Below are positions 1 through 64,000 of a stretch of 64,000 nucleotides of DNA, piece after piece. The DNA is from Polyangiaceae bacterium. Its GTDB lineage: Bacteria; Myxococcota_A; Polyangia; Polyangiales; Polyangiaceae. The DNA lies in contig JAQSWN010000039.1 in the NCBI GenBank assembly GCA_029266615.1, positions 1 to 64,000 of the forward strand. The letters run 5' to 3'. The stretch's first letter is position 1; each line of letters starts with the position of its first letter. The translations under genes were made by a program, and so were the position numbers. The notes beneath the pieces are model-generated. The model was not told the DNA's origin. It saw nothing but the letters and a program-made list of their open reading frames with translations, and searched no databases.

Positions 1-818
1 CCGTGACGTTCCATGTTTCGGCAGGAAGACGTGCCCGGTTGCGTGTTGGAGCAAGCCAGCGAGTAGCCGAGCTCGCGCGCCCGGTTCAAACGCGTGCGAA
101 TCAGCGCGCCCTGCGCGCCGCGGCGGCGAAACGCGGGCCGCACTCCGCTCCCCATGATGAAGGCAACGCCGTCGGCATGGCACAGGGTGGCGGCTCCGAT
201 CGCTTCGTCTCCGAGCCAAGCGAGGTACATTTCGTAGCCATCGGCGAAAGTCGTGGGCAAGATGAGCTGGATAGCTTCGGCGGGGACGGCTTCGGTTTCG
301 AGAGCTCCGGCCAAGGCGACGTGGCAGTACAGCTCCTCTTCGCCCGGGCGCATACGTCGGACGACTAGCTCGGGGGGCGGCGCGGCGAGCGGCTCGTCCG
401 GCACCGCGCGGGTCCACACCAGTTGCCATTCGGTCACGCGGTAGCGGCGGTCGGCCAGCAGCGCGAACAAGGTCGGCTCGCCGAACGCGCAGACTTCTAA
501 CTGGCGCGCGCCGGTGCCGGACGGGCAGAGCCGCGCCTCGATGGCATCCAGCTCGGCGGCGGTGACAGGACCTCGAAGTCCCATCGCCATGCCTTGCGTG
601 AGTGGGCTGCCAGTGCCTGCGAAGATAGCAATGCCGGCCGGACATTCGTGGTCACCGGCGCCGGAAGTGGGAGTCCGAAGCGCCATCGCGGCCGCAACCG
701 CGCGGCAGGTGGCAGCCTGCGCCCATTCGATCTGCCTCGCTTGGAGTGCGCCGGGAGTCGCCAGGATCGATTGAGCGGCGTTGACGTGCTGTTCCAGGCC
801 GAGAGGGAGGTTAGCCAT
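1..818 (-). CDS. GNAT family N-acetyltransferase (3' end runs off left edge)
   Basis: Hand translation of the minus strand from ATG at 818: MANLPLGLEQHVNAAQS...LVVRRMRPGEEE...AIGAATLCHADGVAFIMGSGVRPAFRRRGAQGALIRTRLNRARELGYSLACSNTQPGT. GNAT motif A (VRPAFRRRGAQGAL). Absent from the ORF track because no stop lies in the window. Confidence 0.82.
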   Translation of the reverse strand, partial: MANLPLGLEQHVNAAQSILATPGALQARQIEWAQAATCRAVAAAMALRTPTSGAGDHECPAGIAIFAGTGSPLTQGMAMGLRGPVTAAELDAIEARLCPSGTGARQLEVCAFGEPTLFALLADRRYRVTEWQLVWTRAVPDEPLAAPPPELVVRRMRPGEEELYCHVALAGALETEAVPAEAIQLILPTTFADGYEMYLAWLGDEAIGAATLCHADGVAFIMGSGVRPAFRRRGAQGALIRTRLNRARELGYSLACSNTQPGTSSCRNMERH

Positions 819-1102
819 GGGGCCCAGATACCCGAGTTTGCCGCAGAAGGTTACCGATAAGCGTGTGGTGCATCATGGTGATTCCAGCAAACATCGCTGG
901 AGTCGCCGCATCTCGATGCGAGCCCCACGGCTCATTGAACGAAAGAGCTTCACGGCTCCGTGGCCGCGCAAGACGAGTGAGGCGTTTCGGTATTTGAGCA
1001 GAAAGTTGCGCGGGCCGGGTAACCGCCGTGAGCGCAGCTCATACCTCGCGCTGAAAGACAGAGCCGCTCGTGTGTAACGAGCGTCAACACGGAGGCCAAC
1101 GG

Positions 1103-2602
1103 ATGAGAGCTCTAGCGATAGCTTTGTTCACGACGACCGCGCTACTCGGCGCTTGCTCGGACGACGACGACGCAAGCGGGGGCGAAACAGGCGGCACTTC
1201 CTCGGGCGGCGCTGCCGGCGATAGCGCCGCGGGCGCTCCTGGTACCTCGGGCAGTAAGCCTGACGGTGGCGCGGCCGGCGCGACCGCAATGGGCCTCGGA
1301 GGAGCTGCAGCCGGCGCGGGTGGCGCTCCGTCGGAAGCGCGCACGTTCACGGTGACGATCGAGAATGTCGCTCCCGTGCGGCTGTTTACGAGCTCCGGCG
1401 TCTTCAACGTGCCGGTGGGTGACGCGGCTCCCGGACCGGCCACGCCCGGCAAATCCTATGAATTTACGATTCATGCGGGCCGTAAGCAGAAGCTCTCCTT
1501 CGCGACCATGCTCGCCGCCACCAACGACTTGTTCTATGCGCCGAGCGGAGACGGCATCGCCTTGTACGACGAAGACGGCGAGCCACTTTCCGGCTCCGTG
1601 ACGGACCAGGTGTACTTGTGGGATGCGGGCACGGAAGTGAACGAGGAGCCGCGAGTCGGTGCGAGCACCGTCTCCAAGCAGGCGGCTCCTAACACGGGAC
1701 CGGCCGAGAACGGGAACGTCCGCCTCATCGAGGATACGGACGACATTTTCGAGTACCCCAGCGTCGCAGAGGTGCTGACGGTCGATATCACTCACGTTGC
1801 TGGTACCGAGTTCAAAGTCACTATCAGCGACGTTTCCTCGAATATGGTGCTGCAAACCAGCGAGGGCGACTTCGCGGCGCCAATCTCTCCCGGCGTGTGG
1901 GTAGTTCACGGGGGCAAAGACCCGCTGTTCACGGCCGGCATGCCCGACCGAGGGCAGGGCATCGAAAGAATCGCGGAGGACGGCAACCCAACGTCGCTGG
2001 GAGCCTATGCTCTAGCCAACTCGGGAGTGACGTTCCCTGCTTCCCCCGGAGTTTGGGCGGTGCATGCGGAAGGGCAAATGCCGCTCTTCGCCGACGGAGA
2101 GCCGGACTCCGAATATGGGGTCGAGCACATCGCGGAGGACGGCAATCCGATGTCGCTCGCTGAGCACCTCGCCACCTTGGAAGGCGAGCTGTCTTCGGAC
2201 GTCTTCAATATGCCGGTTGGCGCGGACGCAGCCGGGCCCATCACTCCGGGCAAGAAGTATCAGTTCTCGTTTCAAGCCGTTCCCGGGCAGGCGCTCTCAT
2301 TCGCGACGATGCTGGCGGCGACGAACGACGTATTCTTTGCTCCCGCGGACGCCGGTATCCCGCTGTTCGACGCGGAAGGCACGCCCTTGAGCGGCGACAT
2401 CACGAGCGAGGTCCGGCTCTGGGATGCAGGTACCGAGGCGAACGAGGAGCCCGCGATCGGCCCCAACACGGTGACGAACCAGCCGGCGCCGAACACGGGT
2501 GAAGAGGGCGAAGGCGCCGTGCGACTCCTGGCGGAAGTCGGCGACGACTACGAGTACCCTGCTGTGGACGACGTGCTCGAGGTGACCATCCGCGCCGACT
2601 GA
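1103..2602 (+). CDS. Lipoprotein with two spondin_N-like repeats
   Basis: MRALAIALFTTTALLGACSDDDD lipobox, then Gly/Ser-rich linker. Repeated blocks FNVPVGDAAPGPATPGKSYEFTIHAGRKQKLSFATMLAATNDLFYAP...LWDAGTEVNEEP and FNMPVGADAAGPITPGKKYQFSFQAVPGQALSFATMLAATNDVFFAP...LWDAGTEANEEP. RBS GGAGG at ~1091. Confidence 0.85.
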   Translation: MRALAIALFTTTALLGACSDDDDASGGETGGTSSGGAAGDSAAGAPGTSGSKPDGGAAGATAMGLGGAAAGAGGAPSEARTFTVTIENVAPVRLFTSSGVFNVPVGDAAPGPATPGKSYEFTIHAGRKQKLSFATMLAATNDLFYAPSGDGIALYDEDGEPLSGSVTDQVYLWDAGTEVNEEPRVGASTVSKQAAPNTGPAENGNVRLIEDTDDIFEYPSVAEVLTVDITHVAGTEFKVTISDVSSNMVLQTSEGDFAAPISPGVWVVHGGKDPLFTAGMPDRGQGIERIAEDGNPTSLGAYALANSGVTFPASPGVWAVHAEGQMPLFADGEPDSEYGVEHIAEDGNPMSLAEHLATLEGELSSDVFNMPVGADAAGPITPGKKYQFSFQAVPGQALSFATMLAATNDVFFAPADAGIPLFDAEGTPLSGDITSEVRLWDAGTEANEEPAIGPNTVTNQPAPNTGEEGEGAVRLLAEVGDDYEYPAVDDVLEVTIRAD

Positions 2603-2683
2603 AGCGAACCCGCGCGCACGCCGTGTCCAGGCGCGCAGAACGTTGACTCTTGCGAAGTGGGGTGCTCCGCGCGGGCGCCCCGC

Positions 2684-3124
2684 CTACCTCTCCGCCGCGA
2701 AGGGGGCGCCTTGGATCCGGCGCTTCGCGGACCGGGAGGCGCTGCGCTCCGCGAGGATGAGACCGACCATCGAGAAAGCGTGGCGCGTCCGCGTGAGGTT
2801 GGCGGCGAGCGCGGGACGCAGCGGAGACAGGCTTGGAAACCAAGTGACGGCGAGGTCCAACAGCTCCATCCCTTCGCCGGGCGTCGTCGCGTCCGACAAC
2901 GCGAGCGCGAGCTGCGCTGCGTCCGCGGCGGCGAGCGAGGACTGCTCGATGGCCCAGCACAGCTCGTTGAACAGCAGCACGTCACTTTCGGGAACTGCCG
3001 GTCCGACGAGCGCAAACGCGAGGCCGCCGCACGTTTCGCACGTTGCCCTGCCGTCGACGCACTCCGGGCCGGGAATGAGCCCAACTTCGCCGCAGCGGTC
3101 ACAACTCGCAGGCAGGAAGATCAT
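2684..3124 (-). CDS. Hypothetical zinc-ribbon protein (paralogue of 12234..12674)
   Basis: ORF 146 aa; N-terminal CDRC...CETC ribbon; shared layout with the 12.2 kb protein. Confidence 0.6.
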   Translation of the reverse strand: MIFLPASCDRCGEVGLIPGPECVDGRATCETCGGLAFALVGPAVPESDVLLFNELCWAIEQSSLAAADAAQLALALSDATTPGEGMELLDLAVTWFPSLSPLRPALAANLTRTRHAFSMVGLILAERSASRSAKRRIQGAPFAAER

Positions 3125-3270
3125 GTCTGCACGGTACGCCCAGCTCAGATGTTGGTCTGTCCGGTAAGTGCCTTACGCAACTGCTTGCAGCCAAGCGCCG
3201 CTGCGGCTCTTCGAAAACTGCCCGTCACGATCGCGACGCACGAACGACCCTTCTCACTGTCGTACGACTT

Positions 3271-3305
3271 GCCGCACGCGAGATCCGAGGACGCTCGCGT
3301 GCGGC
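3271..3305 (-). terminator. Hairpin terminator-like element after the fasciclin gene
   Basis: Perfect 12-bp inverted repeat GCCGCACGCGAG/CTCGCGTGCGGC around an 11-nt loop, just beyond the stop of the minus-strand gene at 3317. No strong U-tract. Confidence 0.55.
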
Positions 3306-3316
3306 CTGCATTGTCT

Positions 3317-4366
3317 TTATTCCGGTACGAGAACCGTGTCCACGACGTGAATGACGCCGTTCTTCGCGATGATATTCGCGCTCGTCACGTTGGACTCGTT
3401 GACCTTCACTCCGTCATCCAGGTCGATGGTCACGCTCTCGTCCTCGAGGAGGGTGGGGACGGGGCCGGCGGTTAGATCTCCCGACCCAACCGCACCTTCG
3501 ACGACGTGGTAGAGCAGCACGTTCTTGAGTGCGTCACCGGTCGGCACCGCGGCGAGCTTGTCGAACGCGTCGTCCGTGGGGGCGAAGACCGTGAACGGGC
3601 CCGGGCCCTGGAGCGCAGTGACGAGGTCGGCCGAGGTGAGGGCGTCGGCGAGCTGCGTGAAGGTGCCGGCCGCGATCGCGGTAGCCACGATGTCGTCCTC
3701 CGGCGGAAGGATGATGGTGTCGATGACGTGAATGACGCCGTTGCTGGCTTCGATGTCCGCGGTCTTGACCTCGCCGTCCTTGACCTTCACGCCGCCGGTC
3801 GTGTCGATCAACACGGGCGAGCCTGACAGAGTCACGAAGATTTGCTCGTCCTTGAGCTCCGTGGACTTCACGGCCGCGCCCACGACCACGTGGTACTTCA
3901 AAATCTCGGTGAGCTTTGCCTTGCTCAGCCCCTCCAGGACGCCCTCGTTCGCCTCTTCGAATGCTTCGAAGGCGTCGTCGTCCGGTGCAAACACGGTGAA
4001 GGGGCCGTCGCCCTTCAGTGCATCCACGAGGCCGGCCGCGGTCAGCGCGGCGGCGAGCTTCGTGAAGTTACCGGCAGCGAGCGCGGTTTCCACGATGTCC
4101 TTCTGAGCCGTTTCACCGCTGCCGCCAGCGCCGCCGTTCGAGCCAGGCGCTTCGCCGCCAGTAGCCGACTTGCCTGCGGTGGATGACGTGCCTCCGCCCG
4201 ACTTACCGCCGCTGCTGGACTCGCCCGCCTCGCCAGACGTTCCGGCCGTCGCCGACGTTCCACCGCGACCGGCCGTGCCCGGGCTACCGTCGTCGTCGTC
4301 GTCGCCGCAAGCGATGATGCTTTGGGCCGCGATCAGGGCCACACCCATCCAAAGTAAGTGCTTCAT
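3317..4366 (-). CDS. Fasciclin (FAS1) domain lipoprotein, two FAS1 repeats
   Basis: MKHLLWMGVALIAAQSIIACGDDDDDG lipobox; two repeats of the type DIVETALAAGNFTKLAAALTAAGLVDALKGDGPFTVFAPDDDAFE and DIVATAIAAGTFTQLADALTSADLVTALQGPGPFTVFAPTDDAFD; NGVIHVID/NGVIHVVD. Confidence 0.93.
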   Translation of the reverse strand: MKHLLWMGVALIAAQSIIACGDDDDDGSPGTAGRGGTSATAGTSGEAGESSSGGKSGGGTSSTAGKSATGGEAPGSNGGAGGSGETAQKDIVETALAAGNFTKLAAALTAAGLVDALKGDGPFTVFAPDDDAFEAFEEANEGVLEGLSKAKLTEILKYHVVVGAAVKSTELKDEQIFVTLSGSPVLIDTTGGVKVKDGEVKTADIEASNGVIHVIDTIILPPEDDIVATAIAAGTFTQLADALTSADLVTALQGPGPFTVFAPTDDAFDKLAAVPTGDALKNVLLYHVVEGAVGSGDLTAGPVPTLLEDESVTIDLDDGVKVNESNVTSANIIAKNGVIHVVDTVLVPE

Positions 4367-4504
4367 GTGCGTTCTCCTCGGAGCGTCCGCTCCGCTCGAT
4401 GCCAGGGCCGCAGTGGTCCGGCTTCGCTCACGAGCATCGAGTAAGACGCGCCCTTTCGTAAGGCCCCCCCCCCGCATCAGCGTATACGGCGGAATACGGG
4501 ATCG

Positions 4505-5248
4505 CTACCGGGGGCGAGCGAGCAGCTCCGAGTCGTCGTCTAGGACGCCGTCGGCGTTGGGATCGCGGTACAGCGCGACGCCTTCGCCGAGCGCGGCTTC
4601 GAACCGCGCGAGTAGCTCGGGGTTCGAGCCCGCGTCGATGTGAATCTGGCCGTCCTCGCGCGTGGCAACCGCGAAGCGGACGGGGCGTAGCCAAGCCGCA
4701 AAGTCGAACGCGACGAGCAGGCTCGCGTCGCCTGGAGACAGCTGAATTCCCGAAGATATCGCGGCTAGCTCGAAGCGCGGCTCGAGCTCACTCGCGATGC
4801 TGAACGGCGTGCCGTCCGACAGCTCACCGAGCAGCAACACCGAGCGACCCTCGAGCTCCTCCGGCGCGCTGCTGGGCACGGTGCGCGCGCGCACGAACGG
4901 GAGCGTGGCGGTGCAGAAGCGCCCCGCGCTCGCCTCGAAGGATGTCTCTACGTGCGCTCCCGCCGCGTGATCGCCGACGCCGAGGGCAGGCGAGACGAGC
5001 GGCTGACCCGTGCCGTCGCAGCTGCCCTCGGGGGTGAGGGTTACGGCCTCCAGATCCAACCAGGCGCTGCGCACGGTGGCCACGGCGCCACGGCTGTCGA
5101 GCGCGTAGTCCTCGGGCGCGCTGGAGGTGCCGGTGTACGCGAGCGCGGCCACGAACGGCGGGTTGCCGGTTTCGGTGCCACCCGTGCACCCTGTCGCCAG
5201 ACCCAGAAGGGCCACCGCCCGAACGCAACGCTGGCCTAGCTCACTCAT
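4505..5248 (-). CDS. Hypothetical lipoprotein (GCTGGTETGNP signature)
   Basis: MSELGQRCVRAVALLGLATGCTGGTETGNPPFVAAL; start inside ORF 4505..5284. Confidence 0.7.
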   Translation of the reverse strand: MSELGQRCVRAVALLGLATGCTGGTETGNPPFVAALAYTGTSSAPEDYALDSRGAVATVRSAWLDLEAVTLTPEGSCDGTGQPLVSPALGVGDHAAGAHVETSFEASAGRFCTATLPFVRARTVPSSAPEELEGRSVLLLGELSDGTPFSIASELEPRFELAAISSGIQLSPGDASLLVAFDFAAWLRPVRFAVATREDGQIHIDAGSNPELLARFEAALGEGVALYRDPNADGVLDDDSELLARPR

Positions 5249-5280
5249 TCCGCGCAGCTTGCCCTCGCAAGCGCCGCGGA

Positions 5281-6162
5281 TCATCGATTCCCTCCGCGCT
5301 TCGTGACCCGGCTGAGCGGGAAGAGTTGGAAATTGAGCTGCACGACTTGTTCCGGGTCCTGCTCGAGCGCCGACAGCTCCAGCAGCTCCCGCCGCAGTCC
5401 TTGCAGTCGCTCCTTCAATGTTCGCAGCCCTTGACGTCCGAGTCCCAAAGTGAGCGAGGAAATATCGCGTTCTGCCGCCGGCACCAAGTCAATCGACTCG
5501 ATTGCCCGCTGCGTCATCGCGCGATGAAACGCCGCAATGTGCAGACCTCGCGTCTCTGGCCCGGTGGAAAGCAGCGCGTCCGCTTGCACCAGCTTGCCCG
5601 TGTCGTTTCGAACCAAGAGCCCTAGATCCATCAAAGTGTCCAGCGCGCGCTGGGCTTGCAGTGAGCTGATGGGGGGAACCAACTGGTCGGCGATCCAGTC
5701 CGCGTCCTCGCGAAAGTGGGGCGTGGCGGCAAGCTCGCGGATCGCGGGCATGAACCAGTCCGTGTAGTAGGCCGCGTGTGCGACGTCCAGCTTGTGCGCT
5801 TGCTGGTAGCTGCGAAAGCCGCTCAGCTTGCCGTAAAACTGCGCCCGCTCGCTGGAGGTCTTGGCCTGATTGAACCCCACGAGCTGCACGAAGTAGCGGC
5901 TTGCCTCACGGTCCAGCCCGCACGCGGACGCGAATCGCTCGGCCATCTTCGGGCTGAGACTGCGCTTGCCGTCGATCACCAGCTTCAAGTAGTTGGGCGA
6001 GGCGACGCCGGCGCGCTTCGAGAAGCTGCGGTACGAAAAGCCCCGGCTCGCTGCCTTCTTTGCCGTGTAGTGGTCGCGCAAGAACGCGCGGTAGTCGAGG
6101 TACGCGTAAACGCCCACGGCAGGATCCGGTTGCACTTCGTCATCATAGCCCCGCCGCGGCAC
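5281..6162 (-). CDS. TIGR02147 family (DUF4423) protein, HTH-like
   Basis: AYLDYRAFLRDHYTAKKA...FSYRSFSKRAGVASPNYLKLVIDGKRSLSPKMAERFASACGL...AAYYTDWFMPAIREL; characteristic of the TIGR02147 family. Overlaps the lipoprotein ORF. Confidence 0.85.
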   Translation of the reverse strand: MPRRGYDDEVQPDPAVGVYAYLDYRAFLRDHYTAKKAASRGFSYRSFSKRAGVASPNYLKLVIDGKRSLSPKMAERFASACGLDREASRYFVQLVGFNQAKTSSERAQFYGKLSGFRSYQQAHKLDVAHAAYYTDWFMPAIRELAATPHFREDADWIADQLVPPISSLQAQRALDTLMDLGLLVRNDTGKLVQADALLSTGPETRGLHIAAFHRAMTQRAIESIDLVPAAERDISSLTLGLGRQGLRTLKERLQGLRRELLELSALEQDPEQVVQLNFQLFPLSRVTKRGGNR

Positions 6163-6252
6163 TTCAAGGCAATTGTCGTATTCTGCTGAATACGACTTTG
6201 GAAAGCGAGGCGAAATCCCCGGTGTTCACGAAGTGGGTTCTAAAGGGCCGCC

Positions 6253-7104
6253 TCAGGTGATGCCCTTCATTTCGCCGAGCCGCTTCACCATTTTCGGATC
6301 CCGATGATCGAAGAAGCTGCTCGTCTTCGTGTCCAAGGACGGGATGATGAGCATTTCGTCGGCGCGCAGCTCGAAATCGAAGATGTCGAAGTTCTCCGCG
6401 ATACGTTCTTTACGGACGGACTTGGGGATCGAGACGATGCCGCGCTGCAGTAGCCAGCGAAGGATGACCTGGGCGATGGACTTATTGTGCCGTATCGCAA
6501 TCGACCCGAGGAGCTCGTTCTTGAAAATGTCTCGTTTCCCTTCCGCGAACGGGCCCCAGGACTGATGCTGGACGCCGTTTTCGCGCAGAAATTGCTGAGC
6601 GTCGACCTGCTGGTGGAACGGGTGGGTCTCGATCTGGTTGACGGCTGGCTTGACCTCGTTGTGCACGATGAGGTCCATCACGCGATCGGGGTGGAAGTTG
6701 CTGACGCCGATCGCGCGCACGCGCCCTTCGCGAAGGAGCTCCTGCATGGCCCGCCAGGAGCCGTGAACGTCGCCGTACGGCTGGTGGATGAGGTACAGAT
6801 CGAGCACGTCCAGGTCGAGCCGCTGCATCGAGCGGTCGAACGCGCGCTTGGTCTTTTCATAGCCGGCGTCTTCCACCCACAACTTCGTGGTTACGAAGAT
6901 TTCTTCGCGCGGCACGCCGCTTTCTTTGATCGCTTTTCCCACCGCTTGCTCGTTTTGATAGGCGGCGGCGGTGTCCAGCAGCCGATAACCGACGCGCAGG
7001 GCTTCCACGACGCTTCGTTGGCACTCCGCAGGGTCGGGGACCTGAAACACGCCGAAGCCGAGCAGGGGCATCTTCACGCCATTGTTCAAGACCGTCTGTT
7101 GCAT
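6253..7104 (-). CDS. Aldo/keto reductase
   Basis: [24 protein letters not shown]...[34 protein letters not shown]...[11 protein letters not shown]...[11 protein letters not shown]. Confidence 0.93.
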
Positions 7105-7410
7105 GTTTTACTTCCGTCGTTGCTGAGTGAAGCTTGCGTTCGCCCGTCTGCCCGTGAACGCCGCCGTCCGCCCGGAGTGGCGCTCGACTAAGCGCGTCCT
7201 TCGTTACCGCTCATGAACCGCACCCGGCGCTGGTCCGGCCGGCATGTGGCCAATCCTCGAGCCACTGGGCATGTAAGCACAGGCGCGTGCAGAACGCGCT
7301 CGGTTCCGCCTGGTGGCGAGGAAGCGCGGCCGGCCCGCAGCCGAAGTGAGGCTGATTGTCGCGCCGGTCGAGGTCGGATGCGGCACCGGCTTTGCATTCA
7401 CCTGAGCGGC

Positions 7411-8205
7411 ATGTGCCGGCGGTTTACTTGCCTGCTCGCCGCGGCCGCGCTGTTCGGCACGTCACCGGCCCGCGCTTGGCAGACCAGCTACTTCGAGCAT
7501 GACGACGAGCGGTACCTGCTTCCCAAGCAGCACCAAGGCGGCGCCGCGTTCTTGCCGCCTCCCGGCGAAGAGGCCGCGCTGCCGGTGGTTGTTTTCCTCC
7601 ACGGCACCAACGAGACCGGCGCGCTACATATGTGGTTCGGCGGCAAAAAGCGGGACGTTCGCCCCGTCGTTCAGCGGCTCGTCGAAAATGGGCGGGCGCG
7701 CCCGTTCATTCTCGCCGCGCCGAGCCAGACGCGCCACGCCGCGGTCCCACGCGCTTTGTGGTCCGGCTTCGAGCTCGGCGCCTTCATCGAGGACACGGCC
7801 AAGGCGCTTTCGGGCAAGGCACAGCTCGATCGCGCACGCGTTTACGTGGTCGGGCATAGCGGCGCCGGTTGCAATCCCAACGGCGGAGTCGCCACTCGGT
7901 GGGCGACGGAAGCGCTCCAGCCGGTAGCGGTCGCGTCCATCGACCCCTGCCTCGACGCGGAGATGGGAGCCGCCATGGCTCGACGCCCAACCCAAGTTCC
8001 GCTGTCGGTCTGGTGGCAAGCCGCGGTCTGGCCGCGCTCTCCGGAAGCCTTCTGGACCAGCTTGACCCGCCGCAAGCCGCCCGAGCGCGTGGATCAATTG
8101 ATCCAGCTGAAGGTGTCCGGGCCCACCGCCCACGATGACGTCGTGCCGCTGGCCTTGGAACAATTTTTGAGCGAATGGCTGCCCCGCGCAGCCGCAAAGT
8201 CGTGA
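7411..8205 (+). CDS. Secreted alpha/beta-hydrolase-like protein
   Basis: Signal peptide MCRRFTCLLAAAALFGTSPARAWQ; PVVVFLHGTNETG and VYVVGHSGAGCN nucleophile elbow (GHSGAG). Confidence 0.7.
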   Translation: MCRRFTCLLAAAALFGTSPARAWQTSYFEHDDERYLLPKQHQGGAAFLPPPGEEAALPVVVFLHGTNETGALHMWFGGKKRDVRPVVQRLVENGRARPFILAAPSQTRHAAVPRALWSGFELGAFIEDTAKALSGKAQLDRARVYVVGHSGAGCNPNGGVATRWATEALQPVAVASIDPCLDAEMGAAMARRPTQVPLSVWWQAAVWPRSPEAFWTSLTRRKPPERVDQLIQLKVSGPTAHDDVVPLALEQFLSEWLPRAAAKS

Positions 8206-8236
8206 GTTGGTCTGGAACCTGCAACGCCTTTGTATA

Positions 8237-8644
8237 ATGGAAAATTCACGCAAAAATCTGGATCCTAAGTGGTGGAACGACGGCCACAACTCCGCTTGGG
8301 AGCGCACGAAAGAGGCACTCCATCGCGATTGGGAGCAAACCAAAGCCGACTTGAGCGACAGTGGCAAAGAGCTCAATCAAGACGCGGGTGACACGGTCAA
8401 ACAAGCCACGGGCAAGCAGGTCATCCCGCCCGGCGATCGACCCAACCCGCCCGAATGGGATCAAGTCGAGCCGGCCGTGCGCTACGGCTACGGCGCGCGC
8501 CGCCAGTACGAGGGGCGCGAATGGAACGACGACCTCGAGCGTGATCTGGCGAGCGACTGGTCCGGCACCGGTGACAGCAGCTGGGACAAGGTCAAAAGCG
8601 CCGTGCGCCGCGGCTGGGACGGCGTCAAGCGCGCTGTAAGCTGA
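8237..8644 (+). CDS. Hypothetical Trp/Asp-rich stress-type soluble protein
   Basis: MENSRKNLDPKWWNDGHNSAWERTKEALHRDWEQTKADL...DKVKSAVRRGWDGVKRAVS; repeated amphipathic W-D pattern. Confidence 0.6.
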   Translation: MENSRKNLDPKWWNDGHNSAWERTKEALHRDWEQTKADLSDSGKELNQDAGDTVKQATGKQVIPPGDRPNPPEWDQVEPAVRYGYGARRQYEGREWNDDLERDLASDWSGTGDSSWDKVKSAVRRGWDGVKRAVS

Positions 8645-8669
8645 TATTCCGGAGCGCGGCGACGCTCGG

Positions 8670-10220
8670 TCAACGCAAGAAGGCGCGATACACCGGGTTG
8701 TCGGTCTCCTCACGGTAGGGGTAGGCGAGCGTCGTCAGGAAGCTTTGAAACGCTTCCGCGTCGCTCGCCGGCACCTGCAGCCCGACCAGAATGCGGCCGT
8801 AGTCAGCGCCCTGGTTGCGGTAGTGGAAGAGGCTGATGTTCCAATTCGGGTGCATCGCGGTCAGAAAGCGCATCAGCGCTCCGGGACGCTCGGGGAAGAT
8901 GAAGCGGAACAACCGCTCGTCCCGCGCCAGCTCCGAGCGGCCGCCCACCATGTGGCGCACGTGCTGTTTAGCGAGCTCGTCCTCGCTGAGGTCCAGCGCG
9001 GAGAAGCCGGCGTTCGTGAAGCTGCGGGCAATCTCGCCGGCTTCCGCGCGCTCGGAAATGGAGATGCCGACGAACACGCGGGCCACGGCGCGGTCCGAAA
9101 TGCGGTAATTGAACTCCGTCACCGCGCGCGTCCCGAAGAGCTCGCAAAAGCGGCGGAAGGAGCCTCGCTCTTCGGGAATTTCGACGGCGTACAAGGCCTC
9201 ACGCTGCTCACCGAGCTCCGCGCGTTCGGCGACGAAGCGCAGGCGGTCGAAGTTCATGTTCGCGCCGCAGGTGATGGCGACGAAGGTTTTTCCCTGCACC
9301 TGGTGCTCGGCCACGTACCGCTTGATGCCCGCGACGCCCATGGCGCCGGCCGGCTCGAGAATGCTGCGCGTGTCTTGGAACACGTCTTTGATGGCCGCGC
9401 ACACCGCGTCCGTGTCGACGACCACGAAGTCGTCCACCAGCGCTTTCGTGATGCGGAACGTCTCTTCACCGACGAGCTTGACCGCGGTGCCGTCCGAGAA
9501 GAGGCCAACGTCCGTTAGCGGCACGCGAGCCCCGGCTCGAACGGAGCGCAGCATGGCGTCCGAGTCGTTCATCTGCACGCCGATGACTCGGACTTCCGGG
9601 CGGACGGCTTTGACGTACGCGGCCACTCCCGCGATCAACCCGCCTCCGCCGATGGCGACGAACACGGCGTCGATCGGCCCCTGGTGCTGGCGCAGAATCT
9701 CCATCCCGACCGTCCCCTGACCTGCGATCACGTCGGGGTCGTCGAAGGGGTGGACGAAGGTGAGGCCCAGCTCCTGCTCCAGGGAACGCGCCTTTTCGTA
9801 GGCGTCGGAGTAGCTGTCACCGTGCAGCGTGACGTTCCCGCCGAGCGCGCGCACGGCGTCCACCTTGAGGCGCGGGGTCGTGACCGGCATCACCACGTGC
9901 GCCTCGCAGCCGAGGCGCTGCGCGGAGAGGGCCACCCCCTGCGCGTGATTCCCGGCCGAGGCGCAGATGACCCCGCGCTCGCGCTGCTCCGGCGAGAGCT
10001 GCACCATCTTGTTGTAGGCGCCGCGTAGCTTGAAGCTGAACACCGGCTGCTCGTCTTCCCGCTTGAGTAGGATCTGATTGTTCAGGCGCCGCGAGAGGCT
10101 CGGCGCAGGTTCAAGCGGCGACTCGATAGCCACGTCGTACACCCGCGCGGTGAGGATCTTCTTCAGATAGTCCACGGGGCTGGCCTCCGTCGGAGCTTCG
10201 AGAGCGTCGAGAGTCTTCAT
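8670..10220 (-). CDS. ilvA: Threonine ammonia-lyase, biosynthetic (PLP domain plus two C-terminal ACT-like domains)
   Basis: FSFKLRGAYNKM PLP-lysine motif, CASAGNHAQGVA, GGGGLIAG; ACT-like C-terminus (PERPGALMRFLTAMHPNWNISLFHYRNQGADYGRILVGLQV). Confidence 0.93.
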   Translation of the reverse strand: MKTLDALEAPTEASPVDYLKKILTARVYDVAIESPLEPAPSLSRRLNNQILLKREDEQPVFSFKLRGAYNKMVQLSPEQRERGVICASAGNHAQGVALSAQRLGCEAHVVMPVTTPRLKVDAVRALGGNVTLHGDSYSDAYEKARSLEQELGLTFVHPFDDPDVIAGQGTVGMEILRQHQGPIDAVFVAIGGGGLIAGVAAYVKAVRPEVRVIGVQMNDSDAMLRSVRAGARVPLTDVGLFSDGTAVKLVGEETFRITKALVDDFVVVDTDAVCAAIKDVFQDTRSILEPAGAMGVAGIKRYVAEHQVQGKTFVAITCGANMNFDRLRFVAERAELGEQREALYAVEIPEERGSFRRFCELFGTRAVTEFNYRISDRAVARVFVGISISERAEAGEIARSFTNAGFSALDLSEDELAKQHVRHMVGGRSELARDERLFRFIFPERPGALMRFLTAMHPNWNISLFHYRNQGADYGRILVGLQVPASDAEAFQSFLTTLAYPYREETDNPVYRAFLR

Positions 10221-10328
10221 CAGGTCGGCCGGAGCGTGGCATGATGGTGCGACGCGCAAGTCAGCGCAAGCGGCGCACGAGGTAGCCGGAGCCCGCACGT
10301 GCGGGGGCCTCGCCAACCCGGACGTGCG

Positions 10329-11834
10329 TCAAGACTCCGCGAGCTTCGCCAGCTCGCTTCCCGCGAGGAGGAAGCAGCCGACGCCGTAGTCCTCGAAGTC
10401 TGGCTGCTTGTCCGCGCTCAGCGGCTGCCCATCACTGGGGTCCTCCCCGGTCGACTGCACGAAGCCCAGAAAACCGTCCGCGCGCACGGTTTGCAGCATG
10501 CCTTTCCAGGCTTTCCTCACGACGGGGCCGTACACCTCTTCCGCGAGCACGCCGCGGCGAATGCCCCAGGCCATGCCGTAGACGAAGAGCGCGGTACCGG
10601 TGACCTCGGGCCCGCCGTAGTGGGCGGGGTCAGCCAAGCTCGCGTTCCATAGGCCGTCTTCGCGCTGCACGAGACGCAGTGCTTCGGCCATGTCGCGAAA
10701 GTCTTGCTCGTACTCGGCGCGGTGAGCGGTGGTCTGTGGCAAGCGATCCAGCACGCGGACGAGCGCGGCTAGCACCCACCCATTCCCTCGCGACCAGAAC
10801 ACGTTCTTGCCGCTCGGCGTGAGCGCTCGCGCCGGCTTCCAGGACGCATCGCGCCACCAGAGGTGCGATGCGTCATCGTACAGACCGCCGCCTTCGACGC
10901 GCTTGGTGTGGCGATAGAGCGAGTACATCTTCTCCAGGTAGGCGTCGTTGCCGGCCCGCACGCCTTCTCGCGCCCAGCTGGGCATCGACATCTGAATGGC
11001 GTCGATCCACGTCCAGTTGGCGCTGCTCCGCTCGTTCACCATCGTCTCCAAACTTTGCTGGAGCGCGCGAATCCGCGTGAGCTCTCGCTGGCCCTCCAGC
11101 TCGAAGAGGTCGAAGTAGACCTGGCCCGCGCACTGATTGTCGGCGTTGGTGCCCGGAGGGCGAAAGGACCATTCGTGGTACTCGGCCCAGCTCCGCGCGT
11201 ATTCCAGGTGCTCCGCACGGGGCGAAGCTTCGTACAAACCGAGCAGGCCTTCGAAGTACACGCAGCGGGTCCAGATATTGCTCGGGCGCGAGCCGGGCAG
11301 CAGTTTGGCTGGGTCCGGCCATTTCTGCGAAAATTGCCTGCCTACTCGCTCCAACACCTCGACGATGCCGGCTCGAGTCGGGTAGGGGTTCGCGGTCGCG
11401 CCGCCAACTCCTCCTCCGACTCCTCCATGAGACCTGCCTCCGCCCGCCGTGGCGCTACCGGATTGCCCGGCCGTGAACGCGCCCGCTACGCCGCCGCCCC
11501 CGGCACCGGCGGCAGTAGGGAGCCCGCCTCCGCCCGCGGTCGGCACGCCGGCAGCACCAGCGCGCCCACCTTCGGTCGAGGGCAGACCGCCGATGCCACC
11601 CTGAGCGGGAGTTTCACCGACCGGCGTCTCCAGCTCCTGGCAACCGAGCAGCCCGAAGAGGAAAGATGCGGTCACGGAAGCGAGACAGGATGAGAGCCGA
11701 GCTGGCAGAGTACGCACTGCCCGTAGAAGGGGAGGGACGAACCGATCTTCAGCGGATTTCGCTGCGAGCAGACGGAGCGCACCCGCGGACGAATCGGTGG
11801 CAGCCCCGCCTCGGAACGAGCCCCATGGAATCAT
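10329..11834 (-). CDS. Lipoprotein GH88/GH105-like unsaturated rhamnogalacturonyl hydrolase
   Basis: LFGLLGCQELE lipobox; Gly-rich linker; WIDAIQMSMP, GLYDDASHLWWRDASWKPARALTPSGKNVFWSRGNGWVLAALVRVL, DGLWNASLADPAHYGGPEVTGTALFVYGMAWGIRRG. Confidence 0.85.
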   Translation of the reverse strand: MIPWGSFRGGAATDSSAGALRLLAAKSAEDRFVPPLLRAVRTLPARLSSCLASVTASFLFGLLGCQELETPVGETPAQGGIGGLPSTEGGRAGAAGVPTAGGGGLPTAAGAGGGGVAGAFTAGQSGSATAGGGRSHGGVGGGVGGATANPYPTRAGIVEVLERVGRQFSQKWPDPAKLLPGSRPSNIWTRCVYFEGLLGLYEASPRAEHLEYARSWAEYHEWSFRPPGTNADNQCAGQVYFDLFELEGQRELTRIRALQQSLETMVNERSSANWTWIDAIQMSMPSWAREGVRAGNDAYLEKMYSLYRHTKRVEGGGLYDDASHLWWRDASWKPARALTPSGKNVFWSRGNGWVLAALVRVLDRLPQTTAHRAEYEQDFRDMAEALRLVQREDGLWNASLADPAHYGGPEVTGTALFVYGMAWGIRRGVLAEEVYGPVVRKAWKGMLQTVRADGFLGFVQSTGEDPSDGQPLSADKQPDFEDYGVGCFLLAGSELAKLAES

Positions 11835-11846
11835 TCCGTTTTTAAG

Positions 11847-12227
11847 ATGCCGTTGACGCGGCGCGCGACCGGTGGCGCTTTCGCGGAAGTGCCCGAGCGT
11901 CCGTTCCCGGCTCAAACCATCCGCGACCTCATCGGTATCGCCCGGCTGCTCTACCGCAACTGGTCGTCGCACGGATTGCAGCAGGACAAGCGCTTGCCGG
12001 AGTTGGTAGCCATCGGCAAGGATCTCCAGACCGCCCTGAAGCTTTCGCGCGTCGCAAGGCCCAATACGAAGCAGCAGCGCGAGGCCTGGGAGCTCGCGGA
12101 GCTCGCGACGCGCAAGCTCGGTTACTTGGTGGACGCGTACGTGGGCGTGAAGCCGCTCATCACGTCGGCGTTCGACGTGGTGGACCAAACGGCGGGGCAG
12201 AGCAAGGCCGCCAAGTCGCGGCGCTGA
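11847..12227 (+). CDS. Hypothetical helical protein
   Basis: 126 aa ORF with conserved-looking helices (AQTIRDLIGIARLLYRNW...); coding on the strand opposite both neighbours. Confidence 0.5.
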   Translation: MPLTRRATGGAFAEVPERPFPAQTIRDLIGIARLLYRNWSSHGLQQDKRLPELVAIGKDLQTALKLSRVARPNTKQQREAWELAELATRKLGYLVDAYVGVKPLITSAFDVVDQTAGQSKAAKSRR

Positions 12228-12233
12228 GAGGCT

Positions 12234-12674
12234 CTACTCGACCGCTTCTTCGCCCAACAGGGGAGGTAAGAAGCTCTTGGGCGTCACCGGCTCGTCCCGC
12301 GTGCGGGCGATGAGCAAAGTCATGAGCATACGGAGGCCCCGGGGCATGCTATTGACGAGCGCGGGGCGGCAACGTGCGAGCACGGGCAAGCGCTCGATCA
12401 TCTGCTGCACGACCTGGACCGGCGCGTCTTGCCGGTCCAGCATTTCTTGCATGGCGTGAGCGAGCAGCGTCGCTTGCGGGCCGTCCAGCTGGGCCTCGAA
12501 TACGGCGGCGTCAATCTCGGCGAAGGCGAGCCAATCCCCGTCTCCATAAACGGGACCGGGGATGACCCGCGCGGGCTCCTCGCAGAACGAGCACTGAAGG
12601 CTGGCGTTTGCCCCTCCCGCCGTGGCCAACGATGCGTGGGCACACGACTCGCAATACACGGGCAGGTACGTCAT
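12234..12674 (-). CDS. Hypothetical zinc-ribbon protein (paralogue of 2684..3124)
   Basis: MTYLPVYCESCAHAS...LQCSFCEEPARVIPGPVYGDGDWLAFAEID; CxxC...CxxC pair. Confidence 0.6.
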   Translation of the reverse strand: MTYLPVYCESCAHASLATAGGANASLQCSFCEEPARVIPGPVYGDGDWLAFAEIDAAVFEAQLDGPQATLLAHAMQEMLDRQDAPVQVVQQMIERLPVLARCRPALVNSMPRGLRMLMTLLIARTRDEPVTPKSFLPPLLGEEAVE

Positions 12675-12828
12675 CGCGGCGGCGCATATCTGGCCTCGAA
12701 AGCCGCGCGGCGCAAGGGGGGTACTCGACGAAACTTTCGGACACACGTGCCTGCCCCAAATCGACGCGACACGATGTACGAATCATTCGGCTGCTGAAAG
12801 TGACAGCAGTCGAGCCGGCCGGTCGTCG

Positions 12829-13944
12829 CTAAGCCGTGAGCAGGGGCAAACGAACCGCGAACGTGGCGCCTTCCCCCAACCCGGGGCTCTTCGCGCTCAC
12901 GGAGCCGCCATGCATCTGCACGATGCTCCGCACGAGCGACAACCCGAGGCCAATTCCTCCTTGGGCGCGATCCAAAGAGGCGTCTACCTGCGTGAACGGC
13001 TCGAAGATGTGATCGAGCATAGCGGGAGCGAGACCGATGCCGCTGTCAGTAATTTCTACGACAGCGAGACCGGGCTCGTCACGAAGGGTGAGCGCCACCC
13101 GCCCCCCCTTCGGCGTGTACTTGATGGCATTGGTGAGCAGATTGCTGAACACCTGCTCGAGCCGTTGACGGTCACCGTCGACACGGAGCTCCGGCGCGAG
13201 GATCCGTAGCTCGTAGGCGGCCAGGTGCTCACGGGCACGGTGCTGAAGAGTCTCGAAGGAGTTGCGCGCAACCTCGGCCAGCGGCAACGGCTCGGTGGAA
13301 AGTGACACCTTCCCGCGAGTGATACGGGCCACGTCCAGAAGATCATCGACCAAGCGCGTCAAGTGTTCGGCCTGCCGCGCGATCACGTCGAGCTCTTTTG
13401 GCCGGGACTCAGCTGCGCCGCGCCGGGCCATGAGCGTGCTCGCCAGCGAAATGGCGCTGAGCGGATTGCGCAGCTCGTGCCCCAGCATTGCCAGAAAATT
13501 GTCGCGCGACTCGATCGCGTGCCGAGCCTCGTATTGGCGCGCGCGACTACGAAAGGCGCCGCGGATCGCCGCCACCATGGAGCGCACCCGAACCGGCCGC
13601 TCCAAGAACGTCACGTTGGCGAGCGGGCTGTTTTCGCGCGGCGCCTTACGTTCCCCAACGCTGAACACGATGATCGGAAAGTCCGACCATGCCGGCTGTT
13701 CGCGGAGCCAATCCGAGATCTGGGCCATCGCAGGCGGCGTGAGCAGCTCTTCGGCGATGAGCGCGACGGTCGCGCCGTGGCGCATTTCCGTCAGGAGACC
13801 TTCGATGTCTCGGCAAGCGTGCCCACTCCACCCGCTGGACGCGAGAATGTCCAAAGTGACCTCCCGCTCGCGTTTCCCCGCCACGAGTATCAGTACGCGT
13901 CGTTGCAAGTCGCGAAGGCTGTTGGGCGCCTCAGCCTGGCTCAC
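12829..13944 (-). CDS. Sensor histidine kinase (degenerate receiver-like N-terminus, HisKA-HATPase)
   Basis: FLAMLGHELRNPLSAISLASTLM H-box; NLLTNAIKYTPKGG N-box; GLGLSLVRSIVQMHGG. Confidence 0.93.
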   Translation of the reverse strand: MSQAEAPNSLRDLQRRVLILVAGKREREVTLDILASSGWSGHACRDIEGLLTEMRHGATVALIAEELLTPPAMAQISDWLREQPAWSDFPIIVFSVGERKAPRENSPLANVTFLERPVRVRSMVAAIRGAFRSRARQYEARHAIESRDNFLAMLGHELRNPLSAISLASTLMARRGAAESRPKELDVIARQAEHLTRLVDDLLDVARITRGKVSLSTEPLPLAEVARNSFETLQHRAREHLAAYELRILAPELRVDGDRQRLEQVFSNLLTNAIKYTPKGGRVALTLRDEPGLAVVEITDSGIGLAPAMLDHIFEPFTQVDASLDRAQGGIGLGLSLVRSIVQMHGGSVSAKSPGLGEGATFAVRLPLLTA

Positions 13945-15415
13945 GCAAGCCTTCTTGCTGGGTGAGTTGGCGTGGAATGCCGGAAAGGATCCCGTGCAGG
14001 TTGATGAGAGCCTCCCCGACCTGGATGCCTTTCGAGCCGAAAGAGATGCTACGAATGGTATTTTCGTGGGGCCCTGAGCGCTTTTTGAGCACCGATACGG
14101 CCTTCTCCAAGTGGCCGCCGACTTCGAAGTAGCGCATGACCACCACCGCGTCTGCCAGGTAGCTCATGTCGACCGGGGCCGTCATTTGGGGGCCAATCAT
14201 GCCCGTCTGAGCCATGGTCATGAGCGTCGCCACGCCTCGCTCCGCCAGGTAGGAGAGCAACTCGTGCATCTGCAGGCTGAGGAACCGCGCCTCCGGCATC
14301 GCGTTGAAGTAGCCGGTGATGCTGTCGATGAGGACGACCTTCGCGTGGTCCTCCTCCACCGCCAAGCGTACCAGGTGCGTGAATTCATCCGGGGCCAGCT
14401 CGGCGGGGTCGATCTGGTGGACTCGCACGAGTCCTTCCCGCACGAGTCGCTCGGCAGGAAGTCCCAACGCCTCGCTGCGCTTGACCCAGGTGCTCATGCG
14501 CTCCTCGAACAGGAACAACGTGCTGTGCTCGCCGCGCAGCGCCGCCGCCATCGCGAAGTGGGTCGCCAGAGCGCTCTTACCTGCTCCCGCCGGTCCGATG
14601 ATGAGAGTGGCCGTCGAACGATCGATACCCCCGCCCAACATGCCGTCTAGCGTCGGAATTCCGCTCGAAATGGGCTCAGCCCCGAGCTCGGTCCGGTGCT
14701 CGGCCGCGATCAGTCGCGGGAACACCTTCATGCCGCCGGTGGTGACGACGTAATCGTGATAACCGCTTCGGAATGCGGAACCGCGCAGCTTGCCGACGCG
14801 AACGCGCCGTCGTTCTGCCCCGTACTGCACCGCGGTCTGCTCGAGCACGATCACGCCGTGGGCGAGGCTCTCGATTTGGAGGTCCTCGTTTCCACTGCGG
14901 TCATCCAGCAAGAGGGTCGTGCAGTCGCGCCCGATGAGGTCTTGTTTGAGCGCAAGCAGCTGCCGCCGGTAGCGCGTGGAGTTGTTCGCCAGCAGGCGGA
15001 TCTCCGAGAGGGAGTCGAACACGACCCGCGCGGGCTTCAACTCGTCGATCCGCGCCATGAGCACGCCCATCAGCTCCTTCAGGTCCACGTCCTCCGATGC
15101 GTAGAGGGTGTTCTCTTCGCGCAGGCGAAGCGTCTGCTCCGCGACCGAGAGCTCGAACATGTCCATGCCGTCCAGGCTCCACCCGTGTGAGGCCGCGACT
15201 TGGCGAATCTCCTGCTCCGTCTCCGAAAGCGTGATGTAGAGCACCGTCTCGCCCTGGCGAACGCCCTCGAGAAGGAATTGGATCGAGAGCGTCGTCTTAC
15301 CAACCCCGGGGCAGCCCTTGACCAGGTACATCCGGTTGATCGGCAGCCCGCCGCGCAATACGTCGTCCAGTCCGGATACCCCTGTTCCGGCGCGCTTATC
15401 TCGCCCGTCAGACAT
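13931..15415 (-). CDS. KaiC-like double ATPase domain protein
   Basis: MSDGRDKRAGTGVSGLDDVLRGGLPINRMYLVKGCPGVGKTTLSIQFLLEG (Walker A 1); SSGIPTLDGMLGGGIDRSTATLIIGPAGAGKSALATHFA (Walker A 2); VVLIDSITGYFNAMPE. Overlaps the kinase start by 14 nt. Confidence 0.93.
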   Translation of the reverse strand: MSDGRDKRAGTGVSGLDDVLRGGLPINRMYLVKGCPGVGKTTLSIQFLLEGVRQGETVLYITLSETEQEIRQVAASHGWSLDGMDMFELSVAEQTLRLREENTLYASEDVDLKELMGVLMARIDELKPARVVFDSLSEIRLLANNSTRYRRQLLALKQDLIGRDCTTLLLDDRSGNEDLQIESLAHGVIVLEQTAVQYGAERRRVRVGKLRGSAFRSGYHDYVVTTGGMKVFPRLIAAEHRTELGAEPISSGIPTLDGMLGGGIDRSTATLIIGPAGAGKSALATHFAMAAALRGEHSTLFLFEERMSTWVKRSEALGLPAERLVREGLVRVHQIDPAELAPDEFTHLVRLAVEEDHAKVVLIDSITGYFNAMPEARFLSLQMHELLSYLAERGVATLMTMAQTGMIGPQMTAPVDMSYLADAVVVMRYFEVGGHLEKAVSVLKKRSGPHENTIRSISFGSKGIQVGEALINLHGILSGIPRQLTQQEGLREPG

Positions 15416-15658
15416 GAATTGCCTTCCGTAACATCCGAGTCGAAGAAAGCCGGTGCGGCGTTTTTGCCGTAGGGGGAGGGGTAAAAGCGCCCATGAAGGA
15501 CTCTCCTGCAAACGAGATGCCGCGAGCCAATTTTCTACGCGCCCGTGGCAATCTTGCTCTCTGAGACCTTTTGCGACCCATTCGTCTGCGCCTCCTCCGT
15601 ATTCTTGCGGATAAGTGCCCACAACCGCTTGGCATGCAAGCTGCTAAAGCGGGGCACA

Positions 15659-17071
15659 ATGTCATTAGCCGCCGTCAAAATGCCACAAGCCGAAGAGCCT
15701 CGCCGGGAGACGTCGTCTGCAACCGCCACCCCCAAGATCCTCGTCGCCGACGACGATCAGGACATGTGCGAGCTGGCGGAGTCGGGTCTGAAGGGGCGCG
15801 GATATGACGTGACTTGGCGGCTGTCGCCGGAGGAAGCGCTCGAGCGTCTGGACGCGGAAGACTTCTCGGTGCTGCTGGTAGACATCCACATGAACGGCCA
15901 AAGCGGCCTGGACCTGTGCAAAGCGGCCGTGAGCAAGCGGCCGGACCTTCCCGTCATCGTGATGACCGGCTTCGGCACGATGGAGCATGCCATCGGCGCC
16001 ATTCGCGCCGGCGCCTACGACTTCGTCACCAAGCCCATCTCGATGGAGGCACTCATCCTCACGGTCGAGCGTGCGCTCCGCCATCGCGGCATGACTGACG
16101 AGCTGCGCCGTTTGCGGCGTCGCGTCGAAACCGAACAGTTGCCGAGCGTCGTTGGGGCCAGCGACGCGATGCGCCACGTCGCGGACTTGATCAGTCGCAT
16201 CGCGGAGACGGACACGAGCGTCCTCATCACCGGTGAGAGCGGTACGGGCAAGGAGCTCGTCGCCCGCGCGCTTCACTCGCGCAGCGGCCGCAAGGGTCCC
16301 TTCCTCGCCATCAACTGTGCCGCCGTTCCGGAAACGCTCTTGGAGAGCGAGCTGTTCGGTCACGTGCGCGGCGCCTTTACGGACGCCCGCTCGACGCGCT
16401 CCGGCCTCTTCGTCGAGGCCAACCAGGGCACTCTCTTCTTGGACGAAATCGGCGAGATGCCGCTATCCATGCAGGCCAAGCTGCTCCGTGCCCTGCAGGA
16501 GCGCAAGGTGCGAGCCGTCGGGTCCAACCAGGAAACGCCGTTCGACGCCCGCATCGTCACCGCCACGAACCGCGACTTGGAGGCAGAGGTCGCCGAGAAG
16601 CGCTTCCGAGAGGACTTGTACTACCGCGTCAACGTCGTGCGCGTGGACGTTCCGGCTCTTCGCAAGCGTGGAAACGACGTGCTGGAGCTAGCGCAGTTCT
16701 TCCTCGACCGCGCGGCCAAGCGCTCCGGCAAGGAGATCCGCCGCATCGACCGCAGCGTGGCAGAGCGCATCATGGCGTACGACTGGCCGGGTAACGTCCG
16801 CGAGTTGGAAAATTGCATGGAGCGCGCCGTCGCGCTCGCTCGCTTCGACGGTATCACGTTGGACGACCTGCCCGCCAAGATCCGAGAGCACCGCGCCACC
16901 GAGGTGTTCACGGATTCGAGCGATCCCCGCGACCTCCCCTCGATGGACGTCGTGGAAGAGCGCTACATTCGCAAGGTCCTCGGCGCGGTCGGCGGCAACA
17001 AGACGCTCGCAGCGAAGGTGCTCGGCTTCGATCGCCGCACTTTGTACAGGAAGCTGAACCAGATGCAGTGA
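15659..17071 (+). CDS. Sigma54-dependent NtrC-family response regulator (REC-AAA+-HTH_8)
   Basis: PKILVADDDQDM receiver; GESGTGKELVARALH, GAFTDA (GAFTGA-type) loop, GTLFLDEIGEMP; C-terminal Fis-type HTH LAAKVLGFDRRTLYRKLNQMQ. Confidence 0.96.
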   Translation: MSLAAVKMPQAEEPRRETSSATATPKILVADDDQDMCELAESGLKGRGYDVTWRLSPEEALERLDAEDFSVLLVDIHMNGQSGLDLCKAAVSKRPDLPVIVMTGFGTMEHAIGAIRAGAYDFVTKPISMEALILTVERALRHRGMTDELRRLRRRVETEQLPSVVGASDAMRHVADLISRIAETDTSVLITGESGTGKELVARALHSRSGRKGPFLAINCAAVPETLLESELFGHVRGAFTDARSTRSGLFVEANQGTLFLDEIGEMPLSMQAKLLRALQERKVRAVGSNQETPFDARIVTATNRDLEAEVAEKRFREDLYYRVNVVRVDVPALRKRGNDVLELAQFFLDRAAKRSGKEIRRIDRSVAERIMAYDWPGNVRELENCMERAVALARFDGITLDDLPAKIREHRATEVFTDSSDPRDLPSMDVVEERYIRKVLGAVGGNKTLAAKVLGFDRRTLYRKLNQMQ

Positions 17072-17138
17072 CGCGCGAGCGTTTTTGCGCAAAAGCCGCA
17101 CTGCCGTTCCTCGTGAACGGCGCTAGTATTGTGAGGAA

Positions 17139-17531
17139 GTGCCGGTTGCCCGCCGAGTCATGGAAAGCCCCGTCCTCGTCGTCGACGACTACGAGGACGC
17201 GCGTGCCACCCTGCGAGAGATGGTGGAGAGCCTCGGCCTCCCGGTGGTGGAGGCCGCGAACGGGCAAGAGGCGCTGGATTTTCTGACTCAGCGGCCCGAA
17301 GCGGGCGTGCAGCTCATCCTGCTGGATTTGGACATGCCTCGCATGAGCGGTTGGGAGCTGCTGAAGCTGCTGAAGAGCTACGTCCGGTTGGCCAGCATTC
17401 CGGTCGTCGTGGTGTCTCGCCACGCGAGTCACCTCTCGAGCGAAGAAGCTCGGCGGCTGGCTGGCTCTTTCCAAGCTCCGTACGAAATCCCTCGCCTGAA
17501 GGCGATGGTGGAAGCCCTCGTCAGTCACTGA
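17139..17531 (+). CDS. Single-domain response regulator
   Basis: SPVLVVDDYEDARATLREMVESLG...LILLDLDMPRMSGWELLKLLK...IPVVVVSRHAS. Confidence 0.88.
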   Translation: MPVARRVMESPVLVVDDYEDARATLREMVESLGLPVVEAANGQEALDFLTQRPEAGVQLILLDLDMPRMSGWELLKLLKSYVRLASIPVVVVSRHASHLSSEEARRLAGSFQAPYEIPRLKAMVEALVSH

Positions 17532-17534
17532 GCC

Positions 17535-17550
17535 TGGCCTTCTTCTTGCT
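17535..17550 (+). promoter_or_regulatory. Candidate sigma54 promoter TGGCCTTCTTCTTGCT
   Basis: GG-N10-GC geometry; 20 nt before ATG at 17570 with GGGAGG SD between. Confidence 0.5.
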
Positions 17551-17569
17551 GTCAGGCAGGGGAGGCAAG

Positions 17570-17770
17570 ATGAGCGACGCAGTAATTTCAGAAGGTACGA
17601 GAGTGGAGATGGGCCAACCCGGCACTCCGAGTTATCGCGTCGGCCGAGTGCGCGGCATGGGCAGCTCGGATCTGCTCGGACGCGGTAAGGACGAGCCTTC
17701 GGAGCTCGTCACTTGGGAGAGCGGCGAAGAGGAGTGGGTTCAACGGAGCTTGCTGCGAGTCGTGCAGTAG
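17570..17770 (+). CDS. Hypothetical small protein
   Basis: MSDAVISEGTRVEMGQPGTPSYRVGRVRGMGSSDLLGRGKDEPSELVTWESGEEEWVQRSLLRVVQ with SD GGGAGG. Confidence 0.65.
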   Translation: MSDAVISEGTRVEMGQPGTPSYRVGRVRGMGSSDLLGRGKDEPSELVTWESGEEEWVQRSLLRVVQ

Positions 17771-17921
17771 CCATCCTCTAATCTGCCGCAGTGTGCTTGC
17801 TTGACGCGTGCCGCACACGCGCAGTCGCGGAGGAGACGCTAGTTCTCACCAACTATTTGGAGCGCATGCGAGATAGCAGCGTACTTTCGGAAGCGGCGCT
17901 GCACTAGGCGAGGTACGCGAA

Positions 17922-18578
17922 TTGCTTGGCAATGGCCCCCATGCCAGACGATTGCGTCGCAAAGAAGGCTGGTGCCGCGCTGACCGGCCGCGAAACCGCG
18001 GAGGGACATTGAGCGTCGTCGCGGCCATCTTGGCGGCGGGCTCCTCGCAGCGTCTGGGACGGCCCAAACAGTTGCTGCGCCTCCCCAGCGGTACGACGCT
18101 CGTTCGCCATACCGCCGAGCAGGTGCTGCAAAGTGGCGCGCAACGCTGTGCGGTCGTTCTGGGCGCGCAGGCAGATGCGGTGGAGCACGCCCTCGGCGGG
18201 CTAAGTTTCGAGGCGCGCTACAGCGAGGACCCCGCCGAGGGAGTTGCGGCTTCGCTTCGCGCCGCGGCGGCGTGGGCAACAGAGGAGCGCGCGAACGCCC
18301 TCCTGCTTTGCGTCTGTGACCAGCCTCGGATCGGGGCCGCACACTTGAAAGCTTTGATCAGCACGTGGCGCGAGGAACAGTGCGCGGTCGCTTCCAGTTA
18401 CGCGGATAAACGCGCAGTTCCGGCCGTCCTTCCCAGCGAATACTTCCCCGCGTTGCGCGCGCTGCGCGGCGACGCGGACGCCGCAACCCTTCTGCAGAAG
18501 GCGGTCCGAGTCGAGCTCATTCCGTGGCCGGACGGCGAGCTGGACATCGACACTCCGAGTGACGCGGACAAGCTGTGA
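17922..18578 (+). CDS. MobA-like NTP transferase (molybdenum cofactor nucleotidyltransferase type)
   Basis: VVAAILAAGSSQRLGRPKQLLRL signature; CDQPRI; true start may be TTG at 18009. Confidence 0.85.
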   Translation: MLGNGPHARRLRRKEGWCRADRPRNRGGTLSVVAAILAAGSSQRLGRPKQLLRLPSGTTLVRHTAEQVLQSGAQRCAVVLGAQADAVEHALGGLSFEARYSEDPAEGVAASLRAAAAWATEERANALLLCVCDQPRIGAAHLKALISTWREEQCAVASSYADKRAVPAVLPSEYFPALRALRGDADAATLLQKAVRVELIPWPDGELDIDTPSDADKL

Positions 18579-18585
18579 AGCGAGC

Positions 18586-18852
18586 TCAGTGCGCGCCGGC
18601 TACGGCATAGCCGCCACAGTCGCGACACACCGCCCGCGACAGTCTCGGCGCGATATAGCGATTCGCGAGGTATGCGGCTGCTATTCCCGTCGCCCCGTTC
18701 AGCAGGAGGCCCATCTTGCCGAGCCGGCGACCGAGCAGCTTGGGCAACGCCGAAACTGCGAGCCCGGTGAGCGGAGCGATGGCGAGGCTAACCGCGCGCA
18801 TCGAGCCCGCTTCGACTACTTTGTTACAGACCGTGCACCAGAGGTTCGACAT
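18586..18852 (-). CDS. Hypothetical small membrane protein with split CxxC/CxxC pairs
   Basis: MSNLWCTVCNK...two hydrophobic stretches...AVCRDCGGYAVAGAH. Confidence 0.5.
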   Translation of the reverse strand: MSNLWCTVCNKVVEAGSMRAVSLAIAPLTGLAVSALPKLLGRRLGKMGLLLNGATGIAAAYLANRYIAPRLSRAVCRDCGGYAVAGAH

Positions 18853-18882
18853 GTCCGAGAGCTAGCAAGACGCCGGCCAAGG

Positions 18883-20534
18883 TCAGCCGGTCTTGGAAAG
18901 CCGCGGCGCGCTGTCCGGCTCGGTCGCATCCAGCGGGGGATTCGGCGAACCTTTCGAGTCCGAGCGGGCGAGCTCCACGGTACGCACGGGGTGCGCCAAG
19001 GACGCTCCCTCCTCCTCGACGATGCGCAGGATTCCGAGCAGCAAGCGGCCCTTGGTATCCATGAATTTGCCGCCGTCGGTCGTTTCGAACATGGCCATCG
19101 CCTCGATGTTGAGGGCCGAGTCCGTGAGCGCCACGAAGCGCACCGCAACCGTTTCCTTAGCGACGAGCTCCTCCGCCTTCAGCAGCTCCTTGATACGCGC
19201 GAGCACTTGCTCTACCTGGTCACTCGCGGCGTGGGCAAGGCCCAGTAAGAGGTAGAAGCGCAGGCGGTCTTGGCGACTGACCGTCTCCACCCGCATGTCG
19301 GCGAGCTTACCGTTAGGAATGCTTATCACGGTGCGGTCGGCGCTGCGGATACGGGGACCGCCTCCACGATGCCTTCGATGCCATCCACCTTGATGTAGTC
19401 CCCTTCTCGGAAGGGCTGGTCCACCGCGAGCGAGAACGCGCCGAAAAGGTTCTCCACCGTTTTCTGTGCCGCGAGGGCCAGCGCGACGCCGCCGATACCC
19501 AGGCCGGTCAGGATGGTCGTCGCTTGGTAGCCCAGCTGTGAAAGCACCATCACGAACGCGGCCGCGCCAACCGCGAACTTTGCCAGACGAGTACCCAGCG
19601 AAAGCAAAGACTTCGCCGAGACCGACTCTTGCGCCCAGCGCGAGCTGCTCACGGTGTGGCGCGACAGCTCCACCCCACGCCACAGCGCCCAGAAGAGGGC
19701 CACGAGCAGGAACGCCGAGCACCAACGGCTCACGAACTCGTGCGCCGGCTGGTAGAGTGCCAGCCAGGGCAACGCCGCATAGGTGACGCCCACCGTGATC
19801 GCCAAAGTGACGGGGCCGTGCAGCTTGTGAGCGGCGCTACCGTGCTGCTCGCTCAGGGCGCGGGTCGCGAAGATGCGGCCCACCCGCGTTACGACGTAAC
19901 TTACGACCCAGGCGCCGACGAGCAACGGAACGAGCGCGATCCACTGCCACCAGCGCAGCAGCTTGGGCCCCATCTTCAGCAACGGCTTCGGCAGATGCTC
20001 GATGAGCCAGGTGTTCTCCAGGTGCTCGTACCAGCCCTCGATCTGCGCGACCGTGCTTGCCGAAAAGACCCAATGCGAGCCGGGGCGGTAGGTCTTGCGC
20101 ACCAAGAGTACGGGCTCGAGCTTGCCGGAAGCGCCGCGGATCGTACCGAGCTCCTCTTTGTCGGCTTGATTGTCGGTCGTGTTACCGCGTGACTCGGGGG
20201 AGAGCTTGCTCGGCTCCAGCCAAAGGCGTCGATTGAGGACCTCTTTGAGGTGCCGAGCGAGGGTGGGGCCTTCCGCAGAATCGACCTGGGAAAGATCGAG
20301 GTAGCGCGCGGCGCCTTCATAGTCACCGGTCCGGGTGAGACGCCTAAACTCCGCGACCGAGGCGCGCGGTGAGTCGGGCGCGCCTTTGTCTTCCGCTGCG
20401 TCCGACCCTGGCTTATCGGCGGGGGCTTGCGAGCTCGGCGCCGTCGGCGCCTCCGGAGCCGCGAACGTGCTCTGCGTGCTCAACGTCAGCGCGAGCAACA
20501 CCGAGCAAACGTACCAAAGACGAAGCATCGACAC
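18883..20534 (-). pseudogene. MscS-family mechanosensitive channel, frameshifted
   Basis: N-terminal frame 19326..20534 ends ...YIKVDGIEGIVEAVPVSAAPTAP*; continuation RIRSADRTVISIPNGKLADMRVETVSRQDRLRFYLLLGL lies in another frame (18883..19725). Intact paralogue at 23381..24979 shows the missing GLRST-type residues. Confidence 0.8.
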
Positions 20535-20571
20535 GGCGCCGTGCTGTGCAGACGCCGTGCCAGCTTCTCTT

Positions 20572-20817
20572 TTAGACCGCGAATCGTGCGTGGTGACCGC
20601 GCCCGGTGCGGTCTTGCAGCTCGTCGATGCGCTTCGACGCTTCGGCCTTCGTGAGCGACCCGTCGAAGTGCACGCGTGCTTCCTCGCAGAGGGTCTTCAG
20701 GTACGAGGCTTGGGCCATCGTCATGGGCTCATCGCCGGTGACCCAATCATCGGGATCTTTTTGCAGATTCCCAATTGCCTCGCCGTCGCCAAGCTTCTTC
20801 GGGTTGTCTTCAGTCAT
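20572..20817 (-). CDS. DUF3072 domain protein
   Basis: NLQKDPDDWVTGDEPMTMAQASYLKTLCEEARVHFDGSLTKAEASKRIDELQDRTGRG. Confidence 0.85.
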   Translation of the reverse strand: MTEDNPKKLGDGEAIGNLQKDPDDWVTGDEPMTMAQASYLKTLCEEARVHFDGSLTKAEASKRIDELQDRTGRGHHARFAV

Positions 20818-20847
20818 GGGATGTTCCTCCGTACTGCTCAGACGTTT

Positions 20848-20863
20848 AGCAAGACGCGGGCCA
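20848..20863 (-). promoter_or_regulatory. Candidate sigma54 promoter TGGCCCGCGTCTTGCT upstream of DUF3072 gene
   Basis: GG-N10-GC; predicted start about 20 nt before ATG with GGAGGAAC SD; nearly identical to the element upstream of glsB-like gene. Confidence 0.65.
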
Positions 20864-20906
20864 CGGCCGAGCTCTCGCGAACTGCCCGGGTACCCAGGTC
20901 GCGCCG

Positions 20907-21401
20907 CTAGCCGGCGGAGGGAGGGCGCACGAGGCTCGCGACGAGCCGCACCAGCGCGGCTGGCTCGACCGGCTTGGCGATGTGGGAGTCGAAACCGGAC
21001 GCCAAGGCTTTGCGCCGGTCTTGCTCGCGAGAATAGGCGGTGAGGGCGATGGCCCGAATGGCGGCACCGCGCGCGTCGGCCAAGCTCCGCACGCGACGGA
21101 TGAGCTCGTAGCCGTCCAGCTCGGGCATTCCTACGTCGCTGACCAACACGTGGGGCACGACCGCGGACAGCTCCTGCAGGGCGATCTGCGTGCTCGCGGC
21201 AGCGGTGACGTCCGCGCCGCTGGCCTGCAGGACCGCGGCCACGAGCTCCCTCGAATCCGCTTCGTCGTCCACGACGAGGGCGGAGACTCCCGCCAAAATC
21301 CCAGGAGGAAGTGTCGCGAGGTCTTCGGGCTTCGATGGACGCTCTACATCGTCCACATGTTTCTCGTGACGGCGCGCACGGGCAGAGTTTTCGACCCCCA
21401 A
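20907..21401 (-). CDS. Response regulator receiver protein (resembles the detached REC of a hybrid kinase)
   Basis: VSALVVDDEADSRELVAAVLQASGADVTAAAST...VLVSDVGMPELDGYELIRRVRSL...IALTAYSREQDRRKALASGFDSHIAKPVEP. Confidence 0.8.
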   Translation of the reverse strand: MGVENSARARRHEKHVDDVERPSKPEDLATLPPGILAGVSALVVDDEADSRELVAAVLQASGADVTAAASTQIALQELSAVVPHVLVSDVGMPELDGYELIRRVRSLADARGAAIRAIALTAYSREQDRRKALASGFDSHIAKPVEPAALVRLVASLVRPPSAG

Positions 21402-21853
21402 GCTAGCTCAAGGTGCGCTCGCTCGGGCCGCGAGCCCCATTTCCGCGCTGCAAGCAGGGCGCTTGGGACGCGCCCTCGACGAGAGCTGGACGGAGCCGAG
21501 CGGCGGTTACGGGGTCAGCCTCGCTCGTTGATGGTCAGCATCACGCCGTCCTGGACGACCCGCCCGGAGCGCAAGAATCCGGCCAGGCTCGTTGTTTGCT
21601 GGCGGGGGGGTGGGGAGCCTACGTCGGCTTGCTGCACCAACAGATGAGCGCGTCAGCGGGAGGCGCCGGTGCGCAGGGCGGAGCCTCGCGCGGAACCAAG
21701 GCGATCACCTCATCCGCATCCGGAAAGGAGTCTCGAAGCGAGCCGGCTTCGAGGGGCAGCGCCCGCCAATCCTCGTCTACCTCCCGCAGCGTCCGCTGCA
21801 CGCGAGGCAACGACGCAGCAATTCCAAGCACGACGACGTAGGACACGTAGGTA

Positions 21854-21867
21854 GTTTGACGTCAAAC
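21854..21867. promoter_or_regulatory. Palindrome GTTTGACGTCAAAC (site 1)
   Basis: Perfect 14-bp palindrome. Confidence 0.65.
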
Positions 21868-21978
21868 AATCTTGCCCAAAAGCTATTTCTGGCCCGGGTC
21901 GGCAAATCGCGTCGGCGGATGCAAAATCGCCTCACGGTGGCCATCGGATCGAAACTGCGGAGCGCGACGCGTGGAGCC

Positions 21979-22227
21979 TCAGGGTAGTCTAAACCGCCGT
22001 CTGGCGAGCGCGATGACCATCAATGAAAAGGCGGCGAAGCGCAGAGCGTGCCGATCGGGGAGCAGCTCGGAGGCGGCGCTGGCCAGTAGCCAGTGAATCG
22101 CGAGCAACCAGAAAGCGGCGCTGAGGCAGACCAGCAGCGTGGTTTCGCCGTCGCGCCACCGGCGCAAGCAGAGCACGCTGATCGCACAGCTTGCCATTAC
22201 CAGGGCGCCGTTCAGAAAGTGGCTCAC
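21979..22227 (-). CDS. DUF5985 family small membrane protein
   Basis: MSHFLNGALVMASCAISVLCLRRWRDGETTLLVCLSAAFWLLAIHWLL...; parallels 37276..37530 MNDFLHGAVAMGSFIAGLFFLRYWRTTRDSLFLCFSIGFWLIAANW. Confidence 0.8.
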   Translation of the reverse strand: MSHFLNGALVMASCAISVLCLRRWRDGETTLLVCLSAAFWLLAIHWLLASAASELLPDRHALRFAAFSLMVIALARRRFRLP

Positions 22228-22286
22228 CTTGACCCTCGGTTCTTCTGCGCAAGCGGCGGAAGGCTTCGACGCTCCGATTCATCGAA

Positions 22287-23384
22287 TCAAGGTGACGCTT
22301 GCCGCGCAGCGAGCCCGGCGTCACCGTCCGTTCCCAAGGCAGCGAAAGCGTCCACCGTCGCCCTGAACGCGTCCTGGATTGCGGCGCGTTGAAAGGACGA
22401 AGCCGAGCCTTCGTCGATACCTGCGACGGCCCGTTGGGCTTCGTCTATCCACGCGGAACGCGCTTGCCCTCTGGAGAGCACGAGCGCGTCCACGGCTGCT
22501 TGCAAGCCAGCCCGGATCCAGCCCGCTCGGCCGAGCGCGGTCTGCGGGCCTCGGTCCAGTCGCGCCGTTTGGAAGCGTAGCTCGGCTACTTGTCGAGTCA
22601 GCGCTCGACCGCTGTCGCCGGCTTCGATCATGTCGGCCATCGAGGCGAGCGCGCGCGCTGATGCCAAGCGTGAGCCCATCAGAGAAATGCTGGCGAGGCT
22701 CGCGATGTCTCGCCGTGCCCTCGCTAGCTCGTCTTCGAACGAGCCAAGCTCGATGTGTCGGGCATGAAACACGGGCGTAGAGGCTTCGAAGGGTGGCTTC
22801 GCACCCCGCGCAAGGAATATTGCGTTCGTGACGGCCTGAAGGGAGTGCGTCAACCTGTCCCTTTGGTCGTCCAAGCGCAATAAGTCGTCTAGCTGCTCCC
22901 GCGCTTCAGCCAGCTCGCGCAGCGCGGCATGATAGGCGTCTTCGTCGCTCGCTGGCGGCGTCAGCGGCCGCAGAGCATCGACGACGAGCAGCAGAGCTTC
23001 CTTCACTATTCCCGCCTGGGCTAGCGAACGAAGGGGGGTAGCTGCAAGTCTCGACGCGACTTCATCTAGTTGCTGGCGCGCATGCTTCGAAAGCGGCGCT
23101 GTTGACCGGGCCAAGGCCTTCAGGATTGCGGAAAGATCGCGACTCGGAAGGGGGCTGTTTGCCGCTTCGAGCGAAGCTACGCGGTTTTCCAAGCGGTCGA
23201 GAGACGCGATAGGGTCTCGCTCTTCCTCGCTACGACCCGGCGAGCCTTGCTTCGTAGGCGCACTGGGGAGAGCCGGGCGACAAGCCAGCGCTGACCCGAG
23301 CGCCAAGATAGATAGCGGCGTCGCGAAGGTGATGATTGCGCGCAGGCTTCTCGCTGACAATGCGACCCTATCTGCGAAATTCAT
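22287..23384 (-). CDS. Hypothetical alpha-helical lipoprotein-like protein
   Basis: MNFADRVALSARSLRAIITFATPLSILALGSALACRP; start overlaps mscS stop by 4 nt (ATGA). Confidence 0.65.
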   Translation of the reverse strand: MNFADRVALSARSLRAIITFATPLSILALGSALACRPALPSAPTKQGSPGRSEEERDPIASLDRLENRVASLEAANSPLPSRDLSAILKALARSTAPLSKHARQQLDEVASRLAATPLRSLAQAGIVKEALLLVVDALRPLTPPASDEDAYHAALRELAEAREQLDDLLRLDDQRDRLTHSLQAVTNAIFLARGAKPPFEASTPVFHARHIELGSFEDELARARRDIASLASISLMGSRLASARALASMADMIEAGDSGRALTRQVAELRFQTARLDRGPQTALGRAGWIRAGLQAAVDALVLSRGQARSAWIDEAQRAVAGIDEGSASSFQRAAIQDAFRATVDAFAALGTDGDAGLAARQASP

Positions 23385-24979
23385 GCCGCTCGCTCCCCTG
23401 CGGACGCCGGCTCCGAGACGACGTGTACCGTTCGGGTTGGGAACGCGAAGCTGCAGTCCTCTTCTTCGACGACCGTCATGAATGACAGCAGGATCTCTTC
23501 GCGGATGCCCTGGAACTCGGACCAATCGCTGGTGGAGAACCAGGCCATTACCTCAATGTCCAGCGACGAGGCGGCGAGCTCCTTGAAACGAACGACGATG
23601 CTGTCGGTCCAAATCTTCGGGTGCGCGCGTAAGGCCGCCTCAAGCCCGCGCAGCACGGCGCGCATCTGTTGCACACTCGTCGAGTACTCTAGTCCAACCG
23701 TGCACGCGAGCCGAAGTCGGTCGCGGACCGCAAACGTCTCCAGCTTCATTTCCGCGAGCTTTCCGTTCGGGATAGATACCAGTGTGCGATCGAGTGTCCG
23801 AATCTTCGTCGAGCGCAGGCCCAAAGATTCGACGGTGCCGACGACGTCGTCCACTCGCACGAAGTCGCCTTCTCGGAACGGCTGGTCGATGCCGAGAGAA
23901 AACGCTCCGAACAGATTCTCCACGGTTTTCTGAGAGGCTAAGGCGAGCGCAAGGCCGCCGATCCCGAGGCCCGCGAGGATACTCGTCACCGCGTAACCGA
24001 GGGTGGAGAGGAACAGCAGAACCCCGCTGACCGCGACCACCGCCTGGCCGGCGCGGCGCAGCAGCGGAATCAATGCTCGCGAGGCAGGGTGCTGGAGACT
24101 CCAGCTCGAATCCCAGGCCGCCTCGGCGCTCACGTCTACGACGCGCCATACCGCCCACAGAATGGTGGCGAGGAAAGCGCCGCGTAAGCCATGTTCCACG
24201 AAAGTTTCCGCGTCCGCGTACAGGAGAAGCTGCGGCAGAAGCAGCCGTACGACGCCTATGGCGCAGGCCGAGGTCAAAGGGCCCGCCAGGCGCGCCAGCA
24301 AACGGTCGTCCCACTGCGCGCTCGTGCGGCCGACGAAGGCGCCGAGACCCTTTCGCAGCAGGCGCCCCAATAGCGCACCGGAAAGCCAGCCCACGAGGAG
24401 GCTGCTCAGCAATCCGAGCCATTGCCACCACAGCAGCCCTCGCGGGCCTTCCCGAAGAAGAGCAGATGGAAGGTGTTCCAAGAACCAACGGTCGGGAAGG
24501 GCGTCGTACCAGCCGCTGATCTTGCTGCTAGTCGTCCTCGAGAAGCGCCAGGGCGCCCCCGCTTTTGCTCGGCTCATGCGCACGGGCACTTCGGCGCCGT
24601 CCACCCCTTTCACCACCGCCACCTGTTCGAAGGCAGGGGGTAGCCCATCATTCAGGTTGCCTTCGGCCTGCTCCGAGACGGCTTCGGGGTCGAACTTACT
24701 CGCGCGGTCGAGCACCGCCCGCAGTTGCCGGGCAAGCGTCACGCGCTCAGAGGCTCGCTCTGGCGGCACGTCTAAAAACGCCCCAGCATCGCCATAACGT
24801 CCAGCGCGAGCTAGCTCCAAATAGCGCAGCAGAGCGGCGCGAGGCGAGGCGAGCACGACGTCATTTTCGCGTTCGCCAGCGTCTGGCGGAGGCGCTTGTG
24901 CGAAGCCGTTACAGGGCCAGACCAGGAGCGTAAGCGTAAGTATCGCTAGCGGCGGCAGGCCATAGAGAAAATTGCGCAT
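23381..24979 (-). CDS. MscS-family mechanosensitive ion channel
   Basis: GLGIGGLALALASQKTVENLFGAFSLGIDQPFREGDFVRVDDVVGTVESLGLRSTKIRTLDRTLVSIPNGKLAEMKLETF. Confidence 0.94.
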   Translation of the reverse strand: MRNFLYGLPPLAILTLTLLVWPCNGFAQAPPPDAGERENDVVLASPRAALLRYLELARAGRYGDAGAFLDVPPERASERVTLARQLRAVLDRASKFDPEAVSEQAEGNLNDGLPPAFEQVAVVKGVDGAEVPVRMSRAKAGAPWRFSRTTSSKISGWYDALPDRWFLEHLPSALLREGPRGLLWWQWLGLLSSLLVGWLSGALLGRLLRKGLGAFVGRTSAQWDDRLLARLAGPLTSACAIGVVRLLLPQLLLYADAETFVEHGLRGAFLATILWAVWRVVDVSAEAAWDSSWSLQHPASRALIPLLRRAGQAVVAVSGVLLFLSTLGYAVTSILAGLGIGGLALALASQKTVENLFGAFSLGIDQPFREGDFVRVDDVVGTVESLGLRSTKIRTLDRTLVSIPNGKLAEMKLETFAVRDRLRLACTVGLEYSTSVQQMRAVLRGLEAALRAHPKIWTDSIVVRFKELAASSLDIEVMAWFSTSDWSEFQGIREEILLSFMTVVEEEDCSFAFPTRTVHVVSEPASAGERAA

Positions 24980-25063
24980 AGAGACCTCCTGTCGGCAACG
25001 ATTGAAAGGACCGAGCCGGTTTTGCAAGGCGCCACGTCCGCGAGAGCGCGTATCATCTACTTA

Positions 25064-25077
25064 GTTTGAGATCAAAC
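25064..25077. promoter_or_regulatory. Palindrome GTTTGAGATCAAAC (site 2)
   Basis: Arms GTTTGA/TCAAAC perfect; between divergent mscS (-) and csp-like (+) genes. Confidence 0.65.
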
Positions 25078-25188
25078 GATTCAGACATGCTCGTAGTGTG
25101 TCGTTTGCGAACAGCTTCAGAACGTTTGAAGCTGCAAGCCTGGAACGAAGCATGCAACGGCGAACCGTTCGAAGCAGTACTTCAGACC

Positions 25189-25511
25189 ATGTTTCAGTCG
25201 ACTGAATGCATCGCTGCTTGCAATGAATGCGCGGTAGCCTGTGAGCGCTGCGCCACCGCTGGCTTGAACGAGAGTCAGGTACAAATGATGGTGGTTTGCA
25301 TCATGCTCGATCGAGAGTGCGCCGCGCTCTGCCGGCTCGCGGCGCAATTGATGGCTAGCGGAAGCGCGCGGGCTCCTGCGCCTGTCGTCTCTGCGCGGAG
25401 GCATGCGAGGCTTGTGCAGGCGAGTGTGACGAACACGACATGGAGCACTGCCGTGCCTGCGCCGCCGCGTGCCGGACGTGCGCGGAGCACTGTCGCCGGA
25501 TGGCGGCGTAG
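25189..25511 (+). pseudogene. Four-helix-bundle copper-binding (Csp/DUF326-type) protein, apparent 1-nt frameshift
   Basis: MFQSTECIAACNECAVACERCATAGLNESQVQMMVVCIMLDRECAALCRLAAQLMASGS, then in another frame CRLCAEACEACAGECDEHDMEHCRACAAACRTCAEHCRRMAA*. Span is 3n+2. Confidence 0.8.
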
Positions 25512-25672
25512 CGCCACTCGGGGAGCTTCCTGGCGCTGGCCTGCCGTCTCCCGGTTGATTGCGGCGGCGAATGAGAGCCCACGCGCGATCAGTGTGCCTA
25601 CGAGCTATTCGGCTTCGAGGTTAGAGGAGGTCAGGAGGTGGACGACGAGTTTCGCGCGGAAAGTGGCGACTA

Positions 25673-26161
25673 TCAGCTTGCCACGCGCGCGAAGCTGGGC
25701 GCCTCGCCCAGTCGTCGTATCTCGACCCAGTCGCCGTCTTCCGCGCTGGACGTGAGCGCAAGTACGGCATTGACGAATCTGCCGGCTGCTTTGGGAATGG
25801 GTGTCTCCGCGTCCGCCCGCATCGGTAGGTTCCATGACGTTGACTTCGCGGCCACGGTTTCTTCCGCCGTCGGCGCGGCCGCGGCGCGCACCATGATGGC
25901 GTGCGTGCGCGGACTGATGGCCGCCTCCGAGAATTTCCGCCACCACAGGGCCGACCAAGCTCGCAACACCTCACCCCGGAGACGAGCGGCGTCAATCCGC
26001 TGCGCTTCGCCATCCACCGCTCGCTCCAGCCCGTGCAAGGCCTGAAATCGCGCTTGTGGGCGGCCTTGCTCGAGAAAGTGCTGCACATTGTCGCGGAGCA
26101 ACGCGTAACTCTCCCAGTCGCAGATGCGAATACCTTCGCGTGTCTTGATCATGAGCTTCAT
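25673..26161 (-). CDS. Hypothetical protein
   Basis: MKLMIKTREGIRICDWESYALLRDNVQHFLEQG...; SD GGAGG region and palindrome upstream. Confidence 0.6.
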   Translation of the reverse strand: MKLMIKTREGIRICDWESYALLRDNVQHFLEQGRPQARFQALHGLERAVDGEAQRIDAARLRGEVLRAWSALWWRKFSEAAISPRTHAIMVRAAAAPTAEETVAAKSTSWNLPMRADAETPIPKAAGRFVNAVLALTSSAEDGDWVEIRRLGEAPSFARVAS

Positions 26162-26207
26162 GGCCGCCTCCTTCCTCATTAGGCCATGGACCACGTAGTA
26201 CGTTTTC

Positions 26208-26221
26208 GTTGGATGTCAAAC
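26208..26221. promoter_or_regulatory. Palindrome GTTGGATGTCAAAC (site 3, one mismatch)
   Basis: Minus strand GTTTGACATCCAAC; 47-60 nt upstream of ATG at 26161. Confidence 0.55.
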
Positions 26222-26289
26222 GGATCCGATCCGCAGCTGCACTGACTTCGACCCTCAGCGGAAGCCGACATCAGCCGGCGCGTTCGAGC

Positions 26290-26725
26290 GAGCGGATGTG
26301 TCCGCGACGTTCCGGATCAGGACCGCCGGAAGCAGGACCGTGTGTTTGCGAAAGCCTCGAGCACGCGGAGATGCACGTCCGTCTCGGCCTTTTCGTACTT
26401 GGTGTCGAGCGCGTAGGGCCGGGCTTTGATGTGCAAAGCGACGACGCTGTCCAACAGTACCTGCTTCAGTAGTACTGGCACTTCGCAGTCCAGAAACACG
26501 TAGCGGCTGGTCAGACACGCTTCTTGCACCAGCTGTCGTGCAGCCGCGCGTCCTGATCGATGCCGATGTAGAAGTCCATCGCCACCTGCATCTCGAGCGC
26601 ACCATAGTTGCCGCAAGCGGTGACGTCGGTGAGCACCTTATGGTTGGGGATGGTGACGATGTTGTGGTCCAGCGTGTTCATCTGCACGCTGCGAAGGCCA
26701 ATCTTGATGATGTCTCCGTACTGCC
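26290..26725 (-). pseudogene. Degenerate C-terminal remnant of an MscS-family channel
   Basis: Hand translation: YGDIIKIGLRSVQMNTLDHNIVTIPNHKVLTDVTACGNYGALEMQVAMDFYIGIDQDARL, then shifted ARQLVQEACLTSRYVFLDCEVPVLLKQVLLDSVVALHIKARPYALDTKYEKAETDVHLRVLEAF, then shifted RKHTVLLPAVL. At least two frame changes. Confidence 0.75.
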
Positions 26726-26726
26726 T

Positions 26727-27089
26727 TCAGGAGGAACTCAGGAAGTAGCGGCGCTGCAAGAAGCGAGTGATGGGGCGGAACCAGGCCCAAGTCACCCAGT
26801 AGCGACCTTCCAGCTTGCGAAAGTAGCCTCGGTTGAGCCCGAGTCTCAGCGCGTCCTCGATATCTGCAGGTTCGAGCATGGTGGATCGCGCGATGTCGTC
26901 GGGGTGCGCGAACTCGAGTTGGACTACTGCGCGAAGCACGAAGATCGTGTGGTCAGGCAGCGTATCTAGCTCGATTGTGCTCGGAGGCGCGAATACTTTG
27001 ACGACTGCGCGACCGGTCGTGTCCACCCCGATGCATCGGCGCCAGGCGGCGAGCGCCACGCCCGGATTGCCGCGCGCCTGCAGTCGCAT
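26727..27089 (-). pseudogene. C-terminal fragment of an ATPase-like protein with winged-helix-like tail
   Basis: GNPGVALAAWRRCIGV...LPDHTIFVLRAVVQLEFAHPDDIARSTMLEPADIEDALRLGLNRGYFRKLEGRYWVTWAWFRPITRFLQRRYFLSSS; no upstream ATPase domain found. Family assignment from recall. Confidence 0.45.
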
Positions 27090-27338
27090 CCGTCCGTGCG
27101 GGTTAACGCCACATCACACCTTGCCCAACGTCGGAGTTAGAAGTCTCGCGCTGACGGAGCGCTATCTAGCCAACGCGACCGTCATCGACGGAATCTCCCT
27201 CGACTGCGCCGCGTTGGGGACTTTGGTACCTTCTGGCACACTGGCGAAAAAGGATACGGCAAGCCGGCCGCGACCCCTCAGTGTTCCCGTTTCGATCGAA
27301 TTCGGAAGTCGAGCGGCTTCGTAGCGGCTACAACGCGT

Positions 27339-28769
27339 TTGACGAGAATGACCGGCGCCCCCGTTCCCAGTCGCAGTGATCCGCTACACGCTCCGCCTCC
27401 CGAGGCATGGGCACCGTTGCTGCGCTTCATGCGTGTCGCAGGCCGACCTCTCGAGCGATTTTTGCGCATCGAGGCGGCGAGCGGCGTGCTCCTCATGCTG
27501 GCCGCGGCCGCGGCTCTGGTGTGGGCGAACTCACCGTGGGCGGATGGATACGCGCACCTGTGGCACACACCCGTCGGTATCAAGCTCGGCGCGCTGACTT
27601 TCGAGCGCCCTCTGGAATGGGTCGTCAACGACGGGCTGATGGTGATCTTCTTCTTCGTCGTCGGCCTAGAAATTCGCCGGGAAATCCACGAAGGGGAGCT
27701 CTCGGAGTGGCGCCGCGCGTCGCTGCCAGCGGCGGCCGCGCTGGGCGGCATGCTCGCTCCCGCTGGGCTGTACTTGCTCTTCGCTGGCCATGGCGAGACG
27801 CGCGCGGGTTGGGGCATCCCGATGGCGACCGACATCGCTTTCGCGGCGGGGATCCTGACGCTCCTCGGAAAGCGCGTGCCCGCCGCGCTGCGCGTGCTGC
27901 TCCTGGCGCTCGCGGTGATCGACGACCTCGGCGCGATCATCGTGATTGCCGTGTTCTATTCGGCGGGCATCGCTTGGGACGGCCTGCTCATCGCCGCGAT
28001 TGGGTTCGGCGGCATCGTGCTCATGCAACGGCTCGGCGTACGGCTCAAGCTGGCCTACGTCGTGCCCGCGGTCATCGCCTGGGCGGGCGTTTATCGCGCC
28101 GGGGTGCATCCGACTATCGCGGGCGTCATCGTCGGCCTCATGACGCCCGTTCGCGCGTGGCTGGGGACGGAAGGGTTCGTGGCCGGTATGCGACATGAGC
28201 TCAAGCAGGTCGAGAGCGTTCCGCCAGGATCAATCTCGGGACACTCCTTGGCCGGTGTCCTTCAACATGTGGATGCGACGCGGCGCGAGGCCATGTCGCC
28301 GGCGGAGGCCTTGATACAATCGCTACACCCCTGGGTCGCGTTCGGCATCATGCCGGTGTTCGCGCTCGCCAACGCGGGTGTGGTACTCGAAGGCACTCCT
28401 ACGGGCGTCTCGCTCTCCGCGGCGGCGGGCATCACCGTCGGGCTCGTCGTCGGCAAGCCGCTAGGCGTGCTGGTCGCCTGCGCGCTGACCCTCAAGCTCG
28501 GCCTAGCTCGGTTGCCCACGGGCATCGGGATGCGTGAGTTGGTGCTGCTCGGGATGGTCGCTGGTGTCGGGTTTACGATGTCGCTGTTCGTGGCGCAGCT
28601 CGCCTTCCCGGGCAGTGCCCTGCTCGGCCCCGCCAAGCTCGCGGTCCTCGTGGCGAGCGGCGTCGCCGGAACGCTGGCGTTCGGCATCGGGAGGCTGCTG
28701 CTGCCGGCGACGGCGTCGGCTGACTGCGCGCCGACGGCGGACGAAGCCGAGGCTTCGACCGAGCTTTGA
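27339..28769 (+). CDS. nhaA: Na+/H+ antiporter NhaA
   Basis: DGLMVIFFFVVGLEIRREIHEGEL, GWGIPMATDIAFAAGILTLLGKRVP, LALAVIDDLGAIIVIAVFY. Confidence 0.96.
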   Translation: MTRMTGAPVPSRSDPLHAPPPEAWAPLLRFMRVAGRPLERFLRIEAASGVLLMLAAAAALVWANSPWADGYAHLWHTPVGIKLGALTFERPLEWVVNDGLMVIFFFVVGLEIRREIHEGELSEWRRASLPAAAALGGMLAPAGLYLLFAGHGETRAGWGIPMATDIAFAAGILTLLGKRVPAALRVLLLALAVIDDLGAIIVIAVFYSAGIAWDGLLIAAIGFGGIVLMQRLGVRLKLAYVVPAVIAWAGVYRAGVHPTIAGVIVGLMTPVRAWLGTEGFVAGMRHELKQVESVPPGSISGHSLAGVLQHVDATRREAMSPAEALIQSLHPWVAFGIMPVFALANAGVVLEGTPTGVSLSAAAGITVGLVVGKPLGVLVACALTLKLGLARLPTGIGMRELVLLGMVAGVGFTMSLFVAQLAFPGSALLGPAKLAVLVASGVAGTLAFGIGRLLLPATASADCAPTADEAEASTEL

Positions 28770-28781
28770 CGCGAAGCGCGT

Positions 28782-31700
28782 CTAAGTCACTGGCGTCTCG
28801 CGCCGGTGGGTGAAACGCGTCAGCGTCGACACGACGGCTACCACCTCCGCTGGATCTACGGGTTTAGGGAGGTGGATCGAGAAGCCCGCGTTGAGCAGCC
28901 GGCTGCGATCCTCCGGGCGCGCGTAGGCGGTGACGGCGGCCGCAGGCACGTCGCCGCCCTGTTCGCGCGAGAGCGCGCGGACTTGCCGGATCAGCTCGTA
29001 GCCGTCTGCGCCCGGCATGGCCACGTCGCTGATGAGAACGTCGGGCGTCTGCTCCGCGAAGAGCTCAAGCGCTTCCGCGACGCTGCTGGCGGTGCGGATG
29101 CGACAGCCGTAGCTCTCCAAAATCGACGCGAGTAGCACGCGCGCGTCGTCGTCGTCGTCCACAATCAAGATGCGCAAGCCTTCTAGCTGAACCAGTTCCG
29201 AAGGAGGAGGCACGCTCTCGGGCGGGAGCGAGGGCGGCGCGCTGTCGGCGGTGGAGCTCGGCAGGATGGGGAACGCCACCGTGAACGTGGCGCCCGTACC
29301 GAGCCCCTCGCTAGTCGCTTCGATACGCCCGCCGTGCAGCTCTACCAGCTGCTTGGTGATGGCGAGGCCCAAGCCGAGACCCCCTCGCGACGAGGCGGCG
29401 GCAGACTGCCCTTGGCGGAACGCGTCGAACACGTGCGGCAGGAAGCTTTCCTCGATACCCCGGCCGGTGTCCTTTACCTGAACTTCCAGGTGCGCGTCGA
29501 TGCGCCGCAGCGCGACCGTGACGTTACCGCCCTTGGGAGTGAACTTGACGGCGTTGCTCAGCAAATTCCAGGTTATCTGCTGCAGGCGCGTGGGGTCACC
29601 GACCAGGTCGGGGGCGGCCGGGTCCAGGTCCAGGTGCAGACTGACGCCTTTGCTATTGGCGCTGGGTCGCACGGACTCCACCGCCGCTTCTACCGTTTGC
29701 GCCAGCATCACGCGCTGTACGTTCAAGCGCAGCTTGCCGCTCACCACGCGGGACATGTCCAGCAGGTCTTCGATGAGCTGAGCCATGGCGATCGCGTTCC
29801 GCTCCACCGTCTCGATCGCGGAGCTGCGCCGGCGCTCGTCGAAGTCCGGGCGTGACAGCAGCTTGGACCAGCCGAGGATAGCGTTCAGAGGCGTGCGCAG
29901 CTCGTGGCTCACCACGGCCAAGAACTCGTCCTTGGCGCGGTTGGCGAGATCTGCGTCGCGCCGCGCGCGTTGCTCGGCTTGGTAGAGCCGCGCGTTGTCG
30001 ATGGCGCCCGCGCAGCGCCGCGCCAAGTCCTGCGCAAACTCCAGGTCTTCTGGCGCGTAGCTCCGTCCGGACTCTGCGTAAGCGAGCGTTATCGCGCCGA
30101 GCACGCGGCCACGGATGCCGAACGGCACGACCATCGCCGAGCGGAGCTGCAACGTCTGGATCAAGCGCAGGTGCTCGGCGTCCTGCGCGCTCGCCTCCAG
30201 CAGTGCCGGCGGGATGTCTGCGTACAGCTCCGGCTGGCCCGTGCGAATCACCTGCAAAACGCCGGACTGTGCGTCGGGCGAAGGCGGGTAGCGTTCGGAA
30301 ATCTGCCGAACGAGCTCGATTTTTTCTGGATCCGTGTGCGCCACTGCGAGCCGACGAGGGAGCGGTTCGCCTTCGACGGTTAGATCCACCGCACACCAGT
30401 CGGCCAGGCGTGGCACGGTGAGCCAAGCGATGCGCATCACGGTCGCTTCGTAGTCCAAGGACTGGCCGAGCTCCGTCGTCACTTCCGCGAGCAAGTTGCG
30501 GCGCGCCTCTTCGTGCTTGCGCTCGGTGACGTCGCGGAAGACCAACACGACGCCGTTGATGGGGCCGTCACCGGAGCGAATCGGCGCGCCGCTGTCGTCG
30601 ATTGGCACCTCGCGTCCGTCACGCGCCAACAGCACCGTGTGGTTGGCCAAGCCTACGATGGCTCCCGTCTCCAGTACCTTCTGCACCGGGCTCGTCACGG
30701 GCGCTCGCGTGTGCTCGTTCACGATGCGAAATACCTCCTCCAGCACGTGCCCCCGGGCGTCGGCTTCGCGCCACCCCGTGAGCGACTCGGCCACGCTGTT
30801 CATGAGCGTGACCTGTCCGCGCGCGTCCGTCGCGATCACGCCGTCTCCGATGCTTCGCAAGGTGGTGAGGAGCGACGCGCGGAGCTCGTCCGCGGTGGTG
30901 AGGCTACGCCGCAGCGCCTCCGAATTGCGCGCTCGGGCAATCGCCTGCGCGCACTGGCGCGCAACGATGCCGATGAACTCGCGCTCGTTGTCGGAAAAGC
31001 GGCGAGCTTCGTAAAAGCCGATGCCGAGGATGCCCAGCGTCTGCCCCTCTGCCACGAGGGGCACGCAAGCAAAGGCTTGGGCTCGAGGACCGGTGGCGTC
31101 GAGCCGGGCAATCGCGGGAGCCTTCTCATCGTAGGACCGCGGCGTCTCGATCCACGCTTCTGGCGCCGTTCCGACGCCGATGCCGTAGAACGGATTGCCT
31201 GAGTCCGGGCCGATGCGGCGGATGACATCGACGACCTCCGGCGAGCAGCCTCGCTCCGCGATGAGGTCCAGCGTGTCCCCGCCCGCGCGGAGGAGGTGCA
31301 AGGTGCAGACGTCGGCGCGAGCAAAGATGCGTCCGTCCTCTACGACGACGCGCGCCACGTCCTCCACTGCGAGCGCGGCCGTCAACCCTGCGGCCAGCCC
31401 CGCAAGGGCGTGGAGGCGAGTCCGCGCTCGCTCCGTCAGCCGAGCGCGCTCCAGCTCCGCTTCGCGCCGCTCGGAAAGGTCTCGCGTGACTTTGGCAAAG
31501 CCGATCAGCTCGCCTACGGAGTTGCGCAGCGCAGTGAGCACGACGTTCGCCCAGAACCGCGTGCCGTCCTTACGGACTCGGTACCCCTCTTCTTCGAAGC
31601 GCCCGTCGCGCGCGGCGATCGAAAGCTCCCTCTCGGCCTTGCCGGAGTTTCGCTCGGGCTCCTCGTAGAAAAGAGAGAAGTGCTGACCGATGATCTCGCT

Positions 31701-32318
31701 GCTGTCGTAGCCTTTGATCAGCTGCGCACCGGGGTTCCAAGTGGCGACGTGGCCGCTCGGATCCAACATGAAGATGGCGTAGTCCTTCACGCCTTCAACG
31801 AGCAGCCGGAAGCGCTCTTCACTGGCGCGGAGAACCTCCTCCGCGTTGCGGCGCTCGGTCAGGTCTCGGGTGACCTTGGCGAACCCGCTGATCGCCCCGT
31901 CCGGCGTACGGAGACAGGTGATGACCACGTTTGCCCAGAAGAGCGTGCCGTCCTTGCGAACGCGCCAGCCTTCGTCTTCGATGCGCCCCTCGCGCGCCGC
32001 GACCTCCAGCTCGTGCTCGCACTTCCACAGATCCTGAGGCCGGTAGAAAATCGAAAAGTGCCGGCCCACCACCTCCTCGGCCAAGTAGCCTTTGATGCGC
32101 TGGGCGCCTCGGTTCCAGCTCGCGACGTGGCCGTCCGAGTCCAAAAAGAAGATCGCGTATTCGGTGATCTGCTCGACGAGATCGCGAAAACGCAGGCCCG
32201 GAGTGGAGGACGTTTCGACGTCCGCCGGTCCATCCGGCAAGCGGCTCTTGGTCACTCGGCGAGTAGAGTAGGCCAGGGCGCGTTCCACGCCGAATGACGC
32301 ATGGCTCCCGTGTGGCAA
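28782..32318 (-). CDS. Multi-PAS/GAF hybrid histidine kinase (PAS-PAS-GAF-PAS-GAF-HisKA-HATPase-REC)
   Basis: Two near-duplicate PAS blocks (YAIFFLDSDGHVASWNRGAQRIKGY / YAIFMLDPSGHVATWNPGAQLIKGY); FLAVVSHELRTPLNAILGWSKLL; NLLSNAVKFTPKGG; C-terminal ILIVDDDDDARVLLASILE. Confidence 0.95.
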   Translation of the reverse strand: MPHGSHASFGVERALAYSTRRVTKSRLPDGPADVETSSTPGLRFRDLVEQITEYAIFFLDSDGHVASWNRGAQRIKGYLAEEVVGRHFSIFYRPQDLWKCEHELEVAAREGRIEDEGWRVRKDGTLFWANVVITCLRTPDGAISGFAKVTRDLTERRNAEEVLRASEERFRLLVEGVKDYAIFMLDPSGHVATWNPGAQLIKGYDSSEIIGQHFSLFYEEPERNSGKAERELSIAARDGRFEEEGYRVRKDGTRFWANVVLTALRNSVGELIGFAKVTRDLSERREAELERARLTERARTRLHALAGLAAGLTAALAVEDVARVVVEDGRIFARADVCTLHLLRAGGDTLDLIAERGCSPEVVDVIRRIGPDSGNPFYGIGVGTAPEAWIETPRSYDEKAPAIARLDATGPRAQAFACVPLVAEGQTLGILGIGFYEARRFSDNEREFIGIVARQCAQAIARARNSEALRRSLTTADELRASLLTTLRSIGDGVIATDARGQVTLMNSVAESLTGWREADARGHVLEEVFRIVNEHTRAPVTSPVQKVLETGAIVGLANHTVLLARDGREVPIDDSGAPIRSGDGPINGVVLVFRDVTERKHEEARRNLLAEVTTELGQSLDYEATVMRIAWLTVPRLADWCAVDLTVEGEPLPRRLAVAHTDPEKIELVRQISERYPPSPDAQSGVLQVIRTGQPELYADIPPALLEASAQDAEHLRLIQTLQLRSAMVVPFGIRGRVLGAITLAYAESGRSYAPEDLEFAQDLARRCAGAIDNARLYQAEQRARRDADLANRAKDEFLAVVSHELRTPLNAILGWSKLLSRPDFDERRRSSAIETVERNAIAMAQLIEDLLDMSRVVSGKLRLNVQRVMLAQTVEAAVESVRPSANSKGVSLHLDLDPAAPDLVGDPTRLQQITWNLLSNAVKFTPKGGNVTVALRRIDAHLEVQVKDTGRGIEESFLPHVFDAFRQGQSAAASSRGGLGLGLAITKQLVELHGGRIEATSEGLGTGATFTVAFPILPSSTADSAPPSLPPESVPPPSELVQLEGLRILIVDDDDDARVLLASILESYGCRIRTASSVAEALELFAEQTPDVLISDVAMPGADGYELIRQVRALSREQGGDVPAAAVTAYARPEDRSRLLNAGFSIHLPKPVDPAEVVAVVSTLTRFTHRRETPVT

Positions 32319-32421
32319 TAAGTCACACTGTCCGCGCTTTCCGCGTCGTCCCCGACAGCCGCCAGTCCCGTGGTGCTCGCCCCCAGGATTGTACGGTCCG
32401 CGAATGCTCTCGCCAAAAGCA

Positions 32422-32435
32422 TTTTGACCTCAAAC
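32422..32435. promoter_or_regulatory. Palindrome TTTTGACCTCAAAC (site 4, one mismatch)
   Basis: Between divergent PAS kinase (-) and otsA-otsB (+). Confidence 0.55.
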
Positions 32436-32547
32436 AATCTCGTCGACGGGGTTCTCATCCTGGCGCGTTCCGATACGTTATCGGCGCGCTTCGCATTCGG
32501 CGTATTCATTGGTGGTCAGCGCGGCGCTCGCTTGCTACGGCTGCAGG

Positions 32548-34773
32548 ATGTCGAGACTCGTCGTGATCTCGAACCGGCTGCCGTTCTCGCTTCGGCGAGG
32601 TGAACAGCCAGGTGAATACGAGCTCATCCCCAGCTCGGGCGGACTCGTGAGCGCCCTCTCCAGCTACATCGAGCGCCGCCGCAAAGAAGAACCCGACTTC
32701 GAGTGCGTGTGGATGGGGTGGCCGGGCGCGGCGGTGGAGCCTGAGCACCAGGCGAACGTGCGCGAGCGAGCGATGCGCGAGCACGGCGCCTACCCGGTCT
32801 ACCTAGACGAATCGGAGACGGACGCTTTCTACCATGGCTTCTGCAACAGCACGCTGTGGCCCATCTTCCACTACTTTCCAAGTTACGCGCAGTACTCCGA
32901 GGAGCAATGGCAAACCTACCAGCGCGTCAACCAAACGTTCTGTAGCGCCGCCATGGACTTGATCCGCCCCGGCGACGTGATCTGGGTGCACGACTACCAG
33001 CTACTGCTCTTGCCGAAGCTGCTGCGCGATGGCGGAATCAACGAGCGGCTCGGCTTCTTTTTGCACGTGCCGTTCCCGAGCTACGAGGTGTTCCGGCTGC
33101 TGCCGACGCGCTGGAGGCGCGAGCTGCTCGAGGGCATGCTCGGCGCGGACCTCGTCGGCTTTCACACCCACGACTACACTCAATACTTCCTGCGCTCCGT
33201 GTACCGGACGCTCGGGCACGAGCACCAGTTCGGGGAAATCGCGATGGGTGCAGAGCTGCGCCGCGCCGAGACGTTCCCCATCGGTATCGACTTCGAGCGC
33301 TTCATGCAGGCGGCGAGCTCGCCGGCCGTCACCGCGCTGGTCGAGCAGATCGAGCGGGGGCTGCAGGGACGCCGGGCCATCTTCTCCGTGGACCGGCTGG
33401 ACTACTCGAAGGGGCTCCTGCACCGGCTGCGCGGTTTCGAGACCTTTCTCCAGACCCACCCCGAAGAGCGCGGTCGCGTCGTCTTCATCCTCGTGGTCGT
33501 GCCGTCTCGGGCGGAGGTGACGCACTACCGGCGCATGAAGCACGAGCTGGACGAGCTCGTCGGGCAGATCAACGGCGCCTACGGCAGCGTGGACTGGGTG
33601 CCCATCCTCTACCAGTACCGCAGCTTGGATTTCGAGGAGCTGGTCGCGCTCTACCGCCTCGCGCCGATCGCGCTCATCACACCCCTGCGAGACGGCATGA
33701 ACCTCGTGGCCAAGGAGTACTTGGCGAGCAAGCCGGACGGAACCGGCGTGCTCATCCTGAGCGAGATGGCGGGGGCCGCGCGGGAGCTAGGTGAAGCGCT
33801 GCTCATCAACCCCAACCATCGCCAAGAGATCGCCGAAGCTCTGCACGAGGCGGTGCGGCTGGATCCCGAGGAGCAGGTCCGTCGCAATCGGCCGATGCAG
33901 GAGCGGCTGCAGCGCTACGACGCGCGACGCTGGGTCACCAATTTCTTGGACTCGTTGGAGCGTGTACGAGGCCGGCAGGGGCGTCTCGCTACTCACCACT
34001 TGGCGGGCGCGATGCGCAAGGCGCTCTTGGACCGTTATCGCGCCGCGCGGCGCCGGCTCGTGCTGTTGGATTACGACGGCACGCTCGTGCCATTCGCGGC
34101 GCGGCCCGAGTTGGCGAACCCGGACGCGGCGCTGCTCGAGCTCATCGCGCGGCTAGCGGGGGACCCGCACAACCGAGTCTTCATCATCAGCGGCCGAGAC
34201 CGGCACACACTCGAGCGGTGGTTCGCCGGGGTGCCGCTCGCACTCATCGCCGAGCACGGAGCCTGGTTGAAGGACCGCGGGCGCGACTGGAGTCAGCTCA
34301 AACCGCTGACCAGCGAGTGGAAGGAGCACTTGGCCCCACTGCTGCAACTCTACGTGGATCGTGTGCCGGGCTCGCTCCTGGAGCAGAAGGACCACTCGCT
34401 GGCGTGGCACTACCGGCGCGCCGACCCAGAGCTAGGAGCCGGCCGCGCCAAGGAGCTGATGGACGAGCTGGTCGGCTACACCGCAAACTTCGACGTGCAG
34501 GTCCTGGAAGGCAAGAAGGTGGTCGAGGTGCGGAACGCGGGCGTCAATAAAGGTGCGGCTGCGCTCGCCTGCCTGAGCTTGGTAGAGCCGGACTTCGTGC
34601 TCGCCGCGGGGGACGACCAGACGGACGAAGACCTGTTCCGCGCGTTACCGCGCAGCGCCTACACGGTGAGGGTAGGAATCCCGCATTCACACGCGGCTTA
34701 CCACTTGAAGGATCATCTCGAGGTGCGGGCGTTGCTGGCTGCGCTCGGCGCGGCGGGGGAAGGGACCGGCTGA
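32548..34773 (+). CDS. Bifunctional trehalose-6-phosphate synthase/phosphatase (OtsA-OtsB fusion)
   Basis: MSRLVVISNRLPFSLRRG...VWVHDYQLLLLPKLLR...GFFLHVPFPSYEVFRLLP...SVDRLDYSKGLLHRL; C-terminal HAD LVLLDYDGTLVPFAARPE, IISGRDRHTLERWF. Confidence 0.95.
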   Translation: MSRLVVISNRLPFSLRRGEQPGEYELIPSSGGLVSALSSYIERRRKEEPDFECVWMGWPGAAVEPEHQANVRERAMREHGAYPVYLDESETDAFYHGFCNSTLWPIFHYFPSYAQYSEEQWQTYQRVNQTFCSAAMDLIRPGDVIWVHDYQLLLLPKLLRDGGINERLGFFLHVPFPSYEVFRLLPTRWRRELLEGMLGADLVGFHTHDYTQYFLRSVYRTLGHEHQFGEIAMGAELRRAETFPIGIDFERFMQAASSPAVTALVEQIERGLQGRRAIFSVDRLDYSKGLLHRLRGFETFLQTHPEERGRVVFILVVVPSRAEVTHYRRMKHELDELVGQINGAYGSVDWVPILYQYRSLDFEELVALYRLAPIALITPLRDGMNLVAKEYLASKPDGTGVLILSEMAGAARELGEALLINPNHRQEIAEALHEAVRLDPEEQVRRNRPMQERLQRYDARRWVTNFLDSLERVRGRQGRLATHHLAGAMRKALLDRYRAARRRLVLLDYDGTLVPFAARPELANPDAALLELIARLAGDPHNRVFIISGRDRHTLERWFAGVPLALIAEHGAWLKDRGRDWSQLKPLTSEWKEHLAPLLQLYVDRVPGSLLEQKDHSLAWHYRRADPELGAGRAKELMDELVGYTANFDVQVLEGKKVVEVRNAGVNKGAAALACLSLVEPDFVLAAGDDQTDEDLFRALPRSAYTVRVGIPHSHAAYHLKDHLEVRALLAALGAAGEGTG

Positions 34774-36551
34774 GGCTTCGGATCGCTCTCGTGCAGGTAC
34801 GCCTGCGCGATGGTCGCCTCGTCGATGAAGCCGAGCAGCTGACCGGAAGCGTTCACCACCGGCAGCTCTGGCAAGCTCTCGGCTCGCATGAGGTCCAGCG
34901 CGGCGAGTAAGCTTTCGTCCACGTCCACACTGGCGGGCGGCCGCATGATGTCCGAAGCCGTGATCAACGGGCCGAGACCGGGTTCCTGCTCCAGAATGGC
35001 GAGCTCTTCGCTCGTGACCAAGCCGACCAGCTTTTCACCGTTCAACACCGGTAACACGTGTTGACCCGGAGGGAGCGCGAGGCCCAGCTCACGGCCGCGT
35101 GCGGCAGGCCAGAGCCGAGGGCGGTCTGCCCCCTGCACGGGCAAAGCGCTGAGCTTCAGCTGATCCAGCGCCTGGAGGGAGCCGCGCTGCTTCAGGTGAA
35201 TGCCGTCTTGCTCCAGCAGCGCCTCGTAGATGGGCACCGGACGGAGGTAGCGCGCCAGCGCGTAAGCGCTCATGTTGGCGATCATGAGCGGCAAGATGAG
35301 CCCGTAGCCCGACGTGAGCTCCACGATGATGAGCACGCTCGTCATCGGCGCGCGGATGGTCCCGCAGAAAGTGGCGCCCATGCCGACCAACGCGAAGGCG
35401 CCCATCGCCTCCGGACCATGGCCGAAGATGCTCCGATCCAGCGAGCCAAAGGCTCCGCCGAGCATTGCCCCCATGAATAGCGACGGCGCGAAGATGCCGC
35501 CCGCGCCGCCGCTCGAATACGAGAAGATGGTCGCCACCAGCTTGGCCACGCCCAGGAGCAGGAGCACTTTGACCGGCAAGACGCCGGAGAGCGAGCTTTC
35601 CACGACCCGGTAGCCGCCACCGTTCACGCCGCTCGTGCCGAGCCAGTAGAGTGCGGCAACGGCGATGGCGCCCGTCACTAGACCTCCGACCGCGGGCTGG
35701 GCCCAGTCCGGGATGCGCCTTTGAGCTCGGAACTTGGCGCGGACTCGCAACAGGCCGTCGGTGAAGACGACCGAGAGCAGCGCCGCGGCCAAGCCGAGCG
35801 CCGCGTAGAGCAGGAGGGACCGGGCGTCGGTCAGGCCAAAGGCTTGGGGCACCGAGAACACCGGATGAGTCCCCAAGATGCTGCGCTCGATCACGGCCGC
35901 CAGGGCCGCGGCCACGATCACGCCGGACAGAACCGTCTGATCCAGATTGCCGACGACTTCTTCGATCGTAAACGTGACCGCCGCGATGGGCGCGTTGAAC
36001 GCCGCCGCCACACCGGCCGCGGCTCCCACCGGCAGCAAACGCCGCCGATTGCGTGGCGAGAGCCGGCCGAAACGGCCGAGCGCGCTGGCGAGGCCGCTAC
36101 AGATCTGCACCGTGGGGCCTTCGCGCCCGAGCGACGCTCCCGACCCGATCTGCAAGCTAGCGACGAACAGCTTGCCTACCGCGTCGCGCAGGCGGAGGGT
36201 GCCCTCTTTCGACGCGTAGGCGACCTTCACCTGCGGTACGCCGCTGCCGCGCGCGTTCGGCACGACGTGCTTCAGCAGCAAGCCCGCGACCAGACCGCCG
36301 AGCGCGGGGGTCAGGACCCCGGCGACGAGCCACCAACGCCCATGAGCCACGATGGCGCGTTCGAAGAGGAGGCTTTCGGCGAACGCGATCGAGAAATGAA
36401 ACGCCACCGCCGCGAGCCCACAAGCAACGCCTATGAGCAATGTGAGGCCGAACAGGCGTTGCGACTCGGTCGGGGCGACCCGCAGCTCGAAGCGTAGCGC
36501 CCACTGGCGGAAGCGAGTCAGCCTTTGCCTCAGGGCCGAAGCGGAAGTCAT
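34713..36551 (-). CDS. ClC-family chloride channel with C-terminal CBS domains
   Basis: VPNARGSGVPQVK, GSGASLGREGPTVQI, AAFNAPIAAVTFTIEEV, SSGGAGGIFAPSLFMGAMLGG; CBS-type tail SDIMRPPASVDVDESLLAALDLM. Confidence 0.94.
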   Translation of the reverse strand: MTSASALRQRLTRFRQWALRFELRVAPTESQRLFGLTLLIGVACGLAAVAFHFSIAFAESLLFERAIVAHGRWWLVAGVLTPALGGLVAGLLLKHVVPNARGSGVPQVKVAYASKEGTLRLRDAVGKLFVASLQIGSGASLGREGPTVQICSGLASALGRFGRLSPRNRRRLLPVGAAAGVAAAFNAPIAAVTFTIEEVVGNLDQTVLSGVIVAAALAAVIERSILGTHPVFSVPQAFGLTDARSLLLYAALGLAAALLSVVFTDGLLRVRAKFRAQRRIPDWAQPAVGGLVTGAIAVAALYWLGTSGVNGGGYRVVESSLSGVLPVKVLLLLGVAKLVATIFSYSSGGAGGIFAPSLFMGAMLGGAFGSLDRSIFGHGPEAMGAFALVGMGATFCGTIRAPMTSVLIIVELTSGYGLILPLMIANMSAYALARYLRPVPIYEALLEQDGIHLKQRGSLQALDQLKLSALPVQGADRPRLWPAARGRELGLALPPGQHVLPVLNGEKLVGLVTSEELAILEQEPGLGPLITASDIMRPPASVDVDESLLAALDLMRAESLPELPVVNASGQLLGFIDEATIAQAYLHESDPKPQPVPSPAAPSAASNARTSR

Positions 36552-36586
36552 CTGCGGAGCACTGTCCCTGCAGTCCCACGCGACTC

Positions 36587-36600
36587 GTTTGATGTCAAAC
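36587..36600. promoter_or_regulatory. Palindrome GTTTGATGTCAAAC (site 5)
   Basis: Perfect arms; 36-49 nt upstream of the ClC gene start. Confidence 0.7.
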
Positions 36601-36649
36601 GGGCTCGTCTAGCCAGACGACGCCTGCCTCGTCCAGCCCACTCTCCGGG

Positions 36650-37255
36650 TCAGGCACGTTGCTTGCTTCGCGCCTTGGCCGCGCGACGCGGCCCGGTCGG
36701 GGCCGGACCTTCACGCGTAGGCTCCTCGCGCTCCGCTGTCAGATCCGTGTCGAGGGCAGCCGCCAGGGCGCGCAGCACGGTCTTGGTCGCCGCCACTCGC
36801 TCCTTGGGCTGGCGTGCCAGAGTAGCGGCGACGGCTTCCTCGATGGTGCCGCGGCGCTCGCGGTTCAGGCGCATACCGCGGCGCGTGAGCTCGAACAGGG
36901 CCCGCCGGCGGTCGAACGGATCGCTCTCCCGCCGAATGAGCTCCGACTGCTCCAGCCGCTGCAACATGCCGGTTAGAGAGCTGGGGTGGATGTGCAGCAC
37001 CTCCGCCAGCTCCCCCGCCGCAATGCGACCGTGGTGGCCGATGAGCCGCAGCACCAGCCGCTGCGGGCCGGTGATGCCGAGCGTCGCCAGCATGCGCTTG
37101 GAGGTGGACTCCAACCCGTGCGTGAGGGCCCACAGCACCTGCAGGAAGGAGAGGGCGTCACCGAGGGGGGGAACGTCCGGTCGGGGCTCTGCGACGGGCT
37201 TCGGCTGCGAGCGATTCAAGTGGAGAATGAAGCCAGAGGGCGGCGGCTGAGGCAA
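36650..37255 (-). CDS. MarR-family transcriptional regulator
   Basis: GITGPQRLVLRLIGHHGRIAAGELAEVLHIHPSSLTGMLQRLEQSELIRRESDPFDRRRALFELTRRG wHTH with DRR wing. Confidence 0.92.
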   Translation of the reverse strand: MPQPPPSGFILHLNRSQPKPVAEPRPDVPPLGDALSFLQVLWALTHGLESTSKRMLATLGITGPQRLVLRLIGHHGRIAAGELAEVLHIHPSSLTGMLQRLEQSELIRRESDPFDRRRALFELTRRGMRLNRERRGTIEEAVAATLARQPKERVAATKTVLRALAAALDTDLTAEREEPTREGPAPTGPRRAAKARSKQRA

Positions 37256-37275
37256 GGCTCAAACCGGGCCCCCGT

Positions 37276-37530
37276 TCAGCGCCGCGCGGGACTGCGATTC
37301 TTCGCGAACACCCCGTACGCAATGACCGCGAAGCCGAGGAAGCGCAGCACGTGCGCGTAAGTCTCGAACCCCGCCGCCAAGCTCGGGATGGTCCAGTTCG
37401 CGGCGATTAGCCAGAAGCCGATGCTGAAGCACAGGAACAAACTGTCTCGCGTGGTCCGCCAGTACCGGAGGAAGAATAGACCTGCGATGAAGGACCCCAT
37501 CGCCACCGCGCCGTGGAGAAAGTCGTTCAC
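37276..37530 (-). CDS. DUF5985 family membrane protein (GTG start)
   Basis: VNDFLHGAVAMGSFIAGLFFLRYWRTTRDSLFLCFSIGFWLIAANWTIP; GTGA overlap with upstream gene. Confidence 0.85.
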   Translation of the reverse strand: MNDFLHGAVAMGSFIAGLFFLRYWRTTRDSLFLCFSIGFWLIAANWTIPSLAAGFETYAHVLRFLGFAVIAYGVFAKNRSPARR

Positions 37531-37781
37531 GCCGCCTCCCGAATCAAGCCCACGAGTAGCAGAACGACCGCCACGAGCGCTACCACGCTGCGCCACACTT
37601 CAAGGCTTGCGCTCACGATGAATAGATCCGTGAACAGGAGCACGTTGTTGAGCCCCAAGCCAACGAAGCAGAGGCAGCACCAGAGCAGCAGCGGCGTGCG
37701 CTCCCGGCGGTAGCTGCGGATGAGCAGGAAAGCGCACAGTAGGCTGGTGAGCACACCGACGGCGTAGGCGAGCGGCCCCAT
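37527..37781 (-). CDS. DUF5985 family membrane protein
   Basis: MGPLAYAVGVLTSLLCAFLLIRSYRRERTPLLLWCCLCFVGLGLNNVLLFTDLF. Confidence 0.85.
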   Translation of the reverse strand: MGPLAYAVGVLTSLLCAFLLIRSYRRERTPLLLWCCLCFVGLGLNNVLLFTDLFIVSASLEVWRSVVALVAVVLLLVGLIREAA

Positions 37782-38191
37782 TACTTCTTCTCCCGGTCCA
37801 GCCGGAAAGCTTCCGCCAGGCGGCGAGCCGCGGTGCTGCGCACACGCTCCAGGGCATTTTCGTTCATCATGCGGATGATGGCGAGGGGCTGCTCATCGTA
37901 GACCCGCGCGAGCTCCCCGACCAGGGCGCGCGCGGTGCTGCTGGAAGCCGTGAAGGCGTACGCGGCGCCGCTGGCCGCTGGTGTCTTGGTCACGAGCCGT
38001 CCCGCCTGTGCTAACTCTTCGAGCGCATCTTCGGCGAGCTGCAGCGGCAGACCAATCGCGGCCGCGATCTCTCTCGGAGCCCAGGCCCGCTCGGCCTCAC
38101 GGGCTAGGCAAAGCAAGGCCCGCAGCTGCTCGAAGCTGGAGATGTGGTCTCGCGCGAAGAGACGCAGCTGCTCGGACGCTCGGTCTCTCAA
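37781..38191 (-). CDS. Winged-helix-like regulatory protein
   Basis: SSFEQLRALLCLAREAERAWAPREIAAAIGLPLQLAEDALEELAQAGRLVTKT; 1-nt overlap with the DUF5985 gene. Confidence 0.7.
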   Translation of the reverse strand: MRDRASEQLRLFARDHISSFEQLRALLCLAREAERAWAPREIAAAIGLPLQLAEDALEELAQAGRLVTKTPAASGAAYAFTASSSTARALVGELARVYDEQPLAIIRMMNENALERVRSTAARRLAEAFRLDREKK

Positions 38192-38215
38192 TCGGGCTTC
38201 TCATAGCTCCGATTA

Positions 38216-38229
38216 CTTGGACGTCAAAG
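38216..38229. promoter_or_regulatory. Palindrome CTTGGACGTCAAAG (site 6, one mismatch)
   Basis: Within ACTTGGACGTCAAAGT; minus strand contains TTGACG-N16-TATGAG; 25-38 nt upstream of ATG at 38191. Confidence 0.55.
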
Positions 38230-38251
38230 TGGATTGTTGCGGCCCATCCGC

Positions 38252-39487
38252 TCAGCGGAAGAGCTCGCTCTTCAGCGAGAAGACTCCGCCCGTCACCACC
38301 CGGTCGCCCGCCTTGAGGCCAGACAGGATTTCGGTGCGCGCGCTGTCGTTCGCGCCGAGCATGACGCGGGTCACTGCGACCTCTCCCGGGCCCGTGGCGA
38401 CGAATACGGTCGGCTTGCCGTCCACGAAGGTAATGGCGGACGTGGGCACTACCGGATGCGCCTGGCCCGTGCCGCTCGAGTGCAACGTCGCTTTCACGGC
38501 TTGACCGACGCGCAGCTTACGGTCGCGATTCGAGACCTCGATGCGGACGATGGCGCTGTGCGTCTCCGGATTGATCGTGGAGGCGACTTTTGCCACCGTG
38601 CCCTGAAGCGCCGCGCCGCCGGTGAGCGGTTTGAGCTCCGCGCGATCGCCGACGTGGACGTGCGGCAGATTGCGCTCGAACACGTCTAGCTCGATCCAAA
38701 GGTGCTCCAAATCCGCCACTTTGAAGGCGACCAAGTCGCCGTCCACGAACTGGCCGGGCGCGACGTTGCGCTCTACCACCGTGCCCGCGATGGGCGAGCG
38801 CACGATGCGCGAGCCGAGCTCCGAGCCCGAGCCGGCTCCTCCGAGCGCGGCGACCTTTTGCCGCGCTGCCTCGAGCTTCAGGGCGGACTTGCGAGCCTCC
38901 ACACTCGCGACCTCCACCTCCCGCGCGGTGGTGAGCTTGCGCTCGGCGAGGGCGGCCTCGCGTTTGGCGTTGATTTCTGCGGCTTCGTACTCGGCTTGGA
39001 GCATGCTCACCGCGGCTTGGGCTTCGCCCAGTTCCGCGCTCTGCACGAGCGCGAGCGATTCGCCCGCTTTGACGCTGTCGCCTTCGTACTTGTCGACGCG
39101 GCTGACGAGGCCCCGCAGGCGAGTGCCGATCGCGGCTACGTGCGAAGCGTTGAAATCCACGGTACCCACGAGGCTGATGGCGGGCTGCAGCAGCTCTTCC
39201 TTCACCTCGGTCACCTGGATCTGTGCGCGCGTGGCGAACGCAGGGGAGTACGTGATGCGGTCTCCCTTCGCGCGCGGCACGTCGGCGGTGGCGGCAGGGC
39301 GCGGCTCCGGCCCGGCCTTGCCTCCGCGCAAGAACAGCGCGGCGCCGCCTCCGACGACGATAAGTCCGCCGAGCACGAGCGCCAGCCGCTTGCGCGAGCG
39401 CCGCGGGGGTGCGGTCGTCTCCTTGGGCGTGAGAACGCGGGTGAGGTGGGGATGGTGGCTTACGCCTGCCTCGTCGGTCGCCCGCAT
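38252..39487 (-). CDS. RND/HlyD-type efflux periplasmic adaptor subunit
   Basis: RLRGLVSRVDKYEGDSVKAGESLALVQSAELGEAQAAV...GSRIVRSPIAGTVVERNVAPGQFVDGDLVAFKVADLEHLWIELDVFE. Confidence 0.9.
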   Translation of the reverse strand: MRATDEAGVSHHPHLTRVLTPKETTAPPRRSRKRLALVLGGLIVVGGGAALFLRGGKAGPEPRPAATADVPRAKGDRITYSPAFATRAQIQVTEVKEELLQPAISLVGTVDFNASHVAAIGTRLRGLVSRVDKYEGDSVKAGESLALVQSAELGEAQAAVSMLQAEYEAAEINAKREAALAERKLTTAREVEVASVEARKSALKLEAARQKVAALGGAGSGSELGSRIVRSPIAGTVVERNVAPGQFVDGDLVAFKVADLEHLWIELDVFERNLPHVHVGDRAELKPLTGGAALQGTVAKVASTINPETHSAIVRIEVSNRDRKLRVGQAVKATLHSSGTGQAHPVVPTSAITFVDGKPTVFVATGPGEVAVTRVMLGANDSARTEILSGLKAGDRVVTGGVFSLKSELFR

Positions 39488-39518
39488 GGAAAACACTATA
39501 GTGCTGGCGGGGCGGGCT

Positions 39519-39761
39519 TCAAACCAGTCGTCGCGCACGGCGGGTGGAGCTCGGACGCTGTGGCGGCATGTCCCCTAGGACGAGCTGGGCCGCCTGCACC
39601 GCGCACGCGGCGCCGAAAATGGCCCCCACGAAGGCCAAGAGGGGCCCGTGGAAGAATCCTCCCAAAAACGCGCCCAGACATGCGCCGGCCAGGCAAGCTA
39701 TAGCGTCCCGTAGCGATTTGGACCATTTGTGGTGAGCCATCGTCGGCTCACCGTTCAACAC
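39519..39761 (-). CDS. Hypothetical small Gly/Ala-rich membrane protein
   Basis: AIACLAGACLGAFLGGFFHGPLLAFVGAIFGAACAV; short ORF. Confidence 0.4.
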   Translation of the reverse strand: MLNGEPTMAHHKWSKSLRDAIACLAGACLGAFLGGFFHGPLLAFVGAIFGAACAVQAAQLVLGDMPPQRPSSTRRARRLV

Positions 39762-39792
39762 GGCAGGGTCGGCACTTAATCCGTCGCGCGTT

Positions 39793-41058
39793 TCAATGCC
39801 AAAACCCGATGCTGAACGAGGTGTTCAGGTAGGCGCGCGCCACGTCCGCGGCGACAGAAAGCTGCCAATAATCGAACGGCTTCACCAAACCGAACACGTT
39901 CCAGCGGAAAAGGCGCACGTCCAAGCCGCCGGTGCCGTGGATTCGGACGGGCTTCAGATTCACGCGCTCTGCCTCGTAGTAGCTGCCGGCGCGTAGCCGC
40001 AGCACGTGTGGCACCACCTCCGCCTCCACCCCCAGGCGCGGCAAGATGACCGGCCGCGCCGCCGAAGCGGTGCCGCGCTCCGTCCACAGGCGCTCGACGC
40101 CTACGTGGTCTCCGTTACCTTGAACCACGAGTAGCTCCGTGGCGACGAGGACGTAGCGGCGCTGCCGGCCCTGATAGTCTTCGAACAGCTGGCGTTCGGC
40201 GCGCTCGCGATCCGCTTTGCTGGGCTTGGCTCCGCCGGCGGCGATACGAGCGACTTCGTCCACGCTGACGAAGCGCGGGTTCATCACGCGCTTTCCGAAT
40301 TGGTACGTGAATCCCAGCGCGAGCTCCCATGGAACCTCCACGGGACTCGGAGCTTGGCCCACGTCGCCGGGTACCTCGGCGCGGATGCGTGATTTGTACG
40401 CGACGGCGACCCGGTACTGATGGGCGGCGGGCTTGTAAGTCACGCCCGCGGTGTAGCCAGCGCCAGCCGTGCTGAGCGCACTGCTGCTGCTCCGCGTGTC
40501 GAAGCTCATGCCCACGAAGCGCCCGCCGACCCCGATGAGCAGCTGGTTATCGAGAAAACCGTAGGCGGCGCTGCTATGCACCATGCCGAAATTGGCGCTG
40601 AAATTGCGCGCCACGCCCTGGTCTTCCTGAGGGCGGCTCGCGGCGTTGCTCTGCGCTTCGGCGGCGGCGCCCACGCCGAAGTGACCCGCGTAGAGGATGG
40701 CCGCGAGGGAGCCGAACAGGGCCGAGCTCTTGCCGGAGCCCCCTTCGGTGCCTTGATTGTACAAGTCGTTCTTGGGTAGCCAAGCGCCGACGGAGAAGTC
40801 GACACCGAAGCCGTAGTCCCACCACGTCCAAGAATAGGGAAGGCGGAGGGCGACCGAAGCTGGGTTGATCGCGACGCCTTCCGTGTCATCTCCCAACGCC
40901 ACGAATGCCCCACCGAGACCGATGCGCCGCGTGCTGCCCGTGAGCGGCGAGCGTGCGGTGTCGATGCTCGTCGTGGTCGTTTGCGCGGAGCCCCGCGCGC
41001 AGAACACGGTGGCGGCGAGCGCGAGCGAAAGTCCTAAGGGCGCCGATCTGAAGGCCAA
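39793..41058 (-). CDS. Outer-membrane beta-barrel protein (PorV/FadL-like)
   Basis: Signal peptide SLALAATVFCARGSAQ; GLGGAFVALGDDTEGVAINPAS; alternating beta-strand pattern; C-terminal ...YLNTSFSIGFWH. TTG start assumed. Confidence 0.8.
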   Translation of the reverse strand: MAFRSAPLGLSLALAATVFCARGSAQTTTTSIDTARSPLTGSTRRIGLGGAFVALGDDTEGVAINPASVALRLPYSWTWWDYGFGVDFSVGAWLPKNDLYNQGTEGGSGKSSALFGSLAAILYAGHFGVGAAAEAQSNAASRPQEDQGVARNFSANFGMVHSSAAYGFLDNQLLIGVGGRFVGMSFDTRSSSSALSTAGAGYTAGVTYKPAAHQYRVAVAYKSRIRAEVPGDVGQAPSPVEVPWELALGFTYQFGKRVMNPRFVSVDEVARIAAGGAKPSKADRERAERQLFEDYQGRQRRYVLVATELLVVQGNGDHVGVERLWTERGTASAARPVILPRLGVEAEVVPHVLRLRAGSYYEAERVNLKPVRIHGTGGLDVRLFRWNVFGLVKPFDYWQLSVAADVARAYLNTSFSIGFWH

Positions 41059-41088
41059 GGCGCGCGGCAGGCTGCAAAGCGCGTGCCT

Positions 41089-43434
41089 TTACTCGGAGTG
41101 ACGCAGCTGCTCCGCAAGCTTCGCGAGGCTGCCCACCACCTCGACCAAGTTCGTCGGGTCGACCGGTTTCGACAGGTGCAGTTGGTAGCCGGTGGTAATG
41201 GCGCGCGCGTGATCTTCCGAGCGCGCGTAGGCGGTGAGCGCGGCGGCCGGAATTCCACGGACGTGCAGCGCCGGGTGTTCCCGCACGGCGCGCATGAGCG
41301 CGTAGCCATCTTGCCCCGGCATGCCAATGTCCGAGACGAGGACGTCGAAGCGCTGAACCGACAGGAGCTCGAGCGCGGACTCGGTCGACGCAGTCGTGAC
41401 CACGAGCGCGCCGACTTCAGTCAAAATGGTTGCGATGAGCTCGCGCGCGTCCGGTTCGTCGTCGACCACCAGCACGTTCAAGCCGGAAAGCTGGGTCAAC
41501 GAGCGGGCGGTAGGGGTGGTGCGAGGCCGGCTTGGCTGCGCCGCGTCGCTTCGTGTCCCGTCGGCGCCGAGGGGGAGCCGCACCACGAATGTCGCGCCGC
41601 GCCCCTCACCATCACTGAAGGCGGCGATGCTGCCCCCGTGCAGCTCGACCAGATGGCGCGAGATGCTCAGTCCCAAGCCGAGGCCGCCAAAGGCGCGCGT
41701 GATGCTCGAGTCGGCCTGGCGGAAGCTTTCGAACACGAACGGCAAGGCCGCCGCTGGAATGCCCGGGCCGTCGTCCGAGACGCGCAGCACCGTCTCCGCC
41801 GTGTCTTGCTCGAGCGAAAGGTCGACGTTGCCCCCTTGAGGCGTGAATTTTACGGCGTTCGACAACAGGTTCCAGACCACTTGCTGCACGCGGTGCGCGT
41901 CGCCGAACGTGGGCTCGACGTGGGCGGGCATGATCAGGCGAAGGCTCATTCGCTTGCTCTCCAGCGCCGGGCGCACGGTGTCGACCGCCGCCTCGACCGC
42001 GCTCTTGATGTCGTACGGCGCCACCTCCAAGTTGAGCTTGCCGCTCACGATGCGCGAAATGTCCAGGAGCTCTTCGATGAGCTGCGCTTGGGCGAGCGCG
42101 TTGCGCTCGATGACGTCCAGCGCTCGCTCGCGCCGCGCGGCGTCTAAAGTTCCGGCTTTGAGCAGCCGGCCCCAGCCGAGCATGGCGTTCAGCGGCGTTC
42201 GGAGCTCGTGCGAGACCATGGCCAAGAACTGATCCTTGCTCAGGTTGGCGGCTTCGGCTTCGGCCCGTGCGCGGCGCTCGCTCTCGAGGAGGCGGTCGCG
42301 CTCGGCCTCGGTTGCGCGGCGCCCGGTCACATCCAAGATCCACGCGACGCCGCTGTCTCGTGACCCTTCCCAGAAGGCGACCCCGAGCAAGATCGGAACC
42401 CGACGCCCGTCCTTCGCAAAGTACTCTTTCTCGAACGGCGTGCAGATGCCGGCGACGTCCATCTCTGCGAACGCGCGCTCGTCCAACCAGGCGAACTCGG
42501 GCGGAGTCATGTCCTTCCAGCGCACTTGCCCGCTCGAGAGCTCTTCGCGCGTGTACCCGACCATGCGCAGGAACGCGTCGTTGGCGTCCACCAAGCGACC
42601 GTCACGCGTCCAGAATATGACGCCAATCACGCCGGAATCAGACAGCCGCCTGGCCCGGGCCTCGCTCTCGGCAAGCTGACGCGCCAGTTCCTGAAGGCGT
42701 AGGGTCGCGCGCACCTCTTCGGTCACGTCGTAGGCGAACGCCATCACTCGGTCGAGCTCCCCACGCGGCCCCCGTAGCGGCTGATACACCCCGTTGAGGA
42801 ACATTTCTCGAGGACCGTCCGGAGCTTCGACCACGACCCGAACCTGATTGCCCACGAAGGGCTCACCGGTTTCACGGACGCGCTCGAGCAGCGACAAGTA
42901 GCCTTGCGCCGCGAGCTCTGGCAGCACCTCCGCGACGCGCTTGCCGAGCAACGGCCCGCGTCCGCCCAAAGCGTCGTTCTGGGCGTTCGATAGCTCGTAC
43001 ACCCACTCGGGGGCGCGCACCACCGCCACGGCGGCCGGGAGGCTCTCCAGCAGCTCGGCGCGCTCGCTCTCCAATGCGAGCGCACGCTGCTCCGCGCGCT
43101 TCTGTGCGGTGATGTCGTGAGCGACGACGCACACGCCCGATTCGTGAGGGTAGAAGCGGTTGTCGAACCAGCTGTCCCAAGGCTCGTAGTAGTGCTCCTG
43201 TTGAACCTTGGTGCGACTCTCCAACGCTCGGCGCAGCGCCCGCGAGAAGTCGTTGTCACGCGCTTCGGGATAAACCTCCCACAGGGAGCGGCCGCGCACG
43301 GCCTCCATGCTGGTTCCCATGCGCGCGAGCAGGCGAGGGTTGGCGTAGACGAAGCGCGCCTCGCGGTCGTAGATCGCGATGCTCTGCTCCATCTGCTCGA
43401 AGAAGGGGCGCTCGGGGAAGTCGAAGTGAGACAA
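41089..43434 (-). CDS. PAS hybrid histidine kinase (PAS repeats-HisKA-HATPase-REC)
   Basis: FLAMVSHELRTPLNAMLGWGRLL; NLLSNAVKFTPQGG; LNVLVVDDEPDARELIATILTEVG. Confidence 0.95.
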   Translation of the reverse strand: MSHFDFPERPFFEQMEQSIAIYDREARFVYANPRLLARMGTSMEAVRGRSLWEVYPEARDNDFSRALRRALESRTKVQQEHYYEPWDSWFDNRFYPHESGVCVVAHDITAQKRAEQRALALESERAELLESLPAAVAVVRAPEWVYELSNAQNDALGGRGPLLGKRVAEVLPELAAQGYLSLLERVRETGEPFVGNQVRVVVEAPDGPREMFLNGVYQPLRGPRGELDRVMAFAYDVTEEVRATLRLQELARQLAESEARARRLSDSGVIGVIFWTRDGRLVDANDAFLRMVGYTREELSSGQVRWKDMTPPEFAWLDERAFAEMDVAGICTPFEKEYFAKDGRRVPILLGVAFWEGSRDSGVAWILDVTGRRATEAERDRLLESERRARAEAEAANLSKDQFLAMVSHELRTPLNAMLGWGRLLKAGTLDAARRERALDVIERNALAQAQLIEELLDISRIVSGKLNLEVAPYDIKSAVEAAVDTVRPALESKRMSLRLIMPAHVEPTFGDAHRVQQVVWNLLSNAVKFTPQGGNVDLSLEQDTAETVLRVSDDGPGIPAAALPFVFESFRQADSSITRAFGGLGLGLSISRHLVELHGGSIAAFSDGEGRGATFVVRLPLGADGTRSDAAQPSRPRTTPTARSLTQLSGLNVLVVDDEPDARELIATILTEVGALVVTTASTESALELLSVQRFDVLVSDIGMPGQDGYALMRAVREHPALHVRGIPAAALTAYARSEDHARAITTGYQLHLSKPVDPTNLVEVVGSLAKLAEQLRHSE

Positions 43435-43596
43435 CGGGCCTTGCGAGGCTTTTCGCTACGCGACGTTACGCTATACCGGATGAGTTGCAAAATTGGCCCT
43501 AAAAAGTGGGCGTAGCACTCCGCTACACGTCCCTCCCCAACCGCGATGGCTGGCTATCGACGGCCGTCAGGGCCGCTGTTACGTACACTGTAGAAG

Positions 43597-45588
43597 ATGA
43601 GTGCAGAGCGCCTGGCTCAAAGTTTGAGCCGCGAGGTTTGGCTGGTTTGCTCGGAAGACGGGGTCTGCTCCTTCGCCGACCCCCGCGCCCAGAACACGCT
43701 GGGTCTCCGCGCGGGCCAACGCCTGGAGGAGTGCACCGACCCGGGCAGCCACAGCAAACTGACGGCGCTCCTGCAGAAGACCGCCCAAGGAGCAGTGCAC
43801 GGCTGGGAGCTGTGCTTGATGGCCCACGGTGAGCCGCACACGTTCTTGTTCAGCGCCGAGCGCGGGCCCGAGGGTATCGTGCTCGTCGGTAGCCGAAGCA
43901 CGCAGGCGCAGACGGACGCGGTGCAATCCTACCAAAGAGCGATGTCCGACCTGAGTGAGATGCACCGCGAAACGGCGCGGCAAAAGGTCGACCTCGCGCG
44001 CCTCAATACGGAGCTCAACGAATCCATCGAGGGGCTCAAGACCTTACACGACGAGCTGGACGAAAAGAACGACACGCTGCGCCGCTCGGCGGACGTCAAG
44101 GCTCGTCTCGTCGCCAACGTGAGCCACGAGTTTCGCACGCCCATCAACTCCATCTTGGGCCTCGCCCGGCTGCTCTTGGACCGGGTGGATGGTGACCTGA
44201 CGGACGAGCAGGCCGTACAGGTCGGGTTCATCCGCACCAGCGCGGAAACGCTGCGGGCCCTGGTGGACGACGTGCTGGATCTCTCGAAGATCGAAGCCGG
44301 AAAGATACCCCTACGGCCGCGCCCCTTTGCGGTTCACGACGTGCTGAGCGGGCTACGCGGAACCATGCGCGCTTTCCCCCACGGCGAAGACGTGCAGCTG
44401 ATCGTGGACGAAGCGCCGGGCCTAGAGATGGTCAGTGATGACGGTAAGATCGCGCAGATTCTGCGTAATCTCGTGTCCAACGCGCTCAAGTTCACGGAGC
44501 ACGGGACCGTACGCGTCACCGCGGAGGCCCTTCCGAACGAGAGCGTGGTGTTCCGAGTCACCGACACCGGCTTGGGCATCGACCCGCGCTTCCACGAGAC
44601 CATCTTCGAAGACTTCGCGCAGATCGACAGCGAGGTGCAACGGCGCGTGAAGGGTACCGGCCTCGGCCTGTCGGTCTCACGACGCTTGGCGTCGTTGCTC
44701 GGCGGCTCGCTCACGGTGACGAGCGAGCTCGGCGAGGGCTCCTCCTTCACGTTGACCGTACCGCGCGAGCACCTCGAGGCGTCGCAGATGCGCGCGCTCG
44801 AGGAGCGTAGCCGGGTTTTGGACCCGCGGCGCGCCCCCGTGCTCGTCGTGGAAGACGACCGCCAGACGATGTTCCTGTACGAAAAATACCTGAGCCAAGC
44901 CGGTTTCCAGGTGATTCCAGCGCGCAGCGCGGACGAGGCCCGGCTCGCCATCGCGAGGGTCAAACCCGCCGCGGTCGTGCTCGACGTCATGCTCGAGGGT
45001 GAAAGCACCTGGCGCTTCTTGCAGGAGCTGAAAGAGGACGAAGCGACACGGGACATCCCAGTGATGGTGGTCACGGTCGTGGACAGCTCACAGAAAGCTC
45101 GCGCGCTGGGCGCGGACGAGTTCTGGCTCAAGCCCATCGACCCGGAGCGGCTGCGCCGGAAGATGACCGAGCTCGCGCGGCGCGGACCGGTTTCCCTATT
45201 GGTGGTGGACGACGATCCCACCTCGCGTTACCTGCTGCGTCGGTTGATGGACGACACACCCTACGTGCTGCACGAGGCGACCACCGCGGCCGAGGCGATC
45301 GTTGCCGCCCGCGAGTTAGCCCCGCAGGTCATCCTTCTGGATTTCGTGCTCGGCGACGGGACCGCCTTCGACGTCATCGACGAGCTCAAAGCCAACCCCG
45401 CGACGCGCGGTATCCCCATCATCATCCAAACCGCCAAGACGCTGGACAGCGTGGAGCGGGAGCGCCTCGCGCGCGACGCGAGCGCGATTCTTTCCAAGCA
45501 GAGCCTGTCACGAGAGCTCGCGATCGCCCGTGTGCGCGAAGCGCTGGAAAAGTCAGGGAGGGGGGGAGGAGTATCGCGTGTCGACTGA
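43597..45588 (+). CDS. Hybrid histidine kinase (coiled coil-HisKA-HATPase-REC-REC)
   Basis: LVANVSHEFRTPINSILGLARLLL; NLVSNALKFTEHG; APVLVVEDDRQTMFLYEKYL and SLLVVDDDPTSRYLLRRLM. Confidence 0.95.
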   Translation: MSAERLAQSLSREVWLVCSEDGVCSFADPRAQNTLGLRAGQRLEECTDPGSHSKLTALLQKTAQGAVHGWELCLMAHGEPHTFLFSAERGPEGIVLVGSRSTQAQTDAVQSYQRAMSDLSEMHRETARQKVDLARLNTELNESIEGLKTLHDELDEKNDTLRRSADVKARLVANVSHEFRTPINSILGLARLLLDRVDGDLTDEQAVQVGFIRTSAETLRALVDDVLDLSKIEAGKIPLRPRPFAVHDVLSGLRGTMRAFPHGEDVQLIVDEAPGLEMVSDDGKIAQILRNLVSNALKFTEHGTVRVTAEALPNESVVFRVTDTGLGIDPRFHETIFEDFAQIDSEVQRRVKGTGLGLSVSRRLASLLGGSLTVTSELGEGSSFTLTVPREHLEASQMRALEERSRVLDPRRAPVLVVEDDRQTMFLYEKYLSQAGFQVIPARSADEARLAIARVKPAAVVLDVMLEGESTWRFLQELKEDEATRDIPVMVVTVVDSSQKARALGADEFWLKPIDPERLRRKMTELARRGPVSLLVVDDDPTSRYLLRRLMDDTPYVLHEATTAAEAIVAARELAPQVILLDFVLGDGTAFDVIDELKANPATRGIPIIIQTAKTLDSVERERLARDASAILSKQSLSRELAIARVREALEKSGRGGGVSRVD

Positions 45589-47140
45589 GCTTCCGAGCAC
45601 AATCCGCGTGCTCAACGTCAACGATGACAGCAGCGCGCGCTACCTGGCGACGCGGGTCCTGCGCCGAGCCGGCTTCGACGTGTTCGAGGCGGAAACGGGG
45701 CACGCCGCCCTCGAGCAGGCCCGAGCCCACCAGCCGCATCTAGCAGTTCTGGACGTGCGGCTGCCGGACATCTCGGGTCTCGAGGTGTGTCGGACCCTCA
45801 AGAGCGACCCGGACACGAAGGCGATCTTGATCGTGCAAACCTCGGCTTCCTTCGTGAGCAGCGCGAACAAGGCCGAGGGCCTGAGCGCCGGGGCGGACGC
45901 CTACTTGGCCCAGCCGTTCGATCCCGAGGAGCTCGTAGCGACGCTGCACTCGCTCATCCGCGGTCGGCGCCTGGAGGCGGAGGCGCGCGAGCGGGCGGAC
46001 GCGCTCACGGTCGCCGATCAGCGCAAGGACGAGTTCTTGGCCATGCTGGCCCACGAGCTCCGCAACCCGTTGAGCGCGATCTTGACTGCGGCCAGGCTCT
46101 TGCAAACCAAGGGCCCCGAGGTCGCGCCTCGCCTCGCCACGACCATCGAGCGGCAAACGCACCACCTCGCGAGCCTGGTCGACGACTTGCTGGACATCTC
46201 CCGCATTACCCATGGAAAGATCCAGCTCAAGCTGGAGCAAGTGGACTTGCTGGAAGCCGTGCAGCGCGCGATCGAGACGGCACGCCCGCGGCTGGCGCGC
46301 AACCGCAACCAGTTGACCTTCAAGGAGTGCGAGGGCCCGCTGTTCGTGTCTGCGGATCCGGTTCGTTTGGAGCAAGTGCTCGTCAATTTGCTCACGAACG
46401 CCGCCAAGTACACGCCGGAGCAGGGCAAGGTGGAGGTCACGGTCGAGCGCGCTTCCGGCACGAAGGGCGCCGGCGTCGCCAGGGTGACCGTCAAGGACGA
46501 CGGCGTTGGTCTCTCCGAAGAAGACCGCGCCCACATCTTCGACCTCTTTTATCAAGCGGACGCTTCGCTCGCGCGCTCGCAGAGCGGGCTCGGTATCGGG
46601 CTCACCATGGTCAAGCGCCTCGTGGAGATGCACGGGGGTGAGGTCTCGGTAGCGAGCAAGGGACGGGGTCACGGAAGCGCCTTCACGGTGGAGCTGCCAG
46701 AGGTACAGGCCCGCAAGCAGAGCTCCACGCTGCCGGTCGCGGCGACGGAGCTCCGCGGGGTTCGCGTGCTCTTCGTCGACGACAATCTGGACGCGTGCGC
46801 GCTGATGCAAATGTGCCTGGAGCAAGCCGGGTGCATCGTCGTTACCGCGCACGACGGCGGTGAGGCGCTGCTGCTCGCTGGGCAACACCAGTTCGACGTC
46901 GCAGTGCTCGACATCGGCTTGCCCGTGCTGGACGGCTACCAGCTCGCGACCGCAATTTCCGAGCGCCTGGGCTCGAGGCGCCCGCCGCTCGTTGCCCTGA
47001 CTGGCTACAATCGCCCCGAAGACCGCAGCCGGGCGCGGCAAGCCGGGTTCGACGAGCACCTGGCCAAGCCGGTGTCGCCGGAAACGCTGCTGGCGACTTT
47101 GGGGGACGTGCTCCGCAACGTCCGGGTGAGGCTCGGCTGA
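45578..47140 (+). CDS. Hybrid histidine kinase (REC-HisKA-HATPase-REC)
   Basis: IRVLNVNDDSSARYLATRVLRRAGF; FLAMLAHELRNPLSAILTAARLL; NLLTNAAKYTPEQG; VRVLFVDDNLDACALMQMCL. GTG start overlapping the preceding stop. Confidence 0.94.
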   Translation: MSTELPSTIRVLNVNDDSSARYLATRVLRRAGFDVFEAETGHAALEQARAHQPHLAVLDVRLPDISGLEVCRTLKSDPDTKAILIVQTSASFVSSANKAEGLSAGADAYLAQPFDPEELVATLHSLIRGRRLEAEARERADALTVADQRKDEFLAMLAHELRNPLSAILTAARLLQTKGPEVAPRLATTIERQTHHLASLVDDLLDISRITHGKIQLKLEQVDLLEAVQRAIETARPRLARNRNQLTFKECEGPLFVSADPVRLEQVLVNLLTNAAKYTPEQGKVEVTVERASGTKGAGVARVTVKDDGVGLSEEDRAHIFDLFYQADASLARSQSGLGIGLTMVKRLVEMHGGEVSVASKGRGHGSAFTVELPEVQARKQSSTLPVAATELRGVRVLFVDDNLDACALMQMCLEQAGCIVVTAHDGGEALLLAGQHQFDVAVLDIGLPVLDGYQLATAISERLGSRRPPLVALTGYNRPEDRSRARQAGFDEHLAKPVSPETLLATLGDVLRNVRVRLG

Positions 47141-47784
47141 TGTCTCCGCTCACCGAGCGCTACGTGCGAGCGCAGCTCGCCGGTGAAAGGAGTGAAGCGC
47201 TGGCGATCGTGCACGAGGCGCTGGCTTCGGGCTTCAGCGTCCCCGCCGTGCACCTCGAGCTCATTCAGGCGGCCCAATACGAGATCGGCAGGCTGTGGGA
47301 AAACAACCTGATAAGCATCGCGGAGGAGCACCAAGCCACCGCCATCTCCCAGCTGGCCCTCGCGGTCCTGTTCGACAAGCTGCCGCGCGCCCGCCGCAAC
47401 GGTAAACGCGTGCTGCTCGCTTGCGTCGAAGGAGAGCTGCACGACATGGGCTCCCGCATCGTCGCCGACTTCCTGGAGATGGACGGCTACGAGGTGCGTC
47501 TGCTCGGAGCGAACGTGCCGGCGAAGAGCTTGGCCGAGCGGGTGACCGCCTACGCGCCGGACTTGGTCGCGCTCTCGGCGACGATGAGCTTTCACTTGAG
47601 TGCCCTGGAGCGCGCCGTCGCCGCCATCCGCGGGAGCGAGCAACGCGCGGTGCCGATTCTGGTCGGGGGGCGCGCCTTCACGTGGGCGACGGATGCGGCA
47701 ACCAAGCTGGACGTGCAGGGCTTCGCGGCGGACCCGGCCGAGCTGCTCAAGGAAGCGCGGCGACTGACGCAGGTGGCCGCATGA
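47140..47784 (+). CDS. Cobalamin (B12)-binding domain protein, CarH-type photosensory signature
   Basis: Helical cap VPAVHLELIQAAQYEIGRLWENNLISIAEEHQATAISQ (W53-x9-E63-H64) and Rossmann RVLLACVEGELHDMGSRIVADFLEMDGYEVRLLGANVPAKSLAE (ExHDxG). TGATG overlap with upstream kinase. Confidence 0.93.
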   Translation: MSPLTERYVRAQLAGERSEALAIVHEALASGFSVPAVHLELIQAAQYEIGRLWENNLISIAEEHQATAISQLALAVLFDKLPRARRNGKRVLLACVEGELHDMGSRIVADFLEMDGYEVRLLGANVPAKSLAERVTAYAPDLVALSATMSFHLSALERAVAAIRGSEQRAVPILVGGRAFTWATDAATKLDVQGFAADPAELLKEARRLTQVAA

Positions 47785-48428
47785 CCATCGAAGCCTTGTG
47801 CGCGGAGCTGGAGACGAAAATCGTCGCCCTCTCCCGGCGCTGTATCGAGGCGATGTACGAAGACCCGTTCTGGATGGCGCGCTTCGGCGAGCGCGGCCGG
47901 AAACACGCCGAAGAAGACAGCGAGTACCACGTGAAGTACATCGTGGCCGCCCTGCGTGGCAGCGACGCAGCTGTCTTCGAAAACTATGCCCGATGGCTTC
48001 GCAGCGTGCTCGCCTCCCGCGGCATGTGCTCGTGGCACCTTGCGCAGAGCTTTTGGCAACTGGCGCAAGCGATGCGCGCAGAGCAAATTGCCGAGGCCGA
48101 GCCGGCGCTCTCCGTGCTCGGCGTGGGGCGCGCTGCGCTGGACTATACCATCGGAAACGCGGCGCCGATCGCCGCCCACGCGGCCGAGCTGCGGGCGGCG
48201 GTGGGTGACGACGCGTACCGGCTCGAAGAGCTGTGGTCCTTCTTGCTGGACGCAGTGGACCGTGACGACGCTCCCGCGTTTCGCGCGCACGTGGACTTCG
48301 TGGAGCGCGCGCTGGTGCAGGACGACGCGGAGCGTTTGCGGCTCGCACGCACGCTCAGCGCGCTGCAAAGCCTCGCGGCGATGCACGCGCCGGCGGAGCT
48401 GCCCGAGCGGCTGTTCAGCGCGCAGTAG
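47781..48428 (+). CDS. Hypothetical helical protein coupled to the B12 domain protein
   Basis: MTIEALCAELETKIVALSRRCIEAMYEDPFWMARFGERGRKHAEEDSEYHVKYIVAALRGSD...; ATGA overlap with upstream gene; 215 aa. Confidence 0.75.
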   Translation: MTIEALCAELETKIVALSRRCIEAMYEDPFWMARFGERGRKHAEEDSEYHVKYIVAALRGSDAAVFENYARWLRSVLASRGMCSWHLAQSFWQLAQAMRAEQIAEAEPALSVLGVGRAALDYTIGNAAPIAAHAAELRAAVGDDAYRLEELWSFLLDAVDRDDAPAFRAHVDFVERALVQDDAERLRLARTLSALQSLAAMHAPAELPERLFSAQ

Positions 48429-48431
48429 CCG

Positions 48432-49535
48432 TCACTGACAGCACACGGCGTGGTAATTGCCGGAAGGCACGACGTCCCCGGTCGGTTTCGGCTCGGTGCC
48501 CACGCTGCAAGTGCCCCCGGCCCGCACGTACTCGACGGCGATGTGGGAGGGCTTGGCGATCTCCAGGCACTCGTTCGTCCCGATGACGTACTTGTCTACG
48601 ACCGTCGAGCAGTCGCTGTCGGTGCTGAGAATGACTTCACCTGTGCAGCTCCCGCCCATGGGCCCCGCGCACTCGCACTCGCCGCAGCCCCGTTCGTCCT
48701 CGAAGCTGTCGTAGAGCAGCTCCTGGTTCGGGTACTGTTCCGGGCATTCCGGCGCGGGCTTCCCCGCCAAGACGACTCGGTACACACACAGCTGTGACGA
48801 GAAGCCGCCGGACGGCGTAGGAAAGCACGCCCCTCCGTCGCCGCACTCGTCCACGTCCACCTCCAGCTCGCAGAAACGCGCGTCTCGCTTCCAACGCGCA
48901 GACGTTACCGTTGGCTCCACCGCGGCGACGCAACGCCCGGTGGGCTGCCGCCGCGGCACGTCGATGGACACCCTGTTCCCACTGCACCCGTTTACCGGCG
49001 CCGGGCCGCATTCTTGAGGGCCCGTGGTGCCGCAGACGTTTGCACAGCCGAGATCATTGTAGATCGTCACCTCGTCGGTGGTTCCACACTTCAGGTCTCT
49101 CGCCGTGCAGGTGCACGCACAGTCCGCGGGCGCGCCTTCGGGGTCGGCGTGAAGGTCAGTCGGCTCTGCGTACCCATCCGGACATTCCGGCGGCTCGTCC
49201 CCGTTCGGCCCCTGCCAGTAGGCAACGGGACCGAGCCAGCCCGCGGGCGCCGTTGGCTGGCAGTCCAGGCCCTCGTCGCACAGGGGCGGTTGGCTGCTGC
49301 CACCCATGCCGCCCTCCCCAGCGCCGGCTGTAGACGAGCTTCCGCTCGAACCGGCGGTGGGCGCACTACCGGCCGAACCGCCCTGACCGTCAGCCAGGAG
49401 GTTGTAGTTGGGGAACTGGCACGAAGGCAGCTGAAGTACAGCGAACGCGATCCAGAAGCCGGTGCAGCGCATGTGGGATGGCATCAACTTGGAGAGCAGC
49501 GCTGCACGAGTCGCACGGCGTTTCACGCCAGCCAC
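48432..49535 (-). CDS. Cys-rich lipoprotein
   Basis: FWIAFAVLQLPSCQFPNYN lipobox; Gly/Ser linker; about 30 cysteines. Start probably internal (MRCTGFW). Confidence 0.75.
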   Translation of the reverse strand: MAGVKRRATRAALLSKLMPSHMRCTGFWIAFAVLQLPSCQFPNYNLLADGQGGSAGSAPTAGSSGSSSTAGAGEGGMGGSSQPPLCDEGLDCQPTAPAGWLGPVAYWQGPNGDEPPECPDGYAEPTDLHADPEGAPADCACTCTARDLKCGTTDEVTIYNDLGCANVCGTTGPQECGPAPVNGCSGNRVSIDVPRRQPTGRCVAAVEPTVTSARWKRDARFCELEVDVDECGDGGACFPTPSGGFSSQLCVYRVVLAGKPAPECPEQYPNQELLYDSFEDERGCGECECAGPMGGSCTGEVILSTDSDCSTVVDKYVIGTNECLEIAKPSHIAVEYVRAGGTCSVGTEPKPTGDVVPSGNYHAVCCQ

Positions 49536-50153
49536 CGCATACCCATTAGTTGCGACGATAGCACTCCTTACTAACTAGTGTCGTCCACCTATTCGACCCG
49601 AATGGCGGATGGTTGACTACCTCGGCGCCCATGTCGGCGCTCTTTGTTCCTTGCGAGCTTCTAGCAACCCTTCGCTGCTACTGCCTCCTGTTGCGGGCAG
49701 CCAGGCTCCCCCGTTCGACGATGGGGGGACCGAAGCCATGACGAACGCGTTGGCCTTGCCGCGCATCTTGGCATAGCCACACCGAAATCCGTCCAGATTC
49801 GCACATAGCCAAGGTCGTTGCCGTTCGGGCTGCCGTGACGAACGTACGTACTCCGGCTGCGGCAGGTACGTAGTCGCTCCCACAACTCGATGTTGGCCAA
49901 GGATCGCCGGGGCGCGTTAGGTCTCGAGAGGACCGGCCGGGCGTTCATTAGGTCTTCTTTCTTCGTCGTGGGGACACTCAGCTGCCCGTTACGCCTGCCA
50001 AAGCTTCTGTCCGGTTACTTCCGGCGGCGGCCTTTCTAACTCTCGCAAGCCGTGCGCGGTCGCCCGCTGCAAACCCGCTACAGAGAGCCAATTCTGCGCG
50101 AAGCGCCGGCCGTCGGCGCATCCCGCAAACGCGAAAATGAGTCTCGCGTGGCG

Positions 50154-50169
50154 TGGCACGCTGCCTGCT
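50154..50169 (+). promoter_or_regulatory. Candidate sigma54 promoter TGGCACGCTGCCTGCT
   Basis: Near-consensus -24/-12; predicted start ~19 nt before ATG at 50199 with GGAGGA SD. Confidence 0.7.
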
Positions 50170-50198
50170 AAGCGCCTCTGAGTCGAACGGAGGACATC

Positions 50199-50348
50199 AT
50201 GCTTTGGTATCTGGTCGTTGCATTGCTCGTGCTCTGGGCCCTCGGTCTCGCCAGCTCCTACACGCTGGGCGGGCTCTTGCACCTGGTGTTACTCGTCGCG
50301 CTCGTCGTCGCAGTCGTTCAGTTGCTCTCCGGCCGTCGTACCGTTTGA
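50199..50348 (+). CDS. lmo0937-family small membrane protein (49 aa)
   Basis: Hand translation MLWYLVVALLVLWALGLASSYTLGGLLHLVLLVALVVAVVQLLSGRRTV*; below ORF-track cutoff. Confidence 0.85.
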   Translation: MLWYLVVALLVLWALGLASSYTLGGLLHLVLLVALVVAVVQLLSGRRTV

Positions 50349-51448
50349 AGGCGAACTCGCGGAAGTCTCGGGCGGACGAGCTCATGCGCCGCGCGGCTGC
50401 GACACGCGGCCTGATTTCGTTCGCCGGTGGCTTACCGGATCCGACGCGCTTTCCCAAAGCTCGGCTGTCGCGGGCGTTTCTGGCGGGCCTTTCCCGGCAC
50501 GAAGACGTTGCGCTTCAATACAGCTGGCCCGAAGGAGATCTCGAGCTGCGCCGCGAGATCTCCCGGCTGCTGCGCGCGCGCGGCGCGAAGGTGCCGGCCG
50601 AGCGCATCATCGTGACGAGCGGCGCGCAGCAGGCCCTCGTCATTGCCGCCTTGGCAGCGCCACGCCACCGCACGGTTGCGGTCGAGCCGGAAAGCTACCA
50701 AGGGGCGCTAGACGCCTTCCGCGCGATGGGCGCCAAGTTGGTTCCGCTCAGTGCTCGCGCGGACCTCGAGTACTCTTTGCCCAGCGTGTCCAATCCACGC
50801 GGCGGGCGGCTAACGACCGCCCAGCGGCGCGAGGCTTTGGCGCGCGCGCAGGGGAACCGTTACTTGATTGAGGACGACGCCTACGACGGCCTCAGCTTCG
50901 GTGATGATCAGAGCCGGCCCTTGCTTGCGCTTGCGCCGGACCGCGTCTTTCACGTGGGCACCTTCTCCAAAGTACTTTCCCCGGGGCTGCGCATCGGCTG
51001 GCTCGTCGCCCCCGACCGGCTGCACGAGCGGGCTTTGGCGCAGAAGCAACAGCAGGACCTGCAAGCGAGCGGCCTTTCGCAGGCCCTCTTGGTCGAGTAC
51101 CTACGCACTGGGCACTTGGCGGGGCATCAGCGGCGCTGTGCGCATGCGTACCGACGCAAGCTCGCCAAGCTGCAGAAGGCGGTGCGGAGCTCCTTGCCGG
51201 AGTTCCGCTTCGACACGCCTATCGGAGGGTTCTCTCTGTGGCTCGAGTCCGAGCTGGAGCTTTCCGAGCTGGCAGTGTTGGCCGCAGCCGTCGAGGCGCG
51301 CGTCAGCTTCGACCTCGGCTCCAACTTTCGCGCCCAGCCTTCCGGCAAGCTCGCGCTCCGGCTGTGTTACTCGGCGGTTGCGGAGGGCCAGATCGAAGAG
51401 GGCGTGGCGCGCTTGGCGCAAGCGATTGAGCGTGTGCGCCGACGTTGA
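50345..51448 (+). CDS. PLP-dependent aminotransferase class I/II (2-aminoadipate transaminase-like)
   Basis: FAGGLPDPTRFP, TSGAQQALVIAALA, YLIEDDAYDGLSF, VFHVGTFSKVLSPGLRIGWLVAP. TTG at 50345 or ATG at 50384. Confidence 0.88.
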   Translation: MKANSRKSRADELMRRAAATRGLISFAGGLPDPTRFPKARLSRAFLAGLSRHEDVALQYSWPEGDLELRREISRLLRARGAKVPAERIIVTSGAQQALVIAALAAPRHRTVAVEPESYQGALDAFRAMGAKLVPLSARADLEYSLPSVSNPRGGRLTTAQRREALARAQGNRYLIEDDAYDGLSFGDDQSRPLLALAPDRVFHVGTFSKVLSPGLRIGWLVAPDRLHERALAQKQQQDLQASGLSQALLVEYLRTGHLAGHQRRCAHAYRRKLAKLQKAVRSSLPEFRFDTPIGGFSLWLESELELSELAVLAAAVEARVSFDLGSNFRAQPSGKLALRLCYSAVAEGQIEEGVARLAQAIERVRRR

Positions 51449-51458
51449 AGAGGTGCGC

Positions 51459-53183
51459 TCAGGCCGCCGCGGCCGCGCGCTCGCTCTCCTGCAGCAAAAG
51501 CCGGGTGGCGTCGCTCATGGTGCTCACGACTTGGTTGGCCCCGGCCTCCCGCAGGCGTGCCTCGGCTTCTCGCGAGCGATGGTGCTCTGTCTCCGGCGCG
51601 AGCACGACGATGTACGCGCCGGGCAGCTCCGCGCGTAGACGCCGGCAGAGGAACCGCGCGTTGGTGTTGCTGGCCGGCGGCAAGGCCGCGATGCACACGA
51701 GCGCGGGGCCCTGCGCCAGCGTAGCGGCAAGGGCCGAGTCGCGCGCGCTCGGCGGTACTGCGTGGAGTCCAACCCCACGCTCGGCGAGGGCGCCGCCGAG
51801 CAGGCGTAGCAAGAGCTCGTCCGCTTGCGACTCCGCGGCTACGCCCACGATATTTCGGCTCTTGAGGGGACGCTCGGCGCTGGTCTGAAGCCGCGTCACG
51901 AGCCCGTCCAAGTCGCTCACTAGTCTATCCGCCGCGTCTTGATTGATGGCGTGCAGGCGTTGGTCCGCCACCATCAGCCGAAGCGCGGGGATGAGCAGGT
52001 GGTCGACGGCCGCGACGAGCGAGGATTCGGACACCTTGCGGCGCAAGAGGCGGTAAGCGTCCTTGCTCGCTCGCGCCAAAGTGCGTTGATAAAAGTTCAG
52101 GTCGGGGTTGAGCCCTGGCTCGTCCCCAAGAGCCACGGCTAGGAAGCGCAACTCTTGAACGTGGCGACCCACCACGGCCGCGCACACCGTGATCGGCGTC
52201 GCCAAAACGAGGCCGAGCCCGCCCCACAGCCATGTCCAAAATACTGCGGAAATCAGCAAGGCCAGCGCCGATACGCCGGTTCGCTTACCGAGCACGAGCG
52301 GCTCCACGAAATTGGCGAGCAGGAGGTCCACCACCAAGAACAGGGCGATGGTCAGCAAGGCTTGCTGCCAGCCGGGAAAGGAGACGAACGCCAGCAGGGT
52401 TGGCAGTAGGGTGGCAACCAAAGGGCCTAGCAGCGGTACGAACCGCAGAATCCCGGCGATGGCGCCCCATAAGAGCGCGTACGGCACGCCGATGAAATAC
52501 AGGCCAACCGCGATCACGCCGCCGAACGCGCTGTTGATGTAAGCCTGCGTGAGCAGCAGGTGACTCACGCGGGTGAACGCTTCCGTCATCGTTCGGGTCG
52601 TGACCGTGACGTTCTGAGTGCCCAGGAGCAGGATCAGTCGGCCCCGTAGGTCTTCCCGGTGGGCGAGCACGAACACGGTGAGGACCAGCACGAGGGCGAT
52701 GCCGGCCAGCGGCTCCAGCACGGGCCCGAACGCTTCCTCCAGCCGCTGCATCGGGGACGCGCCCCCGGGTACCACGCGCACCGCGCTGAGGTGGTCGCCC
52801 GTGCCGAGTTGTTGCTCGACGCTACGCGCGAGCTCCGTCAGGGCCCGGCTCGAGTCGGTGAACAGCTTGAAGCCGCCGCCGCGCAGGCTTCCGACTTTGT
52901 TGGACATCTGCGCGGAATAGGCGTGAATTTTGCTGGCGAGGTCGGCGACCTGCGCCACCAGCACCGCTCCGAGCACGGCCAAGACGCCGAGGGACGCGGT
53001 CAGCACGGCCGCCACCGAAAGACCGCGCGGCAAGCCCAGCTGCTCCAGCCGGTTGGAAGGTGGTGTGAGCACGAACGCGAAGTAGAGCGCGAGCGCGACC
53101 GGCACCAACACCGGACGACCCCAGTACAGAATCGCGACCACGAGCGCGAGCTGACCGAGGCGTCCGAAGCTCAAAGCCCACAC
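51459..53183 (-). CDS. AI-2E family transporter with C-terminal Rossmann-like extension
   Basis: YFIGVPYALLWGAIAGILRFVPLLGPLVATLLPTLLAF, LVLGKRTGVSALALLISAVFWTWLWGGLGLVLATPI; extension NIVGVAAESQADELLLRLLGGAL...ALVCIAALPPASNTNARFLCRRLRAELPGAYIVVLAPE. GTG start overlaps receiver stop. Confidence 0.88.
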   Translation of the reverse strand: MWALSFGRLGQLALVVAILYWGRPVLVPVALALYFAFVLTPPSNRLEQLGLPRGLSVAAVLTASLGVLAVLGAVLVAQVADLASKIHAYSAQMSNKVGSLRGGGFKLFTDSSRALTELARSVEQQLGTGDHLSAVRVVPGGASPMQRLEEAFGPVLEPLAGIALVLVLTVFVLAHREDLRGRLILLLGTQNVTVTTRTMTEAFTRVSHLLLTQAYINSAFGGVIAVGLYFIGVPYALLWGAIAGILRFVPLLGPLVATLLPTLLAFVSFPGWQQALLTIALFLVVDLLLANFVEPLVLGKRTGVSALALLISAVFWTWLWGGLGLVLATPITVCAAVVGRHVQELRFLAVALGDEPGLNPDLNFYQRTLARASKDAYRLLRRKVSESSLVAAVDHLLIPALRLMVADQRLHAINQDAADRLVSDLDGLVTRLQTSAERPLKSRNIVGVAAESQADELLLRLLGGALAERGVGLHAVPPSARDSALAATLAQGPALVCIAALPPASNTNARFLCRRLRAELPGAYIVVLAPETEHHRSREAEARLREAGANQVVSTMSDATRLLLQESERAAAAA

Positions 53184-53640
53184 AGCTCCGCGATGCGCGC
53201 CAGCAACAGCGACGTGTCGGTCGGCTTCTCGAAGGCGTCGTCCACTTGAAGCTTGCCGCGCTCTTGTTCGGCCATGGCGCAGAGCAAGACGACCGGGATT
53301 GAGCGCAGGCTCGGATGCTGCTTCAGGGACTCGCAGAGATCCCACCCACTCATCACCGGCATCTGCAGGTCGGTGAGGATGAGATCCGGATCCAGCCCTT
53401 CCTCTAGGACCGACATGGCGCGGCTTCCGTTCTCCGCGCCGACGGCCGAATAGCCTTGGCTATCCAAAAGCTCGACCAAGATTTCGCGATTGTCTTCGTC
53501 GTCGTCGACGACCAACACTTTGCAGCCGTTGCGTGCCACGGGTTCTACCAAGCCAAGGTGTCGAGCCCCGGACCCAAGCTCCGGCTCGGGGTGGGAGGGC
53601 GACGACCGCGCGTGTTGCAAAGGGCTGACCAAGGTAGATC
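53171..53640 (-). CDS. Response regulator receiver protein
   Basis: KVLVVDDDEDNREILVELLDSQGYSAVGAENGSRAMSVLEEGLDPDLILTDLQMPVMSGWDL; N-terminal start uncertain. Confidence 0.85.
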
Positions 53641-53735
53641 CTCCATAAGTGGCGGAATACGGGAGCGGTGAGGCGTCGCTGCCGCGACAAATCGCCCCCT
53701 CGGTGGTGCGAGCGAGGCGATTAGCGACGCCGGGG

Positions 53736-53978
53736 TCAAGGTTGGCGCGTACGGTCGATGTCACGCGCCGGCTGGGCGCCGGGGGCCGCTTCGTCAGCAG
53801 GGCCTCGGTTGCGACCTTTGCCGTCGCTGCCTGACTGCACCGCCCACAGCACGGCAAGGGCAATCACCGCCGTAAAACCCGCGGCCAGGCCCCACCACAC
53901 CCATCCTGCGGCTCGCCGGTTGCTGTCGGCAGGCCCCGTCATTTTCGCGTTCGCGCGATCTTCGGTCTCTGATCTCAT
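53736..53978 (-). CDS. Hypothetical single-TM protein
   Basis: MRSETEDRANAKMTGPADSNRRAAGWVWWGLAAGFTAVIALAVLWAVQSGSDGKG; SD AAGGAG. Confidence 0.65.
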   Translation of the reverse strand: MRSETEDRANAKMTGPADSNRRAAGWVWWGLAAGFTAVIALAVLWAVQSGSDGKGRNRGPADEAAPGAQPARDIDRTRQP

Positions 53979-54016
53979 GTGGGGCTCCTTCACGGCTCAT
54001 GCGCTGGACGAAGTGG

Positions 54017-54032
54017 TGCATCGCTCGTGCCA
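54017..54032 (-). promoter_or_regulatory. Candidate sigma54 promoter TGGCACGAGCGATGCA
   Basis: TGGCACG -24 box, GC at -12; predicted start ~28 nt before ATG at 53978 with SD. Confidence 0.65.
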
Positions 54033-54044
54033 TAAGGCATGCAG

Positions 54045-54083
54045 AAACGGCTTCGCCCGTCTTGGGGACGGAGGAAGCCGTTT
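54045..54083. terminator. Two-tier hairpin
   Basis: AAACGGCTTC-GC-CCGTC-TTGGG-GACGG-AG-GAAGCCGTTT: 10-bp outer and 5-bp inner stems; downstream of the glsB-like stop at 54163. Confidence 0.65.
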
Positions 54084-54162
54084 CCTTGGCCGGCGACCGA
54101 GGACGCACAGCTTTCATGGCGCTGAGCGACCGAGCTCGTCGGCCTGCGCCCTCGATAATCGC

Positions 54163-54429
54163 TTAGACCGTAGCTCGGCCGCGCGTGAAGACGCCGCCCC
54201 CCACCGCTAGCGCGATGAGAGCGCCGATCACGCTGCCGATGAGGCCCGCGGTGTTGAAGTCCATCACGCGGCTGTCGGTGAGCAGTGCGCCGATGAAACC
54301 GCCGATGAACGAGCCGACCACGCCCAGCAGCATGGTGGCGAGTAAGCTCATCTTCTGCGAGCCCGGCATGACCGCACGCGCAATGAACCCAACGACGATA
54401 CCGAAGACGAGAAATAGAATGATGCCCAT
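54163..54429 (-). CDS. GlsB/YeaQ/YmgE family stress response membrane protein
   Basis: MGIILFLVFGIVVGFIARAVMPGSQKMSLLATMLLGVVGSFIGGFIGALLTD. Confidence 0.93.
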   Translation of the reverse strand: MGIILFLVFGIVVGFIARAVMPGSQKMSLLATMLLGVVGSFIGGFIGALLTDSRVMDFNTAGLIGSVIGALIALAVGGGVFTRGRATV

Positions 54430-54470
54430 GGTGTGCTCCTGGCAGAGATGCCGATGATGAGCGAAGTCAT

Positions 54471-54486
54471 CGCAAGATGCGGGCCA
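54471..54486 (-). promoter_or_regulatory. Candidate sigma54 promoter TGGCCCGCATCTTGCG
   Basis: GG-N10-GC; leader ~31 nt with AGGAG SD; shares CGTGGCCCGCRTCTTGC with the DUF3072 promoter. Confidence 0.65.
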
Positions 54487-54574
54487 CGCCGTTCGACGGA
54501 AATTTGGCTCGAACGTGCCCGAAATTGGCCCCTGATCGCCTCACCGTGACACATGCGCCGCCACTGCTGCTCCT

Positions 54575-55247
54575 TCAGAGTCGCTCGTAAGGCCAGGGAC
54601 CCATATCCAGGTGCAGGTGCGTCGTATGCCGGGGATCGGCAGGACCGAGCATCCCGCGGAAGACGTCCGACTGGCGCAGCGCGGTCTCCAGCGCCCGGAA
54701 AAACTCGTGATGTTTGAGCGCGACCGCGTCGGTGGCAGCGCTCCCCGCCGCCGGATGGTGCCGCACCACCGTGATGGCCCCGCTCCAGCGCGCGCGGGAG
54801 TGCGGGTGCCTCCGCCGGCATTCCACCGGCGTTCTGCGGAGCCGCGGGGAGTGCGGGAAAGCGGAAACCCGTCACGTCTAGCGCATTGCCGAGCGCGTGC
54901 TCGCTCAGCCGCTCCTGGCGGTGCTCTACGGCTCGGCAGGCATAAGCTCCAGCGTTCAGAATCCGCGTCGGCGCGCGGCCGTAGACGCGTGAGCCGACCT
55001 CCGCCACCAGCACCTCGAAGCGCGCGACGCGCGCCTCGAAGGGCGCCGCCACCGTGATGGGCGGCTCGAGCCGCACGCGCTCGCCGCGGTAGACGCGCAG
55101 GCGTTCCGGATGGCACGGCTGCCCCGCGGCACGGCTCACCTCGTCCAGCTCGTAGGAATCGCCCGTGACGCGATGCCAGGAGGCGGCCGAGCAGGCGAGG
55201 AGGACGAAGGTCGACAAGCCGAGCGAGGCCTGGGCGAGGGGGCTCAC
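54575..55247 (-). pseudogene. Extensin-like (peptidoglycan-associated) lipoprotein, frameshifted
   Basis: Frame 1: STFVLLACSAASWHR...RILNAGAYACRAVEHRQERLSEHALGNALDVTGFRFPALP; continuation in another frame SGAITVVRHHPAAGSAATDAVALKHHEFFRALETALRQSDVFRGMLGPADPRHTTHLHLDMGPWPYERL*. Span is 3n+1. Confidence 0.75.
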
Positions 55248-55406
55248 GTCTTAGAGATACGCGCGGACAGCCGCTTCTGCACGCCGGCACGCTTCAGGGC
55301 CTCCGCCAGCTCGTAGCTGGGACCGACGACCTCGCGATTTGGCGAACCGCCACGGGCAGCACTCTGCTCCGACTTGCGGCACTCGACTTGCAGCGCCTAG
55401 ACCAAC

Positions 55407-56870
55407 ATGCCCATCACGCCCAGAGAGTGGCGCGAAGTCCGCGAAATCCTCCACGATAAGTTAGAATTTCAGGCGCTCCGTCCGGGGCAAAAGGAAGCTC
55501 TGGAGGCAGTCCTGCAAGGGCGGGACACGCTGGCGGTGCTGCCCACGGGCTCTGGCAAGAGCGCCATCTACCAGATCGCGGCGCTGATGATCCCCGGCCC
55601 CACCGTCGTCGTTTCGCCCCTCATCGCGCTGCAAGTGGACCAAGTGGGCGCCATTCGCGACAGCGAGCTCGGCGAGGCCGCGCTCGTGAACTCACTGCAG
55701 CGTCGCAGTGAGCGGGAGGAAGCGTTTGCCGCGCTCGAACGGCAAGACTTGGAGTTCTTGTTGGTCGCGCCAGAGCAGCTCACCAACGCGGAGACGCTGC
55801 AGAGGCTGCGCGCCGCCAAGCCTTCTCTCTTCGTGGTGGACGAAGCGCACTGCATCTCGGAGTGGGGGCACTCGTTCCGCCCCGACTACTTGCGGTTGAG
55901 CACCGCGATAGAGGCGCTGGGCAGGCCCGTAACGCTCGCCTTGACCGCGACCGCGTCGCCGGAGGTGCGCCGAGAGATCGTGGAGCGGCTAGGGCTTTCG
56001 AATCCAACTGTGGTGGTGACCGGCTTCGACCGACCGAACATTCACTTGCAGGTGCGCTGCCTGAGCGGCGAGAGCCTGAAGCAACGCGAGCTGCTCCAGC
56101 TTCTCGCCGGGTTGGAGGGCTCCGGTATCGTGTACGTCAGCACGCGCAAGCGCGCGGAGACACTCGCCCAGGCGCTGGCCGCGGCTGGCCTTTCGTCCAC
56201 CGCGTACCACGCCGGCCTGAAGCGTGACGCGCGTCACGAGCGGCAGGCGGCGTTCATGAACGGGGAGACCCGCATCATCGTCGCGACGTGCGCGTTCGGA
56301 ATGGGCATCGACAAGCCCGACGTGCGATTCGTCGTGCACTACGACGTGAGCGACTCGCTCGACTCCTACTACCAGGAAGTGGGCCGGGCCGGACGCGACG
56401 GAGAGCCGGCGCAGGCGGTGCTGTTCTTCTCCGAGCAAGACTTGAACTTGAAGCGGTTCTTCGCTGGCGGAGGCAAGCTGGCAGAGTCGGAGCTGCAGCT
56501 GCTGCTGGAGGAGCTGCAGAGCAATGGGGCGCCCCTCACCGTTGTCGAGCTGCAACGCCGCACCGGGCTCACGAAGTCCAAGGTACAGCGCGCTATTGCG
56601 CGGCTAGAAGATCGCGGCGTCGTGGAGCGCAGCCGCAACGGCGTGACCCTCGAGCGAGATTCGCTGCCGGAGCTCGAGCAACACGTCGGCGCCGCGCTCT
56701 CTGCGCAGGAGGCGCTGCGCGCGCGGCAGAGCGACCGCATCGCGGAGATTCAAGCCTACGCACGCGCCCGTGGCTGCCGCCGCGCGAGCCTACTTCTGCA
56801 CTTTGGCGAAACTCTGGACGCGTGCAGCGGCTGCGACAACTGCGACCACCCCCTGCAGGGGGCCGCCTAA
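55407..56870 (+). CDS. RecQ-family ATP-dependent DNA helicase
   Basis: LRPGQKEALEAVLQGRDTLAVLPTGSGKSAIYQI, VDEAHCISEWGHSFRPDY, ATCAFGMGIDKPDVRFVVHYDVSDSLDSYYQEVGRAGRDGEPA; Cys-rich tail CSGCDNCD. Confidence 0.95.
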   Translation: MPITPREWREVREILHDKLEFQALRPGQKEALEAVLQGRDTLAVLPTGSGKSAIYQIAALMIPGPTVVVSPLIALQVDQVGAIRDSELGEAALVNSLQRRSEREEAFAALERQDLEFLLVAPEQLTNAETLQRLRAAKPSLFVVDEAHCISEWGHSFRPDYLRLSTAIEALGRPVTLALTATASPEVRREIVERLGLSNPTVVVTGFDRPNIHLQVRCLSGESLKQRELLQLLAGLEGSGIVYVSTRKRAETLAQALAAAGLSSTAYHAGLKRDARHERQAAFMNGETRIIVATCAFGMGIDKPDVRFVVHYDVSDSLDSYYQEVGRAGRDGEPAQAVLFFSEQDLNLKRFFAGGGKLAESELQLLLEELQSNGAPLTVVELQRRTGLTKSKVQRAIARLEDRGVVERSRNGVTLERDSLPELEQHVGAALSAQEALRARQSDRIAEIQAYARARGCRRASLLLHFGETLDACSGCDNCDHPLQGAA

Positions 56871-58027
56871 GCCGAAGGCGTCTGCACGAGTTGAACCCCT
56901 CGGAGTACGCCGGCCAACTCGACGTGGCGCAGAAGGTACGCCACGTCGCCCATGGTGTCCGCGAAGGCGGCAGGCACGCCATGCTCGGCGAACAGCATCT
57001 CCCCCAGCTCAGCGCGGAGCTCGGGGTCGGATAGCTGGTAGCGTCGCCCTGCGCGTCGACCCGCGTGAGCGGTGTGGTAGCGGCGTTCGAATCGGAAATC
57101 TCTCACGTCCTCGCCGGCCATGATTTTCCCCCAGAGCTCGTAGACGTCGACGTCGCAGGCCGCGTTCATCATGTCCGTGGTGAAGCCGCCGGGCGGGCGC
57201 AGGTTCATTTCCAGCCCCGTGTACTTGCCGTCACCGTGGTTGAATAGCTCCAAGTGGAAGAAGCGCTCCCGCAGGTCGAACGCCGCAACGACGCGTGCTC
57301 CGACCGCTTCGAGTCCTGGAGGTAGCTCGCGGAGAGAGTAGTAGTAACCGTCTGACTGGCGCTCGCGCAACTGCATGATGCCGGTGTCGTATTCGTGCGA
57401 AGTCGCGAACACGATGCGCCCCTCTCGATCCGTCAGGCCGTCGTACGTGATGAGCGGAGCTTCCACGAAGGGCTGCACGACGTGACTCTGCAGCTGACGA
57501 CCGATGGCTTCTTCGAGCGCGCCGTCGTTGGTAACGCGAAACGTGTCTCGGGCTCCGGAACCGTGGTCGGGCTTGAATATCAGCGGATACCCGTGCTCCT
57601 TCGCGAAGCTCCTGACCTTCGAGCCGCTCTCGGCGGGGATAGTCGGAGGGTAGGGCACGCCGGCCCCTCCAAACAATGCCGCCATGCCAAGCTTGCTGCG
57701 TTGCTGCGCGAGCGCGGCGCTGCTCAAACCTCGGATGCCGAATTCGTCCCTCAGCTTGGCTTCGGCGACTAGCCAATGCTCACCGTTCGAGTCAACGCGG
57801 TCGATCGCGCCATAACGCTCGATGAGGGCACCGACCGCGATTCTGAGGGCCCCGTAGTCGCCCATGCCCGGTTCGTAAACGTAGTGATGAAGGCCGCGCG
57901 CTTGGGCGCTGTCTTGGGGCAGCGGCTCGTCGCCGATGCCCAAGACATTCACGCCTCGCGCTGCGAGCGCACGACAGAAGGCGCCCGCGGTCGGGGGGAA
58001 CGCGGGCGAAAGGAAGAGGATATTCAT
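56867..58027 (-). CDS. ATP-grasp domain protein
   Basis: GYPLIFKPDHGSGARDTFRVTNDGALEEAI, VQPFVEAPLITYDGLTDREGRIVF, LEMNLRPPGGFTTDMMNAACDVD. Confidence 0.88.
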   Translation of the reverse strand: MNILFLSPAFPPTAGAFCRALAARGVNVLGIGDEPLPQDSAQARGLHHYVYEPGMGDYGALRIAVGALIERYGAIDRVDSNGEHWLVAEAKLRDEFGIRGLSSAALAQQRSKLGMAALFGGAGVPYPPTIPAESGSKVRSFAKEHGYPLIFKPDHGSGARDTFRVTNDGALEEAIGRQLQSHVVQPFVEAPLITYDGLTDREGRIVFATSHEYDTGIMQLRERQSDGYYYSLRELPPGLEAVGARVVAAFDLRERFFHLELFNHGDGKYTGLEMNLRPPGGFTTDMMNAACDVDVYELWGKIMAGEDVRDFRFERRYHTAHAGRRAGRRYQLSDPELRAELGEMLFAEHGVPAAFADTMGDVAYLLRHVELAGVLRGVQLVQTPSA

Positions 58028-58034
58028 GACTGGC

Positions 58035-60066
<2,032 letters not shown>

Positions 60067-60097
60067 GCGCCGCTCGGCTGCAATGGCCGTGCCGCGC

Positions 60098-60262
60098 CTA
60101 CACGTCTTCTTCGCCGTCGTCGGAGACGAACGGGCTCGTCTCCTGAAAGAGGTCCTCGGCTCTTTGACGCTGCGCTCGCTCGTCCTGCCAGCGCAGCTCG
60201 AGCTCCGCCGTCCGACGCGCTTCATCTTGCCGTGAGTCCATAGAGTACTTTGATTGGTTCAT
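60098..60262 (-). CDS. Small acidic hypothetical protein (54 aa)
   Basis: Hand translation [58 protein letters not shown] overlap with GH2 stop; below ORF-track cutoff. Confidence 0.6.
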
Positions 60263-62202
60263 CGGTCGGCCTCCTCCTCGGTTGCGTCCACCACGATGGG
60301 TGGCGGCGGCATCAAGTCTTCTTCGATACCCAGGATGGCTCGCTGAATTGCGTCCAGCGGAAGTTTGGGAGTTCTATCTGCATAGAGCAGGCCATTGGCC
60401 TCTTGGTACGTGTCCGTCAGTTGCGTGTAGCAGAAGCCCGATAGGGCTTCGAGCTTGCGCACGGTCTTCAGCAGCTTGAGCAAGGCGGTCCGAAACGACT
60501 CCACGTTATCGGCCCGGGTGTAGCCCCAAACGCCCGCCTCCCGGCTGAGGGCGATGCCGCCGAACTCCGAGAGCACGATCGGATGCTCACGGCGCGAGTG
60601 TCCCTCCAACACCAACGCGCGCCCCGCCGGGCGCTCCCGCTTGAAGAGCTTGGGCACGACGTCGTGCGCGAAGTAGCGGCGGGCCATTCGCTCGTAGTTG
60701 GGATCGTAGTCGTGGATGCCGATGATGTCCGTCGCGACGCTTTCCCACCCGTCGTTGCCTACGACGGGACGCGAAGGGTCGTGAGTCTTGGTCAGGTAGT
60801 ACAGAGCGCGCACGTAGTTTCGTTCGGGTGCGCTGTCCGGCAAGTTGGGGACGCCCCATGACTCGTTGAACGGAACCCACGCCATGATGCAAGGGTGGCT
60901 CACGTCCCGATCCAGGATCTCCATCCACTGTTCGGTCAGCCGCTCCACCGAGCGCTTGGAGAAGCGATACGCGCTCGGCATCTCTTCCCACACCAAGAGT
61001 CCCAAGCGGTCCGCCCAGTAGAGAAAGCGTGGCGCTTCGATCTTTTGGTGCTTGCGTACGCCATTGAAGCCCATGGCCTTCACCAGCTCCACGTCGCGGC
61101 GAAAGGCGTCGTCATTCGGCGCGGTCAGCCCCGTTTCCGGCCAGTAGCCTTGGTCCAGCACCATACGAAGCACGTAGGGGCGACCATTGAGGAGCAGGCG
61201 GTCGCGGTGAGCGGCGACCGTGCGCAGCGCGGTGTAGCTGCGCACCATGTCGATGCGATTGCCGGCCATGTCGGTCAGCTCCACCTCCGCTTCGATGAGC
61301 CGGGGCGTGGCCGGGCTCCACAACAGCTCGTTGCGGAAGTCGTCGATGCCGGGGTCGGAGAGCGCGATGCGCCGGTGCACCTCGCCGGCGACGACCAAGT
61401 ATTCGTCGTGCGCCAGCACGAGGTCGTCCACCCAAAGCTTGACCCCAAGCCGAAGCTTTTGGCTGTGGGGCGCGGTGATGGACGCGTCTAAGCCAATTTC
61501 CCAGCGCTCGACGTTGGAGGTCCAAGTTAGATGCGCGACGCGCATGACCGGGACGCGCTCCAGCCACACGGTTTGCCAGATGCCGGTCGTCCGCGGGTAC
61601 CAGATAGAATGCGGGTTGAGCTGCCAGTCTTGCTTGCCGCGGGGCTTCTCCAAGTCGGTCGGGTCGTCCTCGACTCGCACGACGACCTCTTGCTCGGCTG
61701 CACTCAGGTCCAAGTGATCCGTCACGTCGAACGAGAATGGCGCGTAGCCGCCTTCGTGCTCGCCCAGGCGCACGCCGTTCACCCAGACGGTCGCGTGGTA
61801 GTCAACCGCACCGAAGTGCAAGATCAAGCGCTGTTCACGGCTGCATTCCGGCGCGTGGAAGCGGCGCCGGTACCAGCAGGAGCGGTACAAGCCCGTGTCC
61901 CCGATACCGCTGCGCTGCGTCTCCGGGCTGAACGGCACGACGATGGTTTGCGGCCACGACACTTGCCGTGGCAGCGTGAACTCCGCTTCTGCGTCCAGCT
62001 GGAAGTCCCAATTGCCATTGAGTGAAAACCAGTCTTCGCGACGGAGCTGCGGTCGCGGATACCCCATGGGGTCTCGACCGTCGTCGTCAGCGGAAAGAGA
62101 CCTGGGCGGCGGGGAGGACTCCAGCAGCCCGATGCGCGATTGATAGCGACGCGGCACGATGAATCGGACCTTAGCTGCGGCCAGCAATAACGTCGATATC
62201 AA
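60259..62202 (-). CDS. Glycoside hydrolase family 2 (beta-galactosidase/glucuronidase-like)
   Basis: LNGNWDFQLD, GDTGLYRSCWYRRRFHAP, AVDYHATVWVNGVRLGEHEGGYAPFSFDVTDHL, VPFNESWGVPN acid/base motif, VLSEFGG. Confidence 0.92.
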   Translation of the reverse strand: MISTLLLAAAKVRFIVPRRYQSRIGLLESSPPPRSLSADDDGRDPMGYPRPQLRREDWFSLNGNWDFQLDAEAEFTLPRQVSWPQTIVVPFSPETQRSGIGDTGLYRSCWYRRRFHAPECSREQRLILHFGAVDYHATVWVNGVRLGEHEGGYAPFSFDVTDHLDLSAAEQEVVVRVEDDPTDLEKPRGKQDWQLNPHSIWYPRTTGIWQTVWLERVPVMRVAHLTWTSNVERWEIGLDASITAPHSQKLRLGVKLWVDDLVLAHDEYLVVAGEVHRRIALSDPGIDDFRNELLWSPATPRLIEAEVELTDMAGNRIDMVRSYTALRTVAAHRDRLLLNGRPYVLRMVLDQGYWPETGLTAPNDDAFRRDVELVKAMGFNGVRKHQKIEAPRFLYWADRLGLLVWEEMPSAYRFSKRSVERLTEQWMEILDRDVSHPCIMAWVPFNESWGVPNLPDSAPERNYVRALYYLTKTHDPSRPVVGNDGWESVATDIIGIHDYDPNYERMARRYFAHDVVPKLFKRERPAGRALVLEGHSRREHPIVLSEFGGIALSREAGVWGYTRADNVESFRTALLKLLKTVRKLEALSGFCYTQLTDTYQEANGLLYADRTPKLPLDAIQRAILGIEEDLMPPPPIVVDATEEEADR

Positions 62203-62331
62203 ATTAATTGTTTCGACAGCATGGGACTTCCGTACGTTGCCTCGTCAATCCTGCCCCGCGCGCGCAAAGGTGCCGCAGCATTGCGCGATGCACAACGCGA
62301 CAGTTCACGGGTCTTTACGGCGCACCCCCCT

Positions 62332-62347
62332 TGGCACAGGGCGTGCT
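62332..62347 (+). promoter_or_regulatory. Candidate sigma54 promoter TGGCACAGGGCGTGCT
   Basis: TGGCAC -24, GC -12; predicted start ~18 nt before ATG at 62376. Confidence 0.45.
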
Positions 62348-62375
62348 CAAGCGACCCACCCAGGTAAAAGAATCC

Positions 62376-63566
62376 ATGCGCATCCACCGTCAACATCAGT
62401 CGGCCGATTTCGATGTGATTTGTTTTTCGCATTTGCGTTGGAGCTTCGTCTTTCAACGACCGCAGCACCTACTCAGTCGATGCGCCAAAGAGCGCCGCGT
62501 TTTCTACGTGGAGGAACCCGTGAGCGCCGAGGGTTCTCCGCGGATGGAAGCCACGTTGGACGCGACGACGGGCGTCACGGTCGTCGTCCCTCACCTGCCC
62601 GACGGGCTGTCGGAAGTAGAACGCGAGCAGGTGCAGGCGCGGCTCGTGGCGGAGCTGTGCGAGGCGCAGGGGATAGAGCAGCCCGTAGGCTGGTTCTATA
62701 CGCCCATGGCGCTGCCGCTCGCGGCAGGCCTGCAGCTGCGCGCCTGTGTCTACGACTGTATGGATGAACTTTCGGCGTTCCGCGGCGCGCCGCGCAGCCT
62801 GCTCGTGCGGGAAGCAGAGCTCATGGGCGTGGCGGACGTCGTATTTACCGGCGGGCACGCGCTCTTCGAAGCCAAAAGAGACCGGCACGCGAACATTCAC
62901 CCCTTCCCGAGCAGTGTGGACACGACGCACTTCGGTCGGGCACGCAAGCCGACTTCGGAGCCTGCGGATCAGGCCGGCATTCCCGGGCCGCGGCTCGGCT
63001 TCTTCGGAGTCATCGACGAGCGCATGGATCTCTCGTTGATTGAGGGCGTTGCGCGCGCGCGGCCAGATTGGCAACTCGTCCTCCTCGGGCCGGTCGTCAA
63101 GATCGACCACGCTGACCTGCCGCGTCTCCCGAACGTCCACTACTTGGGAGGCAAGTCGTACGCTGACCTGCCCGACTACATCGCCGGTTGGGACGTCGCG
63201 CTCCTGCCATTTGCTAGGAACGAGTCTACACGCTTCATCAGCCCGACGAAAACGCCAGAATACCTAGCCGCCGGTAAGCAGGTCGTCTCCACCTCCATTC
63301 GTGACGTCGTTCGCCCGTACGCGGCACTCAACTTGGTGCGAATCGCGGATGCTCCGGAAGACTTCGTCAAGGCTTGCGAGGCGGCCATGGCGGAGCCCGC
63401 GCAACAGCTCATTGCGCGAGCGGATCCGTTGCTCGCCAAGATGAGTTGGGATTTGACGTGGCGCCAGATGGATCAGCTCGTCCAACAGTCCGTGAGAGAC
63501 AACACACGCTCGAGCGGTGAACGCTTTCACATTTCGAGCCCTTCAGAGCAGCGGGAGGTTGGCTGA
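62376..63566 (+). CDS. Glycosyltransferase (GT4-like)
   Basis: DVICFSHLRWSFVFQRPQHLLSRCAKERRVFYVEEP; PRLGFFGVIDERMDLSLIEGVARARPDWQLVLLGPV; FISPTKTPEYLAAGKQVVSTSIRDVVRPY. Confidence 0.9.
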   Translation: MRIHRQHQSADFDVICFSHLRWSFVFQRPQHLLSRCAKERRVFYVEEPVSAEGSPRMEATLDATTGVTVVVPHLPDGLSEVEREQVQARLVAELCEAQGIEQPVGWFYTPMALPLAAGLQLRACVYDCMDELSAFRGAPRSLLVREAELMGVADVVFTGGHALFEAKRDRHANIHPFPSSVDTTHFGRARKPTSEPADQAGIPGPRLGFFGVIDERMDLSLIEGVARARPDWQLVLLGPVVKIDHADLPRLPNVHYLGGKSYADLPDYIAGWDVALLPFARNESTRFISPTKTPEYLAAGKQVVSTSIRDVVRPYAALNLVRIADAPEDFVKACEAAMAEPAQQLIARADPLLAKMSWDLTWRQMDQLVQQSVRDNTRSSGERFHISSPSEQREVG

Positions 63567-64000
63567 TGTTCGACTACTTAATCGTGGGCGCCGGGTTTGC
63601 CGGCAGCGTGCTCGCGGAGCGACTGGCCGTGGGCTTGGACAAGAAGGTCCTGCTCGTGGAGAAGCGCGCGCACATTGGTGGCAACGCCTACGATCACTAC
63701 GACGACGAAGGCATCTTGGTGCACCGTTACGGTCCGCACATCTTCCACACCAACAGCGCGGATATCTTTCAGTACTTATCGCGCTTTACCCAGTGGCGCC
63801 CTTACGAGCATCGAGTGCTCGCGAGTGTGGACGGGCAGCTGGTTCCCATGCCCATCAACTTGGATACGGTGAACAAGCTGTATGGCACGAGCATGACCTC
63901 GCTCGAGCTGCCGAAGTTCTTCGCGGCCGCGGCCGAGAAGCGCTCCATCAAGACTTCGGAGGATGTCGTCATCTCCGCGGTCGGTAAAGACCTCTACGAG
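63566..64000 (+). CDS. glf: UDP-galactopyranose mutase (truncated by window end)
   Basis: Hand translation MFDYLIVGAGFAGSVLAERLAVGLDKKVLLVEKRAHIGGNAYDHYDDEGILVHRYGPHIFHTNSADIFQYLSRFTQWRPYEHRVLASVDGQLVPMPINLDTVNKLYG; TGATG overlap with the GT gene. Confidence 0.95.
   Translation, partial: MFDYLIVGAGFAGSVLAERLAVGLDKKVLLVEKRAHIGGNAYDHYDDEGILVHRYGPHIFHTNSADIFQYLSRFTQWRPYEHRVLASVDGQLVPMPINLDTVNKLYGTSMTSLELPKFFAAAAEKRSIKTSEDVVISAVGKDLYE

Follow-up and report, generated by a model that had tools for sequence, protein, structure and literature searches.

In a soil myxobacterium (Polyangiaceae bacterium), four overlapping genes, g1 to g4, span positions 43597-48428 of the + strand of the window, the whole 64,000-nucleotide stretch of DNA analysed here. 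We conclude that this operon probably encodes a photocobilin-type photoreceptor whose chromophore domains lie on separate proteins and which is wired to a two-kinase phosphorelay. This reading is built on what the analysis shows of the genes' layout, the families of their products, the active-site residues, the conservation of the neighbourhood and the fold.

Architecture of the operon and its kinases

g1 and g2 encode hybrid kinases, g3 encodes a protein with B12-binding domains, and the product of g4 is helical:

g1, 43597..45588, + strand: 663 aa hybrid histidine kinase, HisKA-HATPase_c-REC-REC (Pfam)
g2, 45578..47140, + strand: 520 aa hybrid histidine kinase, REC-HisKA-HATPase_c-REC (Pfam)
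g3, 47140..47784, + strand: 214 aa stand-alone cobalamin-binding protein of photocobilin/CarH type, B12-binding_2 + B12-binding (Pfam)
g4, 47781..48428, + strand: 215 aa photoglobin/BBAG-2-type bilin globin (profile matches, AF2 fold)

A first-pass annotation had described the genes as chained by overlaps, and all three are read where it placed them: g1 and g2 share 11 nt (g2 GTG at 45578, g1 TGA at 45586), g2 and g3 meet in TGATG at 47138-47142, and g3 and g4 in ATGA at 47781-47784. The GTG start of g2 is preceded by a ribosome-binding site, GGAGGA, read from the sequence. Its call of two hybrid kinases is borne out by Pfam, which finds HisKA, HATPase_c and REC in both g1 and g2; the predicted phospho-accepting histidines are H177 in the HisKA domain of g1 and H159 in g2 (numbering from GTG 45578), so that each protein has the full set of elements of a hybrid histidine kinase.

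The N-terminal part of g1 that precedes HisKA (residues 1-165) has no Pfam match. Its region 1-158 was found in 13 of the 184 genomes of the order, in a single copy each, and 11 of these 13 genomes have g3 alongside. This region is system-specific, being almost confined to the neighbourhood of a g3-type B12 protein. A g2 orthologue adjoins g1 in every cluster inspected. Counting against the proposed coupling, in two genomes the g1-g2 pair lies apart from any B12 gene.

g3 carries the signature of light-responsive B12 proteins

The AF2 model of g3 (pLDDT 90.1) consists of a four-helix cap and a Rossmann fold. Its best PDB sequence match is the photocobilin 8j2w (1e-27), which is also its top Foldseek match (TM 0.85); the B12 domain is thus closest to those of SasPcob and AbDPcob, and CarH ranks far below SasPcob in both sequence and fold searches. 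The published signature of light-responsive cobalamin domains comprises GxxW, EH, GxxH and GxxxP, and all four motifs are found in g3:

G50-W53 (GxxW), 47287..47298, + strand: W53 = SasPcob Trp61 = CarH W131
E63-H64, 47326..47331, + strand: SasPcob Glu71-His72 = CarH E141-H142, dimer/adenosyl-pocket motif
G98-H101 (GxxH), 47431..47442, + strand: H101 = SasPcob His108, predicted lower axial Co ligand
G123-P127 (GxxxP), 47506..47520, + strand: final element of the light-responsive signature

Residues G50, W53, E63, H64, G98, H101, G123 and P127 are invariant across 14 g3 orthologues of ~50% identity, and the motifs are therefore not due to chance. The strings W53-x9-E63-H64 and E-L-H-D-M-G reported earlier are exact, the latter running as E99-L-H101-D-M-G104. 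The description of g3 as cap plus Rossmann fold only also holds: Pfam gives only B12-binding_2 and B12-binding, and no MerR/HTH DNA-binding domain was found in the 214 residues. Its assignment to the CarH type needs amending, however. The signature motifs are there, but the nearest relative is photocobilin, and the position of CarH His132 is occupied by Glu54, the residue after W53, which is E or Q in 14/14 orthologues. Together, these features support g3 as a B12 domain of the AdoCbl-photoreceptor type that lacks a DNA-binding domain.

We also considered whether g3 might be a corrinoid methyl-carrier (MtaC/MtbC/MtgC-like) with the kinases as chance neighbours, since NCBIfam corrinoid models of methyltransferase systems do match it below cut-off. 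The score is 66 bits against a curated cut-off of 215, and all models are far below theirs; moreover, g3 has ExHxxG and W-x9-EH rather than DxHxxG, none of the clusters contains a methyltransferase gene, and the neighbourhood is conserved across families. This makes a methyl-carrier highly improbable, and a MetH reading was rejected with it on the same motifs, model scores and neighbourhood.

g4 is a bilin-type globin

Single-sequence searches of Pfam, NCBIfam and PDB with g4 returned nothing usable. A profile search returned photocobilin globin domains first (6e-6) and then phycobiliproteins, and the AF2 model (pLDDT 95.6) has photocobilin and phycobiliproteins as its top fold matches, with Foldseek E-values that are weak (0.25) yet a probability of 1.00. 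The globin domain comprises residues 1-135 and is followed by a shorter, degenerate second globin-like repeat. The following features were located:

D46, 47916..47918, + strand: = SasPcob Asp270 (HMMER alignment), conserved in every globin match covering the column
W72, 47994..47996, + strand: = SasPcob Trp296 (HMMER alignment), universal among globin matches
R80-C83 (RGMC), 48018..48029, + strand: diagnostic of BBAG-2 globins, invariant in 18/18
Second degenerate globin-like repeat, 48198..48425, + strand: matches the photocobilin globin again by profile, with repeated g4-domain matches in orthologues

In SasPcob, Asp270 contacts biliverdin rings A-C and Trp296 contacts the biliverdin D ring and the corrin (PMC10979010). 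The RGMC motif is diagnostic of BBAG-2 globins, and purified globins that bear it bind biliverdin (PMC10151467). On profile, motif and model grounds, g4 is a member of the photoglobin/BBAG-2 family of biliverdin-binding globins and is predicted to bind biliverdin itself. The “helical partner” of the first-pass annotation is indeed helical, but its identity as a bilin globin, visible in RGMC, D46/W72 and the fold, had been missed.

Because the superfamily of this globin includes RsbR, and because H50 and H86 of g4 are also invariant, g4 might instead be an RsbR-type oxygen/heme or stress sensor with a ligand other than biliverdin, the kinases sensing redox and B12 acting as a co-signal. The RGMC globins tested bind biliverdin, however (PMC10151467), and the Asp and Trp that contact it are universal among the globin matches. 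g4 homologues are also fused to, or adjoin, heme oxygenase, an enzyme that destroys heme to yield biliverdin. We regard an RsbR-type sensor as decidedly improbable.

The g3-g4 pair resembles a photocobilin split over two genes

The nearest solved structure to g3 and to g4 is one and the same protein, SasPcob, a photoreceptor in which B12 and biliverdin domains are fused. For this reason g3 and g4 look, by sequence and model, like a photocobilin split over two genes. Relatives carry the B12 and globin domains fused in one chain, and so does Azospirillum, where a kinase gene adjoins the gene for the fused protein; here they are on separate polypeptides, so we say that the pair would work like a photocobilin and do not class it as a photocobilin proper. 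In Nannocystis pusilla (L051 8011-9702), what looks like a native fusion of g3 with g4 was discounted, since the two ORFs are joined there by a frameshift close to the end of the B12 gene. The B12 proteins of Nannocystis (110 N-terminal residues) and Archangium (288 residues) also seemed extended, but overlap with another gene or a lack of similarity marks the extra residues as upstream-start artefacts.

The bilin supply was examined next to the pair and in the host. Heme oxygenase lies beside g3-g4 in Nannocystis, Labilithrix and one same-genus genome, and three loci of relatives (L028, L049, L053) have a bilin reductase between g4 and g1. The host genome encodes a heme oxygenase (G000:C35:3737-4333) and an adenosyltransferase; no bilin reductase (PF05996) was found in its assembly. 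Thus g4 has the adjacent B12-binding gene and the heme oxygenase in the genome expected of BBAG-2, lacks in its host the association with pre-2 bilin reductase that the strict definition asks for, and fits the published “Myxococcales globins not associated with pre-2”. Given a globin of biliverdin type, a sensor with two chromophores is the most likely arrangement: the earlier label “B12-dependent” suits the B12 domain, of AdoCbl-photoreceptor type, but leaves out the second chromophore to which g4 points.

The gene set is conserved across myxobacterial families

The B12 protein, the RGMC globin, g1 and g2 occur together in 13 of the 14 myxobacterial RGMC loci found, in Polyangiaceae, Myxococcaceae, Archangium and Nannocystis. 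The set is therefore not limited to this genome, an outcome that the first-pass annotation had named as one that would refute its reading, and its spread across families indicates an operon under selection. The link between the B12 protein and the kinases, proposed by the first-pass annotation, is real as a conserved neighbourhood, which the g1 N-terminal region reinforces; the direction of signalling is our inference. An all-against-all comparison of the clusters found no conserved output regulator beyond g1, g2, g3, g4 and heme oxygenase.

Myxobacteria are rich in kinases, which are hence frequent neighbours, and g1 and g2 could be ordinary co-transcribed kinases that receive no signal from a genuine photoreceptor pair. 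Yet only the g1/g2 orthologous pair recurs, with its system-specific g1 N-terminal region; it accompanies g3 even where g4 lies elsewhere, and is kept in divergent orientation in Nannocystis. Bystander kinases are therefore improbable.

Five genomes retain g3-g1-g2 with no adjacent globin, and g4 may thus be a dispensable modulator. Assembly of CarH-type proteins is driven by AdoCbl binding itself. Both points would suit a g3 that senses how much AdoCbl is available, or how the forms of cobalamin are balanced, rather than light, with photolysis incidental and g4 structural or sensing bilin or heme. Against this, the W-x9-EH pocket belongs to the light-responsive signature, and a conserved bilin globin with heme oxygenase and bilin reductase partners fits light, not B12 titration; we consider an AdoCbl sensor unlikely.

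Proposed mechanism

Returning to the split photoreceptor, we infer how the cofactors are bound, how light acts, how g3 and g4 meet, and where the signal goes, as follows. g3 would bind adenosylcobalamin with H101 as lower ligand and the adenosyl group under W53, while E63-H64 would lie at the dimer interface. g4 would bind biliverdin made by heme oxygenase and would sit against the corrin edge of g3, in the place that the globin domain takes in SasPcob. BBAG-2 globins assayed by themselves are photoinert (PMC10151467), so the role of biliverdin would hinge on the B12 partner. Green light via AdoCbl, or red light via biliverdin and passed to AdoCbl, would break the Co-C bond; cleavage would shift how g3 oligomerises, alone or together with g4, and thereby alter g1 activity by way of the N-terminal region dedicated to this system. 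From there, the receiver domains of g1 and g2 would relay phosphoryl groups to an output regulator whose gene lies elsewhere.

Discussion

Photocobilins SasPcob and AbDPcob (PMC10979010; PDB 8j2w, 8j2x, 8j2y) likewise combine a CarH-like B12 domain with a biliverdin globin, and g3/g4 have residues equivalent to each of SasPcob W61/E71-H72/H108 and Asp270/Trp296. Those characterised are single chains, either stand-alone or fused to diguanylate cyclase (PMC10979010), whereas here we find two genes together with two hybrid kinases, and the globin is of RGMC type and bears a second, degenerate repeat. Of the CarH/LitR pocket (Thermus, Myxococcus), W131, E141, H142 and H177 have equivalents in g3, but g3 is without the MerR domain and has Glu54 for His132, the residue of the bis-His light state in CarH. 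AerR acts on the repressor CrtJ. Like g3, AerR (Rhodobacter; PDB 7te2) is a stand-alone B12 protein with no DNA-binding domain; its sequence match to g3 is weak (7e-4). In Myxococcales, RGMC globins of the BBAG-2 group likewise have a B12-binding neighbour (Rockwell et al. 2023, PMC10151467), with bilin reductase in some relatives' operons and none in the host genome here; the main text of that paper gives their function as unknown and does not name kinases. Photoglobin (Schneider et al. 2022) is cited by later papers as a globin plus B12 domain, predicted to form a bundle that senses light and is linked to signalling domains. Both photocobilins and, for Myxococcales, pairs of BBAG-2 and B12 proteins are already published. 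Our literature searches on B12-domain/kinase pairs, which had the photoglobin paper outside their scope, found no direct description, and the texts covered do not describe a split form coupled to a pair of hybrid kinases.

The conserved gene set points to a possible task for a bilin globin of hitherto unexplained function, and the operon gives a specific hypothesis uniting BBAG-2 and photocobilins, a split photocobilin controlling a phosphorelay. Tentatively, the physiological role of BBAG-2 might be that of a red-light antenna that connects B12 photochemistry to two-component signalling in non-photosynthetic bacteria, as one subunit of a two-protein photoreceptor: light would drive the B12 and biliverdin proteins together or apart, and this would gate a dedicated two-kinase phosphorelay. 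A two-component photocobilin would be a natural light-controlled protein pair, responsive from green to red and useful for optogenetics. For the organism itself, the operon suggests a second light input beside the phytochrome in the same genome.

Organisation of the operon

The four genes are arranged head to tail with overlaps, as read from the sequence:

43597-45588: g1, hybrid histidine kinase (Pfam HisKA-HATPase_c-REC-REC)
45578-47140: g2, hybrid histidine kinase (Pfam REC-HisKA-HATPase_c-REC), GTG start preceded by GGAGGA
47140-47784: g3, B12-binding protein (Pfam B12-binding_2 and B12-binding)
47781-48428: g4, globin (no match in a Pfam search)

In the first receiver domain of g2, a Gln (YLAQPFD) occupies the position of the usual conserved Lys, and thus normal phosphorylation of that receiver may fail. 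A PAS-rich hybrid kinase gene (41089-43434, minus strand) is divergent from g1, a position retained only in L048, the locus of a same-genus genome.

g3 and g4 resemble the two halves of a photocobilin

The first-pass annotation had ascribed to g3 the motifs of CarH, the AdoCbl photoreceptor with a MerR DNA-binding domain, and these were found at the residues claimed. Residues G50, W53, E63, H64, G98, H101, G123 and P127 are unchanged across 14 orthologues and make up all four motifs (GxxW, EH, GxxH and GxxxP) of the signature of light-responsive cobalamin domains (PMC11796333). The closest kin of g3 is the photocobilin, a fused B12 and biliverdin-globin photoreceptor (PMC10979010). A PDB sequence search placed SasPcob first (8j2w/8j2x, 1e-27), followed by a Chloracidobacterium MerR-type B12 protein (8jbs), AbDPcob (8j2y, 4e-22) and, lower down, CarH (~1e-7); the AF2 model of g3 (pLDDT 90) has its best fold match in 8j2w (TM 0.85). 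Using a numbering offset of 6, with three landmarks as a check, W53 was matched to SasPcob Trp61, E63-H64 to Glu71-His72 and H101 to His108. The position following W53, the counterpart of CarH His132, is Glu in g3 and E or Q in all orthologues, and therefore a CarH-type bis-His light state is not expected; SasPcob likewise lacks this state, its end product being water/hydroxide-ligated cobalamin.

g4 is a bilin-type globin. A profile built from seven aligned relatives matched the SasPcob globin domain (6e-6), AbDPcob (4e-4) and then many phycobiliproteins. With a profile of the full-length orthologues (n = 18), the second half of g4 also matched the SasPcob globin domain (9e-5), indicating that g4 consists of a complete globin domain followed by a second, degenerate globin-like repeat. 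In a fold search, the AF2 model (pLDDT 95.6, pTM 0.90) matched the SasPcob globin and phycobiliproteins, including biliverdin-bound smURFP, with probability 1.00 and E-values of only ~0.25, so that the sequence profile bears the weight. In the published description of SasPcob, Asp270 and Trp296 contact biliverdin; D46 and W72 of g4 occupy these two positions in the alignment, and both residues are kept in all globin matches spanning those columns. At R80-G81-M82-C83, g4 carries the RGMC motif described for BBAG-2 globins; of these globins, two were biliverdin-bound upon co-expression and photoinert by themselves; Myxococcales globins of this clade always have a B12-binding protein alongside, in genomes with heme oxygenase (HO) (PMC10151467). 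The g3/g4 pair falls within this published group.

g3 and g4 form one unit, the products of which would be in physical contact. A g4-type globin and a B12 domain share a single polypeptide in relatives (L033-L038, L044, L045) and in Azospirillum, a sensor kinase gene adjoining the fusion in A. thermophilum. In the latter, the fusion is plasmid-borne (L105, 4578-5639) and the downstream gene encodes a HAMP sensor kinase; photocobilin and kinase are here paired beyond the myxobacteria, in a genus for which genetic tools exist. Another candidate fusion, in Nannocystis pusilla Na p29 (L051, 8011-9702), is only apparent, resulting from a frameshift near the B12 gene end that is a sequencing error or recent mutation.

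Chromophore supply

An HO gene directly adjoins the g3/g4 pair in six Nannocystis loci, Labilithrix and one same-genus genome, and a ferredoxin-dependent bilin reductase gene (PF05996) lies between g4 and g1 in three loci (L028, L049, L053); no bilin reductase was found in the window's own genome. That genome encodes a single HO, adjoining a bacteriophytochrome hybrid kinase, as well as cobalamin adenosyltransferase; judging from this gene content, the cell should have both biliverdin and AdoCbl at its disposal. The host HO and bacteriophytochrome kinase genes overlap (L082, 549-4333, on contig C35 of the window's genome, G000), and this bphO-bphP operon is a second light input.

In distant phyla, a g4-type domain is joined to the C terminus of HO, coupling a biliverdin-making enzyme to a likely biliverdin globin. 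These fusions (L066 8317-9588, L071 8218-9549, L068-L070, L072-L074, L076-L080, L042) occur in Desulfobacterota, Bacteroidales, Verrucomicrobia, Chloroflexi and beta-proteobacteria. RGMP replaces RGMC in them, the Asp and Trp are retained, and several of the loci adjoin a B12-domain gene and kinase genes.

Both kinases belong to the B12/globin system

Genome scanning yielded 18 RGMC-globin loci, 14 of them in Myxococcota, and in 13 of these 14 the B12 gene, g1 and g2 lie within about 5 kb. Four arrangements were observed: g1-g2-g3-g4, g3-g4-g1-g2, g3-g4-reductase-g1-g2, and g3-g4 divergent from g1-g2 (Nannocystis). The sole exception, L059, has g3-g1-g2 on a different contig (L104). The N-terminal 158 residues of g1 are present, in single copy, in 13/184 genomes of the order: six with adjacent g3 and g4, five that have g3 and lack a neighbouring globin, and two with g1-g2 alone and a B12-globin pair elsewhere. 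All seven RGMC-globin genomes of the 184-genome set are among these 13 (chance ~1e-9 by a simple hypergeometric calculation that takes no account of common descent). Non-cluster kinases are far weaker matches to g1, for example 3e-39 versus zero for the true L048 orthologue. We conclude that g1 and g2 belong to the B12/globin system. No conserved output regulator was found in the clusters.

Operons of g3-g1-g2 without an adjacent globin were seen at L098-L101 (genomes G148, G149, G150 and G152), pointing to the B12 protein and kinases as the minimal unit.

Novelty and proposed mechanism

The g1-g4 operon is real and conserved, and its components are of known kinds (photocobilins, BBAG-2/B12 pairs and hybrid kinases). 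The split two-gene form, with its degenerate second globin repeat and dedicated hybrid-kinase pair, was not found described in the literature available; since a photoglobin paper outside that scope (Schneider et al. 2022) may list such neighbourhoods, our claim to newness is restricted to that literature.

In SasPcob, exciting AdoCbl or biliverdin leads to Co-C bond cleavage and breaks the dimer. By analogy, g3 would be a light-gated switch and g4 a red-absorbing antenna and corrin-edge shield, while g1 would take up the conformational or oligomeric change and g2 would act downstream. In this scheme, binding of the chromophores, the response to light, contact of g3 with g4 and with g1, and the way the signal runs are all inferred. 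Because g3-g1-g2 exists without adjacent g4, and g4 of this clade hardly exists without g3, the core of the system would be the B12 protein and its kinases, with the globin broadening the spectrum or tuning the switch.
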